In this document: positions 1 to 64,000 of the stretch, in pieces
Position numbering within the stretch: position 1 is the stretch's first letter
Layout of the letters: the number at the start of each line of letters is the position of its first letter
Assembly: GCF_000374645.1 (NCBI RefSeq)
Contig: NZ_KB894804.1
Location: forward strand, 62,001 to 126,000
DNA from: Arhodomonas aquaeolei DSM 8974
Lineage (GTDB): Bacteria > Pseudomonadota > Gammaproteobacteria > Nitrococcales > Nitrococcaceae
Reading direction: 5' to 3'
DNA length: 64,000 bases
The notes under the pieces: model-generated
What the model saw: the letters and a program-made list of their open reading frames with translations, nothing else
The model's database searches: none
Told to the model about the DNA's origin: nothing
Translations under genes and position numbers: made by a program

Positions 1-477
1 GCCGCCGAGGTCATGGCGATGGCGCCGGACGGGGTGTTCCTGTCCAACGGGCCCGGTGACCCGGAGCCCTGTGATTATGCCATCGAGGCGACCCGGGCGT
101 TCCTGGATGCCGGCGTGCCGGTGTTCGGCATCTGCCTGGGCCATCAGATCCTGGGCCTTGCCGTGGGCGCGCGCTCGGAGAAGATGAAGTTCGGCCATCA
201 CGGCGCGAACCACCCGGTCCTCGACGTCGATACGGGCCGGGTCATGATCTCCAGCCAGAACCACGGTTTTGCCATCGACGAGACCACGCTGCCGGCGAAC
301 GTGCGCGTCACCCATCGCTCGCTGTTCGACGAGACCCTGCAGGGGATCGAGCTGAGTGACCGGCCCGCGTTCAGCTTCCAGGGCCACCCCGAGGCGAGTC
401 CCGGGCCCCGTGACGTGGCACCGCTGTTCCAGCACTTCGTGGACCTCATTCGCGCCTATCGCGGCGAGACCGCCTGA
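1..477 (+). CDS. carA: Carbamoyl-phosphate synthase small subunit (C-terminal part)
   Basis: Glutaminase subunit of carbamoyl-phosphate synthase; it releases ammonia from glutamine and passes it to CarB for arginine and pyrimidine synthesis. The reading frame is open from base 1, so the N-terminal half lies outside the window. What remains is most of a class I glutamine amidotransferase domain: the oxyanion-side SNGPGDP segment, the nucleophile elbow FGICLGHQ with the catalytic Cys, and the His-Glu pair in [11 protein letters not shown]. carB starts 30 bases downstream on the same strand, the usual carAB order. Identification is secure; only the start is missing. Confidence 0.97.
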
Positions 478-507
478 GGCGGCCCGCCGGCACAGCAGAG
501 AGCGACG

Positions 508-3728
<3,221 letters not shown>

Positions 3729-3732
<4 letters not shown>

Positions 3733-4205
3733 GCAAGACGCCGCTGACGGTCAAGGGCGCGGAGAAGCTCCGCGCCGAGCTCGACCGCCTCAAGCACGAG
3801 GATCGCCCGCGGGTCATCCAGGCCATCGCGGAAGCGCGCGAGCACGGCGATCTCAAGGAGAACGCCGAGTACCATGCCGCCCGCGAACAGCAGGGTTTCA
3901 TCGAGGGCCGGATCGCCGATATCGAGGGCAAGCTCGCCAACGCCCAGGTGATCGACGTCGCGAGCCTGCCGGCCAACGGGAAGGTGGTCTTCGGCGTGAC
4001 CGTCGATCTCGCCGACGAGGACACCGGCGAGGAGAAGACCTATCAGATCGTCGGCGAGGACGAGGCCGACATCAAGCAGGGCCTGATCTCCATCCAGTCG
4101 CCGATCGCCCGCGCCCTGATCGGCAAGGAGGAGGGCGACATCGCCGAGGTGCAGGCCCCGGGCGGGACCCGCAGCTACGAGATCGTGGCGGTGCGCTACG
4201 AGTGA
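3729..4205 (+). CDS. greA: Transcription elongation factor GreA
   Basis: Rescues backtracked RNA polymerase by stimulating transcript cleavage through the secondary channel. The 158-residue length is typical. The N-terminal half is the antiparallel coiled coil with acidic tip residues ([15 protein letters not shown] region), and the C-terminal half is the FKBP-like globular domain ending in [11 protein letters not shown]. It overlaps the end of carB by four bases, so it is probably co-transcribed with carAB, an arrangement common in Pseudomonas relatives. It converges with yhbY across a 34-base GC-rich gap. Confidence 0.97.
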
Positions 4206-4214
4206 GCGGACGCC

Positions 4215-4232
4215 GCCCCGCGGCGGCGGGGC
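4215..4232. terminator. GC-rich hairpin between convergent greA and yhbY
   Basis: Seven-base stem GCCCCGC/GCGGGGC around a GGCG loop in the short gap between the two converging stop codons. It has no T tract on either side, so it may only slow polymerase or mark transcript ends; calling it a terminator is inference from position. Confidence 0.3.
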
Positions 4233-4239
4233 CGCCGCC

Positions 4240-4539
4240 TCAGGGCAGCGCGATGGGCTCGCGCCGCTCGGGGTTGCGGCGGTAGAACAGCGCGACGTGG
4301 CCGATGGCCTGAACCTCGACGGCGCCGGTGGCCTCGACGATGCGCTCGATGAACGCACGACGCTGGGCGCGGTCGTCGGCGACGAGCTTGACCTTGACCA
4401 GCTCGTGGTCGTGCAGGGCGCGCTCGAGCTCGGTAAGCACACCCTCGGTCAGTCCGGCGCTGCCGGTGCGAACGACGGGTTTGAGGTCATGGCCCATGCG
4501 GCGCAGATAGCGGCGCTGGGTTTCGGTAAGAGACTGCAT
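4240..4539 (-). CDS. yhbY: YhbY-family ribosome-associated RNA-binding protein (CRM domain)
   Basis: Small CRM-domain protein; E. coli YhbY binds pre-50S particles. The 99-residue product has the family core MQSLTETQRRYLRRMGHDL followed by the GxxG loop VRTGSAGLTEGV and a basic C-terminal strand. I start it at the ATG at 4539 rather than the longer in-frame extension to 4590, because the N-terminus then matches the family (short peptide before L-T-x-x-Q-R-R-Y-L-R). It is transcribed away from the small membrane-protein gene and rlmE, the same opposite orientation to rrmJ/rlmE-ftsH seen in enterobacteria, so the 4540-4580 gap is probably a shared divergent promoter region. Confidence 0.92.
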   Translation of the reverse strand: MQSLTETQRRYLRRMGHDLKPVVRTGSAGLTEGVLTELERALHDHELVKVKLVADDRAQRRAFIERIVEATGAVEVQAIGHVALFYRRNPERREPIALP

Positions 4540-4580
4540 GCTGGTGATTGATCCCGATGTCCGGAAAGCGCGGTGACGAG

Positions 4581-4841
4581 ATGGTAGCACGCGACGATGG
4601 CGATCGCCGACCGGCGGCGTTCGCCGGTCTGCGCTACGAGCTGGGCGTGGTCATGATCTTTGGTGTCGTGGCGGCACTGCTGATCGTCGGTCTGGACCTC
4701 GGGCGCTGGGTCGAGCTGGTCCTGCTCGCCGTCGTGGGGTTCGGCGCCGGGGGCTGGATCGCCGTGCGGGTTCGGCTCGCCGAGCAGCGGGCGCTGGCCG
4801 ACGAACAGGCGGAGACGGGCGATGGCACGCACCAAGAGTAG
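4581..4841 (+). CDS. Small two-helix membrane protein of unknown function
   Basis: An 86-residue protein with two predicted transmembrane helices ([20 protein letters not shown] and the [16 protein letters not shown] stretch), a charged N-terminus and an acidic, alanine-rich C-terminal tail. I do not recognise the family. The ATG at 4581 sits behind a GGTGACGAG sequence usable as a ribosome site; TTG 4548 and ATG 4557 are alternatives. Its last 20 bases overlap the rlmE start, suggesting translational coupling. It fills an otherwise empty gap between yhbY and rlmE and has coding-like third-position G+C. The call is moderate because no homologue is known to me. Confidence 0.6.
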
Positions 4842-5442
4842 CCGGCGCTGGCTGCGCGAGCATTTCGACGACGCCTACGTGCAGCGAGCCCAGAAGGAGG
4901 GCTGGCGCTCGCGGGCGGCGTTCAAGCTCGCCGAGATCGACGGCAGGGACCGCCTGGTGCGGCCCGGACGGAATATCGTCGACCTGGGGGCGGCGCCCGG
5001 CGGCTGGGCACAGTACTGCGCCCATCGCCTCCGGGGGCGCGGCCGGGTGGTCGCGCTGGACATCCTGCCGATGGATCCGCTGCCGGATGTCACCTTCATC
5101 CAGGCGGATTTCACCGAGGACGAGGCCCTCGCGGCACTGGATGAGGCACTGGCCGGCGAACCGGTCTCCCTTGTGCTCTCGGATATGGCCCCCAATATCT
5201 CCGGGCAGAAGGCCGTGGACCAGCCCCGGGCGATGTACCTCGCGGAGCTGGCGCTGGCGTTCGCGACGGACAATCTGGAACCGGGTGGCGACTTCCTGGT
5301 CAAGACCTTCCAGGGGGAGGGGTTCGATGCCTTCCTCGGTGAGCTGCGGCGCTCCTTCTCGAGCGTGGCGACACGTAAGCCCGGCGCCTCCAGGGGGCGC
5401 AGCCGGGAGGTCTTTCTGTTGGCGCGTCAGTTACACTCGTAG
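4822..5442 (+). CDS. rlmE: 23S rRNA (uridine-2'-O) methyltransferase RlmE (FtsJ/RrmJ)
   Basis: Methylates the 2'-OH of U2552 in the A loop of 23S rRNA in the assembled 50S subunit; heat-inducible in E. coli. The 206-residue protein shows the FtsJ Rossmann fold: basic N-terminus, SAM-binding [13 protein letters not shown], acidic DILPMDPLP, catalytic Asp in LSDMAPN and catalytic Lys in [11 protein letters not shown]. It lies directly upstream of ftsH, as in most gammaproteobacteria. A small membrane protein gene overlaps its 5' end by 20 bases. Confidence 0.96.
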
Positions 5443-5544
5443 TAACGTTGCGGCAACGCCGAAGGCGGCCCGGCGTGCGGGCCGGTGGCAGACATTTTGT
5501 GCCTTGCGCGGCATGCGCATGGCACCAGATCGAGGTGACGAGCC

Positions 5545-7464
5545 TTGAACGACATGGCGAAAAATCTAATCCTCTGGGTGGTCATCGCCATTGTGCTGAT
5601 GTCCGTGTTCAGCAATTTCCAGGGCAACAGCATGAGCCCGGGGGAGATCCCGTACTCCCAGTTCCTCTCCGACGTGAAGCAGGGGAACATCGAGCGGGTA
5701 ACCATCAAGGGCCCCGTCATCCGCGGTCAGCAGGGCAACGGTCAGCAGTTCACCACGTACAGCCCGGAGACGGATAACGGGGCGCTGATCGGTACGCTGC
5801 TCGACAACGGCGTGACCGTGAACGCCGAGCCGCAGGAGGGGCGCAGCATCCTGCTGCAGATCCTCATCTCCTGGTTCCCGTTCCTGCTGCTCATCGGCGT
5901 GTGGATCTATTTCATGCGCCAGATGCAGGGCGGCGGCGGTGGCCGCGGTGCCATGTCGTTCGGCAAGAGCCGGGCGCGTATGATGTCCGAGGAACAGGTG
6001 AAGGTCACGTTCGCCGACGTCGCCGGCGTCGAGGAGGCCAAGCAGGACGTCATGGAGCTTGTGGAGTTCCTGCGTGATCCCTCCAAGTTCCAGCGCCTGG
6101 GCGGCCAGATCCCGCGCGGCGTGCTCATGGTCGGTCCGCCCGGCACGGGCAAGACGCTGCTCGCCAAGGCCATCGCCGGTGAGGCCCGGGTGCCGTTCTT
6201 CAGCATCTCCGGGTCGGACTTCGTCGAGATGTTCGTCGGCGTCGGTGCCTCCCGCGTGCGCGACATGTTCGCCCAGGCCAAAAAGCACGCGCCGTGCATC
6301 ATCTTCATCGACGAGCTCGACGCGGTGGGCCGCCAGCGCGGCGCGGGCCTCGGCGGCGGTCACGACGAGCGCGAGCAGACGCTCAATCAGATGCTCGTCG
6401 AGATGGACGGCTTCGAGGGCAATGAGGGCGTGATCGTCATCGCCGCCACCAACCGTCCGGACGTGCTCGATCCGGCGCTGCTGCGCCCGGGCCGCTTCGA
6501 CCGTCAGGTGGTGGTGCCGCTGCCCGATGTGCGCGGTCGCGAGCACATCCTCAAGGTGCACATCAGCAAGGTGCCGGTGGCCGACGACGTGGACGCGCGG
6601 ATCATCGCCCGGGGCACGCCCGGTTTCTCCGGTGCCGACCTGGCGAACCTCGTCAACGAGGCGTCGCTGTTCGCCGCGCGCCGCAACAAGCGGGTGGTGG
6701 ACCAGCACGATTTCGAGGACGCCAAGGACAAGATCATGATGGGCGCGGAGCGCAAGTCGATGGTCATGACCGAGGACGAGAAGCGCCTGACCGCCTATCA
6801 CGAGTCCGGCCACGCCATCGTGGGCCTGCTCTCCCCGGAGCACGATCCGGTGCACAAGGTCACCATCATCCCGCGCGGGCGGGCGCTCGGCGTGACCATG
6901 TTCCTCCCCGAGGAGGACCGTTACAGCTACACCAAGCGCCGTCTCAACAGCCAGATCGCCAGCCTGTTCGGCGGCCGGCTGGCCGAGGAGATCATCTTCG
7001 GCGCGGACCGGGTGACCACGGGCGCCCAGAACGACATCCAGCGCGCGACGGAGATCTCCCGGAACATGGTGACCAAGTGGGGTCTGTCGGACCGCATGGG
7101 GCCGCAGTCCTACGGCGAGGACGAGGGCGAGGTCTTCCTCGGCCATCAGGTCACGCAGCACAAGCAGGTCTCCGACGAGACGACCCATGCGATCGACGAG
7201 GAGGTGCGGCGGATCATCGACGAGAACTACCGTCACGCCAAGAACCTGCTCGAGCAGAACATGGAGAAGCTGCACGCGATGGCCGATGCGCTCATGAAGT
7301 ACGAGACCATCGACCATGAGCAGATCCAGGACATCATGAACGGTCGCCCGCCGCGGCCCCCGGAGGATACCCAGGGGCCGGCGCAGCCGAGCACGGGCGG
7401 CGAGGGCGCCGGCGAGTCGGAGTCCGACTCCGGCAAGGTCGGGCGCCCGGCCAGCGAGCACTGA
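5545..7464 (+). CDS. ftsH: ATP-dependent zinc metalloprotease FtsH
   Basis: Membrane-anchored AAA+ protease that degrades heat-shock sigma factor, LpxC and unassembled membrane proteins. The 639-residue product has two N-terminal transmembrane helices ([15 protein letters not shown] and [17 protein letters not shown]) flanking a periplasmic domain, Walker A GPPGTGKT near residue 197, Walker [13 protein letters not shown], the second region of homology, and the zinc motif HESGH at 419-423. The chosen start is TTG at 5545 (giving MNDMAKN), because GAGGTGA lies at a good distance before it; ATG 5554 (MAKN) is the alternative, paralleling the E. coli MSDMAKN/MAKN ambiguity. The C-terminal tail is acidic and Pro/Ser/Gly rich. 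Confidence 0.97.
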
Positions 7465-7474
7465 AGCAGTAGGC

Positions 7475-7500
7475 GGCACCGGGCGAGCGCGCCCGGTGCC
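7475..7500 (+). terminator. Perfect hairpin after ftsH
   Basis: Eleven-base perfect stem GGCACCGGGCG/CGCCCGGTGCC around AGCG, ten bases after the ftsH stop. There is no T tract, so it is at best a weak intrinsic terminator or a 3'-end stabiliser limiting read-through into folP. It ends exactly where the GTG (7501) of a longer folP frame begins, which argues against that start. Confidence 0.45.
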
Positions 7501-7533
7501 GTGGTTCGCACCAAGGGGATTGCAACTACGGAC

Positions 7534-8400
7534 ATGACACGACGGGTCATCGACTGTGGCGGCCGGCCGCTGGATATCTCCCGGCCGGCGGTCATGGGGA
7601 TTCTCAATATCACCCCCGATTCGTTCTCGGACGGGGGTGATTTCGTTGCCCGGGACGACGCGCTCGCCCGGGCGCGGGCGATGGTCGCCGAGGGCGCCGA
7701 CATTATCGATATCGGCGGCGAGTCCACGCGCCCTGGGGCCGAGGACGTGCCGGTGGACGAGGAGCTGGCCCGGGTCGTCCCGGTGGTCGAGGCGCTGGCC
7801 GGCGAGCTGCCGGTGCCGCTGTCGGTGGATACGACCAAGCCGGAGGTCATGCGCGCCGTGGCTGGCGCCGGCGCCGGATTGATCAACGACGTGATGGCGT
7901 TGCAGCGGCCCGGCGCAGTGGTGGCCGCCGCGGACACCGGGTTGCCGGTATGCCTGATGCACATGCAGGGCACGCCGCGGAACATGCAGCGCGATCCCCA
8001 CTATGACGACATCGTCGACGACGTCGCCCGGTTCCTGCGCGAGCGCGTCGACGCGTGCGTGGCCGGCGGTGTGCCGCGGGAGCGGCTGATCCTGGATCCC
8101 GGGTTCGGGTTCGGTAAACGCCATGAGCACAACGCCGGGCTGCTGCGTCGTCTCGCGGAGCTGACCGGCGGGGACCTCCCGGTGCTTGTCGGTCTCTCGC
8201 GCAAGTCCTTCATCGGCGAGCTCGTCGACCGCCCGCCCAAGGAGCGGGTTGCCGGCAGTATCGCCGCTGCGGTGCTGGCCGCCGCTGCCGGCGCGCGCAT
8301 CATTCGTGTCCACGACGTCGCAGCCACGGTGGACGCGCTTAAGGTGGTCAACAGTGTCGCCGCTCCGGATGATGGGGTGCCGGAGGCGGCGAATGGCTGA
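7534..8400 (+). CDS. folP: Dihydropteroate synthase
   Basis: Condenses p-aminobenzoate with hydroxymethyl-dihydropterin pyrophosphate in folate synthesis; the target of sulfonamides. The TIM-barrel signatures are clear: MGILNITPDSFSDGG, IDIGGESTRPGA, and later DPGFGFGK and GLSRKSF. At 288 residues from the ATG at 7534 it matches the usual length; the in-frame GTG at 7501 abuts the hairpin after ftsH and adds a non-family leader, so I reject it. It is followed by glmM in the same direction (folP-glmM is the widespread gammaproteobacterial order). Confidence 0.96.
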   Translation: MTRRVIDCGGRPLDISRPAVMGILNITPDSFSDGGDFVARDDALARARAMVAEGADIIDIGGESTRPGAEDVPVDEELARVVPVVEALAGELPVPLSVDTTKPEVMRAVAGAGAGLINDVMALQRPGAVVAAADTGLPVCLMHMQGTPRNMQRDPHYDDIVDDVARFLRERVDACVAGGVPRERLILDPGFGFGKRHEHNAGLLRRLAELTGGDLPVLVGLSRKSFIGELVDRPPKERVAGSIAAAVLAAAAGARIIRVHDVAATVDALKVVNSVAAPDDGVPEAANG

Positions 8401-8475
8401 TCCGGCGTCGCGGGGCGCGTCGTTCAGGGCGGCCGGGTAGGGCCGCGCGGTGAACCCTACGGAGGGCGTGCTCCC

Positions 8476-9846
8476 ATGAGCGAGGACAGCAGGCGTTACT
8501 TCGGGACCGACGGCATCCGGGGCCGTGTCGGTGAATATCCCATTACCGCGGACTTCATGCTCAAGCTGGGCTGGGCGGCCGGGCGTGTGCTTGCCGGGCG
8601 CGGCGCGAACAACCAGGTGGTCATCGGCAAGGACACCCGGTTGTCGAACTATATGTTCGAATCGGCCCTGGAGGCGGGCCTGTCGGCGGCGGGCGTGAAC
8701 ATCCAGCTCCTCGGCCCGATGCCGACACCGGCGATCGCCTACCTAACGCGTACGTTGCAGGCGAACGCGGGCATCGTCATTAGTGCCTCCCACAACCCGC
8801 ACTACGACAATGGCATCAAGTTCTTCTCCGCAGAGGGGCGCAAGCTCGACGACGCCACCGAGGCGCGCATCGAGGACTACCTGGAGCGTCCTCTGGAGAC
8901 GGTGGACTCGGCGGGTCTTGGCAAGGCCTACCGGCTGGTCGACGCGCCCGGGCGCTATATCGAATTCTGCAAGCACACCCTGCGCGCGGATCGCGACCTT
9001 TCCGGGTTGCGCCTGGTAGTGGACTGCGCCAACGGTGCGGGCTATCAAGTGGCGCCGGCGGTGTTCCGGGAGCTCGGTGCCGAGGTCACTGCGCTGGGTG
9101 CCGAGCCGGACGGGCTGAACATCAATGTCGACTGCGGCTCGCTGCACCCCGGAACGCTCTGCCGCGAGGTGCGCGAGCGCGGTGCCGACGCCGGTATTGC
9201 GCTGGATGGCGACGGTGACCGGGTGATTATGGTCGACGGTGAGGGGGAGCTCCTCGACGGTGATGACCTGCTCTGGATCATCGCCCGCGAGCGCCAGGAG
9301 CGGGACGAGCTCCGTGGCCCGGTGGTGGGTACGCTGATGTCCAACCTGGGGCTGGAGCTGGCGCTGCGTGACCGCGGGGTGGCCTTCGAACGTGCCCGGG
9401 TCGGTGACCGGTATGTCCTGGAACGGCTGCTCGAGGCGGGCGGGATCTTGGGCGGCGAGTCCTCCGGGCACATCGTCTGCCTCGACCGGACCACCACGGG
9501 GGACGGCGTCGTGTCCGCGCTCCAGGTCCTGGGCTACGCCGTGCGCACCGGCCGGTCGCTGGCGGAGCTGCGCCGCGGCATGGAGCGCCTGCCTCAGGAG
9601 ACGGTCAACGTCCGTATCGCCGAGCGCCGTGACCCCCTGGGGGTTGGCGGCATCGTGGCGGCGATCGAGGAGGTCGAGGCGTCTCTGGGAGAGACTGGTC
9701 GCGTGCTGCTTCGCCCTTCCGGCACCGAGCCACTGATTCGCGTGATGGTGGAGGCCCCCGACGCCGGCTCGGTCGCGCGTGCGGCGCGCTGGCTGGCGGA
9801 CCGGGTGGCGGAGGAGATGGCCGGCGAGCGCCTGGGTGCGGATTGA
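8476..9846 (+). CDS. glmM: Phosphoglucosamine mutase
   Basis: Interconverts glucosamine-6-phosphate and glucosamine-1-phosphate for UDP-GlcNAc, peptidoglycan and LPS synthesis. The 456-residue protein carries the family order: [12 protein letters not shown] at the N-terminus, the phosphoserine loop [12 protein letters not shown] (Ser near 105), the Mg-binding DGDGDR, the sugar-binding GGESSGH loop and the phosphate-binding [12 protein letters not shown]. The start ATG follows GGAGGG at a normal spacing. The gene lies between folP and tpiA. Confidence 0.97.
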
Positions 9847-9903
9847 TTTTGACCGGCGTGCTGGGTAACCTTGCGCGCTTTCAGCCTCGTTTCGGACGGC
9901 TCC

Positions 9904-10671
9904 ATGCGACAGCCCCTCGTGGTCGGCAACTGGAAGATGAACGGGGACCGCTCCGGGGCCCGGGCCCTGGCGAATGCGGTCGCGGCGGGTGTTCCCCGGG
10001 GCGTCGAGGTGGCGGTGCTGCCGCCGATGGTGCACATCGCCGATGTGTCCGGGCTTCTCTCGGGGGCTGCCGTGGACGTCGGCGCCCAGAACGTCGCCGA
10101 CGCGGACGAGGGGGCGTACACCGGTGAGGTGAGCGCGTCGATGCTCGCCGAGTTCGGTTGTCGATACGCCCTCGCAGGCCATTCCGAGCGGCGCGAGCAT
10201 TACGGGGAGTCCGACGCCCTGGTCGGCGCACGTTTCCGGGCGTCCCTGGCGGCCGGGGTGACACCGATCCTGTGCGTGGGGGAGTCTCTCGCGGAGCGGG
10301 ACGCGGGTAAGACGGCGCATGTCATCGCCCGTCAGATCGACGCCGTTGTTGATGCCGTGGGCGCCGAAGGGGTGGCCCGCGGTGTCGTCGCCTACGAGCC
10401 GGTCTGGGCGATAGGTACCGGACGCAGCGCGGACCCGGAATCGGTCCAGGCGGTTCACGCCGGGATCCGCCGCCATCTCGCCGCGGCCGGGGTGGACACT
10501 GCCGCCGTACGGTTGCTCTATGGCGGCAGCGTCAAGCCGGGTAATGCGGCGGCGCTGTTCTCGCTCGATGACGTCGATGGCGGGCTGATCGGCGGGGCGT
10601 CGCTGAACGCTGATGATTTTCTTTCGATCTGTCGGGCCGCCGTCAAGGGCGACCGGACGGGTCCCGTTTAA
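9904..10671 (+). CDS. tpiA: Triosephosphate isomerase
   Basis: Interconverts dihydroxyacetone phosphate and glyceraldehyde-3-phosphate. At 255 residues it is of normal length from the ATG at 9904, giving MRQPLVVGNWKMNGD; an upstream in-frame ATG (9871) would add 11 residues that do not fit the family. Active-site elements are present: Lys in GNWKMNG, electrophilic His in GHSERR, catalytic Glu in AYEPVWAIGTG and the phosphate loop YGGSV. The glmM-tpiA-secG order is that of pseudomonads and relatives rather than enterobacteria. Confidence 0.97.
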   Translation: MRQPLVVGNWKMNGDRSGARALANAVAAGVPRGVEVAVLPPMVHIADVSGLLSGAAVDVGAQNVADADEGAYTGEVSASMLAEFGCRYALAGHSERREHYGESDALVGARFRASLAAGVTPILCVGESLAERDAGKTAHVIARQIDAVVDAVGAEGVARGVVAYEPVWAIGTGRSADPESVQAVHAGIRRHLAAAGVDTAAVRLLYGGSVKPGNAAALFSLDDVDGGLIGGASLNADDFLSICRAAVKGDRTGPV

Positions 10672-10686
10672 CTTGGGGCGCAACGC

Positions 10687-11064
10687 ATGTCCTTATACAG
10701 CATCCTTCTTGCCGTCCACGTACTGGTCTGCCTGACGCTGGTCGGGGTCGTGCTGCTGCAGCACGGCAAGGGGGCCGACGCCGGTGCCGCTTTCGGCAGT
10801 GGCGCGTCGGGCACGGTGTTCGGCGCCCGCGGCGCGGCGTCGTTCCTCAGCAAGGTTACCGCCGTTCTGGCGGCCGGCTTTTTCGTCACCAGCCTGGTGC
10901 TGGCGATGCTCTCCGGCAGTTTCGACGAGGTCGGTAGCGTCATGCAGTCCGACCAGGCCGCGCCGGCGGAGCAGGCCCCGGCCCAGCCCGAAACGTCGTC
11001 TTCCGGCTCGTCGGGCGCAGCGGGCGGCGGGGAGCCGGCGCCGGCCCCGGCACCGTCCGAATAG
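10687..11064 (+). CDS. secG: Protein-export membrane protein SecG
   Basis: Auxiliary subunit of the SecYEG translocon. The 125-residue protein has two transmembrane helices ([19 protein letters not shown] and the [19 protein letters not shown] region) joined by the glycine-rich family loop [21 protein letters not shown]. The tail after about residue 80 is low-complexity (Gln/Ala/Ser/Gly/Pro), as usual in proteobacterial SecG. It starts 15 bases after tpiA, so co-transcription is likely, and it is followed by the tRNA-Leu gene with its own promoter. Confidence 0.95.
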
Positions 11065-11067
11065 GCG

Positions 11068-11096
11068 TTGTCGGCGGGCGGGCTCTTTGGTATATT
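11068..11096 (+). promoter_or_regulatory. Promoter of tRNA-Leu(GAG)
   Basis: TTGTCG (11068-11073), 17-base spacer, TATATT (11091-11096). The predicted start near 11103 leaves a 5' leader of roughly 34 bases before the tRNA. The hexamers and spacing are seen directly; function is inferred. Confidence 0.65.
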
Positions 11097-11136
11097 GCCC
11101 GCTCCTCGGCTGGTGAGCCGATCACGCTTTCCTGAA

Positions 11137-11221
11137 GCGGATGTGGTGGAACTGGTAGACACGCTGTCTTGAGGGGGCAGTGGCGCAAGCCGTGCCGGTT
11201 CGAGTCCGGCCATCCGCACCA
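11137..11221 (+). tRNA. leuU: tRNA-Leu(GAG)
   Basis: An 85-base class II tRNA. The acceptor stem is GCGGATG/CATCCGC with discriminator A and encoded CCA. The anticodon arm is CTGTC-TTGAGGG-GGCAG, giving anticodon GAG (reads CUC/CUU). A long variable arm (TGGCGCAAGCCG) and a T arm GCCGG-TTCGAGT-CCGGC follow. The D region TGGTGGAACTGGTAGACACG is typical of bacterial tRNA-Leu. Position after secG matches E. coli leuU. Confidence 0.97.
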
Positions 11222-11233
11222 ACCATCGCCTTG

Positions 11234-11271
11234 AGCGCGGGGCCTATGCCCCGCGCTATCTCCTTGTTTTT
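11234..11271 (+). terminator. Terminator-like hairpin after tRNA-Leu
   Basis: Ten-base perfect stem AGCGCGGGGC/GCCCCGCGCT with a CTAT loop, followed eight bases later by a T run (GTTTTT). It would end tRNA-Leu transcripts before the nuo promoter. Confidence 0.6.
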
Positions 11272-11296
11272 AAAGGGAAAAAGGCGAGGCCGCAAG

Positions 11297-11326
11297 TTGA
11301 CAGCGGCGTCACTCCTGCCCTACACT
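11297..11326 (+). promoter_or_regulatory. Promoter of the nuo operon
   Basis: Consensus TTGACA (11297-11302), 18-base spacer, TACACT (11321-11326), in the 174-base gap between tRNA-Leu and nuoA. It leaves about 65 bases of leader before the nuoA ATG. It is a sigma-70-type promoter by sequence; no regulator site was recognised. Confidence 0.65.
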
Positions 11327-11395
11327 GCTCCCGGTTTGCCGGCGCCCACATCCATCCTCGCGGGCGTTTTCCTTGAGTGTTGGGGCAGGCGGTCC

Positions 11396-11752
11396 ATGGT
11401 TGAATCGTATCTACCGATCCTCGTATTTATCGTGCTCGCTGTAGGGCTGGGCGTGCTGTTGCCGGTGCTCGGGTTCATCCTCGGGCCCAGGCGGCCGGAC
11501 GACGAAAAGCTCTCGCCCTACGAGTGCGGCTTCGAGGCCTTCGAGGACTCGCGCATGAAGTTCGATGTGCGCTACTACCTCGTGGCCATTCTGTTCATCA
11601 TCTTCGACCTGGAGATCGCCTTTCTCTTCCCGTGGGCGATCGTGCTCGACAAGGTCGGCCTGTTCGGCTTCGGCGCCATGGCCCTGTTCGTCGGCATCCT
11701 CCTGGTCGGGTTTCTCTACGAGTGGAAGAAGGGGGCGCTGGAATGGGAGTAG
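11396..11752 (+). CDS. nuoA: NADH-quinone oxidoreductase subunit A
   Basis: Membrane subunit of proton-pumping complex I, located at the junction between peripheral and membrane arms. The 118-residue protein has three helices ([55 protein letters not shown]) and the conserved [20 protein letters not shown] loop with its functional Cys. The ATG at 11396 gives the family N-terminus; the frame stays open upstream but that extension covers the tRNA. First gene of the 14-gene operon; it overlaps nuoB by ten bases. Confidence 0.97.
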
Positions 11753-12219
11753 AAGGCGTTCTCGAGCAGGGGTTCGTCACGACCTCTGCTGACAAGCTGA
11801 TCAACTGGGCGCGCACGGGGTCGCTCTGGCCCATGACCTTCGGGCTGGCATGCTGCGCGGTGGAAATGATGCATACCGGTGCGGCGCGCTACGACATGGA
11901 CCGCTTCGGTGTCATCTTCCGGCCGTCGCCGCGCCAGTCCGACGTGATGATCGTGGCCGGTACCCTCGTCAACAAGATGGCGCCGGCGCTGCGCAAGGTC
12001 TACGACCAGATGGCGGAGCCACGCTGGGTGATCTCGATGGGGTCGTGCGCCAATGGCGGCGGCTATTACCACTACTCCTATTCGGTGGTGCGCGGGTGTG
12101 ACCGCATCGTGCCCGTGGACATCTACGTGCCCGGCTGCCCCCCCACGGCGGAGGCGCTGCTCTACGGCATCATTCAGCTGCAGAAGAAGATCCGCCGCAC
12201 CAACACCATCGCCCGCTGA
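11743..12219 (+). CDS. nuoB: NADH-quinone oxidoreductase subunit B
   Basis: Peripheral-arm subunit that holds the terminal cluster N2 and passes electrons to quinone. The 158-residue sequence has the expected ligands: the adjacent Cys pair in [10 protein letters not shown] (37-38), Cys102 in SCANGGGYY and Cys132 in VPGCPPT. The start ATG lies inside the end of nuoA (GAATGGGAGTAG), giving [19 protein letters not shown], a close match to family N-termini and consistent with translational coupling. Confidence 0.98.
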
Positions 12220-12234
12220 GGAGAGCGCGTTCTC

Positions 12235-12972
12235 ATGGCCCTTTCCGCGGAAGAGCTCGCCGGGCGTCTCGAGCAGGCGCTTGGGCAGAAGATTGCGAAG
12301 CTGGTTATCGATCGCGACGAGGTGGACATCGAGGTCCGCCCCGAAGATCTCTACGCGACGATGCTGGAGCTGCGCGACCACGAGTCGCTGCGCTTCGAGC
12401 AGCTCATCGACATCGCCGGCGTCGATTACGCCGCCTACGGTGACGACGAGTGGATAACGGAGGAGGCCACTTCGGTGGGCTTCAGTCGTGGTGTCGACGG
12501 GTTTACCACCGGGCGGCTCGGCCTTACCGGCATCTATGGGGTGCAGGAGATCCATTCCAGCACCGGGCGGCGCTTCGCGGCCGTCTACCAGCTGCTCTCG
12601 CTCAGCCACAATCACCGCGTGCGGGTGCGCTGCTATGCCGCGGATGACAACTTCCCGGTCGTCGATTCCGTGGTTCCGATCTGGAGCTGCGCGAACTGGT
12701 TCGAGCGCGAGGCCTTCGATCTCTACGGCATCGTCTTCGACGGCCACCCGGACCTGCGGCGCATCCTCACCGATTACGGCTTTGTCGGGCACCCGTTCCG
12801 CAAGGACTTCCCGCTGATCGGCAATGTCGAAGTCCGTTTCGACGAGGAGCGCGGGCGCGTGGTCTACGAGCCCGTCAGTATCGAGCCGCGGGTGACCGTG
12901 CCCCGCGTGGTTCGCGAGGACAATCGCTACGCGCAGCCCGCGCCGCAGCAGGAGGGTGGCGCTGATGCCTGA
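12235..12972 (+). CDS. nuoC: NADH-quinone oxidoreductase subunit C
   Basis: Structural peripheral-arm subunit (30 kDa type) that packs with NuoD. The 245-residue protein carries the family signature near its C-terminal third ([20 protein letters not shown], then [14 protein letters not shown]). It is a separate gene from nuoD, unlike the fused nuoCD of E. coli. It ends eight bases after the nuoD start, so the two are probably translationally coupled. Confidence 0.97.
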
Positions 12973-14218
12973 GATCAGCAGCTATACGATCAACTTCGGT
13001 CCCCAGCACCCGGCCGCACACGGTGTGCTGCGTCTGGTGCTCGAGCTGGACGGCGAGGTCGTACGCCGGGCCGACCCCCATATCGGCCTGCTGCACCGTG
13101 CGACGGAGAAGCTCGCCGAGACCAAGCCGTTCAACCACAGTATCGGCTACATGGACCGGCTCGACTACGTTTCGATGATGTGCAACGAGCACGGATACGT
13201 GTCGGCCATCGAGAAGCTGCTCGGCATCGAGCCGCCGGTCCGTGCCCAGTACATCCGCGTGATGTTCGACGAGATCACGCGGATCCTGAACCACCTCATG
13301 TGGATCGGCGCCCATGGACTGGACGTCGGTGCGATGACGGTCTTTCTCTATGCCTTCCGTGAGCGCGAGGAGCTCATGGACTGCTACGAGGCGGTCAGCG
13401 GGGCACGCATGCACGCGACCTACTACCGCCCGGGCGGTGTCCACCGTGACCTGCCGCAGCAGATGAGCCGCTACGAGCCCTCGCCACACCGCTCGGAGGC
13501 CGACCTCAAGCGGCTGAACCGTGATCGCGAGGGGTCGATGCTCGACTTCCTCGACGCCTTCTGCGAGCGCTATCCGAAGGTGATCGACGAGTTCGAGACC
13601 CTCCTCACCGACAACCGGATCTGGAAGCAGCGGCTCGTCGACGTTGCCGTGGTCTCGCCGGAGCGCGCACTGCAGCTCGGCTTTACCGGGCCGATGGTGC
13701 GCGGCTCGGGGATCGAGTGGGACCTGCGCAAGAAGCAGCCCTACGAGGTCTACGACCGCCTCGATTTCGATATCCCGGTGGGCACCAACGGCGACTGCTA
13801 TGACCGCTACCTGGTGCGCATCGAGGAGATGCGCCAGTCGGTGCGCCTGATCAAGCAGTGCGTGGACTGGCTGCGGCGCAACGACGGTCCGGTTCGGCTG
13901 GAGGACCACAAGGTCACGCCGCCGACCCGTGAGCAGATGAAGGACGACATGGAGTCCCTCATCCACCACTTCAAGCTGTTCACCGAGGGTTACAGCGTCC
14001 CGTCGGGCGAGGTCTATGCCGCGGTCGAGGCCCCTAAGGGCGAGTTTGGCTGCTACCTCGTCTCCGACGGCGCGAACAAGCCCTACCGGGTGAAACTCCG
14101 TGCCCCCGGGTTCCCGCACATGGCGGCGATGGATGAACTCGCGAGCGGGCACATGATCGCTGACGTCGTGACCATCATGGGCACGCTGGATATCGTATTC
14201 GGGGAGGTCGACCGGTGA
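12965..14218 (+). CDS. nuoD: NADH-quinone oxidoreductase subunit D
   Basis: Peripheral-arm 49 kDa-type subunit forming much of the quinone pocket with NuoB. The 417-residue protein has the [13 protein letters not shown] quinone-site loop, [12 protein letters not shown], and the C-terminal [18 protein letters not shown] segment with [13 protein letters not shown] at the end. I choose ATG 12965, nine bases after a GGAGG in the end of nuoC, over the in-frame GTG 12956. The final TGA overlaps the GTG start of nuoE. Confidence 0.97.
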
Positions 14219-14724
14219 GTTCGGAGCAACTGGCGGAAAAGTACCTCACCGCGCACCAGCGCGAGGAAATCGACCACTGGCTCGCGAAGTACCCGGACGA
14301 CGACAAGGGGCGGCGTTCCGCCGTGATCCCGGCGCTGCACATTGCCCAGGAGGGTAACGGCGGCTGGCTGTCCCGGGAGCTCATCGACGCGGTGGCGGAG
14401 TACCTGGGGCTGCCCACGACCAAGGTCTATGAGGTCGCCACCTTCTACTCGATGTTCGACACCTCGCCGGTGGGCCGCCACAAGGTCAACGTCTGCACCA
14501 ACGTCTCGTGCATGCTCCGCGGCGGCGAGGAGCTCCTCGCCCATATCGAGGAGCGTCTCGGCATCACGGTGGGGGAGACCACCGCGGACGGGCGCGTCAC
14601 CCTCAAGCACGAGGATGAGTGTCTCGCCGGTTGCACGGGCGCGCCCATGATGCTTGTCGATGAGGTCTATCACACGAACCTCACGCCGGAGAAAGTGGAC
14701 GAGATCCTGGAGAACCTGGAGTAG
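14215..14724 (+). CDS. nuoE: NADH-quinone oxidoreductase subunit E
   Basis: NADH-dehydrogenase-module subunit carrying the [2Fe-2S] cluster N1a. The 169-residue thioredoxin-fold protein has ligands Cys94 and Cys99 ([12 protein letters not shown]) and Cys136 and Cys140 ([11 protein letters not shown]). The start is GTG overlapping the nuoD stop. A paralogue of the same family, fdsG, lies at 53393-53860 as part of formate dehydrogenase. Confidence 0.97.
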
Positions 14725-14726
14725 CC

Positions 14727-16007
14727 ATGGCTAACGAGGTCTGTTACGCGACGCTGCAATTCGACGAGCCGTGGACGCTCGAGAATTACCTCAAGGTCGG
14801 CGGCTACCAGGCGCTGCAGCGTGTGCTCAAAGAGGGCATGTCGCGGGACGACGTCATCGAGGAGGTCAAGAAGTCCTCCCTGCGCGGCCGCGGCGGTGCC
14901 GGCTTCCCGGCGGGGATGAAGTGGAGCTTCATGCCCAAGGATGCCCCGGGGCCGAAGTACCTGCTGTGCAACTCCGACGAGTCGGAGCCGGGTACGTGCA
15001 AGGATCGCGATATCCTGCGCTATAACCCCCATGCGCTGATCGAAGGCATGGTTATCGCCGGCTACGCCATGGGCGCGACCCATGGGTACAACTACCTGCG
15101 CGGCGAGTTCATGAAGGAACCGTTCGAGCGCATGGAGCAGGCACTGGCGGAGGCGCGCGAGCAGGGCTACGTGGGCGAGGACATCCTCGGTTCCGGCTTC
15201 GACTTCGAGCTCTACAACCACCTCGGCGCGGGTGCCTACATCTGCGGCGAGGAGTCGGCCCTGATGGAGTCGCTGGAGGGCAAGAAGGGCCAGCCCCGCA
15301 ACAAGCCGCCGTTCCCGGCGCAGTTCGGCGTCTATGGCCGGCCGACGACGATCAACAACACCGAGACCCTGGCCTCCGTGCCCTCCGTGATCCGCAACGG
15401 TGCGGACTGGTTCCTGGATCTCGGCATCCCCAATGCCGGCGGCACCAAGATCTTCTCGGTCTCCGGGCATGTGGAGCGGCCCGGTAACTTCGAGATCCCG
15501 CTGGGCACGCCGTTCAGTGACCTCCTGGAGATGGCCGGCGGCATGCGCGGTGGGCGCAAGCTCAAGGCCGCGATCCCCGGAGGCTCGTCCATGCCCATTC
15601 TCCCGGCCGACGTGCTGATGGAGATGAACATGGACTACGACTCCATCCAGAAGGCCGGGTCCGGCCTGGGCTCGGGTGCGGTCGTGGTAATGGACGAGAC
15701 CACCGACATGGTCAAGATGCTGATGCGCATCTCCCGGTTCTACTACGCCGAGTCCTGCGGTCAGTGCACCCCGTGTCGCGAGGGCACGGGCTGGATGCAC
15801 CGGGTGATCAAGCGCATCTACGAGGGTCGTGGTCGCGCCGAGGACCTGGAGCTGCTCGAGGCGGCGGCGGGCCAGATCGCCGGGCATACCATCTGTGCCT
15901 TCGGCGAGGCGGCGGCGTGGCCGGTGCAGGGGGTGCTCAAATACTGGCGCCACGAGTTCGAGTACTACATCGAGCACAAGCGCTCCATGGTTGAGGCGGC
16001 AGCATGA
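14727..16007 (+). CDS. nuoF: NADH-quinone oxidoreductase subunit F (NADH/FMN binding)
   Basis: Binds NADH and FMN and carries cluster N3, the electron entry point of complex I. The 426-residue protein has the glycine-rich NADH/FMN motif [15 protein letters not shown] (near residue 55), the [14 protein letters not shown] segment and the [4Fe-4S] ligands in [15 protein letters not shown] with a fourth Cys in [16 protein letters not shown]. It begins two bases after nuoE and overlaps nuoG by four bases. Confidence 0.98.
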
Positions 16008-18403
16008 ACGCGAAGGTCGAGGAAACGAAGCCGGACACCGTCACCGTCACCATCGACGGCCGCGAGGTCGCCGCGCCCAAGGGCGCAACGATCATCCAGG
16101 TCGCCGACGAGCAGGGCATCGACATCCCGCGCTTTTGCTATCACCGCAAGCTCTCGGTGCCGGCGAACTGCCGCATGTGCCTGGTGGACGTGGAGATGAA
16201 CGGGCGCCCGGCGCCCAAGCCGCTTCCCGCCTGCGCCACCGCCGTAGGTGACGGGATGACGGTCTCCACGCAGTCCGAGCGCGCGCTCAAGGCGCAGCGC
16301 GGCGTGATGGAGTTCCTCCTGATCAATCATCCGCTGGACTGCCCGATCTGCGATCAGGGCGGCGAGTGCGAGCTCCAGGACGTCTCCATGGGCTACGGCC
16401 GGAGTGTCTCCCGCTTCGTCGAGCGCAAGCGCTCGGTCAAGGACGAGGACCTGGGCCCACTCGTTGCCACGGAGATGACGCGCTGCATTCATTGCACCCG
16501 TTGTGTGCGTTTCCTCGACGAAATCGCCGGGACCTCGGAGCTCGGCGGCATGTACCGCGGCGAGCACATGGAGATCGGCACCTGGGTCGGGCATGGTGTT
16601 CACTCCGAGCTCTCGGGCAACATCATCGACCTCTGCCCGGTGGGCGCGCTGACCAACAAGCCCTTCCGCTTCCGGGCCCGTGCCTGGGAGATGCTCAGTC
16701 ACCCCTCGGTGAGTCCCCATGACCCCGTCGGCGCCAATCTGAACCTCCATCACGTGCGCGGGACGATCAAGCGTGTCGTGCCGCGGGAGAACGAGTCGGT
16801 CAACGAGAACTGGATTGCCGACCGCGACCGCTTCGGTTACCAGGGTGTCTACAGCGAGGACCGACTCGCCCGGCCGATGATCAAGCTCGACGGCCAGTGG
16901 CGCGAGACGGACTGGGAGACGGCGCTGGAGCACACCGTCTCGGCGCTCAAGTCCGTGGTCTCGCGCCACGGCGGCGAGGCCCTGGGCGCGCTGGTCTCGC
17001 CCTCGGCCACCACCGAAGAGATGTACCTGCTGGCGCGTCTGGTCCGTGACCTGGGCAGCGACAGCATCGATCATCGCCTGCGCCAGGCCGATTTCCGGGA
17101 CGATGATCACGCCCCCGAGCGCCCGTCGCTGGGGCGGCCCATCGCGGACTTCGAGAGCGTGGACGCGGCATTCGTGGTCGGTGGCTATCCCCGCTGGGAG
17201 GTGCCGCTGCTCAACCACCGGCTCCGCCAGGCCAGCCTGCGCGGCGGTGACGTCATGTTCCTCAACCCGCGTGCTCACGACTGGAACTTCCGTCCGACCC
17301 TGGAGCACGTGGTCCATCCCGGTGCCATGGTCGAGGCGGCAGCGGCCGTCGCGACCGCGCTGGCAGAGAGCCGGGGCGAGTCCCTGCCGCAGTGGGTCGC
17401 CGCCTATGGTGCCACGGTCGGGGACGAGCACCGCCGCATTGCGGATGCGCTCGCCAATGCCGGGGATGCCGCCGTGCTCACCGGCGGGCTCGTCGAGGGC
17501 CATCCGGCGGGCGCCGAGCTGCGCGCGCTGGCGGCCTACGTGGCCCGCACTGCCGGCGCGTCCTTCGGTGTCCTGACGGCCGGGGGCAACAGTGCCGGCG
17601 GCTGGCTCGCGGGCGCCGTGCCCCACCGTCAGGTTGGTGGCGGACAGGGCCGCGGCCGGGATGCCGGGGCGATGATCCGCGAGGGCATGTCCGGATTCAT
17701 CACCCTGGGCGTGGAGCCGGAACACGATTTCTGGAACGGCGCCGCCGCGGAGCGGGCGCTCGGTGAGGCGGAGTTCGCGCTGGCGCTCAGCCCCTGGGCG
17801 ACGCCGCGCATGAAGGCCTGGGCGGACGTCATCCTGCCGGTGGCGAGCTTCGGCGAGACCGCCGGAACGCTGGTCAACGCCCAGGGTGACTGGCAGACCT
17901 TCGCGGGCGTCGGCCGTCCGGTGGGCGAGGCCCGTCCGGCCTGGCGTCTGCTGCGGGTGCTCGGCAACCTGCTGGATCTGGACGGCTACGACTACCAGGC
18001 ACCGGACGAGATCCACGCCGATCTGCGCGGGCGGGTCCGCGGCGGCGAGCCGGACATGCTCGCGTGGGAAAACGATACCCTCGAACCGCGCTCGCCCTCC
18101 GGGCTGATGCGTGCCGGCGGCGTCGCGCTCTATGGCACCGACGCGCTGGTGCGCCGCGGCGAGGCCCTGCAGCGGACCTCGCAGGCGCGTCCGGCGAGTG
18201 CGGTGCTGGCCCCGGCGACCGCCGCGGCGCTGGGTATCAACGAGGGCGAGACCGTTGAGGTGCGCCAGGGCGAGGCGACGAGCCGTCTGACCGTGACGGT
18301 GGACGCCGCGGTCCCGGCGGAGACCGTCTGGGTGGATGCCGGGCTGCAGGGCAGCGAGGCCCTGGGGCCGCTGATGGGTGAGGTCACGGTCACGCGCGTG
18401 TGA
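16004..18403 (+). CDS. nuoG: NADH-quinone oxidoreductase subunit G
   Basis: Large iron-sulfur subunit (799 residues). The N-terminal [2Fe-2S] domain has Cys residues in [16 protein letters not shown] and the downstream CATAV. Next come the [18 protein letters not shown] His/Cys [4Fe-4S] site and [13 protein letters not shown]. The C-terminal half is a degenerate molybdopterin-oxidoreductase domain. The region equivalent to the E. coli N7 cluster reads [15 protein letters not shown], with no cysteines, so N7 appears absent, as in most complex I enzymes. It starts within the last four bases of nuoF. Confidence 0.97.
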
Positions 18404-18440
18404 GCATGCGCGGCTGCATCGAGGGCAAAGCGAGACAGGC

Positions 18441-19460
18441 ATGGCTGAAATACTCGAGCTAGTATGGATTCTGGCGAAAATCGTGGTGCTGCTGGTGCCG
18501 CTGTTGATCGCCGTGGCGTACATGACCTATGCCGAACGCAAGGTCATCGGCTGGATCCAGCTGCGCCGCGGCCCCAACCGCGTGGGGGCCTATGGACTGC
18601 TGCAGCCGTTCGCGGACGCGCTCAAGCTCATGCTCAAGGAGATCGTGCTGCCGCTGAACGCGAACCGCGGCCTGTTCGTGATCGCGCCCATGCTCTCGAT
18701 CATGCCGGCGCTCGCGGCCTGGGCGGTGCTGCCCGTCGGCCAGGGGCTGGTGATCGCGGACGTCAACGCCGGCCTGCTCTATGTCCTCGCGATGGCCTCG
18801 CTCGGTGTCTACGGCGTTATCGTCGCCGGGTGGGCCTCCAACTCGAAGTACGCGCTTCTCGGCGCGCTGCGCGCCGGCGCCCAGGTGGTTTCCTACGAGA
18901 TCGCCATGGGTTTCGCCCTGGTGGGCGTGCTCATGGCCTCGGGCAGCCTCAATATCAGTGAGATCGTCGAGGCCCAGGCCGGCCCGATCTGGAACTGGTT
19001 CTGGCTGCCGCTGCTGCCGCTGTTCATCGTCTACTGGATCTCCGGCGTTGCCGAGACCAACCGTTTGCCGTTCGACGTCGCCGAGGGCGAGTCGGAGATC
19101 GTTGCGGGCTTCCACGTGGAATACTCGGGCATGGCGTTCGCCGTGTTCTTCCTCGCCGAGTACGCCAACATGATCCTGATCTCCGGGCTCGCGGCGATCA
19201 TGTTCCTCGGTGGCTGGTACTCGCCGTTTCACGGTCTGCCGGTGCTCGGCCCGATCTTCGATCTGGTCCCGGGCATGATCTGGTTCTGCCTGAAGGTGGC
19301 GTTCTTCCTGTTCTGCTACATCTGGTTCCGCGGCACATTCCCGCGCTATCGCTACGACCAGATCATGCGGCTCGGCTGGAAGGTGCTGATCCCGGTGACC
19401 GTGGTCTGGCTGGTCGTCGAGTCGGTGTTCATTCTCACCGGGTTCGGCCCCTGGTTCTGA
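18441..19460 (+). CDS. nuoH: NADH-quinone oxidoreductase subunit H
   Basis: Membrane subunit linking the quinone chamber to the antiporter-like subunits. The 339-residue protein has eight or so helices and the conserved loops [20 protein letters not shown] and [21 protein letters not shown] (the acidic quinone-channel loop). I start at ATG 18441 (MAEILELVW); the frame is open upstream to 18378 but that segment overlaps nuoG and is not family-like. A 37-base gap separates it from nuoG. Confidence 0.97.
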
Positions 19461-19473
19461 GCTGGAGGCTCCC

Positions 19474-19962
19474 ATGCAAGCGATTCGCGACTTCTTCAAC
19501 AGCTTCCTGCTGGTCGAGCTGCTCAAGGGCCTGAAGCTCACCGGCCGGCATCTGTTCGACGCGAAGTACACCATCGAGTACCCGGACGAGCGCGCCCCCC
19601 AGTCGCCGCGTTTCCGCGGGCGGCACGCTCTGCGCCGCTATCCCAACGGCGAGGAGCGCTGTATCGCCTGCAAGCTCTGCGAGGCGGTCTGTCCGGCACT
19701 GGCGATCACCATCGAGTCCGAACCGCGCGAGGACGGTACGCGGCGGACCACGCGTTACGACATCGACCTGTTCAAGTGCATCTACTGTGGCTTCTGCGAG
19801 GAATCCTGCCCGGTGGACTCGATCGTCGAGACCCGCGAGTTCGAGTACCACTTCGAGGAGCGCGGTGAGCAGATCGTGAACAAGCAGCAGCTGCTGGCGT
19901 TCGGTGATGAGTACGAGGCGCAGCTGGCCCGGGACCGGGCCGCGGACGCGGTGTACCGGTGA
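19474..19962 (+). CDS. nuoI: NADH-quinone oxidoreductase subunit I
   Basis: Peripheral-arm ferredoxin-like subunit carrying clusters N6a and N6b between NuoG and NuoB. The 162-residue protein has the two classic motifs: Cys63-66-69-73 ([12 protein letters not shown]) and Cys102-105-108-112 ([12 protein letters not shown]). The amphipathic N-terminus anchors it near the membrane. It lies 13 bases after nuoH. Confidence 0.98.
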
Positions 19963-20001
19963 GCCCCGCGGGCGTCACAGGCCAACGAGGAAGAAGGCGA
20001 C

Positions 20002-20619
20002 GTGATTGAGCTGATCATCTTCTACGTATTCGCGGCGGTGCTGATCTTTGCCGCCACCATGGTCATCACTGCGCGCAACCCGGTGCACTCGGCGCTGTTC
20101 CTGGTGCTGGCGTTCTTCAACAGCGGCGTGCTCTGGCTGCTGGCGCAGGCGGAGTTCCTCGGCATCGCCGTGGTGCTCGTTTACGTGGGCGCGGTGATGG
20201 TGCTGTTCCTGTTCGTGGTGATGATGCTCGACATCAACGTCGCACCGCTGCGCGAGGGCTTTGCCCGCTATCTGCCCGTCGGGGTGCTGGTGGGCGCGGC
20301 GATGCTGCTGGAGATGCTGCTCGTGCTGGGCTCCGGCGAGCTCTCGGCGGTCGGGCTCGCCGGCGGCGCCAGTGAGGCGCTCGGCGGTGTGGGCACGGCC
20401 CAGAGCAACACCGCCCTGATCGGCAACGTGCTCTACACGATCTACGTCTATCCGTTCGAGGTCGCCGCCGTGGTGCTCATGCTCGCGATTATCGCCGCGA
20501 TCATGCTCACGCTGCGCCGGCGCTCGGGCACGAAGCATCAGGACATCGCCAAACAGGTGCACACCAGGAAGGCCGAACGGCTGCGCGTGGTGCGCATGAA
20601 TCCCGAGAAACGGGACTGA
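20002..20619 (+). CDS. nuoJ: NADH-quinone oxidoreductase subunit J
   Basis: Membrane subunit near the E-channel of complex I; its third helix takes part in conformational coupling. The 205-residue protein has five hydrophobic helices, with conserved [20 protein letters not shown]. The start is GTG at 20002 preceded by AAGAAGG. The C-terminus is a basic cytoplasmic tail ([17 protein letters not shown]). The 39-base gap after nuoI contains no other feature. Confidence 0.95.
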
Positions 20620-20660
20620 TAGATAGACCTCGCAAACCCCAAGACGGTCGGGACGAACGC

Positions 20661-20966
20661 ATGCTGGAACTGTCGCATTATCTGGTGCTCGGGGCGATCC
20701 TGTTCAGCCTCGGTGTGGCCGGGATCTTTCTCAACCGCAAGAACGCGTTGATCCTGTTGATGTCCATCGAGCTGATCCTGCTGGCGGTGAATTTCAACTT
20801 CATCGCCTTCTCCAGCGCCCTGGGGGATATCCACGGACAGGTGTTCGTGTTCTTCATCCTTACGGTGGCCGCTGCCGAGTCCGCCATCGGACTGGCGATC
20901 CTCGTGGTGCTGTTCCGCAACCGCGACACCATCAATGTCGGCGACCTTGACAGCATGAAGGGCTGA
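20661..20966 (+). CDS. nuoK: NADH-quinone oxidoreductase subunit K
   Basis: Small antiporter-like (MrpC-related) membrane subunit. The 101-residue protein has three helices; the two buried glutamates needed for proton pumping appear in [14 protein letters not shown] and in [14 protein letters not shown]. It starts with ATG 41 bases after nuoJ and is followed four bases later by nuoL. Confidence 0.97.
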
Positions 20967-20970
20967 TCGA

Positions 20971-22986
20971 ATGGAGACGGTATATCTGCTCATCGTTCTG
21001 GCGCCCCTGATCGGGGCCGCGGTCACCGGCCTTTATGGCCGGCGGCTCGGCCGGGTGGGGGCCCATCGGGTGGCGATCGGCGCGGTCGCGATCTCCTGCG
21101 CGCTGTCGTTCGTGACCCTGTTCGGCCAGCTCTCCGGGGCGGCGGAGCCGTTCAACGGGGCGGTCTATACCTGGGCCGCGATCCAGGGTCTGACCGTCGA
21201 GGTCGGCTTCCTGGTGGACCGGCTTACCGCGATGATGATGGTGGTCGTCACCTTCGTGTCGCTGATGGTGCACATCTACACCATCGGTTACATGGCGGAC
21301 GACGAGCACAATTGGCCGGCGGGCAGCGGTGCCGGTGTCGCCAGCTACCAGCGATTCTTCAGCTACATCAATCTGTTCACCTTCTCCATGCTCATGCTGG
21401 TGATGGCGAACAACTTCATGCAGCTGTTCTTCGGCTGGGAAGGCGTCGGCCTGGTTTCCTACCTGCTGATCGGGTTCTGGCTTAATCGCCCGAGCGCCAC
21501 CTTCGCCAATCTCAAGGCGTTCCTGGTCAACCGCGTCGGTGACTTCGGTTTCGTGCTCGGCATCGCCACGGTGTTCATGTACTACGGCAGCCTGGACTAC
21601 GCGCAGGTGTTCGGCACGGCTGCGCAGAGCACGGGCGAGACCATGACGCTGTTCGGCGGGGAGGCGCTGGTCGCGACCGTCGCCTGCATCCTGCTGCTCA
21701 TTGGCGCGATGGCGAAATCCGCGCAGGTGCCGTTGCACGTGTGGCTGCCGGATTCCATGGAAGGTCCCACGCCGATCTCCGCGCTCATCCACGCCGCGAC
21801 CATGGTCACGGCGGGCATCTTCATGATCGCGCGCATGTCGCCGCTCTACGAGCAGTCGGTCACCGCACTGTCGGTGATCCTGGTCATCGGCGGCATCACG
21901 GCGTTCTTCATGGGCCTGGTGGGCCTGGTTCAGGACGACATCAAGCGCGTGATCGCGTACTCCACGCTCTCGCAGCTCGGGTACATGTTCGTGGCCCTGG
22001 GGGCGTCCGCCTACGCGGCGGGTGTGTTCCATCTCATGACCCACGCCTTCTTCAAGGCGCTGCTCTTCCTCGGCGCGGGCTCGGTCATCATCGCCATGCA
22101 CCACAAGCAGGACATGCGCGAGATGGGTGGGCTGCGCAAGTACATGCCGGTGACCTACTGGACCATGCTGGTCGGTACACTCGCGCTCATCGGCACGCCG
22201 TTCTTCTCCGGTTACTACTCCAAGGACGCCATCATCGAGGCGGTGCATCTCGCCGCCACCGAGGGCCGGCCGGGGGCCGAGTTCGCTTACTGGTGTGTGC
22301 TCCTCGGGGTGTTCGTCACGGCGCTGTACTCGTTCCGGCTGTTCTTCCTCGTCTTCCACGGCAAGGAGCGCATGGACGCCCATACCCGCGAGCACCTGCA
22401 CGAGTCCCCGCGCGTGGTGACCGTGCCGCTGATCCTGCTCGCGATCCCCTCGGTGGTCATCGGCTGGTTCACCACCGGTCCCGTGCTCTACGGCGATTAC
22501 TTCGGCGGTGCCATCCACGTCGCCGAGGCGCATGACGTCCTCCATCACATGGCGGAGGAGGTCTGGCACGGCCCGGTCTCCTTCGGCGTGCACGCGCTGG
22601 TCAACCCCGCCTTCTGGCTCACCGTGGCCGGTGTCGCGGTGACCTGGGTGCTCTATATCGCACGCCCGGGGCTGCTGCCCGGCGTGCGGCGCGCCTTCGG
22701 GCCGGTCGGGGGGATCCTCGAGCGCAAGTACGGCTTCGATGCGCTGTGGATCAATGGCTTCGCTGGCCTCGGGCGCGGTATCGGCCGGGTGCTCTGGCGC
22801 GGCGGTGATGCCGGGCTCATCGACGGCGTGCTGATCAACGGCACGGCGCGGACCATCGGCCGGGTGGCGGCGCTGGTGCGTGGCGCGCAGTCCGGCTACC
22901 TCTATCACTATGCGTTCGCGATGATCATCGGCCTGCTGATCCTGCTCACCTGGCTCGTGGGCGGCTGGCAGGGCTGGTTCGCCTAG
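20971..22986 (+). CDS. nuoL: NADH-quinone oxidoreductase subunit L
   Basis: Distal antiporter-like proton-pumping subunit. At 671 residues it has the full 14-helix core and the long lateral helix of the family. Conserved pieces include the Glu in FFGWEGVGLVSYLLIGFW, the Lys in LLLIGAMAKSAQVPLHVWLPD, HAATMVTAGIFMI and the second-channel Lys/His region VFHLMTHAFFKALLFLGAGS. Four bases separate it from nuoK. Confidence 0.97.
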   Translation: METVYLLIVLAPLIGAAVTGLYGRRLGRVGAHRVAIGAVAISCALSFVTLFGQLSGAAEPFNGAVYTWAAIQGLTVEVGFLVDRLTAMMMVVVTFVSLMVHIYTIGYMADDEHNWPAGSGAGVASYQRFFSYINLFTFSMLMLVMANNFMQLFFGWEGVGLVSYLLIGFWLNRPSATFANLKAFLVNRVGDFGFVLGIATVFMYYGSLDYAQVFGTAAQSTGETMTLFGGEALVATVACILLLIGAMAKSAQVPLHVWLPDSMEGPTPISALIHAATMVTAGIFMIARMSPLYEQSVTALSVILVIGGITAFFMGLVGLVQDDIKRVIAYSTLSQLGYMFVALGASAYAAGVFHLMTHAFFKALLFLGAGSVIIAMHHKQDMREMGGLRKYMPVTYWTMLVGTLALIGTPFFSGYYSKDAIIEAVHLAATEGRPGAEFAYWCVLLGVFVTALYSFRLFFLVFHGKERMDAHTREHLHESPRVVTVPLILLAIPSVVIGWFTTGPVLYGDYFGGAIHVAEAHDVLHHMAEEVWHGPVSFGVHALVNPAFWLTVAGVAVTWVLYIARPGLLPGVRRAFGPVGGILERKYGFDALWINGFAGLGRGIGRVLWRGGDAGLIDGVLINGTARTIGRVAALVRGAQSGYLYHYAFAMIIGLLILLTWLVGGWQGWFA

Positions 22987-23049
22987 TGCGCGCCGCGACC
23001 GGCGCGCTGCACGGCGCATCTCGATACAACGACGGCAAGGAATGAGCGA

Positions 23050-24564
23050 ATGTTTGAAGGTTGGCCTGTGCTTAGCCTGCTGATCTGGCTGCCCATTCTC
23101 GGCGGGTTGGCGGTGCTGATGACTGGCGAGCGGGCGGCCGATTTCAGTCGGCGGCTCGCGCTCGCGATCAGTGTGGTGGTCTTCGTTCTCAGTCTCGCCC
23201 TGTGGGCGGGCTTCGAGAGTGGCACCGCGGCCATGCAGTTCGTGGAGCGCACGACCTGGATCGATACCTTCGGCATTGAGTACTTCCTCGGCGTCGACGG
23301 CATCTCCATGCCCCTGGTGATCCTGACCACGTTCTCCACGGTGCTCGTGGTGATCGCCGGCTGGGAGGTCATCCGCTACAAGCCGCAGCAGTATCTCGCC
23401 GCCTTCCTGGTGATGGAGGGCATCATGGTGGGCGTGTTCAGCGCTCTGGATGCCATCCTGTTCTACGTGTTCTGGGAGGCCATGCTCATCCCGATGTTCC
23501 TGATCATCGGTATCTGGGGCGGACCGAACCGTATCTACGCCACGCTGAAGTTCTTCCTGTATACGTTCCTCGGCTCGGTGCTGATGCTGGTCGCGCTGAT
23601 CTACCTCAGCTATCAGGCGGGCAGCTTCGCGATCCCGGACTTCTACGGACTGGGCCTGGACCCGGCCATCCAGACCATGATCTTCCTGGCATTCCTCGCC
23701 GCGTTTGCGGTGAAGGTGCCCATGTGGCCGGTGCATACCTGGCTGCCGGATGCCCACGTCGAGGCGCCCACCGGCGGCTCCGTGATCCTGGCGGCGATCA
23801 TGCTCAAGATCGGCGGGTACGGTTTCCTGCGGTTCAGCCTGCCGATCACCCCGGTGGCGAGCGTGCAGCTCGACTGGCTGATGATCTCGCTGTCGCTGAT
23901 CGCGGTGGTCTACATCGGCCTCGTGGCGATCGTCCAGAGTGACATGAAGAAGCTGATCGCCTACTCGTCCATCGCGCACATGGGCTTCGTCACCCTGGGG
24001 TTCTTCGCCATCTTCCGCATCGCCGGTTCCGAGGCGGTCTCGGGTTCCGGCGTGGTGCTCGCCCTCGAGGGCGCGGCGGTGCAGATGATCTCTCACGGTT
24101 TCGTCTCCGCGGCGATGTTCCTGTGCGTCGGCGTGCTTTATGACCGACTGCATTCGCGGCGGATTGCCGACTACGGCGGGGTGGCCAACCGCATGCCGAT
24201 GTTTGCCGGCTTCTTCGTCATGTTCGCGATGGCGAACGCCGGGTTGCCGGGCACATCCGGATTCGTCGGTGAGTTCATGGTGGTGCTCGCGGCCTTCCAG
24301 GCGGACTTCTGGTTCGCGTTCCTGGCGGCCACTACGCTGGTGCTCGCGGCGGGCTACACGCTGTGGATGATCAAGCGGGTGGTCTACGGCGAGGTCGCCA
24401 ACGAGGGTGTGGCGGCGCTCCGTGATATCAATCGCCGCGAGTTCCTGATCCTGGGCGTGCTGGCGCTGGCGGTGCTGGCCCTCGGCGTGTGGCCGCAGCC
24501 ACTCGTGGAGGTCATGGAGCCGACACTCTCGCACCTGGCGAATATCGTCATGGCGGCCAACTAG
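23050..24564 (+). CDS. nuoM: NADH-quinone oxidoreductase subunit M
   Basis: Middle antiporter-like proton-pumping subunit, 504 residues with about 14 helices. Diagnostic segments: FYVFWEAMLIPMFLIIGIWGG (conserved Glu), AFAVKVPMWPVHTWLPDAHVEAPTGGSV (conserved Lys) and QMISHGFVSAAMFLCVG. It lies 63 bases downstream of nuoL; GGAATGAGCG precedes the ATG at 23050. Confidence 0.97.
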   Translation: MFEGWPVLSLLIWLPILGGLAVLMTGERAADFSRRLALAISVVVFVLSLALWAGFESGTAAMQFVERTTWIDTFGIEYFLGVDGISMPLVILTTFSTVLVVIAGWEVIRYKPQQYLAAFLVMEGIMVGVFSALDAILFYVFWEAMLIPMFLIIGIWGGPNRIYATLKFFLYTFLGSVLMLVALIYLSYQAGSFAIPDFYGLGLDPAIQTMIFLAFLAAFAVKVPMWPVHTWLPDAHVEAPTGGSVILAAIMLKIGGYGFLRFSLPITPVASVQLDWLMISLSLIAVVYIGLVAIVQSDMKKLIAYSSIAHMGFVTLGFFAIFRIAGSEAVSGSGVVLALEGAAVQMISHGFVSAAMFLCVGVLYDRLHSRRIADYGGVANRMPMFAGFFVMFAMANAGLPGTSGFVGEFMVVLAAFQADFWFAFLAATTLVLAAGYTLWMIKRVVYGEVANEGVAALRDINRREFLILGVLALAVLALGVWPQPLVEVMEPTLSHLANIVMAAN

Positions 24565-24618
24565 TGTCCAGAGGTTGAACGGGACGGCGCGTCCAAAGGA
24601 ATAGGCTCGAGGTACTCT

Positions 24619-26058
24619 ATGTCGTTCGTGATCCCCAACTTCTCGCTGGCACTCCCGGAGATCTGGCTGCTCGCCATGATCTGCGTGGTCCTGGTCGCGG
24701 ATCTGTTCGCCACCGGGCGCGAGAGCGCCCCGGCGTTCTATCTCAGCCAGATCGCGCTGCTCGGCGCCATGTGGTTCGCCGTGCAGAGCCAGTGGGGCGT
24801 GGATACCGTTGACTTCAACGGTACCTACGTCGCCGACAGTCTGGCCGCGACGCTGAAGGTGAGCATCGCCGGCTTCGCCTTCCTGGCGTTCGCCTACAGC
24901 CGTGATTATCTGCGCCAGCGCAACCTCCTGCGTGGCGAGTTCTACCTGATCGGGCTGTTTGCGGTGCTCGGCGGGTTCGTCATGTCCTCGTCGGGCAGCA
25001 TGCTCACGCTGTATCTCGGCCTCGAGCTCATGTCGCTGGCGCTGTACGCGATGGTGGCCTTTGACCGGGACAGCCGTATTGCCTCCGAAGCAGCGATGAA
25101 ATACTTCGTCCTGGGCGCGCTGTCTTCGGGCATGCTGCTCTACGGCATGTCGATGATCTACGGCGGCAGCGGCAGCCTGGAGCTGGCGGAGATCGCGGCG
25201 CAGGCGGCGGGCGGCCCGGACAACATGCTCCTCGCCTTCGGCCTGACCTTCGCGCTGGTGGGCGTGGCCTTCAAGTTCGGCGCGGTGCCCTTCCACATGT
25301 GGGTGCCGGACGTCTACCAGGGCGCGGCGACCCCGACCTCGATGTTCATCGGCACCGTGTCCAAGGTCGCCGCCGTGCCGCTGTTCCTGCGCCTGGTCGC
25401 GGAGGGGCTCGGCGCGCTGCACGGCGACTGGCAGGTCATGGCGACGTTCATGGCGGTGGCATCGCTGGCCGTGGGTTCGCTGTTCGCGCTGGTGCAGGAC
25501 AACTTCAAGCGGCTGCTGGCGTACTCGACGGTGGCCCACATCGGCTTCCTCTTCCTCGGTTTCATTGCCGGCACGGAAGAGGGCTATGCCGCGTCGCTGT
25601 TCTACGCGATCAGCTATGCGCTGATGTCGGCGGCGGCGTTCGGGATGATCATGGTGCTCTCGCGCCGGGGCCACGAGGCCGACGAGATCGCCGACCTGCG
25701 CGGTCTCAACGATCGCAGCACCGGTATGGCGCTGGTCATGCTGGTGGTGATGTTCTCGATGACCGGTGTGCCCGGGACCGTGGGCTTCTACTCCAAGTGG
25801 GCGGTGCTCAAGGCGGTGATCGATACGGGGCATGTCTGGCTCGCGGTGGTCGCGGTGCTGTTCGCGGTGATCAGCGCCTTCTACTATCTGCGCGTGCTCA
25901 AGGCCGTGTACTTCGAGCGTATCGAGGGCGAGGCCGAGGCGATTCCCGCCTCCGCGACCGTGCGCTGGGTCTGCGGGCTCAACGGCGTGGCGATCCTCGG
26001 TCTCGGGCTGTTCCCCGGTGCGCTGTTCGCGGTCTGTCGCGCGGCCTTCGGCGGGTAG
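24619..26058 (+). CDS. nuoN: NADH-quinone oxidoreductase subunit N
   Basis: Third antiporter-like proton-pumping subunit, 479 residues, last gene of the nuo operon. Conserved pieces: LTLYLGLELMSLALYAMVAFDRDS (Glu), FKFGAVPFHMWVPDVYQGA (Lys) and the NFKRLLAYSTVAHIGF lysine helix. Start at ATG 24619 after a 54-base gap. No clear intrinsic terminator follows before the tRNA-fMet promoter. Confidence 0.97.
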   Translation: MSFVIPNFSLALPEIWLLAMICVVLVADLFATGRESAPAFYLSQIALLGAMWFAVQSQWGVDTVDFNGTYVADSLAATLKVSIAGFAFLAFAYSRDYLRQRNLLRGEFYLIGLFAVLGGFVMSSSGSMLTLYLGLELMSLALYAMVAFDRDSRIASEAAMKYFVLGALSSGMLLYGMSMIYGGSGSLELAEIAAQAAGGPDNMLLAFGLTFALVGVAFKFGAVPFHMWVPDVYQGAATPTSMFIGTVSKVAAVPLFLRLVAEGLGALHGDWQVMATFMAVASLAVGSLFALVQDNFKRLLAYSTVAHIGFLFLGFIAGTEEGYAASLFYAISYALMSAAAFGMIMVLSRRGHEADEIADLRGLNDRSTGMALVMLVVMFSMTGVPGTVGFYSKWAVLKAVIDTGHVWLAVVAVLFAVISAFYYLRVLKAVYFERIEGEAEAIPASATVRWVCGLNGVAILGLGLFPGALFAVCRAAFGG

Positions 26059-26145
26059 CACGGGAGGGTTGCATTGCCCGTCGCGAGGCGTATCATACGT
26101 CCTCCGCGGCGGGGTCAACGCCCCGCGGGATCCTCGCAAGAGGGC

Positions 26146-26175
26146 TTGCAAAAGGCGCAACGCCGCGGTTAGAAT
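26146..26175 (+). promoter_or_regulatory. Promoter of tRNA-fMet / rimP-nusA-infB operon
   Basis: TTGCAA (26146-26151), 18-base spacer, TAGAAT (26170-26175). The predicted start near 26182 is only about seven bases before the tRNA. By analogy with E. coli metY-rimP-nusA-infB it may also feed the downstream operon through the terminators that follow. Confidence 0.6.
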
Positions 26176-26188
26176 ACTGTTTGTCAGA

Positions 26189-26265
26189 TGCGGGGTGGAG
26201 CAGTCTGGCAGCTCGTCGGGCTCATAACCCGAAGGTCGCAGGTTCAAATCCTGCCCCCGCTACCA
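26189..26265 (+). tRNA. metY: Initiator tRNA-fMet(CAT)
   Basis: A 77-base tRNA. The anticodon arm TCGGG-CTCATAA-CCCGA has the three consecutive G:C pairs that mark initiators. The T arm is GCAGG-TTCAAAT-CCTGC; CCA is encoded. Acceptor pairs 2-7 are GCGGGG/CCCCGC, while positions 1 and 72 are T and T, so the required mismatch at 1-72 is kept, but as U-U rather than the C-A of E. coli. Confidence 0.96.
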
Positions 26266-26275
26266 GGCATCTTCG

Positions 26276-26300
26276 AAAAGGCCGCTTGCGGCCTTTTTTT
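26276..26300 (+). terminator. Intrinsic terminator after tRNA-fMet
   Basis: Stem AAAAGGCCGC/GCGGCCTTTT with a T7 tract (26294-26300), 11 bases after the tRNA. It is a strong canonical terminator, so rimP-nusA expression from the tRNA promoter would need read-through. Confidence 0.85.
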
Positions 26301-26343
26301 GTAGGTGGCGCAGCCACGGCGCCGCCGCAGCGGTTTTTCGAAG

Positions 26344-26368
26344 AATGGGCCGACGTGGCCCATTTTTT
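26344..26368 (+). terminator. Second terminator-like hairpin just before rimP
   Basis: Stem ATGGGCC/GGCCCAT with loop GACGT and a short T run, ending 24 bases before the rimP ATG. Tandem terminators in this position also occur in the E. coli metY-rimP leader, where they help control nusA; a similar role here is inference. Confidence 0.65.
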
Positions 26369-26392
26369 GTTTGTGGGGACGATACAGACGGC

Positions 26393-26854
26393 ATGGCGGC
26401 GGCACAGAGACTGACCGAGATCCTGCAGCCGGTGGTCGAGGCGATGGGCTACGAGTTCGTTGGCCTGGAGTACCACCCGAACAGCAAGCGCGGGCTGCTG
26501 CGGATCTACATCGACACGCCGGAGGGCATCGACGTCGACGACTGCGAGGCGGTGAGCCATCAGGTCAGCGGTGTGCTCGACGTCGAGGACCCGATCCCGG
26601 CGGAATACAACCTCGAGATCTCCTCGCCGGGGCTCGAGCGTCCCCTGTTCAAGCCCGCGGACTACGACCGCTTCGTGGGCGAGCGGATCCGTATCCGTAT
26701 TCGCGGCCGCCACGACGGCCGGCGCAGTGTCCGCGGCGTGCTGCGCGGTCTGCGTGACGACGCCGTCGCGGTCGACGAAGACGGTGAGGAGGTGCTCGTG
26801 CCGCTGGAAGTGGTCGATCGCGCCAATCTCGAGCTGGAGCCCGAAGGCCGGTGA
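26393..26854 (+). CDS. rimP: Ribosome maturation factor RimP
   Basis: Needed for 30S subunit maturation. The 153-residue protein starts MAAAQRLTEILQPVVEAMGYEFVGLEY and contains the family segments SHQVSGVLDVEDPI and YNLEISSPGLERPLF, followed by an SH3-like C-terminal domain. I use ATG 26393; an upstream in-frame start at 26345 would place the second leader hairpin inside the coding region. First gene of rimP-nusA-infB-rbfA-truB-rpsO-pnp. Confidence 0.95.
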   Translation: MAAAQRLTEILQPVVEAMGYEFVGLEYHPNSKRGLLRIYIDTPEGIDVDDCEAVSHQVSGVLDVEDPIPAEYNLEISSPGLERPLFKPADYDRFVGERIRIRIRGRHDGRRSVRGVLRGLRDDAVAVDEDGEEVLVPLEVVDRANLELEPEGR

Positions 26855-26867
26855 GCTGGAGTAATCA

Positions 26868-28367
26868 ATGAGCAAAGAAGTCCTGTTGGTTGTCGATGCC
26901 ATCTCGAACGAGAAGGGCGTGGACAAGGAGGTCATCTTCGAGGCCATCGAGGCGGCGCTCGCCTCGGCGACGCGCAAGCGCCATGGCGGCGAGATGGATG
27001 TGCGCGTGAGCGTGGACCGTCGCACCGGCGAGTACAGCACGTTCCGGCGCTGGACGGTGGTCGAGGACGAGGCCCTCGAGGAGCCGGACCGCGAGCTCAC
27101 CCTGGAACAGGCCCGCGAGCGCGATCCGGAGGCCGAGATCGACGGGACCATCGAGGAACCGATGGAGTCGGTGGAGTTCGGTCGTATCGCCGCCCAGACG
27201 GCCAAGCAGGTCATCGTGCAGAAGGTCCGCGAGGCCGAGCGCGCAAAGGTCGTCGAGGCCTATCACGAGCGCGAGGGCGAGCTCATCACCGGCATTGTCA
27301 AGCGTGTCGAACGGGGCAATATCTACCTGGACCTTGGCGGCAACGCCGAGGCCTTCATCCCCCGCGAGGAGATGATCCCGCGGGAGGCGGTGCGCCCCGG
27401 TGACCGCCTGCGGGGCTACCTCAAGGAGGTCCGTTCCGAGAATCGGGGTCCGCAGCTCTTTGTCTCCCGCACCGCGCCGGAATTCCTGCTGGAGCTGTTC
27501 AAGCTCGAGGTCCCCGAGGTCGGCCAGGAGCTGCTGGAGCTGCCGGCGGCGGCGCGTGATCCGGGCATGCGCGCGAAGATCGCGGTACATGCCCTGGATC
27601 CGCGCATCGATCCGGTCGGGGCCTGTGTCGGCATGCGTGGCTCGCGCGTGCAGGCGGTGTCCAACGAGCTCGCCGGCGAGCGGGTCGACATCATCCTGTG
27701 GGACGAGAACCCGGCCCAGTTCGTGATCAACGCGATGGCGCCGGCGGAGGTCGAGTCCATCGTCGTCGACGAGGATCGTCACAGCATGGACATCGCGGTG
27801 GCGGAGGATCAGCTCTCCCAGGCCATCGGCCGCGGCGGGCAGAACGTCCGCCTCGCCAGTCAGCTCACCGGCTGGGAGCTGAACGTGATGACCGCCGACG
27901 AGGCCCGCGAGAAGAGCGAACAGGAGACCGCGGAGCTGCTGCAGATGTTCGTCGACACGCTGAACGTGGACGAGGACATTTCCGCGGTGCTGGTCGAGGA
28001 AGGCTTCTCGAGCCTCGAGGAGATCGCCTACGTGCCCGCCGCGGAGCTGCTCGAGATCGAGGATTTCGACGAGGATATCGTCGAGGCGCTCCGTGCGCGG
28101 GCACGGGATGTGCTGGCCGAGCGCGAGGCCGAGCGGGCGCAGGCCGCGGGCGAGGTGCCGGCGGAGGACCTGCTCGGCATGGAAGGAATGGACGAGACGC
28201 TGGCCCAGGCATTGGCGCAGCAGGGCATCACCACCATGGAGGACCTGGCCGAGCAGTCGGTGGACGACCTGCTCGAGGTTGAGGGCATGGACCAGGAGCG
28301 TGCCGCGGCGCTCATCATGAAGGCGCGCGAGCCCTGGTTCGCCGAGCAGCAGGACGGGGAGTCCTGA
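26868..28367 (+). CDS. nusA: Transcription termination/antitermination factor NusA
   Basis: Binds RNA polymerase and nascent RNA, modulating pausing, termination and antitermination. The 499-residue protein has the N-terminal polymerase-binding domain ([21 protein letters not shown]), S1 domain ([19 protein letters not shown]), KH1 and KH2 ([32 protein letters not shown]), and two C-terminal acidic repeats, as in E. coli ([19 protein letters not shown] and [19 protein letters not shown]). Thirteen bases separate it from rimP. Confidence 0.98.
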
Positions 28368-28450
28368 ACGGGGCCCGCGGCGACGGGAGGCGTCGTCGCT
28401 ACCCGCTCGGAAACGGCGCTCGGCAACAGGTGGACCGGAGGTAGAAGTTT

Positions 28451-31099
28451 ATGGCGAATACGACGATCAAGGATTTCGCGGAGGCCGCTGGCATCCCCGT
28501 GGACCGCCTGTTGACCCAGCTCAATGAGGCCGGCATCGAGGGGCGGAACGCGAGTTCCACCTTCTCCCGCGAGGACATGTCCACGCTCGTCGAGCACCTG
28601 CGCAAGGCCGCGGGTCGCGGTGACAGCGAGGCCGGTCCCGGTCCCAAGCAGATCACGCTCAAGCGCAAGAGTCACAGCCAGATCCGCGTGCCCGGCGGTG
28701 CCGGTGGGCGCGGCAGCCGGGGCAGCACCGGCGGGCGCACCGTCAACGTCGAGGTTCGCAAGAAGCGCACGTACGTCAAGCGAAGTGTCGTCGAGGCGGA
28801 GCAGCACGAGCGCGATGCCCGTGTCCTCGAGGAGGCACTCGACGACGCCCTGGCGCGTCCGGACGCCCAGCCGGAGCCGCAGCCGCAGGCATCGGAGACG
28901 GCCGTCTCCACCGAAGCGGCCGGCGAGGCGTCCGTCCCGGAGCAGGCCGAGGCCGACGAGCAGTCGACGCCGGAGGCCGAGGAGGCGCCCGCCGCCGAGG
29001 AGACTCCCGCGGAGGAGGCCGAGCCCGTAGCCGAACCGGAGCCCGTTGACGAGGCCACCGCGGCGGACGAGGCCGAGGAGACGGAGGAGGCCAACGAGTC
29101 CGAGGCCCAGCGCCAGAAGGAAATCGAGGAAGAGAAGGAGCGCAAGCGTCTCGAGGCGGAGGCGAAGCGCGAGCGTGAGGCCGAGGAGCGGGCCGCGCGC
29201 AAGGCAGCCAAGGGCAAGGGCAAGGCGCGTAAGAAGGGCGCCGAGACCAAGGGTGCCGGCGGTCGCGGTCGCCGGGGGGGGCGTCGTGCCGGTGGCGCCG
29301 CCGAGCAGCTGCAGCACGGCTTCGAGCGTCCGACCCAGCCGGTGGTCCGCGAGGTGGAGGTGCCCGAGAGCATCACCGTCGGCGATCTCGCCCAGCGCAT
29401 GAGCGTCAAGGCGGCGGATCTCATCAAGGAGATGATGAAGCAGGGTGTCATGGCCACCATCAACCAGGCCATCGACCAGGACACCGCCGTGCTGCTCGTC
29501 GAGGAGCTGGGGCACCGTCCGAAGGTGGTCAACGAGAACGCCGCCGAGGAAGAGATCCTCGCCCAGGCGGAGGAGCCCGAGGGCGAGCGCGAGCCGCGGG
29601 CGCCGGTGGTCACCATCATGGGCCATGTCGACCACGGCAAGACCTCGCTGCTCGACCACATCCGCCGCACCAAGGTGGCGTCCGGCGAGGCCGGCGGCAT
29701 CACCCAGCACATCGGTGCATATCACGTGAAGACCGACCAGGGCATGGTGACCTTCCTGGACACCCCCGGGCACGAGGCCTTCACCGCCATGCGTGCCCGC
29801 GGTGCGCAGGTCACCGACGTGGTCATCCTGGTGGTCTCGGCGGACGACGGCGTCATGCCGCAGACCCAGGAGGCGATCAAGCACGCCCGCGCGGCCGGAG
29901 TGCCGATCGTCGTGGCCGTCAACAAGATCGACAAGCCCGGCGCCGACCCGGATCGCGTGCGCCAGGAGCTGACCCAGTTCGAGGTCATCCCCGAGGAGTG
30001 GGGCGGCGACACCCAGTTCGTGAACGTCTCCGCGGTGACCGGCCAGGGCATCGACGCGCTCCTCGAGGCGCTGCTGCTCCAGTCGGAGCTCCTCGAGCTC
30101 AAGGCCGTGGTGGACTGCCCGGCGAACGGCGTGGTTATCGAGTCCAGCCTCGACAAGGGGCGCGGCCCGGTGGCGACCGTGCTGGTGCGCAACGGCGTGC
30201 TCCACACCGGTGACGTCATCCTCTCCGGCACGGAGTACGGGCGCGTCCGCGCGATGCTCGACGAGGGCGGCAACCGCGTCGACGACGCCGGTCCGTCGAC
30301 CCCGGTGGTCGTGCTCGGTCTCTCCGGTCTGCCTGAGGCCGGCGACGAGGTCCTGGTGCTCGAGGACGAGCGCAAGGCCCGCGAGATCGCCGAGGGCCGC
30401 CGCGAGAAGAGCCGCGACAAGCGTTTGCAGGCCCAGAAGGCCGCCAAGATGGACGAGCTCTTCTCCCAGATGGGCGAGGGCGAGGTCAAGACCGTCAACC
30501 TCGTGATCAAGGGCGACGTGCAGGGCTCCGTGGAGGCGCTCGGCCAGTCGCTGCAGAACCTCTCCAACGACGAGGTCAAGATCAAGGTCGTCAGCAGCGG
30601 AGTGGGCGCGATCAACGAGGGCGACGTCAACCTGGCGCTGGCCTCCGAGGCACTGCTCATCGGCTTCAACGTCCGCGCCGACGGCAAGGCGCGCAAGGCG
30701 GCCCAGGAAAACGACGTCGAGCTCCACTACTACAGCGTGATCTACGACGCCATCGATCAGCTCCGCAACGCCATCAGCGGTATGCTGGAGCCGGAGGTGC
30801 GCGAGGAGATCATCGGTCAGGCGGCGGTCATGGACGTCTTCCGCTCCTCCAAGCTCGGCCAGATCGCTGGCTGCCTGGTCGAGGAGGGCGTGGTCCGGCG
30901 CAACAACCCGATCCGCGTGCTGCGTGACAACGTGGTGATCTTCGAGGGTGCGCTGGAGTCGCTGCGCCGCCACAAGGACGACGTCAATGAGGTTCGTGCC
31001 GGCACCGAGTGCGGCATCGGCGTGAAGAACTACAATGACGTCAAGGTCGGCGACCAGATCGAGTGCTACGAGCGCGTCGAGATCCGGCGTGAGCTGTGA
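28451..31099 (+). CDS. infB: Translation initiation factor IF-2
   Basis: GTPase that brings fMet-tRNA to the 30S subunit and promotes subunit joining. The 882-residue protein has an N-terminal IF2_N domain ([20 protein letters not shown]), a long Glu/Ala-rich acidic then Lys/Arg-rich charged linker (about 120-290), a second IF2_N-like domain ([17 protein letters not shown]), the G domain with GHVDHGKTS (about 391-399), DTPGHEAF and NKID, and the C-terminal domain that binds fMet-tRNA. The long acidic linker is typical of high-G+C or halophilic lineages. An 83-base gap precedes it. Confidence 0.98.
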
Positions 31100-31120
31100 T
31101 CGCCGGGACGGGGGACGTTA

Positions 31121-31507
31121 ATGGCACGTGATTTCTCCCGGACGAGGCGGGTCGGCGAGCAGATCCAGCGCGAGCTCGCCGAGCTCATCCGCGACGAGGT
31201 GCGCGACCCGCGCGTCGGTTCCGTCACGGTCTCCGAGGTCTCGGTGACCCGTGACTTCGCCCACGCGCGGGTGCTGGTCACCGTGCTCGGGGCGAGCGCC
31301 GAGGCCTCCGCTGATGCCGTCGAGGCGCTCAATCACGCGGCCGGTTTCCTGCGCTCGCAGCTCGCGCGCCGCGTGCGGCTGCGCCAGGTCCCGGCGCTGG
31401 TGTTCGAGTACGACGAATCCTTCGACCGCGGTGCCCGTGTCTCGCGCCTCATTGACGAGGCCGTCGCGCGGGACGACGGGACGGACGACGACAACCCGGA
31501 CAGCTGA
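31121..31507 (+). CDS. rbfA: Ribosome-binding factor A
   Basis: Binds the 30S subunit and helps 16S rRNA 5'-end maturation, especially in the cold. The 128-residue KH-like protein has the family N-terminus RTRRVGEQIQRELAELIRDEV, then VTVSEVSVTRDFAHARVLVTV and RVRLRQVPALVFEYDESFDRG. The acidic C-terminal tail (RDDGTDDDNPDS) is slightly longer than usual. Its stop codon shares one base with the truB start. Confidence 0.96.
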   Translation: MARDFSRTRRVGEQIQRELAELIRDEVRDPRVGSVTVSEVSVTRDFAHARVLVTVLGASAEASADAVEALNHAAGFLRSQLARRVRLRQVPALVFEYDESFDRGARVSRLIDEAVARDDGTDDDNPDS

Positions 31508-32427
31508 TGGGTCGCAGACGCAAGGGACGCAACGTCCACGGCATCATGCTGCTGGACAAGCCCGCCGGCGTGACGTCCAATCACGCGCTGCAGCGGGTAC
31601 GCCGGCTGCTCGATGCGCGCAAGGCCGGCCACACCGGCAGCCTCGATCCGCTCGCCACCGGCTTGCTGCCGCTGTGCTTCGGCGAGGCGACCAAGGTCAG
31701 CGCCTTTCTCCTCGATGCGGACAAGCGCTATCGGGTCACCGCCCGGTTCGGCTGCGTGACCGACACCGGTGACGCCGAGGGCGAGGTGGTGGCGGAGCGG
31801 CCGGTCATCGGTCTCGACCGCGATACCCTGGGGGCGGCGATGGTGCGCTTCGAGGGGGCGATCGAGCAGGTGCCGCCGATGTACTCGGCGCTCAAGCACG
31901 AGGGACGGCGGCTCTACGAGCTGGCCCGTGAGGGCCGCGAGGTCGAGCGCCCGCCGCGCCCGGTGACGATCCACGAGCTGCGTCTGCTCGCGATCGACGG
32001 CGATACCGCCACCCTCGAGGTGGCGTGCAGCAAGGGCACCTACGTGCGCACCCTGGTCGAGGATATCGGCGAGGCCGTCGGCCCGGGCGCGCACGTCACC
32101 GCCCTGCGCCGTACGGCCCTCGGGCCGTTTCGCGACGAGGCGGCGCTCGTCACCCTGCCGGCGCTGGAAACGCTCGACGGGGACGAGGGGCGTGCCGCGC
32201 TGGAGCAGCGCCTGATCCCCATGGAGCAGGCCCTCGGTGACTGGCCGGACATCCACCTCAGCGGCGATCTGGCGGCCTACGTCCGCCAGGGGCAGCCGGT
32301 GTGGGTGCCGCGGGCGCCGGGGCAGGGCTGGGTACGGCTGTTCGCCGAGGGCGAGCGCTTCCTCGGCATGGGCACGGTACTCGACGACGGCCGCATCGCG
32401 CCCAAGCGTCTCGTCGCCACCGGGTGA
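31507..32427 (+). CDS. truB: tRNA pseudouridine(55) synthase
   Basis: Makes pseudouridine 55 in the T loop of elongator tRNAs. The 306-residue protein has [21 protein letters not shown], the catalytic Asp47 in [16 protein letters not shown], and [22 protein letters not shown]-terminal PUA-like segment follows ([13 protein letters not shown]...). It overlaps rbfA by one base (TGATG), implying coupling. Confidence 0.97.
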
Positions 32428-32469
32428 GGCCCGTGGGTGACGTAACGATCCGTTTCCCCGCGGTTTTGG

Positions 32470-32499
32470 TTGTTCCTCAGGCCGCCGCGGGGATAGAAT
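32470..32499 (+). promoter_or_regulatory. Promoter of rpsO-pnp
   Basis: TTGTTC (32470-32475), 18-base spacer, TAGAAT (32494-32499), about 40 bases before the rpsO ATG. An inverted repeat CCCCGCGG (32456-32463)/CCGCGGGG (32485-32492) flanks the -35 and could be the truB transcript end or an operator. Confidence 0.6.
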
Positions 32500-32539
32500 A
32501 CGCGTCTTTCGGGAACATCGAGATAACCAGGAGCAGTTG

Positions 32540-32812
32540 ATGTCTTCTCTTTCTGCCGAGCAGAAACACGAAATCGTCAAGGATTTCGCGCGCACCGAGG
32601 GCGACACGGGTTCGCCGGAGGTCCAGATCGCGCTGCTGACCGCGCGCATCCAGCACCTCACCGAGCATTTCCAGACCCACAAGCAGGATCACCACTCCCG
32701 CCGTGGGCTGCTCAAGCTGGTCAACCAGCGTCGCAAGCTGCTGGACTACGTCAAGCGCAAGAACCGTGAGCGCTATCAGACGATCATCGAACGCCTCGGC
32801 CTGCGCAAGTAA
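32540..32812 (+). CDS. rpsO: 30S ribosomal protein S15
   Basis: Primary 16S rRNA-binding protein of the small-subunit platform and bridge to 23S rRNA. The 90-residue protein has [24 protein letters not shown], the [24 protein letters not shown] rRNA-binding core and the ending ERLGLRK. ATG 32540 follows AGGAG; the TTG three bases earlier is in frame but unlikely. It is 23 bases upstream of pnp, the usual pairing. Confidence 0.98.
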
Positions 32813-32835
32813 GCCGAACGAAAGCTGCCCAGACA

Positions 32836-34953
32836 ATGGATAGGCCTGTGATTCCTACTCCCGTCCAGAAGACGTTCCAGTACGGCGACCACACCGTAAC
32901 GCTCGAGACCGGACGCATCGCGCGGCAGGCCAGCGGCGCGGTGCTCGTCAACATGTCGGACACGGTGGTGCTCGTCACCGTCGTGGGTAAGCAGGACGAT
33001 GGCGAGCCCCGTCCCTTCCTGCCGCTGACGGTCAACTACCAGGAGCGGACCTATGCCGCGGGCAAGATCCCCGGCGGGTTCTTCAAGCGCGAGGGACGGC
33101 CTTCGGAGAAGGAGACACTGGTCTGCCGTCTGATCGACCGACCGATCCGGCCGCTGTTCCCCGCGGGCTTTACGAGCGAGGTCCAGGTCATCGCCACGGT
33201 TATCTCGATGAACCCCGAGGTCGACGCCGACATCCCGGCGCTGATCGGTACCTCGGCGGCTCTGGCGATCTCCGGCATCCCGTTTGAGGGGCCCATCGGT
33301 GCGGCCCGTGTCGGCTATCAGGATGGGCAGTTCGTGCTCAATCCGACCTTCAGCCAGATCGCGGCCTCCGACCTCGACCTGGTGGTGGCGGGCACGGAGG
33401 AAGCGGTGCTGATGGTCGAGTCGGAGGCGGACCGCCTCCCCGAGCAGACCATGCTCGATGCCGTGCTCTTCGGTCACGAGCAGATGCAGGCCGCGATCGG
33501 CGCGATCAAGGAGCTCGCCGCCGAGGCCGCCAAGCCCCGCTGGGACTGGGAGGCGCCGGCCAAGGATCAGGGGCTGGTCTCGCGCATGCAGGAGCTCGCG
33601 GGCGGTGAGCTCGCCGAGGCCTATCAGGTGGTGGACAAGCAGGAGCGCCAGGCCGCGGTCGGTGCCGTACGTGACCGCGTCGTTGCCGAGCTGACCGCCA
33701 CCGAGGAAAATCCGGAGGGCTGGAGCGAGCGCGAGGTCGCCGATGCGTTCAAGTCCCTCGAGAAGCAGATCGTGCGCGGGCGCATCATCCGCGGCGAGCC
33801 GCGGATCGACGGGCGTGACAACAACACGGTACGGCCGCTGACCATCGAGGTCGGTGCGCTGCCCCGTACCCACGGCTCGGCGCTGTTCACGCGCGGCGAG
33901 ACCCAGGCGATGGTCATCACCACGCTGGGTACCGGGCGCGATGCCCAGGTGGTGGACGCCATCGAGGGCGAGCGCAAGGAGCCGTTCATGCTCCACTATA
34001 ACTTCCCGCCGTACTGCGTGGGCGAGACCGGCTTCATGGGCAGCCCCAAGCGCCGTGAGATCGGTCACGGCAAGCTCGCCAAGCGCGGCATCCAGGCCGT
34101 GATGCCGAGCAGCGAGGAGTGTCCCTACGTGATCCGCGTGGTCTCGGAGATCACCGAGTCCAATGGCTCCAGCTCCATGGCCAGTGTCTGTGGCACCAGC
34201 CTCTCGCTCATGGACGCGGGCGTGCCGATCAAGGCGCCGGTGGCGGGTATCGCCATGGGTCTGATCAAGGAAGGCGACGACTTCGCCGTGCTCACCGATA
34301 TCCTCGGCGACGAGGATCACCTTGGCGACATGGACTTCAAGGTCGCCGGCTCCGAGGACGGCGTCACCGCGCTACAGATGGACATCAAGATCAACGGGAT
34401 CACCCGCGAGATCATGGAGAAGGCGCTGGAGCGCGCCCGCGAAGGCCGGATGCACATCCTCGGCAAGATGAACGAGGTGATCGCCGAGCCCCGCCAGGAG
34501 ATGTCCGAGCACGCGCCGCGGCTGCTTACCCTGCGCATCGACCCCGAGAAGATCCGTGACGTCATCGGCAAGGGCGGCAGCACCATCCGCCAGCTCACCG
34601 AGGAAACCGGCACGAGCATCGACATCTCGGATGACGGCGTGGTTACCGTGGCCTCCACGGACGCCGCTGCCGCCAACGAGGCGCGCCGGCGCATCGAGCT
34701 GCTCACCGCGGACGTCGAGGTCGGCCGCATCTACGAGGGCCGGGTGATCAAGCTCATGGACTTCGGCGCGTTCGTGAACATACTGCCGGGTCGCGACGGG
34801 CTGGTGCACATCTCCCAGATCTCCAACCGCCGTGTCGAGAGCGTCGCCGACGAGCTCTCCGAGGGACAGGTGGTGCGCGTGAAGGTCCTGGAGGTGGACC
34901 GCCAGGGCCGGATCCGGCTGAGCATCAAGGCGGTGGAGGAGGCCGACGCCTGA
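32836..34953 (+). CDS. pnp: Polyribonucleotide nucleotidyltransferase (PNPase)
   Basis: Phosphorolytic 3'-5' exoribonuclease, a core enzyme of mRNA decay. The 705-residue protein contains two RNase PH domains (first about 10-230, second about 315-545, with SSGMASVCG-like [18 protein letters not shown] and the [19 protein letters not shown] catalytic region), a KH domain ([15 protein letters not shown]) and a C-terminal S1 domain ([28 protein letters not shown]). It ends in a strong terminator, closing the operon. Confidence 0.98.
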
Positions 34954-34979
34954 CGGGCGCCGGTTTCTGAAACATGCGA

Positions 34980-35006
34980 AAAAGGGGCCGTAAGGCCCCT
35001 TTTTTT
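34980..35006 (+). terminator. Intrinsic terminator after pnp
   Basis: Perfect stem AAAAGGGGCC/GGCCCCTTTT with loop GTAA and a T run to 35006, 26 bases after the pnp stop. Canonical Rho-independent terminator. Confidence 0.9.
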
Positions 35007-35074
35007 GGTTCATCGCATATTGCCGGGAAAGACGGTTTCCGGGGATGGCATGTTCGCGCTGTCTCCGCCGTTCG

Positions 35075-35102
35075 TTGACAGCGCACCACGCGATTCTAGA
35101 CT
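35075..35102 (+). promoter_or_regulatory. Promoter of the ABC importer operon
   Basis: Consensus TTGACA (35075-35080), 16-base spacer, TAGACT (35097-35102), about 38 bases before the substrate-binding protein start, which has a strong AAGGAGGA ribosome site. No operator was recognised. Confidence 0.55.
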
Positions 35103-35140
35103 CACAGTGTACTCCTCGTTTCGCGAAGGAGGACACAAAA

Positions 35141-36571
35141 ATGTCCAACTATCCCCGTGAATCCGCCTCTTTCCCGCGGCGTTGTGCCACTGCGCTCCTC
35201 GCCGCCTGCCTGGTGACGGGCACCGCATGGGCCGCCGGCGAACCGCCGGCCCCCGACTTCTCCAAGACCCAGTACGGGGACATGAGCTTCCCCGAGCAGT
35301 TCCCCGACGGCACGAGCATCAGCATCACCCAGTGGAGCCACTTCGTGCCCCGCTATGACCAGTGGTTCAAGCAGTACGCCCAGGAATGGGGTGACGCGCA
35401 TAACGTCGACGTCACGGTGAATTTCATCAACATCGCCGATCTGGCCTCGACCCTGTCCGCGTCGATCTCCGCCGGCGAGGGGGCGACGCTGTTCGAGATG
35501 GTGGCCCCGCCGACCGCGTTCATCGACGGGCTCAAGCCGCTGAACGACGTCAACAAGGCCGCCGCGACGGAGTTCGGCGAGCGTGCCGGCACCTGCGAGC
35601 GTTCCAGTTACCTGCCGGCGAAGGACATGTGGTACGGCTTCTGCCACGGCTGGGTGCCGGACCCGGGTGACTACCGTCGCTCTCTGTGGAAGGACGCCGG
35701 TTACCCCGATGGCCCGCAGACCTACGCGGACCTGCTCGAGGGCGGCGGCAAGATCTTCCAGAAGACCGGCACGCCGGTTGCCGTGGGGATGTCGCCGGAG
35801 ATCGACTCCGAGTTTTATGCCCGCGCGCTGATCTGGTCCTTCGGCGGCTCGATCCAGGACGAGAACGGCAATGTCACCTTCGACTCGCCGGAGGTCGTCG
35901 AGGCCGTGAAGTTCCAGAAGCAGCTCTTCGAGAACGCGATGACCCCGGAGGTCTTCGCGTGGAACGCCGCCTCCAATAACCAGACTTTCATCGGCGGTTC
36001 CGCCTCCTATATCCAGAACTCCATCTCCTTCTACCGCAGTGCCCAGGAGAGCTCGCCGGACGTGGCCGCAGACACCGGCTTCCGGCCGGGCCTGAAGGGA
36101 CCGCGGGGTGACGTGAAGATGCCGGCCCACGTGTGGTTCATCCACACCATGCCGGAGTACGTCACCGACGAGACCAAGATCCAGGCGGCGAAGAAGTTCA
36201 TGCTCGATCTCGAGCACAACTATCCGTCCGCGAGCTACTACTCCAAGTTCTACAATTTCCCGGCCTTTACCTCCCAGGTGCCGCAGCTCTTCGGTGATGA
36301 CAGCTGGCTGAACGACGATCCGTGGGGCGCGGAGCCCCCGGACAAGCTCGGTCTGTTGAAGACCGCCGAGGACTGGACCGCGTGGCTGGGCTACCCGGGC
36401 TATGCCAACCCTGCTGTCAGCGAGGTGTACCAGTCGCACCTGATCTCCAGCATGATGGCGGACGTCGCCCGTGGCGTGAAAACCCCGGAGCAGGCGGTGG
36501 AGGACACTGCCGGGGAGATCCGCGCCATCTTCGAGAAGTGGCGCGAACGCGGCTACGTGGGCGGCGGCTGA
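35141..36571 (+). CDS. ABC transporter extracellular substrate-binding protein (carbohydrate type)
   Basis: Periplasmic binding protein of family 1 (sugar/glycerol-phosphate type), 476 residues. A signal peptide is clear: basic RR at 13-14, a hydrophobic core ALLAACLVTGTA and an AWA-AGE cleavage site near residue 31. The mature protein has the two-lobed pattern, with ITQWSHFVPRYDQWFKQYA at the start of lobe 1, and is rich in Trp, Tyr and acidic residues, as expected for sugar stacking or a saline periplasm. The next three genes encode the ATPase and two permeases. The substrate cannot be read from the sequence. Confidence 0.88.
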   Translation: MSNYPRESASFPRRCATALLAACLVTGTAWAAGEPPAPDFSKTQYGDMSFPEQFPDGTSISITQWSHFVPRYDQWFKQYAQEWGDAHNVDVTVNFINIADLASTLSASISAGEGATLFEMVAPPTAFIDGLKPLNDVNKAAATEFGERAGTCERSSYLPAKDMWYGFCHGWVPDPGDYRRSLWKDAGYPDGPQTYADLLEGGGKIFQKTGTPVAVGMSPEIDSEFYARALIWSFGGSIQDENGNVTFDSPEVVEAVKFQKQLFENAMTPEVFAWNAASNNQTFIGGSASYIQNSISFYRSAQESSPDVAADTGFRPGLKGPRGDVKMPAHVWFIHTMPEYVTDETKIQAAKKFMLDLEHNYPSASYYSKFYNFPAFTSQVPQLFGDDSWLNDDPWGAEPPDKLGLLKTAEDWTAWLGYPGYANPAVSEVYQSHLISSMMADVARGVKTPEQAVEDTAGEIRAIFEKWRERGYVGGG

Positions 36572-36589
36572 GCAGCGCCGATGTCCATG

Positions 36590-36612
36590 GCCCGCCCCCG
36601 GCCGGGGCGGGC
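36590..36612 (+). terminator. GC hairpin after the binding-protein gene
   Basis: Nine-base perfect stem GCCCGCCCC/GGGGCGGGC with loop CGGCC, 19 bases after the stop of the binding-protein gene and without a T tract. With the next hairpin it probably shields or partly ends the upstream message, raising binding protein over the membrane components. Confidence 0.45.
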
Positions 36613-36632
36613 CGGCTCCCCCGAAATGAGTC

Positions 36633-36662
36633 CCGCTGCGCCGGCCCGTTCCGGTGCGGCGG
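36633..36662 (+). repeat. Second hairpin before the ATPase gene
   Basis: Twelve-base stem CCGCTGCGCCGG/CCGGTGCGGCGG (two G-U pairs in RNA) with loop CCCGTT. It lies 21 bases downstream of the first hairpin and ends 39 bases before the ATPase ATG. The arrangement resembles the REP elements between malE and malF. Confidence 0.45.
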
Positions 36663-36701
36663 GCGATGATCCATGACTGTATTAACGGGGCGAACGGCGA
36701 C

Positions 36702-37763
36702 ATGGCGGTACTCGAGACTCGTGGCCTCAAGAAGCACTTCGGCCGCATCCGCGCGGTGGACGGCATCGACCTCACGTCCACGGACGGCGAGCTCCTCGCC
36801 ATCCTCGGACCGTCCGGCTCCGGCAAGAGCACGCTGATGCGCATGGTTGCCGGGCTCGAGGAGCCGAGTGCCGGCGACATCCTGGTGGACGGACGCTCCA
36901 TCGTTGGCATCCCGCCCAAGCGGCGCAACGTCGCCATGGTCTTCCAGAGCTTCGCGCTGTATCCGCACATGAGCGTGCTGGAGAACATCCGTTTCCCGCT
37001 GGTGGCGCGCCGGGTACCCGCCGCGGAGCAGCGTGAGAAGATCGACTGGGTGACCGGTATCCTGGATATCGGCGATCTGCTCGAACGCCGGCCCACCCGG
37101 CTGTCCGGCGGGCAGATGCAGCGGGTGGCGCTGGCCCGGGCGCTGGTGCGCGACCCGGAGCTGTTCGTCTTCGACGAGCCGCTGTCCTCGCTGGACGCCC
37201 AGATCCGGAGCCAGGCACGCGGGGAGCTGCGCGAGCTCCACGACCGTACGCAGATCACCACGCTCTACGTCACCCACGATCAGCTCGAGGCCCTCGGGCT
37301 CGCGGACCGGGTGGCGGTGGTGCACAACGGCTGCATCCAGCAGCTGGGCACACCGCGAACGCTCTACGAGGATCCCGGCAACCTCTTCGTGGCCGGCTTT
37401 ATCGGTGATCCACCCATGAACCGTCTCGATCTCGGTGACAACGTCATCCTCGGTGTGCGCCCGGAGCACCTGCTTCTCGAGCACGGCGAGGAGGACCCCG
37501 GGGAGGTGGCGCTGCGCCTCGAGGTCGAGCTGGAGCACCTGGAGTTCCTCGGTGCGGAGTGGCTGATCTACGCTGCCGTGTGCGCCGGCGTCCCCGAGAC
37601 CGGGCGGCGGCGTCCGCGGGTGATCGCGCGGCTGCGGCAGGCGGAGCCGCCGAGCATGGAGACCGGTCAGCGCCGGACCCTGGTCGTGCGCCGGGCGAAC
37701 GCGCGCTACTTCGATGCCGAGAGCGGCGAGCGCCGGTCTGCCCCGTCGGGGGTGGCGGCATGA
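36702..37763 (+). CDS. ABC transporter ATP-binding protein (MalK/UgpC type)
   Basis: Cytoplasmic ATPase driving the carbohydrate-type importer. The 353-residue protein has Walker A GPSGSGKST, Q-loop VFQSFALYPHMSV, signature LSGGQMQRVALARAL, Walker B LFVFDEPLSSLDA and switch His in YVTHDQLEAL. After about residue 235 comes a C-terminal TOBE-like regulatory domain (VILGVRPEHLLL). I start at ATG 36702 (MAVLETRGLKKHFG); ATG 36669 would add 11 unusual residues. It overlaps the first permease gene by four bases. Confidence 0.9.
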   Translation: MAVLETRGLKKHFGRIRAVDGIDLTSTDGELLAILGPSGSGKSTLMRMVAGLEEPSAGDILVDGRSIVGIPPKRRNVAMVFQSFALYPHMSVLENIRFPLVARRVPAAEQREKIDWVTGILDIGDLLERRPTRLSGGQMQRVALARALVRDPELFVFDEPLSSLDAQIRSQARGELRELHDRTQITTLYVTHDQLEALGLADRVAVVHNGCIQQLGTPRTLYEDPGNLFVAGFIGDPPMNRLDLGDNVILGVRPEHLLLEHGEEDPGEVALRLEVELEHLEFLGAEWLIYAAVCAGVPETGRRRPRVIARLRQAEPPSMETGQRRTLVVRRANARYFDAESGERRSAPSGVAA

Positions 37764-38707
37764 GTGCCGCGGCGCAGGGCGGCTGGTTCGCCCGCGCGGG
37801 GGACGCCCTGGAGCGGCCACGGGTCCTCGGCACCGTCATGCTCGCGCCGGCGGTGCTCTATATCGTCGCCTTCGTGGCGGTGCCGTTCTGCATCGCCATC
37901 GCGCTGAGTTTCAGCGATGCCACCGTCGGCGATCCCACGATCAGCAGCTTTGTCGGCCTGGAGAATTTCCGTGCGGTGATGCAGCAGGAAGCGTTCATGA
38001 GCGCGCTGCGCAACAGCATCATCGTCACCGTCGCTACCGTCGTGGGCATCGTGGTGCTGGCGACTATCGCCGTGGAGATCCTGGCGCGGGAATTCCCCGG
38101 CCGGCGGCTCGTGCAGGTGCTGTTCATGCTGCCCTGGGCGATGCCGGTGGCGCTCGCGGCCATCACCTGGCTGTGGCTGCTGGACTCGCAGTTCAGCCCG
38201 ATAGACTGGCTGCTGGTACAGCTCGGCCTGCTCGGGCCGGGCACACCGCTGGGGCCGGCAAAGCACCTCTATTACCTCGGCCGGGAGTGGCTGGGGCTGG
38301 GTTCGGTGGTGTTCGTCGATATCTGGCGCACCCTGCCGCTGGCGACGATCATTGTCCTCGCCGGCCGGCTGTCCATCCCCCGGGAGCGGCTGGAGCAGGC
38401 CCAGATCGACGGCGCCGGATTCTTCCGGGTGCTCCTGCGCATCATTATTCCGGCACTGGCGCCGGTGCTCATCGTGGCCATCCTGTTCACTGCGCTGCTG
38501 GTCATCGGCGAGATGTCCACGGTGGCACTGCTCACCCGGGGCGGGCCGGGGCACTCGGGCCAGATCCTGCCCTACTGGGCCTATCTCAAGGGCATCGAGA
38601 GCGGCGACCTCGCCCAGGGGGCCGCCGTGTCGCTGTTTCTCTTCCCCGTGCTCGCGGCGGCGGCGATCGTGGCGCTGCGTTTCGCCGCACGGCTGCACCG
38701 CGACTGA
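37760..38707 (+). CDS. ABC transporter permease 1 (MalF/UgpA type)
   Basis: Inner-membrane permease of the carbohydrate-type importer, 315 residues with six predicted helices. The cytoplasmic EAA coupling loop that docks the ATPase is present as LEQAQIDGAGFFRVLLRIIIP. It begins with ATGA overlapping the ATPase stop. A short periplasmic loop follows helix 1, as in UgpA-like permeases rather than the large P2 loop of E. coli MalF. The substrate is unknown. Confidence 0.88.
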   Translation: MSAAAQGGWFARAGDALERPRVLGTVMLAPAVLYIVAFVAVPFCIAIALSFSDATVGDPTISSFVGLENFRAVMQQEAFMSALRNSIIVTVATVVGIVVLATIAVEILAREFPGRRLVQVLFMLPWAMPVALAAITWLWLLDSQFSPIDWLLVQLGLLGPGTPLGPAKHLYYLGREWLGLGSVVFVDIWRTLPLATIIVLAGRLSIPRERLEQAQIDGAGFFRVLLRIIIPALAPVLIVAILFTALLVIGEMSTVALLTRGGPGHSGQILPYWAYLKGIESGDLAQGAAVSLFLFPVLAAAAIVALRFAARLHRD

Positions 38708-38717
38708 GGTGACGGGC

Positions 38718-39551
38718 ATGCGCAGGCAGGCGAGAAAAACCGGGTTCTACACGGCGGTCGTGCTGCTGGTACTGTTCTCGATACTGCCGATCGCCTATGC
38801 CGTGCTCACGATCTTCAAGAAGGAGTCGGAGCTCTTCGACCCGGGGTCGAACCCGTTCCTCTACGAGCAGGGCGCGACCCTCAAGCACCTGGTGTTCCTG
38901 TTCACGGGCACGCCGTTCCCCACCTTCCTGTGGAACTCGCTGGTGATCGGGGTGTTCGTGGTCGCGATCACGGTGGTGCTGGCGGTGCCGGCGGCCTACG
39001 CCCTCGCGCGGCTCACCGGGCGCTGGGGCGAGAGCTCGGGCATGGCGATTTTCCTCGTCTACCTCATCCCGCCGACGCTGCTGTTCATCCCGCTGTTCCG
39101 CATCGTGGTGTGGCTGGGGCTGGCGAACAGCATCTGGTCGCTGGTGGTGGTCCTGCCCACCATCACGGTGCCCTTCTGTACGTGGCTGCTGCTGGGCTTC
39201 TTCCGCTCGGTGCCCCGGGAGCTCGACGAGGCGGCGCTGCTGGACGGCTGCTCGCGCTTCACCGCGTTCCGCAAGGTCGTGCTGCCCCAGGCCCTGCCGG
39301 GCATCGGGGCATGCATGGTGTTCGCGTTCTCGCTGTCGCTGTCGAATTATATCTACTCCGTGACCTTCATCAGCGAGAGCGCCTCGCGCAACCTCAGCGC
39401 CGGCGTGCCCACGGAGCTGATCCGCGGCGATGTCTACTTCTGGCCTTCGCTGATGGCGGCGACGGCGATCGTGGCGATCCCGCTGGGGCTCGCCTACGGG
39501 CTGCTGTTCGACTACCTGGTCCGTGGCTTCCAGAGCGCGGAGACGGGATAG
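38718..39551 (+). CDS. ABC transporter permease 2 (MalG/UgpE type)
   Basis: Second inner-membrane permease, 277 residues, six helices, with EAA loop DEAALLDGCSRFTAFRKVVLP. It starts ten bases after permease 1 (ATG 38718, MRRQARKTGFYTAV). Its stop lies six bases from the stop of the convergent imuB gene, so the ABC operon ends here without room for its own terminator. Confidence 0.88.
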   Translation: MRRQARKTGFYTAVVLLVLFSILPIAYAVLTIFKKESELFDPGSNPFLYEQGATLKHLVFLFTGTPFPTFLWNSLVIGVFVVAITVVLAVPAAYALARLTGRWGESSGMAIFLVYLIPPTLLFIPLFRIVVWLGLANSIWSLVVVLPTITVPFCTWLLLGFFRSVPRELDEAALLDGCSRFTAFRKVVLPQALPGIGACMVFAFSLSLSNYIYSVTFISESASRNLSAGVPTELIRGDVYFWPSLMAATAIVAIPLGLAYGLLFDYLVRGFQSAETG

Positions 39552-39557
39552 GGCGGC

Positions 39558-40988
39558 TCAGGCGAACAGCCCGTGGAGGAACCAGCCGCGGGCATGGCCC
39601 CTTTCGCGGTAGACCCACAGCCGTTCCCCGCCGGGGTTGCTGGCCACGTAGTAGTCGCGGGCCACGTCCTGGCCGTCCCACCAGCCGGACTCGATGCGCT
39701 CCGGCCCGTCGTGGAGGGTGAGGGGGCCGTGCCATGCGGGCGTCTCGCCGCTCACGGTCAGTGCCCGGGGCGGGTCCAGCAGCCACAGCGGGCGTGCGGG
39801 GTTGGGCGCCGGCGTCCCGCCGCCGCGGCCGGGGGCGACGTAATGCCAGGCACGCTCGGGTCGATGCTCGCTGCGGGTGTGCAGGCCGTTGACCGTCTCC
39901 TCGCCCAGGCGCGTGGAGAGCCGTTCCACCAGGCCGTGCCACGGCGTCTCTTCCCGGGCGCCGGGCAGGAGTGCCGGCGATTCCGGGGCCAGTGGCTGGA
40001 GGTCGCCGGCCAGCAGGGTGAGTGACTGCACGGGGCCGGACAGGGCCAGGCGTTCCAGGCGTTCGCGGGCGAGGGTGAGCAGGTGTGCGGCATCGCGGCT
40101 CGGGGCGAGCAGGCCGACGCGGGCGGTGCTCGCCCCGCGGGGGACGTGGTGGAGCCGCAGCTCCAGGCGCTGGACCCCCCGGCCGAGCCCGCTCAGGTAG
40201 CCGCAGAGCTCGCCGAGCAGTCGTTCCAGGCCCCGGGCGATCAGCTCCCGGTCGCCGCTTTCCCGGGGCAGGGCGATCTCGGCGCGGTAGCGCGGCGGGG
40301 GCTGCCAGGGGTGGCGCGGGTCGGCGTGACGGCCGTGGGCGCGGTCGAGCTGGCGCAGCAGGGCATGGCCGAAGCGCCGGGCGAGGCCGTCCCGGGGCAG
40401 GGCGAGGACGTCGCCCAGGGTCTCGCAGCCGAGGCCGGTGAGCTCTTCATGGTGGCGGGGCTGTTCCAGCGCGAGGACCGCCACGGGCAACTGGGTCAGT
40501 GCCGCATCGCTCTCGGTCTGCGTCGTCGCGGCCGTCGTGTCGCCGGCGCGGGCAAGCAGCCAGGCGGCGGTAGGGGTCGGGGCGAGGCTGGTCAGCGGCC
40601 GGTAGCCGAGCCCCACCACGCCGTCGGCGATCGTGGTGCGCAGCCGCTCCAGTCCGCCGAAGTAGCGCAGGCTGCCGCCGATCTCCAGCAGCAGGGCGTC
40701 CGGGCGCTGGGGGCTTACCACCGGGGTGAACTGCAGCGACCAGGCGGCGAGCTGACGCAGGGCCCGAGCCTCCGCGGCCGGATCGCGTTCGTGGCAGAGC
40801 AGCCGGGGCACCAGGGCCCGGGCGGCGCTGACGCGCTGGCCCGGTGCCACCCCGGCGCGGCGGGCCGGCCGGTTGGCCGCCGATACCGTACCGCCTTCGG
40901 CGACCACGCGGGCATCGTCGTCGCCTCCGGCCCGCTGGAAGACCTCCAGCGCCAGCTCCGGCACCCGCAGGCACAGCCACAGCGTCAT
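39558..40988 (-). CDS. imuB: ImuB, inactive Y-family polymerase of the SOS mutasome
   Basis: Non-catalytic Y-family DNA polymerase homologue that bridges DnaE2 and the beta clamp in damage-induced mutagenesis. The 476-residue protein starts MTLWLCLRVPELALEVFQ, where active Y-family enzymes have an acidic catalytic pair, and has LLLEIGGSLRYFGG where they have the second acidic site. This agrees with the known loss of catalytic residues in ImuB. The C-terminal region is a little-finger-like and variable segment. ATG 41009 (MPAEDRP...) is an alternative start. It is the last gene of lexA-imuA-imuB. Confidence 0.88.
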   Translation of the reverse strand: MTLWLCLRVPELALEVFQRAGGDDDARVVAEGGTVSAANRPARRAGVAPGQRVSAARALVPRLLCHERDPAAEARALRQLAAWSLQFTPVVSPQRPDALLLEIGGSLRYFGGLERLRTTIADGVVGLGYRPLTSLAPTPTAAWLLARAGDTTAATTQTESDAALTQLPVAVLALEQPRHHEELTGLGCETLGDVLALPRDGLARRFGHALLRQLDRAHGRHADPRHPWQPPPRYRAEIALPRESGDRELIARGLERLLGELCGYLSGLGRGVQRLELRLHHVPRGASTARVGLLAPSRDAAHLLTLARERLERLALSGPVQSLTLLAGDLQPLAPESPALLPGAREETPWHGLVERLSTRLGEETVNGLHTRSEHRPERAWHYVAPGRGGGTPAPNPARPLWLLDPPRALTVSGETPAWHGPLTLHDGPERIESGWWDGQDVARDYYVASNPGGERLWVYRERGHARGWFLHGLFA

Positions 40989-41016
40989 GGGGCGATCCTC
41001 CGCCGGCATCCGGCGC

Positions 41017-41802
41017 TCAGCCCCGGGGCACCAGCCCCAGCTCGATCTGTGCGGCCCGCGGCCGGCCGCCGCCGCGGCGGTGCGGTGCCGGGCGCGGTGT
41101 CGCGGCATTGCGTACCGGGGCCGGTCCGGCCGCCTCGCGTGCCGCCGGTGGTGCGCTGACCGCGGCGGGCACCGCCGGGGCGGCGTCCGTCTCCGGGTAG
41201 AGGACCCGGCGCCGGCCGCCGCCGCGGCACTTGAGCAGCTCCATGCGCAGGCCGCGGTCGTCCCGGTCCAGGTGCATCCGCAGGGCTGCCGGCGAGGCGC
41301 TGCTGCGGTTGCTCTCGCGGCGGAAGATCAGCCCGAGGCTGTCCCCGGCCTCGGCGGCGAGCTGCAGGCGGCGCAGGCTTGCGGTGTCCACCTGGCGCGG
41401 CCAGGCGAGCACGGCCCCGCAGGTCCCGGCGCGCAGGGCCTGCTCCACGGCCCACAGGGCGTCGGTCCCGCTGCGGGGGTGGATCAGCAGCAGCCGGCCC
41501 AGATCGAGTCCCTGGGCGGCGAGTGCCGGTGCGTAGGGGACGAAGGGCGGGGCGATGAAGGCTACCCAGCGCCCCTGGCGCGCGATCTCCGCCAGCGCGG
41601 GCATCAGCAGCCGTAGCTCACCGATGCCGTGGTGCTCGTGGAGGACCTCGGTGAGTGCCCCCCGGGGCCAGCCGCCGCCGGGCAGCACCGCGTCCAGGGC
41701 CGGGTGGCCGGTGGTGACATGACGTCCGTCCGGCCCGTCCCCCGTGGTGCCGGCCCGCCAGATACCGGGCTGACGGAGCAGCTCCTCGACCGCTTCACTC
41801 AT
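41017..41802 (-). CDS. imuA: ImuA, RecA-like accessory protein of translesion synthesis
   Basis: RecA/SulA-related protein that works with ImuB and DnaE2 in SOS mutagenesis. The 261-residue product has the family N-terminal part, VTTGHPALDAVLPGGGWPRGALTEVLHE, resembling a degenerate ATP-binding core of RecA, and a Pro/Ala/Arg-rich C-terminal tail. It lies 12 bases downstream of lexA and 28 bases upstream of imuB, so all three are probably one SOS-induced transcript. Confidence 0.88.
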   Translation of the reverse strand: MSEAVEELLRQPGIWRAGTTGDGPDGRHVTTGHPALDAVLPGGGWPRGALTEVLHEHHGIGELRLLMPALAEIARQGRWVAFIAPPFVPYAPALAAQGLDLGRLLLIHPRSGTDALWAVEQALRAGTCGAVLAWPRQVDTASLRRLQLAAEAGDSLGLIFRRESNRSSASPAALRMHLDRDDRGLRMELLKCRGGGRRRVLYPETDAAPAVPAAVSAPPAAREAAGPAPVRNAATPRPAPHRRGGGRPRAAQIELGLVPRG

Positions 41803-41814
41803 GGCTGACTCTCC

Positions 41815-42447
41815 TCAGAGCGCGGGGCGGATGACACCCACCCCGATGCCCTCGATGGCAAGGGATTCGACTCGCAGATCCACCTCGATGGGGCGGAATG
41901 CGTCGTTTTCGGGCAGCAGCTCCACGTGGGGGCCACGGCGGCGGAAGCGCTTCACCGTGACCTCGTCGTGCAGGCGTGCCACCACGATCTGGCCGTCCCT
42001 TGCCTCTTCGGTGCGCTGCACCGCCAGGAGATCGCCGTCCAGGATCCCCGCGTCCTGCATGCTCGCGCCCCGGACCACCAGCAGGTAGTCCGGACGCCGG
42101 TCGAACAGCGCCTCGGTGATCGCGTAGCGCCGCTCGATGTGCTCCTCCGCCAGGATCGGGCTGCCGGCGGCGACCCGGCCGACCACCGGCAGGCCCTCGC
42201 CGGTGTCGTCGCCTGCGTCGCCTTCATCGGTCTCCATACCGATCAGGCGGATGCCCCGGGAGGCCCCCCGGCGCATCTCGATGACCCCCTTGCGCGCGAG
42301 TGCCCGCAGGTGCTGCTCCGCGGCGTTGGGCGAGCGGAAGCCGCAGGCGCGGGCGATCTCGCTGCGCGTCGGCGGGTAGCCCGTCTCCGCGATGCAGCGG
42401 CGGATCAGCGCCAGTATCTCGGCCTGTCGGGGGGTCAGTTCGTTCAT
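41815..42447 (-). CDS. lexA: LexA repressor
   Basis: SOS repressor. The 210-residue protein has an N-terminal winged helix ([34 protein letters not shown]), an acidic linker, the Ala94-Gly95 self-cleavage site in GRVAAGSPI, nucleophile Ser129 in [10 protein letters not shown] and catalytic Lys166 in EVTVKRF. It begins the leftward lexA-imuA-imuB transcript and has a perfect SOS box 15-30 bases upstream, so it is autoregulated. Whether the genome carries a second lexA cannot be seen. Confidence 0.96.
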
Positions 42448-42461
42448 GCATCCTCCGGTTA

Positions 42462-42477
42462 CTGTATAAATATACAG
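42462..42477. promoter_or_regulatory. LexA (SOS) box of lexA-imuA-imuB
   Basis: CTGT-ATAAATAT-ACAG, a perfect CTGT-N8-ACAG box, extended by TA on both sides. On the minus strand it overlaps a candidate -10 (TATATT, 16 bases after TTGCCA), so LexA binding would block lexA transcription. Confidence 0.92.
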
Positions 42478-42528
42478 TATCTTCGCCGGCTGGCAAGCCC
42501 GGTTGAGTACCGGGCATTCATGGGAATA

Positions 42529-42544
42529 CTGTAAATATATACAG
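42529..42544. promoter_or_regulatory. LexA (SOS) box of dnaE2
   Basis: CTGT-AAATATAT-ACAG, a second perfect SOS box. It overlaps the -10 TACTGT (42527-42532) of a candidate promoter whose -35 is TTGAGT (42503-42508, 18-base spacer), and lies 20 bases before the dnaE2 ATG. Confidence 0.92.
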
Positions 42545-42563
42545 CAATCCGCGAAACCCCGTG

Positions 42564-45500
42564 ATGGACGACGAGACCGCCGCCTACGCCGAGCTCTACT
42601 GCCTGAGCAACTTCAGCTTCCGCCGCGGGGCCTCCCATCCCGGCGAGCTGATGACGCGCGCCGCCGAGCTGGGGTACACGGCCCTGGCGGTGACCGACGA
42701 GTGCTCCGTCGCCGGCGTGGTGCGGGCGCACATGGCCGCCCGGGAGACGGGGCTGGCGCTGATCGTCGGCAGCGAGTTCGTGCTCGAGGACGGCACCACG
42801 CTGGTGGTGCTCGCCCCCGACCGCCGTGCCTACGGCCAGCTGTGCGCGCTCATCAGCCTGGCGCGGAGCCTGGCCCCGAAGGGGGCCTACCGCCTGGGGC
42901 GCGCGGAGCTGGCCGGGGCGTTGCCGGACTGCTTCGCCATCCTGTGGGTGACCCCGGCGCTGACGGAGGAGACGGCGGCGTGGTTTGCCGGATGCTTCCC
43001 CGGCCGGGGCTGGCTCGGCGTGGGGGCCCTGCGCGACGGCTCGGACGCCGAACGGCTGCGTGTCAGCGCCCGGCTGTCCGCGGCCACCGGGGTACCGCGA
43101 CTCGCCTGCGGCGGGGTGCTGATGCATCGCCGTGGCCGGCGAGCCCTCCAGGACACGCTCACCGCGATCCGCCTCGGCCGTCCGCTGGCCGAGCTCGGCA
43201 CGGCCCTGGCCGGTAACGGCGAGCGCCACCTGCGTTCCCGCGGCGAGCTCGCGCGGCTGTTCCCGCGGCCCCTGCTGGAGGAGGGGGTCCGGGTGGCGGC
43301 GCGCTGCCGCTTCTCGCTCACGGAGCTGCGCTACGAGTACCCCGACGAGCTGACAGGGGAATACGCGACGCCCGGTGAACGGCTGCGCGCGCTGGTGGAG
43401 GCCGGACTGGCGGATCACTGGAAAGACGGCGTGCCCGGGGAGGTGCGCCGGCAGGTGGAGCACGAGCTCTCGGTCATCGCCGGCATGGGCTATGAGCCGT
43501 ACTTCCTCACGGTCCACGACGTGGTGGAATTCGCCCGCCGCCGCGGCATCCTCTGCCAGGGGCGGGGCTCGGCGGCGAACTCCGTGGTCTGCTACTGCCT
43601 CGGCATCACCGCCGTGAACCCCACCCGTCAGCAGCTGTTATTCGAGCGTTTCATCTCCCCCGAGCGGGGCGAGCCGCCGGACATCGACGTGGACTTCGAG
43701 CACGAGCGCCGCGAGGAGGTGATCCAGTACATCTACCGCCGCTACGGTCGCGAGCGCGCGGCGCTGGCCGCCACGGTGATCACCTACCGCCCGCGCAGCG
43801 CCCTGCGCGACGTGGGCCGTGCGCTCGGTCTGGGCCAGGACCAGCTCGAGCGGCTGGCCGGTGCCATGCAGTGGTGGGACGGGGGCACCATCGGCGACGA
43901 GCGTGTGCGCGAGGCCGGCCTGGACCCCGAGAGCCCGGTGGTGCACCGGCTGATCGTGCTCGCCCGCGAGCTGCTGGGTTTCCCCCGTCACCTCTCCCAG
44001 CACGTGGGCGGGTTCGTGATCTCCCGCGGGCCGCTGGCGGAGCTGGTGCCCACGGAGAACGCCGCCATGGCCGGGCGCTCCGTGATCCAGTGGGACAAGG
44101 ACGACCTGGAGGCCCTGGGACTGCTCAAGGTGGACTGCCTGTCGCTGGGCATGCTCACCGCGATCCGGCGCTGCTTCGAGCTCGTCGCGCGCCACCACGG
44201 CCGGTCCCTGGGCCTGGGCGACATCCCGGAGGGCGACCCGGCGGTCTACGACATGATCGGCCGGGCGGACACGGTGGGGGTGTTCCAGGTGGAGTCCCGG
44301 GCGCAGATGGCGATGCTCCCCCGCATGCGGCCGCAGACCTTCTACGACCTGGTGGTGGAGATCTCCATCGTCCGGCCGGGTCCCATCCAGGGCGACATGG
44401 TCCATCCCTATCTGCGCCGTCGCGAGGGGCTGGAGCCGGTGGACTACCCCAGCGAGGCGGTGCGCGAGGTGCTCGAACGTACCTACGGCGTGCCCATCTT
44501 CCAGGAGCAGGTCATGCAGCTTGCGGTGGTGGCCGCCGGCTTCACCCCCGGCGAGGCGGACGGACTGCGCCGGTCCATGGCCGCCTGGCGCCGCAAGGGT
44601 GGGCTCGGGCCGTTCCGCGAGCGGCTGGTGGAGGGCATGCGCGAGAGGGGGTATGACGTTGACTTCGCCGAGCGGGTGTTCCAGCAGATCCTGGGCTTCG
44701 GCGAGTACGGCTTCCCGGAGAGCCATGCGGCGAGCTTCGCGCTGCTGGTCTATGTCTCCGCCTGGCTCAAGCACCACTACCCCGCGGCGTTCACCGCGGC
44801 GCTGCTCAACAGCCAGCCCATGGGGTTCTACGGCCCCGCCCAGCTCGTGCGTGACGCCCGGGAGCACGGCGTGGGCGTGCGCCCGGTGGACGTGGCCGTC
44901 AGCGAGGCCGCCTGTACCCTGGAGCCGTCGCCGGACGACGGGCCGGCGCTACGACTCGGGCTGAGCCTGGTGCGGGGGTTGTCCGCGGGCGGTATCGAGC
45001 GGCTGCTCACGGCCCGGCGCGGGTGTGCCTTCGATGACGTCACGGATCTCGCCCGGCGTGCCTCGCTGGAACGCCGGGATCTCAAGGCCCTGGCCGCGGC
45101 GGGGGCCCTGGCCGGGCTGGCCGGTCACCGCCGCCGGGCCCGCTGGGCGGTCCTCGGTGTGGAGCCGGAGCTGCCGGTGCTGCGGGGCACGGCGATCGAG
45201 GAGCCGGCCCCGGCGCTGGCGCCCCCCGGCGAGGGCGAGACCCTGGTGGCGGACTACGCCAGTACCGGCGTGAGCCTGGGCCGCCATCCCCTGGCCCTGC
45301 TGCGCCCGCACCTCGCCCGGCGGCGCTTCCGCACCGCCGCCGCGCTGCGGGAGGTCGGCCACGGCCGGCTGGTGCGGGGGGCCGGTCTCGTCATTACCCG
45401 CCAGCGGCCCGGCTCCGCCGGTGGGGTGACCTTTCTTACCCTGGAGGACGAGACCGGCGTGGTGAACGTCGTCGTCTGGCAGGCCACCGCCGAGCGTTTC

Positions 45501-45647
45501 CGTCGCGCCGTGGTCGGCGGGCGGCTGCTCGGCGTGATCGGCACCTGGGAGCGCCGGGGCGAGGTCATGCACCTCGTCGCCGGGCGCATCGAGGATCACT
45601 CCCGGCTCCTCGGGCGGCTGGTCACCCGCAGCCGGGATTTCGCCTAG
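42564..45647 (+). CDS. dnaE2: Error-prone DNA polymerase DnaE2
   Basis: C-family polymerase that performs SOS-induced translesion synthesis with ImuA and ImuB. The 1027-residue protein has an N-terminal PHP domain ([21 protein letters not shown]), the polymerase palm with catalytic aspartates near 373-375 ([15 protein letters not shown]), the finger/thumb region, tandem HhH and a C-terminal OB fold ([18 protein letters not shown]). It is shorter than replicative DnaE (about 1160), as expected for DnaE2. It is transcribed divergently from lexA with its own SOS box. GTG 42561 is a possible alternative start. Confidence 0.95.
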
Positions 45648-45694
45648 CCCGCCGGGGTTGCCCCGCGGCTGCCACCCGGCGATACGGGCGCATG

Positions 45695-46867
45695 CTATCC
45701 CGGCTGGCCGTCCGCCCGCGGCGCGTTCAGCACCGGGGCATAGGCGACGACGAAGATCCCGAAGGAGGCGATCCAGGCCGCCCCCGCCAGGTGCAGGGCG
45801 CCGGTGGCACCAGTGGCGGCGGAGGTGAGTCGGGCGAGCACCGCCAGCGTGATCAGCGCGTAGATCGCGCGTCCCCCCGGGCGCAGCAGCAGCCCCCGGG
45901 CGGTGTGGGCGACGGCCACCCGCGTCATCACCCCGAGGATGAGCGTGCCGATGGCGCCGACGCCCAGGGCGTGGATCCAGGCCGCCGGCGGCACGGCGGG
46001 GACGAACGGGGTCAGGCCCTTGAGCAGCAGCGCCACCGGGATCCAGGCGTAGCCCAAGTGGAGGATCCACATCAGCGGATCGCCGACGGTGTGCCAGCCC
46101 CGCCAGCCGATCACCCGGGCCGCGTGCAGCGCCGCTGCGACGAGGGCGAGCACCGCGGTCACGCGGCTGCCGGGGGCGAGGGCGTCGGCAGCGAGCACGG
46201 CGACCAGCGCCAGCAGGGCCGCCCGGTCGAGCCGGGGCTGGCGGCGTATGAGCTCAGGGTCCCGTCCCTGACGCCGCAGCCAGTTGCCGGAGAATGCCGG
46301 TATGATCCGCCCGCCGATCACGGCCATGAGGATGGCGGTGAGATCAAGAGCGAGGTACTCCCCGGTGCGCGCCAGTCCCGGAGCGACCCCGGCCATGGCG
46401 AGGTGCAGGCACAGGTTGCCGAGGGCGAACACGGCCAGCACGGCCACCAGCGGCAGGTTGCGCCGGTTGCCGTGCCGCCAAAGCGTGCGCAGTGCCACCA
46501 GGGCCAGGGCCGGCAGGAAGGCGAGGTCGATGATGGCCGCCGGGACCACGGGTATGACGCCGCCGTACAGCGCCATCGCCAGCCGGCCGGCGAGCCACAG
46601 CGCCGCGAGGCCGAGCAGCCGGGCCCCGGTGGGCGGCGGAGCCCCCGTCCAGTTCGCCATCGCCGTGAGCAGGAAGCCGGCGACCGCGCCCGGCACCAGC
46701 CCGTAAAGCATCTCGTGGGCGTGCCACCACAGTGGCGAGGTCGCTGCCGGCAGCCGGATCGATCCGGTGAGCACACCGAGCCATACGGCGATGACCACGA
46801 CCGCGAACAGCGCCGTCAGGAGAAAGAAGATCCGGAACGGATAGGCCAGTAGATGGGAGCGGGGCAT
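45695..46867 (-). CDS. nnrS: NnrS family heme-copper membrane protein
   Basis: Polytopic membrane protein of the NnrS family, known from nitric-oxide responses in denitrifiers and Vibrio. The 390-residue protein has about 12 hydrophobic helices. Family features are visible: the N-terminal YPFRIFFLLTALFAV, the histidine motif PLWWHAHEMLYGL, GGRIIPAFSGNWLRR, and later WIHALGVGAIGTLILGVMTRVAVAHTARG. It converges on dnaE2 and is preceded by a gap with an FNR/NsrR-like palindrome. No nitric-oxide reductase gene is visible nearby. Confidence 0.9.
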   Translation of the reverse strand: MPRSHLLAYPFRIFFLLTALFAVVVIAVWLGVLTGSIRLPAATSPLWWHAHEMLYGLVPGAVAGFLLTAMANWTGAPPPTGARLLGLAALWLAGRLAMALYGGVIPVVPAAIIDLAFLPALALVALRTLWRHGNRRNLPLVAVLAVFALGNLCLHLAMAGVAPGLARTGEYLALDLTAILMAVIGGRIIPAFSGNWLRRQGRDPELIRRQPRLDRAALLALVAVLAADALAPGSRVTAVLALVAAALHAARVIGWRGWHTVGDPLMWILHLGYAWIPVALLLKGLTPFVPAVPPAAWIHALGVGAIGTLILGVMTRVAVAHTARGLLLRPGGRAIYALITLAVLARLTSAATGATGALHLAGAAWIASFGIFVVAYAPVLNAPRADGQPG

Positions 46868-46884
46868 GGGATCACCGACACGTT

Positions 46885-46907
46885 TTAAGATGTATCAAAT
46901 ATACCTT
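46885..46907 (-). promoter_or_regulatory. Candidate nitric-oxide/oxygen regulator site upstream of nnrS
   Basis: AT-rich island in an otherwise GC-rich sequence, 18 bases before the nnrS start. It contains TTAAG-ATGT-ATCAA (one perfect and one imperfect half of the FNR/Dnr box TTGAT-N4-ATCAA) and overlapping AAGATGTAT-CAA-ATATACCTT, which resembles NsrR half-sites but with spacing two bases short. Either reading is inference. Confidence 0.4.
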
Positions 46908-46952
46908 TTAAAGGCCGGTCTGAACACCACCGGCGATCCCGCCGGAGCGGGC

Positions 46953-48254
46953 TCAATGGCGGTGGGCCGAGATCGCGTAGGTGTCGCCCGAGGCGCTCTT
47001 GGCGCGATACATCGCCATGTCCGCGGCACGGATGAGGTTATGCCCGTCCTCGCCGTCCCCGGGAGCCAGCGCGATACCGATACTGGTGCCCACGCGGAAG
47101 GTATGGCCGTTCACTGTCACGGGGGAGTCCATGGCGTAGAGCAGCTTCTCGGCCACCGTCACCGCGTGCCGGAGCTCGCGGATGTCCTCCAGCACGATCG
47201 TGAACTCGTCGCCGCCCAGCCGGGCGACGAAGTCCCCGTCGCGCAGGGTGTTGCGCAGGGTGGTGGCGAAGTGGGCGAGCAGGCGGTCGCCGGTGTCGTG
47301 ACCGTAGGCGTCGTTCACGCGCTTGAAGCCGTCGATGTCCAGGAACAGTACCGCCAGCATCCGGTCCGTGCGCCGGCGAGCGAGACTCAGTGCCAGGTGT
47401 TCCTCCAGCGCGGCGCGGTTGGGTACCCCGGTGAGCGGGTCGAAGTGTGCCAGGTAATCCAGGCGTTGCTCGGCGGCTTTCCAGCGGGTGACGTCGGTAA
47501 TGGTGACGATGTTGTTACGGATGTTCGGTGCTTCACTGTCGCGGACGCCGATGACATTCACCCAGGCGACGAAGGTGCTGCCGTCCGGGCGCTGCGAGGC
47601 GATCTCGCCCTGCCAGCGCCGGCCCGCTGCCAGCGCCCGGTGCACCTCGCCGGCGAGCGCTTCGCTCCGTGCGGGGGCGAGGGCCCCGAGGATGTCGCTG
47701 CCGAGCAGCTCGCCGGCCCCGATACCGGTGATCTCCGTGACCGCGGCGTTGGCGCGCAGGACACGGTTGTCCGCGCCGGTGATCAGCAGGCCCTCGGCGG
47801 CGTTCTCGAAGATGCGGTCCGACAGGCGCAGGTCGTGCTCGAGGCGTTTGCGTTCGGTGATGTCGCGCAGGCTTGCGAGATAGCCCGTCCGTCCCTGCCA
47901 GGGAATGCCGGCTACCGCCATTTCCGCGACCCGGGGCGGCCGTTCCGGCGGCAGGACGTCGATCTCCGTGCGGGCGGCGGTCAGGGGAAAGCCGAATGGC
48001 GAGTGCACGAGTTCGTTGTGACCACGGCCGAACAGACGAAGCGCCGCGGGGTTGGCATAGCGGATGATCCCGTCGGGGTCGATCACCACCAGCGCGTCGC
48101 TGCTGTGCTCGACGACGCGGTGCAGCAGCTCCGGGCCGCCGTCGTCGGGGCCGGCGATGACCGGCGGCCCCCCGTCGATGCCCAGCGCCGGCGGCAGACC
48201 GGGAACCGGGCGCCGCGACGGTGAGTGGCCTGTCGGGATCTGGCAGTTCGGCAT
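46953..48254 (-). CDS. PAS-PAS-GGDEF diguanylate cyclase
   Basis: Soluble sensor protein that should make cyclic-di-GMP. The 433-residue protein has PAS1 (about 45-135, SSDALVVIDPDGIIRYANPA), PAS2 (about 145-262, AAEGLLITGADNRVLRANAA) and a GGDEF domain (about 268-430) with intact GGDEF at 347-351 and an I-site RDGD at 338-341, exactly five residues upstream, so product inhibition is expected. There is no EAL domain, transmembrane helix or signal peptide. The ligand of the PAS domains is unknown. It lies between kaiB and nnrS on the same strand (gaps 75 and 85 bases). Confidence 0.93.
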   Translation of the reverse strand: MPNCQIPTGHSPSRRPVPGLPPALGIDGGPPVIAGPDDGGPELLHRVVEHSSDALVVIDPDGIIRYANPAALRLFGRGHNELVHSPFGFPLTAARTEIDVLPPERPPRVAEMAVAGIPWQGRTGYLASLRDITERKRLEHDLRLSDRIFENAAEGLLITGADNRVLRANAAVTEITGIGAGELLGSDILGALAPARSEALAGEVHRALAAGRRWQGEIASQRPDGSTFVAWVNVIGVRDSEAPNIRNNIVTITDVTRWKAAEQRLDYLAHFDPLTGVPNRAALEEHLALSLARRRTDRMLAVLFLDIDGFKRVNDAYGHDTGDRLLAHFATTLRNTLRDGDFVARLGGDEFTIVLEDIRELRHAVTVAEKLLYAMDSPVTVNGHTFRVGTSIGIALAPGDGEDGHNLIRAADMAMYRAKSASGDTYAISAHRH

Positions 48255-48329
48255 TGCTTGTTCTCCGCTGTCTCCCGGGGGCCCCCGGGATGCCGGCGGC
48301 GCCTGCTGCGCCGGTGCGTTATGCCACGC

Positions 48330-48623
48330 TTACGCGTGTCCCCGGCCCACGGGAATGAGGGCCAGGCTATGGAGGACCTGGTCGTGATCGGAGAGATCGC
48401 CGATGATTCGGCGCACCGGCGGCGGGAGCTCCTTGATGAGGGTGGGGGTCGCCACCACGTGCTCGTGCTCCGCGGCCTCCGGGTTTTCGATCACGTCGAT
48501 GACCTCGAGCGCGTAGCGGCCGCCCAGGTCCTCCTGGCAGATCTGGCGCAGATCGGCGATCGCGCGCCGGGAGCGTGGCGTATGGCCGGCGATGAAGAGC
48601 CTGAGCAGGTAACCGGAGGCCAT
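48330..48623 (-). CDS. kaiB: KaiB-like circadian clock/thioredoxin-fold protein
   Basis: KaiB is the fold-switching clock protein that binds KaiC in cyanobacteria. The 97-residue product starts MASGYLLRLFIAGHTPRS and ends with the highly conserved block VATPTLIKELPPPVRRIIGDLSD; IDVIENPEAAE is also typical. I use ATG 48623, behind AGGGACG, over the in-frame start at 48647. No kaiC or kaiA gene is in the window, so here it is an orphan. In non-cyanobacteria KaiB homologues are often tied to stress or sensory functions rather than proven clocks. Confidence 0.9.
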   Translation of the reverse strand: MASGYLLRLFIAGHTPRSRRAIADLRQICQEDLGGRYALEVIDVIENPEAAEHEHVVATPTLIKELPPPVRRIIGDLSDHDQVLHSLALIPVGRGHA

Positions 48624-48792
48624 GGGTCGTCCCTGATGCGTGACCATGCGTCTGCGGGATGTCGACTACCTCACAGCGCGGTTTGGCGAAGCAACATAGC
48701 CGTGGCGGCGGGGACGGTCAAGCGCCCTGTCCCGGAAAACGGATGGGATGCCGGGGCCGGCGGGGGTTGCCGCGCCGGCCCCGGGGAGGGGG

Positions 48793-49803
48793 TCACCGGG
48801 GCTCGGTCGCCGGCTGTGCCGAATCTCCGTTGCCTTCCAGCCGGAGGTAGGCCTCGAGCTCGTCGCGTACCGCCGGGTCGAGATCCCCGGGGTGAGTGAT
48901 GCGCATGTAGAACACGGTGAAGTAGACCACCTTCACCGACGTCACCAGGCGTTCGAACATGGCGCTGAACCCCTTGCACAGCCATATCGCCACCAGCGCC
49001 GGCAGCCAGTTGAAGTGCAGCGGCCCATCCGGCAGCCAGCCGGCCCCGAAGTCACCCAGCGCGGCACGCAGCGAGCCGGCGTAGAACGCGGACATCCCGT
49101 CACCGATCCACAGCCCCCAGAGTACGGCCACCACGGCGGCGAGGAGGTAGAGCGGCGCCACCAGCGTGCCCGCTGCGCGCGCGGCGAGATCGATGCCGAA
49201 CACGCCCACCAGGCTCTCCGGTACGCGGTCGCGGAGGTCACGCATCTGCGAGATACCCTCGCGCACGCCCACGCCGTCCACCGCGATGGCGGGCAGCAGG
49301 TAGTGGTTGACCAGGTCCCAGACCTCGGTGAGACCGGCAAGCATGGCCGTTACCAGCCCCGAGATCAGCCCGGACTTCTCGCTGTTGCTGTTGCGGCGGG
49401 AGGCGACGAAGCCGAAGACCATGTCCAGCAGCGCCAGCCGGCGGTAGCCGTGTCGGCAACTACGGGCATGGGCCCGGGCCTCGGTGGACTCGGGGGACCG
49501 GCCCTGGACCGCCTCCGCCACCAGCCAGCTCTGCTGGATCTCCAGGCGGTTGTAGAAGAAGAACTTGTAGAAGAAGAGCACGACCGCGAGCACGAGGAGC
49601 AGCGTCCCCGTCCCGCCGCGGTCCACCGCGATCGCGGCGATGCCGGCGAAGAACACGGACACCATGACCGCCGCGTAAACCGCCATGTACACCCACGGCC
49701 GGACAATCCCGGGGTGGCGCCCTACGACAGCGAAGGTGTGCTTGAGCAGGTAGGCCAGTTGCCAGAGGCGTTCCCGGACGCCGGGTAGCTGCATGCGTTC
49801 CAT
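48793..49803 (-). CDS. Uncharacterised multi-pass membrane protein
   Basis: A 336-residue protein that I do not recognise. Hydrophobic segments are at about 40-62 (WVYMAVYAAVMVSVFFAGIA), 66-85 (LLLVLAVVLFFYKFFFY), 210-235 (LVAPLYLLAAVVAVLWGLWI) and 265-285 (LPALVAIWLCKGFSAMF), with a large basic/serine-rich cytoplasmic stretch between them (SPESTEARAHARSCRHGYRR). The C-terminus is charged and acidic (DPAVRDELEAYLRLEGNGD). No catalytic motif is visible. A 169-base gap separates it from kaiB downstream. Good third-position G+C and a clear start support a real gene. Confidence 0.75.
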   Translation of the reverse strand: MERMQLPGVRERLWQLAYLLKHTFAVVGRHPGIVRPWVYMAVYAAVMVSVFFAGIAAIAVDRGGTGTLLLVLAVVLFFYKFFFYNRLEIQQSWLVAEAVQGRSPESTEARAHARSCRHGYRRLALLDMVFGFVASRRNSNSEKSGLISGLVTAMLAGLTEVWDLVNHYLLPAIAVDGVGVREGISQMRDLRDRVPESLVGVFGIDLAARAAGTLVAPLYLLAAVVAVLWGLWIGDGMSAFYAGSLRAALGDFGAGWLPDGPLHFNWLPALVAIWLCKGFSAMFERLVTSVKVVYFTVFYMRITHPGDLDPAVRDELEAYLRLEGNGDSAQPATEPR

Positions 49804-49968
49804 TCCAGACTCCTCCCCGGGCCGGGAGCCTGCCCCCGGCGCCGCCCGTACCGTTTGACCCGGGGGGTGGAGTCACGGGCCGATGACCCGGACGGCGGTC
49901 CCGCCCCCGGGGACCTGTCCGGCAGTATCCGGCGCCGTCCTTACACCGGCCTTAATCAGGGGGGCGTG

Positions 49969-50928
49969 CTAGTGCTCCTCGCGGGCGCGTTCGCGGCCGG
50001 TGAGCGGGATCACGGCGACGTCGTAGAGCGGCTCCGGTTGCAGGGTGACGTGTTCGATACCGAAGCGTTCGCGCAGCAGCCGCTTCATGCCGTCGAGCTG
50101 CAGGGGCCAGTGCTCGAGGTCGCGGATGCGCACGTGGGCCGCGATGGCGTAGTGCCCGGAGGCGATGGTCCACACATGCAGGTCGTGGACGCTCTCGACG
50201 CCGTCCACCGCCTGCAGCTGATGGCCGACCCGCTCGAGGTCGATGTGTCGCGGCACGCCCTCCATCACCACGTGGATCGCGTCGCGCAGCAGCCGCGAGG
50301 TGGAGATCAGGATCAGTGCCGAGATCACCAGCGAGAGGAGCGGGTCGATGGGGAACCAGCCGGTAAGGGCGATCACCAGTCCGCTCGCCAGCGCGGCGAC
50401 GGAACCGAGCAGGTCGCCGAGCACGTGCAGGATGGCGCCCTGGGTGTTGAGGTTCTGCTCGCCGCCGTGTAGCACGCGCAGCACCACGACGTTCATGGCG
50501 AGCCCGATGGCCGCCACCACCAGGACCATGCCGCCCTGGACCTCGACCGGGTGGATCAGCCGCTGGACGGCCTCGTAGGCGATCCAGGCGACCACCACCA
50601 GCATGAAGCCCGCGTTCACCAGGGCGCCGACGATCTCGGCGCGCTGGAACCCGAAACTATGGCGCTCGCTTGGTGGTCGCTGGCTGAGGCGCGAGGCGAG
50701 GGCGCCGAGCCCCAGGGCGAGGGAGTCCGTCACCATGTGCCCGGCGTCGCCGATGAGCGCCAGCGAGCCGGACAACCAGCCGGCGACCAGCTCCACCAGG
50801 GCGAAGCCGCCGGTAAGCACGAGCCCGATGAGCAACGCCCGGCCGCTTGATGGGGTGTGGTCGTGATCGTGTCCGTGACCATGCCTGTGGTCATGGTCGT
50901 GCGTGTGATCGTGGGTCGTGTCGGTCAT
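49969..50928 (-). CDS. Cation diffusion facilitator (CDF) heavy-metal efflux protein
   Basis: Inner-membrane metal/proton antiporter that exports Zn2+, Cd2+ or similar ions. The 319-residue protein starts with a His/Asp-rich metal-binding stretch (DHTHDHDHRHGHGHDHDH), followed by six helices. The transport site is in SLALIGDAGHMVTDSLALG (helix 2) and the AILHVLGDLLGSV segment (helix 5), and a cytoplasmic C-terminal domain follows. The H-D/H-D tetrad is the Zn/Cd type. I use ATG 50928. It lies 61 bases after a small secreted protein gene and is controlled, by inference, by the facing MerR regulator. Confidence 0.92.
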   Translation of the reverse strand: MTDTTHDHTHDHDHRHGHGHDHDHTPSSGRALLIGLVLTGGFALVELVAGWLSGSLALIGDAGHMVTDSLALGLGALASRLSQRPPSERHSFGFQRAEIVGALVNAGFMLVVVAWIAYEAVQRLIHPVEVQGGMVLVVAAIGLAMNVVVLRVLHGGEQNLNTQGAILHVLGDLLGSVAALASGLVIALTGWFPIDPLLSLVISALILISTSRLLRDAIHVVMEGVPRHIDLERVGHQLQAVDGVESVHDLHVWTIASGHYAIAAHVRIRDLEHWPLQLDGMKRLLRERFGIEHVTLQPEPLYDVAVIPLTGRERAREEH

Positions 50929-50989
50929 TTCAGAGCCTGTTCCCCGTCGCTGATGGATTGACGCATGTGAGCCGCACAAGCGGACCGGC

Positions 50990-51298
50990 TCAGCCGCGGG
51001 GTGGGGGCGTGGGCGGTGCGGTGACGAGACGCACCGGTACCGGCGTGTCCGTCGGTGGTGGGTGAACGGTGTTCGGGGATCTCGCCGGTGCGGCGCGTAC
51101 CGGCAGTGCGGGGACGTGGCTCGCGATGTGACACACCGGCGTCGCGGTGACCACCTCCGGGTGGCCATGATCGTGCGCGCTCGGGGGATGCGGACCGGTA
51201 TCGGCGGCGTGTGCGGCCAGTGAGAGCGCGAGCGCGGCCACCAGCGCCGCGAGGGGCCGGCGCCAGGTGGTCGCGATTTGCCGCTGGGCATGGTTCAT
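50990..51298 (-). CDS. Small secreted protein with His-containing N-terminus
   Basis: A 102-residue product with a clear signal peptide: MNHAQRQIATTWRRPLAAL, the core LVAALALSLAA and cleavage at AHA-ADT near residue 31. The mature part has a His cluster (HPPSAHDHGHPE), a single Cys in VCHIASH and a Pro-rich, low-complexity tail (PTPPPRG). I know no family. Its position between the MerR-controlled promoter and the CDF gene suggests periplasmic metal binding, which is inference. The ATG at 51298 coincides with the predicted transcription start, so translation may be leaderless. The Pro-rich tail leaves some doubt that it is a real gene. Confidence 0.6.
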   Translation of the reverse strand: MNHAQRQIATTWRRPLAALVAALALSLAAHAADTGPHPPSAHDHGHPEVVTATPVCHIASHVPALPVRAAPARSPNTVHPPPTDTPVPVRLVTAPPTPPPRG

Positions 51299-51305
51299 AA
51301 TCCAA

Positions 51306-51336
51306 AGCCTAGACCTTATAGTACCTATAAGGTAAA
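51306..51336 (-). promoter_or_regulatory. MerR-type operator and divergent promoter
   Basis: Perfect palindrome ACCTTATAG-TAC-CTATAAGGT (51313-51333). On the minus strand it sits between -35 TTTACC (51336-51331) and -10 TAGGCT (51311-51306) with a 19-base spacer, the over-long spacing typical of promoters that MerR proteins activate by DNA untwisting. It would drive the small secreted protein and the CDF pump. Confidence 0.85.
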
Positions 51337-51354
51337 GCCCGGGAGGCACGTACC

Positions 51355-51771
51355 GTGCACTACACCATCAGCGAGGCGGGGCGTCGGGCCGGGTGCCCGG
51401 CCGTGACCATCCGTTACTACGAGCGTATCGGGCTGCTGCCGCAGCCGGCCCGGGGGACGAACGGTTACCGCTATTACACCGGGGCGGACGTCGAGCGCCT
51501 GGCGTTCGTGGTCCGCGCCCGTGAGCTCGGCTTCGGGCTGAGCGATATCGGCGAGCTTCTGGCGCTCGCCGCGCATCACGACCAGCCGTGCCAGGCCGTG
51601 GACGAGAAGATCGCCGGCCAGCTCGCCGCGGTACGCGAGCGCATCGAGCAGCTCACCGCCCTGCAGGCGCGGCTGGAACGGCTTCAGGCGGCCTGCAACG
51701 GCCGTCACCCCATCGATCAGTGCGGCATCCTCGCCGCGCTCTCACCGGAGGCGACCACCGCCGGGCAGTGA
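51355..51771 (+). CDS. MerR family heavy-metal-responsive regulator (CadR/PbrR/ZntR-like)
   Basis: Metal-sensing transcription activator, 138 residues. The N-terminal winged helix is typical (TISEAGRRAGCPAVTIRYYERIGLLP; GYRYYTGADVERLAFV). A long dimerisation helix follows, and the metal-site cysteines are Cys79 (DQPCQAV), Cys114 (AACNG) and Cys123 (DQCGIL), the pattern of Pb/Cd/Zn sensors rather than the CxxxxxxxC loop of copper sensors. The start is GTG at 51355 behind GGGAGG. It faces the CDF unit across a perfect palindrome and converges with the MHS transporter gene. Confidence 0.92.
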   Translation: MHYTISEAGRRAGCPAVTIRYYERIGLLPQPARGTNGYRYYTGADVERLAFVVRARELGFGLSDIGELLALAAHHDQPCQAVDEKIAGQLAAVRERIEQLTALQARLERLQAACNGRHPIDQCGILAALSPEATTAGQ

Positions 51772-51787
51772 GCCCGCCGGGCCAGGC

Positions 51788-53113
51788 TCAGCGCAGGGGT
51801 TCGCGGCTGCGGTCCTGCATCAGCCACAGTGCAGCGGCGGCGACGAGTGCGGCGACGACGAGATAGAGTCCCGGCGCCCCCTGGTAGCCGGTGGCCGACA
51901 TCAGCCAGCTCGCCATCATCGGTGCGGTACCGCCGGCGACGCCGAGCCCCAGGTTGTAGGCCAGGGAGTAGCCGGTGAGCCGGTCCGCCACCGGGAACAG
52001 CTCCACCAGCATCGCCGGCGCGGAGCCCAGCGGCAGCGCGATCAGCAGTGCCAGGATCACCTGCGCGGCGATCAGGTCCGGCAGCCCCCGGGCGGCCAGC
52101 ACCACCAGGGCCCAGCCGCACAGCGCGACCAGTACGAACGCACCGACCAGCAGGGTGCGTCGCCGCATGACATGGTCGGTGAGCCAGCCGCTCAGGGGGA
52201 TGATCGGCATGGCGAGCGCCAGACCCAGCGAGTTCACCTGCAGCGCCACGTCGTTGCCGATGCCCCCGATCTCGCTGGCATAGGTGGGCAGGTAGACCAG
52301 CGGGATGTAGAACACGATGCCGTAGCCCGAGGCGAAGATCACCGCCAGTACCGTCTCCCGCAGGTTCTGTGTCAGCGCCTCGTGCAGCGGCGAGTCGTCC
52401 TCGTGTTGCGCCTGATGGTGTGTCATGTGCGGCGAGGCGTGGAGGTCGCGTACATAGAGATAGGCCAGCAGCGCGAACACGCCGCCGAGGATGAACGGTA
52501 CCCGCCAGCCCCAGGCGTCGACGGCGCCCTGCGGCAGTAGCGTGCTCACCAGCGCGGCCAGCCCCGAGCCCACCAGGGTCCCGGCCAGGCTGCCGAAGTT
52601 CGCCCAGCTGCCGGAGAAGCCGCGCCGGTGCAACGGCGAGGTCTCCACCATGTAGGTCACCGAGCCGCTGAATTCGCCGCCCACGGACAGTCCCTGCAGC
52701 AGGCGCACCCCGACCAGCAGCACCGCCGCCCACAGCCCGGCGCTGGCATGGGTGGGCAGCAGCCCGAGCAGGGTGGTGGCCGTGCCCATCGTGATGATGG
52801 AGATCTTCAGCACCGCCGCCCGGCCGAGACGGTCGCCCACGTAGCCGAACACCACGCCGCCGATGGGCCGCATCACGAACCCCGCGGCGAATACGCCGAA
52901 GGTCGCGATCAGCGACGCCAGGTGGTTGTCCGACGGGAAGAAGAGCTGGGAGATCACCGGCGCGAAGAAGCCGTAGAGGGCGAAATCGTACCACTCCATG
53001 ACATTGCCGATGGTCCCGCCGACGACCGTCTTCGGTGTATGCGCGCGACCGGTATAGGCGTTGGTACGCGTGGGTTTCTGTTGGGGTGTGTCGTCCCCGG
53101 CTGTCGAGGTCAT
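51788..53113 (-). CDS. MFS transporter, metabolite:H+ symporter (MHS/ProP-like) family
   Basis: Inner-membrane proton symporter, 441 residues, 12 helices. MHS-family features are clear: VVGGTIGNVMEWYDFALYGFF at helix 1, RPIGGVVFGYVGDRLGRAAVL between helices 2 and 3, and LLQGLSVGGEFSGSVTYMVE. Members carry betaine, proline, citrate, alpha-ketoglutarate or similar solutes; the substrate cannot be told here. ATG 53113 follows a good AAGGAGAA site. It is divergent from the formate dehydrogenase operon across a 279-base gap. Confidence 0.88.
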   Translation of the reverse strand: MTSTAGDDTPQQKPTRTNAYTGRAHTPKTVVGGTIGNVMEWYDFALYGFFAPVISQLFFPSDNHLASLIATFGVFAAGFVMRPIGGVVFGYVGDRLGRAAVLKISIITMGTATTLLGLLPTHASAGLWAAVLLVGVRLLQGLSVGGEFSGSVTYMVETSPLHRRGFSGSWANFGSLAGTLVGSGLAALVSTLLPQGAVDAWGWRVPFILGGVFALLAYLYVRDLHASPHMTHHQAQHEDDSPLHEALTQNLRETVLAVIFASGYGIVFYIPLVYLPTYASEIGGIGNDVALQVNSLGLALAMPIIPLSGWLTDHVMRRRTLLVGAFVLVALCGWALVVLAARGLPDLIAAQVILALLIALPLGSAPAMLVELFPVADRLTGYSLAYNLGLGVAGGTAPMMASWLMSATGYQGAPGLYLVVAALVAAAALWLMQDRSREPLR

Positions 53114-53276
53114 TCGTTCTCCTTGTCGTGACACGTCGTGAGTGAATGTCCGCCCCCTTTTCCGGGCAGACCGGCGAACGCCGTCGCCCGTTCCTTCCGG
53201 CGGGCGCGGTCGCGGGGTCGTAACCTCGCCGGTGCCAAGCTGCGCCGCACCATAGGGGGCGGCGATGAAGTCATTG

Positions 53277-53316
53277 AAATCAGCGATTTGACGCTTATCC
53301 GCCCCGGAACTAGCGT
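53277..53316 (+). promoter_or_regulatory. Candidate promoter and palindrome upstream of fdsG
   Basis: TTGACG (53288-53293), 17-base spacer, weak -10 TAGCGT (53311-53316), in the 279-base gap between the MHS transporter and fdsG. The short palindrome AAATC-AGC-GATTT (53277-53289) overlaps the -35 and could be a LysR-type site for the regulator at 61262. The rest of the gap shows nothing I recognise. Confidence 0.3.
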
Positions 53317-53392
53317 TCTGATCAAACTATACGCCCCCGGCCGGAGACAGGGTGCCCGCCCCTGTGGACGGGGCACGGTGTGGAGGAGATGC

Positions 53393-53860
53393 ATGCCGGA
53401 ATACAGCGAATCACGCGCGGCGATCCTCGATGCGATCTGCCGACGCCATGCCGACGCACCCGGTGCGTTGCTGCCTATCCTCCACGAGGTGCAGGAGCGC
53501 CTCGGCCATATCCCGGGGGATGCCGTTGCCGGCGTCGCCGAACGGCTCAACCTCACCCGCGCCGAGGTCGACGGGGTGGTGGGGTTCTATACCGACTTCC
53601 GCCGCGAACCGGCCCCCGCGCGGGTGGTGAAGGTCTGCCGCGCCGAGGCCTGCCAGGCCGTGGGTGGTCGCGAGGTCTACCGCGCCGCGGTCGCCGCCGC
53701 CGAGGCCGCCGGCGGTACGGTGGAGGTGGAGGCGGTCTACTGCCTGGGCAACTGCGCCTGCAGTCCCGCCGCCCAGGTGGACGGCGAGACCCTGGGGCGG
53801 CTCGACACCGAGCGGGTGACCCGGCTGGTCGCAGGCACGGACGGGGAGGTGCCGGCATGA
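53393..53860 (+). CDS. fdsG: NAD-dependent formate dehydrogenase gamma subunit
   Basis: [2Fe-2S] thioredoxin-fold subunit of the soluble, molybdenum-containing NAD+-dependent formate dehydrogenase; homologous to NuoE. The 155-residue protein has ligands Cys82 and Cys87 (VCRAEACQAVGG) and Cys117 and Cys121 (YCLGNCACSP). The ATG at 53393 follows GGAGGAG; the open frame upstream is not family-like. First gene of fdsGBACD, overlapping fdsB by four bases (ATGA). Confidence 0.95.
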   Translation: MPEYSESRAAILDAICRRHADAPGALLPILHEVQERLGHIPGDAVAGVAERLNLTRAEVDGVVGFYTDFRREPAPARVVKVCRAEACQAVGGREVYRAAVAAAEAAGGTVEVEAVYCLGNCACSPAAQVDGETLGRLDTERVTRLVAGTDGEVPA

Positions 53861-55401
53861 AGGTCTTCCTCTCCCGGGACAGCAGCGCGCAGTCCATCGG
53901 TGCCGAGGCCGTCGCCCGTGCCCTGGCCCGGGTGGCGGCGGAGCGCGGTGAGCCGCTGGAGCTGGTGCGCACGGGCTCGCGCGGGCTGTTCTGGCTCGAG
54001 CCCATGATCGAGATCGAGCGCGACGGCCGGCGCGAGGGCTTCGGCCCGGTCACCCCCGCGGACGTCCCCGGGCTCGTCGCCGCGCTGGCCGATGGCGGTA
54101 CCCACCCCCTCCATCTGGGCCGCATCGAGGAGCTGCTTGCCGCCCAGGGGCAGCGCCGGATCAACTTCCGGCGCTGCGGCGTCGTCGACCCGGCGTCCTG
54201 GGAGGATTACGTGGTCACCGGCGGTACCCGGGGCCTGCGGGCCGCGCTGGAGATGGCGCCGGCGGACGTGGTGGAGGCGGTAACCGCCTCCGGGCTGCGC
54301 GGCCGCGGCGGTGCCGGCTTCCCCACCGGCGTGAAGTGGCGCACCACCCACGAGGCGACCGCCCCGCGCAAGGTCGTGGTCTGCAACGCCGACGAGGGCG
54401 ACAGCGGCACCTTCGCCGACCGCATGCTCATGGAGGGCGATCCCCTCGCCCTCATCGAGGGCATGGCCATCGCCGCCGTCGCGGTGGGGGCGGAGGAGGG
54501 CTACATCTACCTGCGCTCCGAATACCCCCACGCCCGCGAGGCCCTGGAGCGGGCGATCGGGATCGCCTACGACAACGGCCTGCTCGGCGCGGACCTGCTC
54601 GGCTCCGGACGCCGCTTCGATATCGCCCTGCGCATGGGTGCCGGGGCCTACATCTGCGGCGAGGAGACCTCGCTGCTGGAGAGCCTCGAGGGCCGGCGCG
54701 GGGTGATCCGCTTCAAGCCGCCACTGCCGGCGGTGCAGGGCGCCTTCGGTGTACCCACGGTGGTGAACAACGTCATCACCCTGGCCACCGTGCCGGCGAT
54801 CCTCGCCGACGGCGCCGAGGCCTACGCCGCCCTCGGCCACGGCAAGTCCCGCGGCACCCTCACCGTACAGCTGTGCGGCAACGTCCGCCGCCCCGGGCTC
54901 TACGAGGTGCCCTTCGGGGTGTCGCTGGCCCACGTCATCGACGAGCTCGGCGGCGGCACTGCCTCCGGGCGGCCGGTGCGCGCGGTGCAGGCCGGCGGCC
55001 CGCTGGGGGCCTACCTGCCGGCCCCGGCGCTGGACGTGCCGCTGGATTACGAGGCGCTGGCCGAGCGCGGCGGGATGATCGGTCACGGCGGCGTCGTGGT
55101 CTTCGACGACACCGTGGACATGGCCGAGCAGGCGCGCTTCGCCATGGAGTTCTGCGCCATCGAGTCCTGCGGCAAGTGCACTCCGTGCCGGATCGGCTCC
55201 ACCCGCGGGGTGGAGGTCATCGACCGCATCCGTGCCGGCACCGACGCCGACGCCAACCTGGCCCTGCTCGGCGATCTCTGCGACGTCATGGAGCAGGGCT
55301 CGCTCTGCGCCCTGGGCGGGCTGACCCCGTATCCCGTGCGCAGCGCGCTCGAACACTTTCCCGAGGACTTCGGGACCCCGGCCGCCGCTGCGGCGGGCTG
55401 A
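53857..55401 (+). CDS. fdsB: NAD-dependent formate dehydrogenase beta subunit
   Basis: NAD+/FMN-binding subunit, homologous to NuoF with an N-terminal NuoE-like extension. The 514-residue protein has an N-terminal thioredoxin-like domain (about 1-120; MKVFLSRDSSAQSIGAEAV), [16 protein letters not shown] for NADH/FMN, AYICGEETSLLESLEG, and [4Fe-4S] ligands in ESCGKCTPCRIGSTRG with a fourth Cys in GSLCALGG. It overlaps fdsG and ends 18 bases before fdsA. Confidence 0.96.
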   Translation: MKVFLSRDSSAQSIGAEAVARALARVAAERGEPLELVRTGSRGLFWLEPMIEIERDGRREGFGPVTPADVPGLVAALADGGTHPLHLGRIEELLAAQGQRRINFRRCGVVDPASWEDYVVTGGTRGLRAALEMAPADVVEAVTASGLRGRGGAGFPTGVKWRTTHEATAPRKVVVCNADEGDSGTFADRMLMEGDPLALIEGMAIAAVAVGAEEGYIYLRSEYPHAREALERAIGIAYDNGLLGADLLGSGRRFDIALRMGAGAYICGEETSLLESLEGRRGVIRFKPPLPAVQGAFGVPTVVNNVITLATVPAILADGAEAYAALGHGKSRGTLTVQLCGNVRRPGLYEVPFGVSLAHVIDELGGGTASGRPVRAVQAGGPLGAYLPAPALDVPLDYEALAERGGMIGHGGVVVFDDTVDMAEQARFAMEFCAIESCGKCTPCRIGSTRGVEVIDRIRAGTDADANLALLGDLCDVMEQGSLCALGGLTPYPVRSALEHFPEDFGTPAAAAAG

Positions 55402-55419
55402 TCCGGCAAAGAGGTAGCC

Positions 55420-58311
55420 ATGGCTGTCGTACAGGAAACGGACTACGGAACCCCGGTGAGCACCGACGCCCGCACGGTCACCCTGGAGGTGGACGGCCAC
55501 AGCGTGACCGTGCCCGCCGGCACCTCGGTGATGCGTGCGGCGATGACGGCGGACATCGCGATCCCCCGGCTGTGCGCCACCGACAGCCTGGAGCCGTTCG
55601 GCTCCTGCCGGCTGTGTACCGTGGAGATCGAGGGGCGCAAGGGCTACCCCGCCTCCTGCCACACCAACGTCGAGCCGGGGATGGTGGTGCGCACCCAGAC
55701 GCCGGCGCTGGAGAAGCTGCGCCGCGGGGTCATGGAGCTGTACATCTCCGATCACCCCCTGGACTGCCTGACCTGCTCGGCCAACGGCAACTGCGAGCTC
55801 CAGGACATGGCCGGCGCGGTGGGCCTGCGCGAGGTGCGCTACGGCTACGACGGGGCGAACCACCTGGACGCCCCGGTGGACGACTCCAACCCGTATTTCA
55901 GCTTCGACCCGAGCAAGTGCATCGTGTGCTCGCGCTGCGTGCGCGCCTGCGAGGAGGTGCAGGGCACCTTCGCGCTGACCATCGACGGGCGCGGCTTCGA
56001 CTCCGTGATCAGCGCCGGCACCGCCGAGGATGACTTCCTCGACTCCGAGTGCGTCTCCTGCGGCGCCTGCGTGCAGGCCTGCCCCACCGCGACCCTGCAG
56101 GAGAAGACCATCGTCGAGCATGGTCAGCCCGAGCGCAGCGTGATCACCACCTGCGGCTATTGCGGCGTGGGCTGTTCGTTCAAGGCGGAGCTGCGCGGTG
56201 ACCAGGTCATCCGCATGGTGCCCTACAAGGACGGCCAGGCGAACCACGGCCACTCCTGCGTGAAGGGGCGTTTCGCCTGGGGCTACGCCACCCACCCGGA
56301 CCGGATCACCACACCGATGATCCGCGAGCGCATCACCGACGCCTGGCGCGAGGTGAGCTGGGAGGAGGCCATCGATTTCGCCGCCGGGCGTATCCGCGGC
56401 ATCCAGGCGGAGCACGGGCGCGGGGCGGCCGGGGCGATCACCTCCTCGCGCTGCACCAACGAGGAGACGTACCTGGTGCAGAAGCTCGCCCGGGCGGTGT
56501 TCGGCACCAACAACGTCGACACCTGCGCGCGGGTGTGCCATTCACCCACGGGCTACGGTCTGAAGACCGCCTTCGGCACCTCCGCCGGCACCCAGGACTT
56601 CGATTCGGTGGAGGACTCCGACGTCATCCTGGTCATCGGCGCCAATCCCACGGACGCCCATCCGGTGTTCGCCTCGCAGATGAAGCGCCGGCTGCGCGAG
56701 GGCGCGCGGCTCATCGTGGTGGACCCGCGCCGCATCGACCTGGTGCGTACGCCCCACGTCGAGGCCGACTACCACCTCCAGCTCCGCCCGGGCACCAATG
56801 TCGCGCTGGTTAACGCCCTGGCCCACGTGATCGTCACCGAGGGTCTGGCGGACGAGGCCTTCGTCGCCGAGCGCTGCGAGTCCGAGGCGTACGCCGACTG
56901 GCGGGAGTTCATCGTGCGCCCGGAGAACGCCCCGGAGGCGGTGGAAGGGGTTACCGGCGTGCCCGCGGAGGCACTGCGCGGTGCCGCCCGGCTCTACGCC
57001 ACCGGGGGCAACGCCGCGATCTACTACGGCCTCGGGGTGACCGAGCACAGCCAGGGCTCGACCATGGTCATGGGCATGGCCAACCTGGCCATGCTCACCG
57101 GCAACCTGGGGCGGCGCGGTGTCGGTGTGAACCCGCTGCGCGGGCAGAACAACGTCCAGGGCTCCTGCGACATGGGTTCCTTCCCCCACGAGTTCCCGGG
57201 CTACCGGCATGTCGCCAACGACGAGGTGCGCGGGGTCTTCGAGCGCGAGTGGGGCCTGTCCCTGGACAACGAGCCGGGGCTGCGGATCCCCAACATGATC
57301 GACGCCGCCATCGCCGGCAGCTTCAAGGCGCTCTACATCCAGGGCGAGGACATCCTCCAGTCCGATCCGAACATCAAGCACATCGCCGCCGGGCTGGAGA
57401 ACATGGACTGCGTCATCGTCCAGGATCTCTTCCTCAACGAGACGGCGAGCTATGCCCACGTCTTCCTGCCCGGCTCGACCTTCCTGGAGAAGGACGGCAC
57501 CTTCACCAACGCCGAGCGCCGGATCAACCGCGTGCGCCGCGCGGTGGCGCCGCCGGGGGGCATGGCGGACTGGGAGATCACCCTGGCCCTGGCCAGGGCG
57601 CTGGGCTCGCAGATGGACTACGGTCATCCCTCGGAGATCATGGACGAGATCGCCCGCACCACACCCACCTTCGCCGGTGTGACCTACGATAAGCTCGAAC
57701 ACTTGGGCAGCATCCAGTGGCCGTGCAACGAGGCCCATCCGGAAGGCACGCCAACCATGCACGTGGACACCTTCGTGCGCGGCCTGGGGCAGTTCATGCT
57801 CACGCCCTACATCCCCACCGAGGAGCGCAGCAACCGCAGGTTCCCGCTGCTGCTCACCACCGGGCGGATCCTCTCGCAGTACAACGTCGGCGCCCAGACC
57901 CGGCGCACGGACAACCGGGTCTGGCACGCCGAGGATCGTCTGGAGATCCACCCCCACGACGCCGAGCAGCGCGGCATCGGCGACGGTGCCCGAGTCGCGG
58001 TGCGCAGCCGCATCGGCGAGACCACGCTGCGGGCGCTGATCACCGATCGCGTGCCGCCGGGGGTGGTCTACACCACGTTCCATTTCCCGGAGACCGCGGC
58101 CAACGTGGTGACCACGGAGCAGTCCGACTGGGCGACCAACTGCCCCGAGTACAAGGTCACGGCGGTGGAGGTCACGCCCAGTGTCACCGATTCCGAGTGG
58201 CAGGTGCACTACCGCGAGCACCGCGAGCGGACCCTCGGCCTGCCCGCCGAGTCCGCGGAGATGGAGACGGCGGACGGTGCCGTGATCGCCGCGGCGGGGG
58301 CGGGCCGATGA
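55420..58311 (+). CDS. fdsA: NAD-dependent formate dehydrogenase alpha (catalytic) subunit
   Basis: Molybdenum bis-MGD subunit that oxidises formate to CO2. The 963-residue protein has an N-terminal [2Fe-2S] domain (LCATDSLEPFGSCRLC), the HPLDCLTCSANGNCELQD His/Cys site, two ferredoxin-like motifs (CIVCSRCVRAC, CVSCGACVQAC), the CGYCGVGC cluster and the molybdopterin domain. The Mo ligand is a cysteine (Cys373 in CARVCHSPTGYGL), not selenocysteine. Unlike NuoG, it keeps the CxxCxxxC cluster. It overlaps fdsC by four bases. It is cytoplasmic, with no Tat signal. Confidence 0.96.
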   Translation: MAVVQETDYGTPVSTDARTVTLEVDGHSVTVPAGTSVMRAAMTADIAIPRLCATDSLEPFGSCRLCTVEIEGRKGYPASCHTNVEPGMVVRTQTPALEKLRRGVMELYISDHPLDCLTCSANGNCELQDMAGAVGLREVRYGYDGANHLDAPVDDSNPYFSFDPSKCIVCSRCVRACEEVQGTFALTIDGRGFDSVISAGTAEDDFLDSECVSCGACVQACPTATLQEKTIVEHGQPERSVITTCGYCGVGCSFKAELRGDQVIRMVPYKDGQANHGHSCVKGRFAWGYATHPDRITTPMIRERITDAWREVSWEEAIDFAAGRIRGIQAEHGRGAAGAITSSRCTNEETYLVQKLARAVFGTNNVDTCARVCHSPTGYGLKTAFGTSAGTQDFDSVEDSDVILVIGANPTDAHPVFASQMKRRLREGARLIVVDPRRIDLVRTPHVEADYHLQLRPGTNVALVNALAHVIVTEGLADEAFVAERCESEAYADWREFIVRPENAPEAVEGVTGVPAEALRGAARLYATGGNAAIYYGLGVTEHSQGSTMVMGMANLAMLTGNLGRRGVGVNPLRGQNNVQGSCDMGSFPHEFPGYRHVANDEVRGVFEREWGLSLDNEPGLRIPNMIDAAIAGSFKALYIQGEDILQSDPNIKHIAAGLENMDCVIVQDLFLNETASYAHVFLPGSTFLEKDGTFTNAERRINRVRRAVAPPGGMADWEITLALARALGSQMDYGHPSEIMDEIARTTPTFAGVTYDKLEHLGSIQWPCNEAHPEGTPTMHVDTFVRGLGQFMLTPYIPTEERSNRRFPLLLTTGRILSQYNVGAQTRRTDNRVWHAEDRLEIHPHDAEQRGIGDGARVAVRSRIGETTLRALITDRVPPGVVYTTFHFPETAANVVTTEQSDWATNCPEYKVTAVEVTPSVTDSEWQVHYREHRERTLGLPAESAEMETADGAVIAAAGAGR

Positions 58312-59213
58312 GCCCCGCTCCCGCCACCGGGCGGCCCGGCCGTGTGCCCGTGGACGTGCCCGTGATCGCGGACGGCGCCGCCGTGTCCGGGCCGCCCCGG
58401 GCAGCGCCGTATCGCGAGGTTCCCGTGGCCCGCTGGTCCGGCGGAGCCCCGGCCAAAGGCCGCCGGCGCGTGCCCGAGGAGGTGCCGGTGGCGATGCGCG
58501 TGGACTGCGCGGACTACGCGGTCATGCTCGCCAGCCCCACGGACCTGGCGGACTTCGGCGTCGGCTTCTTCTACACCGAGGGCGTCATCGACGGTCCCGG
58601 GGACATCGCCGTGCTGTCGCACAGCGAGCACGACGCGGGCATCGTCCTGCGCGTCGAGCGCCGCTCCGGTGCCGCGCCGATCGCCGACGTCCGCGAGGGC
58701 GGACGCCGGCTGGCCGGCGCCACGGGCTGCGGGCTCTGCGGGGTGGAGGCCCTGAGCGACGCCGTGCGCCCGGTGCGGCGCGTGCCCGCCTCGGCGGCGG
58801 TGGACGCCAGGGCGGTGCACCGCGCGGTGGCCGGGCTGCGCGAGTGGCAGCCCCTGAATGCGAGCACCGGCGCGCTGCATGCCGCGGCCTTCGCCGCTGC
58901 CGACGGCACGGTCGTGACCGCGCGGGAGGACGTCGGCCGCCACAACGCGCTGGACAAGCTCGTTGGCGCGTTACTGCGCGACGGCACCGATCCCGGCGAC
59001 GGCTTCGTGGTGATGACCAGCCGCTGCAGCTACGAGCTGGTCCAGAAGGCCGCCCGGCTGGGGACGGCCACGCTGTGCACGGTCTCCGCGCCGACGGGGC
59101 TGGCCATCCGCCTCGCCGGCGAGGCCGGTATGACCCTCATCGCCCAGGCGAGGGGTGACGGCTTCAGCGTGCTCACCGGCCGCGTCGCGGATGCCGCCGC
59201 GGGTGGGCGGTGA
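58308..59213 (+). CDS. fdsC: FdhD/FdsC formate dehydrogenase sulfurtransferase
   Basis: Chaperone that delivers sulfur to the bis-MGD cofactor and so activates FdsA. The 301-residue protein has the family Cys pair Cys141/Cys144 in GCGLCGVEAL, the EDVGRHNALDKLVG segment and SRCSYELVQKAA near the C-terminal third. It starts inside the last codon of fdsA (ATGA). The first 55 residues are a variable Pro/Ala-rich leader. The in-frame open region upstream belongs to fdsA in another frame. Confidence 0.94.
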   Translation: MSPAPATGRPGRVPVDVPVIADGAAVSGPPRAAPYREVPVARWSGGAPAKGRRRVPEEVPVAMRVDCADYAVMLASPTDLADFGVGFFYTEGVIDGPGDIAVLSHSEHDAGIVLRVERRSGAAPIADVREGGRRLAGATGCGLCGVEALSDAVRPVRRVPASAAVDARAVHRAVAGLREWQPLNASTGALHAAAFAAADGTVVTAREDVGRHNALDKLVGALLRDGTDPGDGFVVMTSRCSYELVQKAARLGTATLCTVSAPTGLAIRLAGEAGMTLIAQARGDGFSVLTGRVADAAAGGR

Positions 59214-59251
59214 TCCGCCCGGGCAGAGACGGGACGACCAAAGGACGCCCT

Positions 59252-59455
59252 ATGCATACCGACAAGCTCGTGCACATGGCCAACGAGATCGCCACCTACT
59301 TCGAGGCCTACCCGGAGGACCGGGCCCGGCGCGAGACGCTGGGCCACATCCGGGCGTTCTGGGAGCCGCGCATGCGTTCGGCGCTGGGCGAGCACGCCCG
59401 CGCGGGCGGGGACGGGCTCCGAGCGCTGGCGCACTGGGCGGCGGAACAGTTGTAG
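59252..59455 (+). CDS. fdsD: Formate dehydrogenase delta subunit
   Basis: Small accessory subunit of the FdsGBA complex, 67 residues. The family pattern is visible: LVHMANEIATYFEAYPED near the N-terminus, then HIRAFWEPRMRSAL and a helical C-terminus. ATG 59252 gives this N-terminus; a longer frame from 59210 is less likely. It completes the fdsGBACD operon; the order matches Rhodobacter and Cupriavidus. Confidence 0.92.
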   Translation: MHTDKLVHMANEIATYFEAYPEDRARRETLGHIRAFWEPRMRSALGEHARAGGDGLRALAHWAAEQL

Positions 59456-59586
59456 CGGCGCCCCGCCGCAGGCCGGTCATGGCAGCCCGGGCGGTCCCCG
59501 CCGGGGCCGCCGCTGCCGGCCGTTCAGGGGGAGACAACGAACAGGCCACAGGCCAACTGCCAAAGGCGTAGCGGAGGAGAGAGATT

Positions 59587-61014
59587 ATGAGCACCACCGA
59601 CGCAGGGTTCCTGTCGAAGGAACGCATCACCGCGCCACGCAATTTCAACCGATGGCTGATACCACCTGCCGCCCTGGCGGTGCACCTGTCCATCGGCCAG
59701 GTCTATGCACTGAGCGTGTTCAACCTGCCGTTGACCCGGGTTCTCGGCGTCACCGAGCAGACACCGGCGGACTGGCGCCTCACCAGCCTCGGATGGATAT
59801 TCAGCATCGCCATTCTGGTGCTCGGCCTGGCGGCGGCCTTCGGCGGCCATTGGGTTGAGCGGGTCGGCCCGCGCAAGGCCATGGCGGTGAGCGCCGTGAC
59901 CTTCGGCGGCGGCTTCCTGGTCTCGGCGCTTGGCGTGCAGACCCACCAGCTGTGGTTGCTGTACCTCGGTTACGGCGTACTCGGCGGCATCGGTCTCGGT
60001 TTCGGTTATGTCTCGCCGGTCTCGACATTGCTCAAGTGGTTCCCGGATCGGCGTGGCCTGGCCACTGGCATGGCGATCATGGGCTTCGGCGGCGGCGCGA
60101 TGCTCGCCTCACCCATGTCCGTGGCACTGATGGACTACTTCTCCACGCCGGAGTCGGTCGGCGTGGCGGGGGCGTTCGTGGTCCTCGGCATTGTCTACTT
60201 CATCGCCATCGGATTCGGCGCGCTGATCGTGCGGGTACCGCCGGAGGGCTGGAAGCCCGAGGGCTGGGACGGTCAGGTCGCTGGCGGCTCCGGCAAGGCG
60301 AGCCTGGTTACCGACGGCCACGTACACATCAACCAGGCGATGAGGACCCCGCAGTTCTACCTGATGTGGGCGGCGCTGTTCCTCAACGTCACCGCCGGCA
60401 TCGGCGTGCTCGGACAGGCCTCGGCGATGAGCCAGGAGATGTTCCCCGGCGTGATCACCGCGGGTGCGGCGGCGGGCTTCGTGGGCATGCTCAGCCTGTT
60501 CAACATGGCGGGCCGGTTCTTCTGGGCGTCGCTGTCCGACCGCATCGGCCGCAAGACCACCTTCAGTACGTTCTTCATCCTCGGCATGGTGCTGTTCGCG
60601 CTGGTGCCGCAGACGGGGAATCTCGGTGCGGTGACGCTGTTCGTGATCGGCTACATGGTGATCATCAGCATGTACGGCGGCGGCTTCTCCACGATCCCCG
60701 CCTACCTCGCCGATGTGTTCGGCACCCGGTTCGTGGGCGGCATCCATGGCCGGATCCTCACCGCTTGGTCGGCGGCGGGTGTGGTCGGCCCGACGCTGGT
60801 TAACTATATCCGCCAGTACCAGATCGACCAGGGCGTGGCCAAGGCAGACGCCTACACCATCACCATGTACATCATGGCGGCGCTGCTGTTCGCCGGCCTG
60901 CTGTGCAATCTTAAGATCCGCCAAATAGCCGACCACCACCTCATAGACGAGGAGGCCGAACCCGTTCGTCCGGTCCGTGGTGGCCCGACGGTTGCGGCGG
61001 ATGCCCAGAACTGA
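59587..61014 (+). CDS. MFS transporter, oxalate/formate antiporter (OFA) family
   Basis: Polytopic transporter, 475 residues, 12 helices. OFA-type features: HLSIGQVYALSVFNLPLTRVLG at helix 1, the LGGIGLGFGYVSPVSTLLKWFPDRRGLATGMAIMGFG region of helices 4-5, and GFSTIPAYLADVFGTRFVGGIHGR in the second half. OxlT of Oxalobacter exchanges oxalate for formate; here the neighbouring formate dehydrogenase makes formate or another small carboxylate plausible. No oxalate-degrading enzyme is visible. AGGAGAGAG precedes the ATG. A tiny membrane protein gene follows. Confidence 0.9.
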   Translation: MSTTDAGFLSKERITAPRNFNRWLIPPAALAVHLSIGQVYALSVFNLPLTRVLGVTEQTPADWRLTSLGWIFSIAILVLGLAAAFGGHWVERVGPRKAMAVSAVTFGGGFLVSALGVQTHQLWLLYLGYGVLGGIGLGFGYVSPVSTLLKWFPDRRGLATGMAIMGFGGGAMLASPMSVALMDYFSTPESVGVAGAFVVLGIVYFIAIGFGALIVRVPPEGWKPEGWDGQVAGGSGKASLVTDGHVHINQAMRTPQFYLMWAALFLNVTAGIGVLGQASAMSQEMFPGVITAGAAAGFVGMLSLFNMAGRFFWASLSDRIGRKTTFSTFFILGMVLFALVPQTGNLGAVTLFVIGYMVIISMYGGGFSTIPAYLADVFGTRFVGGIHGRILTAWSAAGVVGPTLVNYIRQYQIDQGVAKADAYTITMYIMAALLFAGLLCNLKIRQIADHHLIDEEAEPVRPVRGGPTVAADAQN

Positions 61015-61039
61015 ATAAATCCCCGGAGGAGGACTACCC

Positions 61040-61156
61040 ATGGCCAACGGCAATGGTGAACACCGTGTACAGCTGACCGTCACCTGGTTGGTCGTGCTGA
61101 TTCCGCTCGTCATCGGGGTTGTCTCGACCCTGTCCAAGGCGGTCAAGCTGTTCTGA
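61040..61156 (+). CDS. 38-residue single-helix membrane protein, likely transporter partner
   Basis: A very short gene behind a strong GGAGGAGGA ribosome site, 25 bases after the OFA transporter stop. The product begins MANGNGEHRVQLTVTW, has one hydrophobic helix (LVVLIPLVIGVVSTL) and a basic end (SKAVKLF). Similar tiny proteins next to OFA-type transporters are annotated elsewhere as a small MFS-associated subunit (recalled, not checked). It is shorter than usual gene-caller cut-offs and easily missed. Confidence 0.75.
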   Translation: MANGNGEHRVQLTVTWLVVLIPLVIGVVSTLSKAVKLF

Positions 61157-61261
61157 ACCGCCGCACACCCGGCGGGGCGGCGGTGCCGCCCCCCGGGGCG
61201 CCCTCATCAACAAGGCACGCACAGGCGCCACCGGCGCCCGGAGGGGCCGACCAGGGTATCC

Positions 61262-62212
61262 ATGGACATCCGACAGCTCGAATACCTCGCCGCACTGGCC
61301 CAGGAGAAGCACTTCACCCGCGCCGCGGCGCGGTGCAACGTCACCCAGCCCACGCTCTCGGGGCGGATCCGCCAGCTCGAGCAGGAGCTCGGTGTGCCCA
61401 TCGTCGAGCGCGGTCAGCGCTACCACGGCCTCACCGCCGAGGGACAGCGGGTGCTCAAGTGGGCCCAGGTGATCCTGGAATACCGCTCGTCGATGATGCA
61501 GGATCTCAGCGAGCTCAAGGGTGGGCTGAGCGGACGCCTGGTGCTGGGGGTCATCCCGTCGGCGCTGCCCATGGCGACCTCGGTGACCCGCGTGGTGCGC
61601 CGCGAGCACCCGAGCGTGTCCTTTACCGTGCACTCGGCGACCTCCAACGAAATCCTGCGCGATGTCCAGGAGTTCCATATCGATGCCGGTATCACCTATC
61701 TGGACAACGAGCCCGTGGAACGCGTGGAAACCCTGCCGCTGTACATGGAGCGCTATTGCCTGTTCCTGCCCAAACACCATGCCTGGGCGGGCAGGGAGCA
61801 GGTGACCTGGGCGGAGGCCGCGCAACTACCGCTGTGCCTGCTCACCCCGGACATGCAAAACCGCCGCATCATCGCCAAGGCGTTCCGCAGCGTGGACTGC
61901 AATCCGGAGGCGGAGATCGAGACCGATTCCGTGGTCCATCTCTGGGCCCAGGTCCGTTTCTCCGGCTGGGCCAGCGTGATGCCGGAATACTTCAGTGAGC
62001 TGTTCGGCAGCGACAGCGGTATCCGCGGCATCCCGCTGCACGAGCCGGATGTCGAGTACGCGGTAGGTCTCGTGGCGCTCGCCAGGGAGCCGCTCTCGCC
62101 GACCATCCATGCCCTGTTCGAGGCCTGCCGGGCCAACGAGCTGCTGCCGCTGGGGGAACCGGTGGAGCCGGTGGAGCCGGCGGGTTCCGGCGGCCTGCCC
62201 GTGGGGGAGTGA
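61262..62212 (+). CDS. LysR family transcriptional regulator
   Basis: 316 residues. The N-terminal winged helix is typical: MDIRQLEYLAALAQEKHFTRAAARCNVTQPTLSGRIRQLEQELG. A periplasmic-binding-like effector domain follows (about 95-300). The last 20 residues are a repetitive tail (EPVEPVEPAGSGG) encoded by a short direct DNA repeat (62159-62181). Same strand as, and immediately downstream of, the formate dehydrogenase/OFA cluster, so a role in controlling it is likely but unproven. The effector is unknown. Confidence 0.93.
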   Translation: MDIRQLEYLAALAQEKHFTRAAARCNVTQPTLSGRIRQLEQELGVPIVERGQRYHGLTAEGQRVLKWAQVILEYRSSMMQDLSELKGGLSGRLVLGVIPSALPMATSVTRVVRREHPSVSFTVHSATSNEILRDVQEFHIDAGITYLDNEPVERVETLPLYMERYCLFLPKHHAWAGREQVTWAEAAQLPLCLLTPDMQNRRIIAKAFRSVDCNPEAEIETDSVVHLWAQVRFSGWASVMPEYFSELFGSDSGIRGIPLHEPDVEYAVGLVALAREPLSPTIHALFEACRANELLPLGEPVEPVEPAGSGGLPVGE

Positions 62213-62253
62213 CTGCCGGGGGTGCGTGGCGGGCCTGGCCGTGACCTTCCGGT

Positions 62254-62333
62254 AGGTCGTTCACCCGGGATCTACCCGGAAGACCGGTGGTGCGAGTCAG
62301 ACCACTCCGCCAGGAGGCCCGGGTGAACGACCT
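62254..62333. repeat. 16-base perfect inverted repeat
   Basis: AGGTCGTTCACCCGGG (62254-62269) and its exact reverse complement CCCGGGTGAACGACCT (62318-62333), separated by 48 bases that themselves contain GTGGT/ACCAC arms. Confidence 0.85.
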
Positions 62334-62364
62334 CGTGTGCTGATCCTGCTCCCGGGTAGGGAAT

Positions 62365-62406
62365 GGAATGTCGGGTAGATCGAGCACCACGGGCGTGCGA
62401 CATTCC
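62365..62406. repeat. 9-base perfect inverted repeat
   Basis: GGAATGTCG (62365-62373) and CGACATTCC (62398-62406), 24 bases apart, between the two other palindromes. Confidence 0.75.
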
Positions 62407-62423
62407 GGGCCGGTCCCGGCGGC

Positions 62424-62452
62424 GTCGCACACGGCCTGCGGCCGTGTGCGAC
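62424..62452. terminator. 13-base perfect hairpin
   Basis: GTCGCACACGGCC-TGC-GGCCGTGTGCGAC, a perfect stem with a three-base loop. There is no T tract, but it is very stable and symmetrical, so it could mark both convergent transcripts; it could also be a REP-type element. Confidence 0.55.
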
Positions 62453-62537
62453 CTACCCGCCCGGGATCCAGTCCGTGACGATGTCGGCTCTCGGGTGTGG
62501 CCGACCCTGTATATCCCGGGATCGAGGGGGTAAACGG

Positions 62538-64000
62538 TTAGCCGCCGAACGGTACGCGCAGCGTCAGGCGTATATCCCGCCCGGGAGAGAGGGCGTAGCC
62601 CTTGTAGGTGTCCAGGAAGGCGCGATAGTCCTCGTTGAGCAGGTTGCTCACGCTCAGGTCCAGGTGGATCACCCGGTTGCCGACGCGTGGCGAGAAGCCG
62701 GCGCTCATACCGACCAGCGTGTAGCTGTCCGTGGAGGCGCTGCCGAACGGGGCGTCGTCGAACTGCGAGAAGGGCTCGCCCGGGGCCGCGTCCTTGCTCG
62801 CATAGTGGCGGACGGTGACCGCGGCGTGCGGATTACGCAGCCAGCCCCGGCTCGCCGGCGTGAAACGGGCGCCGACGCTGAGGTTGTCCGCCGGGAGCAG
62901 CGGCAGGTCATCGCCGTTGTCGTCACGCTCGCCGTCCACCATCTCGGCGACCGCGGTGAGTGTCAGCCACGGGGCCAGCGTTTTCTCCACGCTGAGCTCG
63001 ACGCCATGGAGTGTCGCATCCGCCTGCTCGTAACGGAGCACCGGCAGGCCGCCGTGGGTGCCGCCGGTATCCTGGAGCATGATGTAGTCGTTGATCACGT
63101 TGCGGTAGACGGTCGCTGTGGCCCTCAGTCCCGGGGACTGCCAGCGCAGCGAGAGGTCCGTGTTCAGCGAGGTCTCCTCGTCCAGGTCCGGATTGCCCGC
63201 CTGGTAGGCGGCCACGCCCCCGTGCTGGCCGGCGACGTAGAGCTCGAACAGCGACGGTGCCCGGAACCCGCGCTCCACGTTGGCGGCGAGCGAGAGCCTG
63301 TCGGTCATGCTGAGGACCCCGCCGAGCGAACCGGTGGCGACGCCGTAGCTGTTTTCCTCGGCATTGCGGACGCTTGCCGACGGCGCGCGTGTCCGGGAGG
63401 CGCGGGCCTCCGTGGTGTGGTGGTCATAGCGCACCCCGCTCTGCAGCAGCAGCGGGCCAAGGCGTTTCTCCTCGAAGGCGAATACCGCCGCGTTGTGCAC
63501 GTTGCCGCCCGGCGAGAGCTGCGTGCTCCCGCGTGACTCCTGGGTCCTGTAGCGGTATTCCACGCCCACCGTGCCCCCGTCCAGTCCGGCAATGGCGCCG
63601 TGTTCGCCCTCCAGGCGGGCCGTGTACTGGTCGAACTCGATATCGATGGTGTGATCGAATCCGGCGGAACGCGGATAGCCTGCCGCGTTGGAGCGGCGCT
63701 CGTTGTTCTGCCAGAGCAGCCTGGGCTTCCAGGTGATGTTGCCGATACGGGTGCGCCCGGAGAGGCTGAGCTGTTCGTCGTCGATGTACTGGCCGATCCC
63801 CTCGGCGCCCGCTGACGGGGGCTTGATGCCGGCCGGCGGCGGCAGCAGGAAATTGTGCTCGTCGTTCCAGCGCGTGTAGCGCAGCCGCCACTCGCCGCCG
63901 CGGTCGTCACGTACGCCCACGGCGATATCGCCGGCCGCCTGTTCGAAGTCGGTGTAGTCGAGATCGCCGGTGTAGGCCGGCGCATCCTGGTGCTCCGGGC
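62538..64000 (-). CDS. TonB-dependent outer-membrane receptor (C-terminal part)
   Basis: Outer-membrane beta-barrel receptor for siderophores, vitamin B12 or similar ligands. The frame is open to base 64000, so the N-terminal plug and start lie outside the window; 487 codons are present. Alternating barrel strands are visible throughout (LSLAANVERGFRAPSLFELY is a classic barrel segment), and the protein ends in LSVSNLLNEDYRAFLDTYKGYALSPGRDI and LTLRVPFGG, typical of the C-terminal strands. The ligand cannot be told. The upstream part, read from the window edge, has no stop. Confidence 0.9.
   Translation of the reverse strand, partial: PEHQDAPAYTGDLDYTDFEQAAGDIAVGVRDDRGGEWRLRYTRWNDEHNFLLPPPAGIKPPSAGAEGIGQYIDDEQLSLSGRTRIGNITWKPRLLWQNNERRSNAAGYPRSAGFDHTIDIEFDQYTARLEGEHGAIAGLDGGTVGVEYRYRTQESRGSTQLSPGGNVHNAAVFAFEEKRLGPLLLQSGVRYDHHTTEARASRTRAPSASVRNAEENSYGVATGSLGGVLSMTDRLSLAANVERGFRAPSLFELYVAGQHGGVAAYQAGNPDLDEETSLNTDLSLRWQSPGLRATATVYRNVINDYIMLQDTGGTHGGLPVLRYEQADATLHGVELSVEKTLAPWLTLTAVAEMVDGERDDNGDDLPLLPADNLSVGARFTPASRGWLRNPHAAVTVRHYASKDAAPGEPFSQFDDAPFGSASTDSYTLVGMSAGFSPRVGNRVIHLDLSVSNLLNEDYRAFLDTYKGYALSPGRDIRLTLRVPFGG

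Follow-up and report, generated by a model that had tools for sequence, protein, structure and literature searches.

A 38-residue single-helix protein encoded behind an SfMCT-type carrier downstream of formate dehydrogenase genes in Arhodomonas aquaeolei

The small gene and its surroundings

We analyzed a stretch of 64,000 nucleotides from Arhodomonas aquaeolei DSM 8974 (hereafter the window; contig NZ_KB894804.1, positions 62,001 to 126,000), which carries on its forward strand the genes fdsG-fdsB-fdsA-fdhD-fdsD, followed by a carrier gene, a very small gene, and a gene for a LysR-type regulator. The first two genes, fdsG (about 53393-53860) and fdsB (about 53857-55401), both with approximate starts, were named without a family-library scan, from gene order, reading of the sequence, and matches to relatives. 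The next three were assigned by family models: fdsA (55420-58311) by Fdh-alpha TIGR01591 (930.5 bits), fdhD (58308-59213) by FdhD TIGR00129 (163.3 bits), and fdsD (59252-59455) by FdsD PF11390 (72.7 bits). The carrier (59587-61014) is a 475-residue MFS protein of the 12-TM type and of the SfMCT/OFA kind, as indicated by matches to NF049980 and MFS_1 and by its sequence relatives in the PDB, namely SfMCT (6g9x), OxlT (8hpj), and human MCT1. The LysR-type gene (61262-62212; HTH_1 and LysR_substrate) lies directly 3' of the small gene and possibly encodes the regulator of the operon; homologues of this regulator were present near the carrier at 6 of 80 named loci. Between 59440 and 61300, we found no promoter-like sites (0.2 expected) and two terminator-like patterns (1.0 expected), neither of them directly 3' of the small gene on the same strand.

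The small gene occupies positions 61040-61156 of the forward strand. Its ATG at 61040 stands 25 bases past the carrier stop codon (TGA, 61012-61014), the frame and its stop codon together span 117 bases, and a Shine-Dalgarno-like site, GGAGGAGGA, can be read directly at 61025-61033, 6 bases 5' of the ATG. The 38-residue product, MANGNGEHRVQLTVTWLVVLIPLVIGVVSTLSKAVKLF, has a single hydrophobic stretch, and two lysines are among its last seven residues. The site, the spacing, the start codon, the hydrophobic helix, the basic end, and the length were all given in the original prediction for this DNA, and every one of these sequence details was confirmed.

The product matches the NCBIfam model NF047966 (MFS_OXA_tail_dom, cut-off 24 bits) at E 3e-10 with a score of 39.5 bits, and no other match over that cut-off exists in the genome. 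All 38 members of alignment A3 also match this model at E <= 0.001, while a Pfam scan of the 38-mer gave zero matches and a PHROGs scan gave a single one, which was dismissed (E 0.14). Since NF047966 bears the name "MFS transporter small subunit", the family had been named beforehand, and the prediction was right about the existence of similar small genes beside OFA transporters. It had also placed the frame below normal gene-calling size, yet such genes are within reach of annotation, as relatives equally small are annotated in public records. The 38-residue frame is a real gene.

The gene is under purifying selection. We use "tail" for the conserved NF047966 part, whether it is encoded by a separate gene or as a C-terminal extension of the carrier. 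In 14 pairs of near relatives, the pooled pN/pS of this conserved part was 0.243, as compared to 0.164 for the carrier in the same pairs, and 156 of the 262 tail changes fell at third positions. The comparison with the nearest relative (L002 versus L046) covered the conserved part (31 codons) and gave 15.0 synonymous and 8.0 non-synonymous changes, a pN/pS of 0.22. The synonymous/non-synonymous check proposed with the prediction thus gave ratios well under one (pooled 0.24 in the 14 pairs).

Conservation within the tail is strongly patterned. A tryptophan, a proline, and a glycine are invariant in 94 of 94 tails; valine, threonine, leucine, and phenylalanine positions are nearly so, and the end pattern K/N..A..LF is conserved. 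A second tryptophan is found in 81 of the 94 tails, at a position where the window protein has isoleucine. Outside this set, a tail on a Caballeronia plasmid (L162) carries serine in place of the glycine. The conservation moment at 100 degrees was 15.3, while shuffled sequences averaged 5.4 and reached the observed value in 8 of 10000 shuffles. As judged from these alignments, tail conservation lies on one helix face, the pattern expected of a helix packed sidewise on a partner.

Both the family name in NCBIfam and the annotation of individual members are already known. The records differ in what they call these proteins: RefSeq labels the 42-residue product of L162:3923-4051 (WP_244850524.1) "oxalate:formate antiporter", although it is really a single-helix subunit and not a transporter, and the small protein of another relative is annotated as "hypothetical protein". 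The partner is therefore sometimes hidden in public records under these two labels. A literature search, with subscription journals mostly outside its coverage, found no experimental paper on the small subunit, and the terms oxalate, MFS, and antiporter are absent from PMC11540253. The present analysis adds a count of how often the two chains are split or fused, the boundaries of the clade, a test for selection, the finding that conservation lies on one side of the helix, and an argument against oxalate from the binding-site residues.

Pairing of the tail with the carrier

To describe how widely the carrier and the tail occur together, genomes were searched from both ends. Starting from the tail, a class sample of 321 genomes contained a tail over the cut-off in 15, and all 16 such places lay after or within a carrier frame; the class-sample places below the cut-off that we examined were L024-L026, L029, and L160. 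The phylum sample held the tail in 52 of 398 genomes, at 54 places, of which 41 were fused, 12 were separate genes (the window included), and one was a deleted remnant. This remnant (L214:1971-2315, forward strand) has its tail in a 115-residue frame with only a scrap of carrier in front, as is left by a deleted fused carrier gene.

Starting from the carrier, the SfMCT model at E <= 1e-50 retrieved 41 places from the class sample. A tail was present at 16 and absent at 24, and one at a contig end (L055) was left without a call and stands unlabeled in the tree. The tail-less carriers divide into 11 that form a sister clade, 7 that are more distant, and 6 whose similarity is below the threshold for the tree (L060, L061, L062, L064, L150, and L154, which are counted as tail-less). 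Members of the sister clade (L063, L065-L067, L151-L153, and L155-L158) have longer open frames of 568-646 residues, yet are tail-less, and keep the binding residues described below. In the window genome, the neighboring carrier is the only one over the cut-off of the SfMCT model. A control genome of E. coli contained one carrier over the SfMCT cut-off and zero tails over the NF047966 cut-off. With 16 of 41 places having a tail and 24 lacking one, the pairing is a trait of one clade, near-constant within it.

Among named carrier relatives, the best 80 of 557 confirmed ones comprised 54 with the small gene directly downstream, 23 fused carriers, 1 ambiguous case (L073, in which the carrier and tail frames fail to fit together), and 2 without a tail (L086 and L125, where none was found near the carrier or, over the cut-off, elsewhere in the drafts). 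They belong to Pseudomonadota, Acidobacteriota, Gemmatimonadota, Planctomycetota, Bacteroidota, and Vulcanimicrobiota. Because the query alignment used for retrieval consisted of tail-bearing carriers only, the high tail rate among these 80 describes one clade. A tblastn search of plasmid records with the 38-mer returned zero matches although tail-bearing carriers are present there, since so short and divergent a query is unsuited to the purpose.

We consider a dedicated partnership between the small protein and the carrier very likely on the strength of this distribution. Conservation downstream of related carriers, which the prediction had named as a check, was found (54 separate and 23 fused among the best 80 of 557), and its view of the small protein as a dedicated transporter partner is supported by the pairing in relatives, by selection, and by natural fusions. 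It had also called the subunit obligate; that word holds at most within one clade, as the tail is absent in 2 of the 80 best relatives and in 24 of the 41 class-sample carriers. Its suggestion that the subunit stabilizes or gates the transporter goes beyond these data, which bear on the partnership.

The two forms have been exchanged repeatedly. We built a tree of 115 carriers, each cut to the part matching the window carrier and with the tail excluded; a carrier with a broken frame (L149) was kept out of the tree and of the frame count and was scored as fused in the class tally. On this tree, the three states (separate, fused, none) required 7 changes, as compared to a shuffled mean of 42.6, and the label "fused" required 4; well-supported branches force 3 of these. 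A largely fused group holds carriers of Pseudomonas, Bradyrhizobium, and Rhodocyclaceae with three separate ones among them, and a second fused group, from Planctomycetota, is nested within a separate-gene clade. These changes are exchanges between the forms, with fusion and splitting indistinguishable in direction. Several such exchanges constitute classical indirect evidence of joint function.

In all 65 separate genes (the window included), no more than 250 bases separate the beginning of the conserved tail from the carrier stop, and in 61 the start codon lies between -10 and +100 bases of that stop. A Shine-Dalgarno-like match of at least 4 bases precedes 54 of the 65 (the window again included), a figure that favors such sites because the start codons were picked by this match. 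Read-through of the carrier stop codon was ruled out as a general route to the tail, as 38 of the 65 separate tails are in a frame other than that of the carrier. One further arrangement was observed at L148:691-3087 (reverse strand), where a single 799-residue frame runs from the carrier through the tail helix into a bestrophin-like domain (PF14023) at the C-terminus; this fusion suggests that the 13th helix can lead into a further membrane domain.

Carrier class and candidate substrate

The window carrier scored 342.6 bits with NF049980, the model for L-lactate carriers of the SfMCT type, above its cut-off of 320, while it remained below the cut-offs of both the OFA model TIGR00890 (185.9 bits against 374.85) and the OxlT model TIGR04259 (132.5 bits against 335). 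Its residues R310, N306, and Y141 correspond to Arg280, Asn276, and Tyr119 of SfMCT, which bind the carboxylate according to the available text of PMC6573034. At the position of OxlT Lys355, which holds the second carboxylate of oxalate (PMC10070484, available part), the window carrier has W394. All 150 rows of the tail group have tryptophan at this position, and so do all 11 sister carriers that lack a tail, so that this feature is independent of the tail. With the SfMCT cut-off passed, the two other models failed, and the lysine of OxlT absent, the label "OFA" that the prediction gave to the transporter is a loose one, although RefSeq assigns relatives to the OFA family. Retention of the carboxylate-binding arginine together with tryptophan in place of Lys355 makes a monocarboxylate likelier than oxalate, and a monocarboxylate is the most likely substrate as far as these residues indicate.

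Formate is our best guess for this monocarboxylate, slightly favored over all other candidates taken together, because the carrier comes after formate dehydrogenase genes. A formate dehydrogenase-type homologue was found within up to 6 kb at 19 of 80 named loci (a raw count); at 4 of these 19, the homologue was FdsB alone, which possibly belongs to another NADH-linked enzyme. The remaining 61 loci had zero formate dehydrogenase homologues in the flanking DNA examined. Genes of the formate dehydrogenase type also adjoin the carrier on plasmids of Palleronia and Deinococcus. Substrates may vary across the carrier clade.

Candidate role of the helix and comparison with known systems

Structure prediction gave a single helix for the lone 38-mer, spanning residues 7-37, with pLDDT values of 90, 96, and 95 in the last three blocks. 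A natural fusion from Singulisphaera (L117, 492 residues) was modeled with AlphaFold2 at a mean pLDDT of 91.2 and a pTM of 0.90; its tail helix (462-491) follows a low-confidence linker, with tail blocks at about 90-94. The confidence of the tail helix in this fusion was rejected as evidence of docking because the lone 38-mer is predicted with equal confidence. The model resembles SfMCT most closely (Z 45-46, aligned as far as model residue 434-438), followed by OxlT (Z 40-44) and MCT1/MCT2 (Z 35-37), and as these alignments all stop at model residues 434-443, the tail is an extra helix. Among the matches listed by the structure search, none had an alignment beyond model residue 444; this search covered the carrier core and does not show that the tail is without a counterpart. 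Covariation analysis of tail and carrier, with 147 natural pairs (effective number 73), gave a diffuse signal. Because its top inter-chain pairs were spread across many columns of the carrier, in a manner resembling shared ancestry, we claim no docking site.

The frame encodes the MFS transporter small subunit as a gene of its own, and we propose that the product probably forms a helix packed on the SfMCT-type carrier as its 13th transmembrane helix. The small gene would be translated directly after the carrier, and the 38-mer would enter the membrane as one helix. Carriers of the 12-TM MFS type end in the cytoplasm, and in the fusions the linker follows this C-terminus, so the N-terminus of the helix is presumably inside the cell. 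The helix would pack on the carrier by its W..V..P...G...T face, and the natural fusions point to a direct 1:1 contact within the membrane. It would then aid the folding, stability, or assembly of the carrier, a role that we prefer over substrate binding because tail-less carriers keep the binding residues; we give about even weight to folding and stability being the main role of the small protein. The carrier, in turn, would move formate for the formate dehydrogenase encoded upstream.

Several other explanations were weighed. With just 38 codons in G+C-rich DNA, which is rich in chance frames, the conservation might in principle reflect a chance frame or a non-coding element, a reading of negligible probability: it is refuted by the NF047966 match and by the selection data (pN/pS 0.22-0.24 with changes concentrated at third positions), and the Shine-Dalgarno-like site speaks against it as well. 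The protein might instead be an independent small membrane protein, such as a toxin-like or stress peptide, that is by chance a neighbor in the operon, and its size and single hydrophobic helix are typical of many such peptides. This is very improbable and already strongly disfavored by the distribution, in which the tail is beside or fused to the carrier in 77 of the best 80 among 557 named relatives, the ambiguous one excluded, and the tail-first places coincide with a carrier in 16 of 16 cases in the class sample and 53 of 54 in the phylum sample, the last being the remnant. A different substrate would follow if the carrier exchanged oxalate for formate and the small protein took part in oxalate use, as might be read from the RefSeq labels of one relative, whose carrier is an "OFA family MFS transporter" and whose small protein an "oxalate:formate antiporter". 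We regard this as unlikely, given that the carrier falls short of the TIGR00890 and TIGR04259 cut-offs and that tryptophan replaces the oxalate-binding Lys355 of OxlT (PMC10070484, available part).

The main competitor accepts the partnership and assigns it another purpose: as a gating or regulatory subunit, the small protein would tune the rate, direction, or energy sensing of transport, with its helix contacting either the membrane surface or those segments of the carrier that move. The proline and glycine that are conserved in the helix, together with the conserved K/N..A..LF end, could suit a moving contact, and a bestrophin-like domain follows the tail in the L148 fusion. Tail-less carriers with identical binding residues exist, which argues against such a role, and we give gating perhaps half the weight of folding and stability.

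A wider reading can be offered tentatively, and we hold it to be somewhat less probable than its opposite. A broad bacterial clade of SLC16-like monocarboxylate carriers would have evolved a single-helix partner needed for activity, a counterpart of basigin and embigin by convergence; in formate dehydrogenase operons, the pair would be a formate importer that has been overlooked and that needs the 38-mer to be active, and the fusions would fix the 1:1 complex. In practice, cloning the carrier gene alone for heterologous transport or engineering could omit a needed partner. If the partner is needed, the pair would offer a minimal system for a single-helix accessory role in an MFS carrier, with natural fused and split versions at hand.

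Compared with known systems, the window protein shows essentially no difference from NF047966, whose members occupy the same position behind an SfMCT/OFA-type carrier and whose model recognizes the tails in fused carriers as well; it differs by isoleucine where most tails have the second tryptophan. SfMCT, a bacterial SLC16 homologue (PDB 6g9x and 6hcl), has the carrier fold and the Arg/Asn/Tyr carboxylate site in common with the window carrier, whereas its 420-residue chain, aligned to residue 410, leaves no space for a 30-residue tail, and a small subunit is unmentioned in the available part of its paper (PMC6573034). OxlT of Oxalobacter (PDB 8hpj and 8hpk) is a homologous MFS carrier whose Arg272 and Asn268 are kept in the window carrier, in contrast to its Lys355, and the window carrier does not reach the NCBIfam cut-off for OxlT. 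The closest parallel in working principle is that of basigin and embigin with MCT1-4, the mammalian SLC16 carriers, where a single transmembrane helix encoded by a separate gene likewise partners a carrier that has this fold and moves monocarboxylates. In MCT2, the embigin helix lies against TM6 and TM3 (PMC12894981, available part), and basigin and embigin are described as required for trafficking, while transport as such seems not to depend on them (PMC6573034, available part). Both have extracellular Ig domains, whereas the 38-mer has none and consists of one helix in 38 residues, so that the likeness is one of principle and not of homology. A role in folding, stability, or assembly that resembles the service of basigin and embigin to the MCTs is the most likely one for the small protein.
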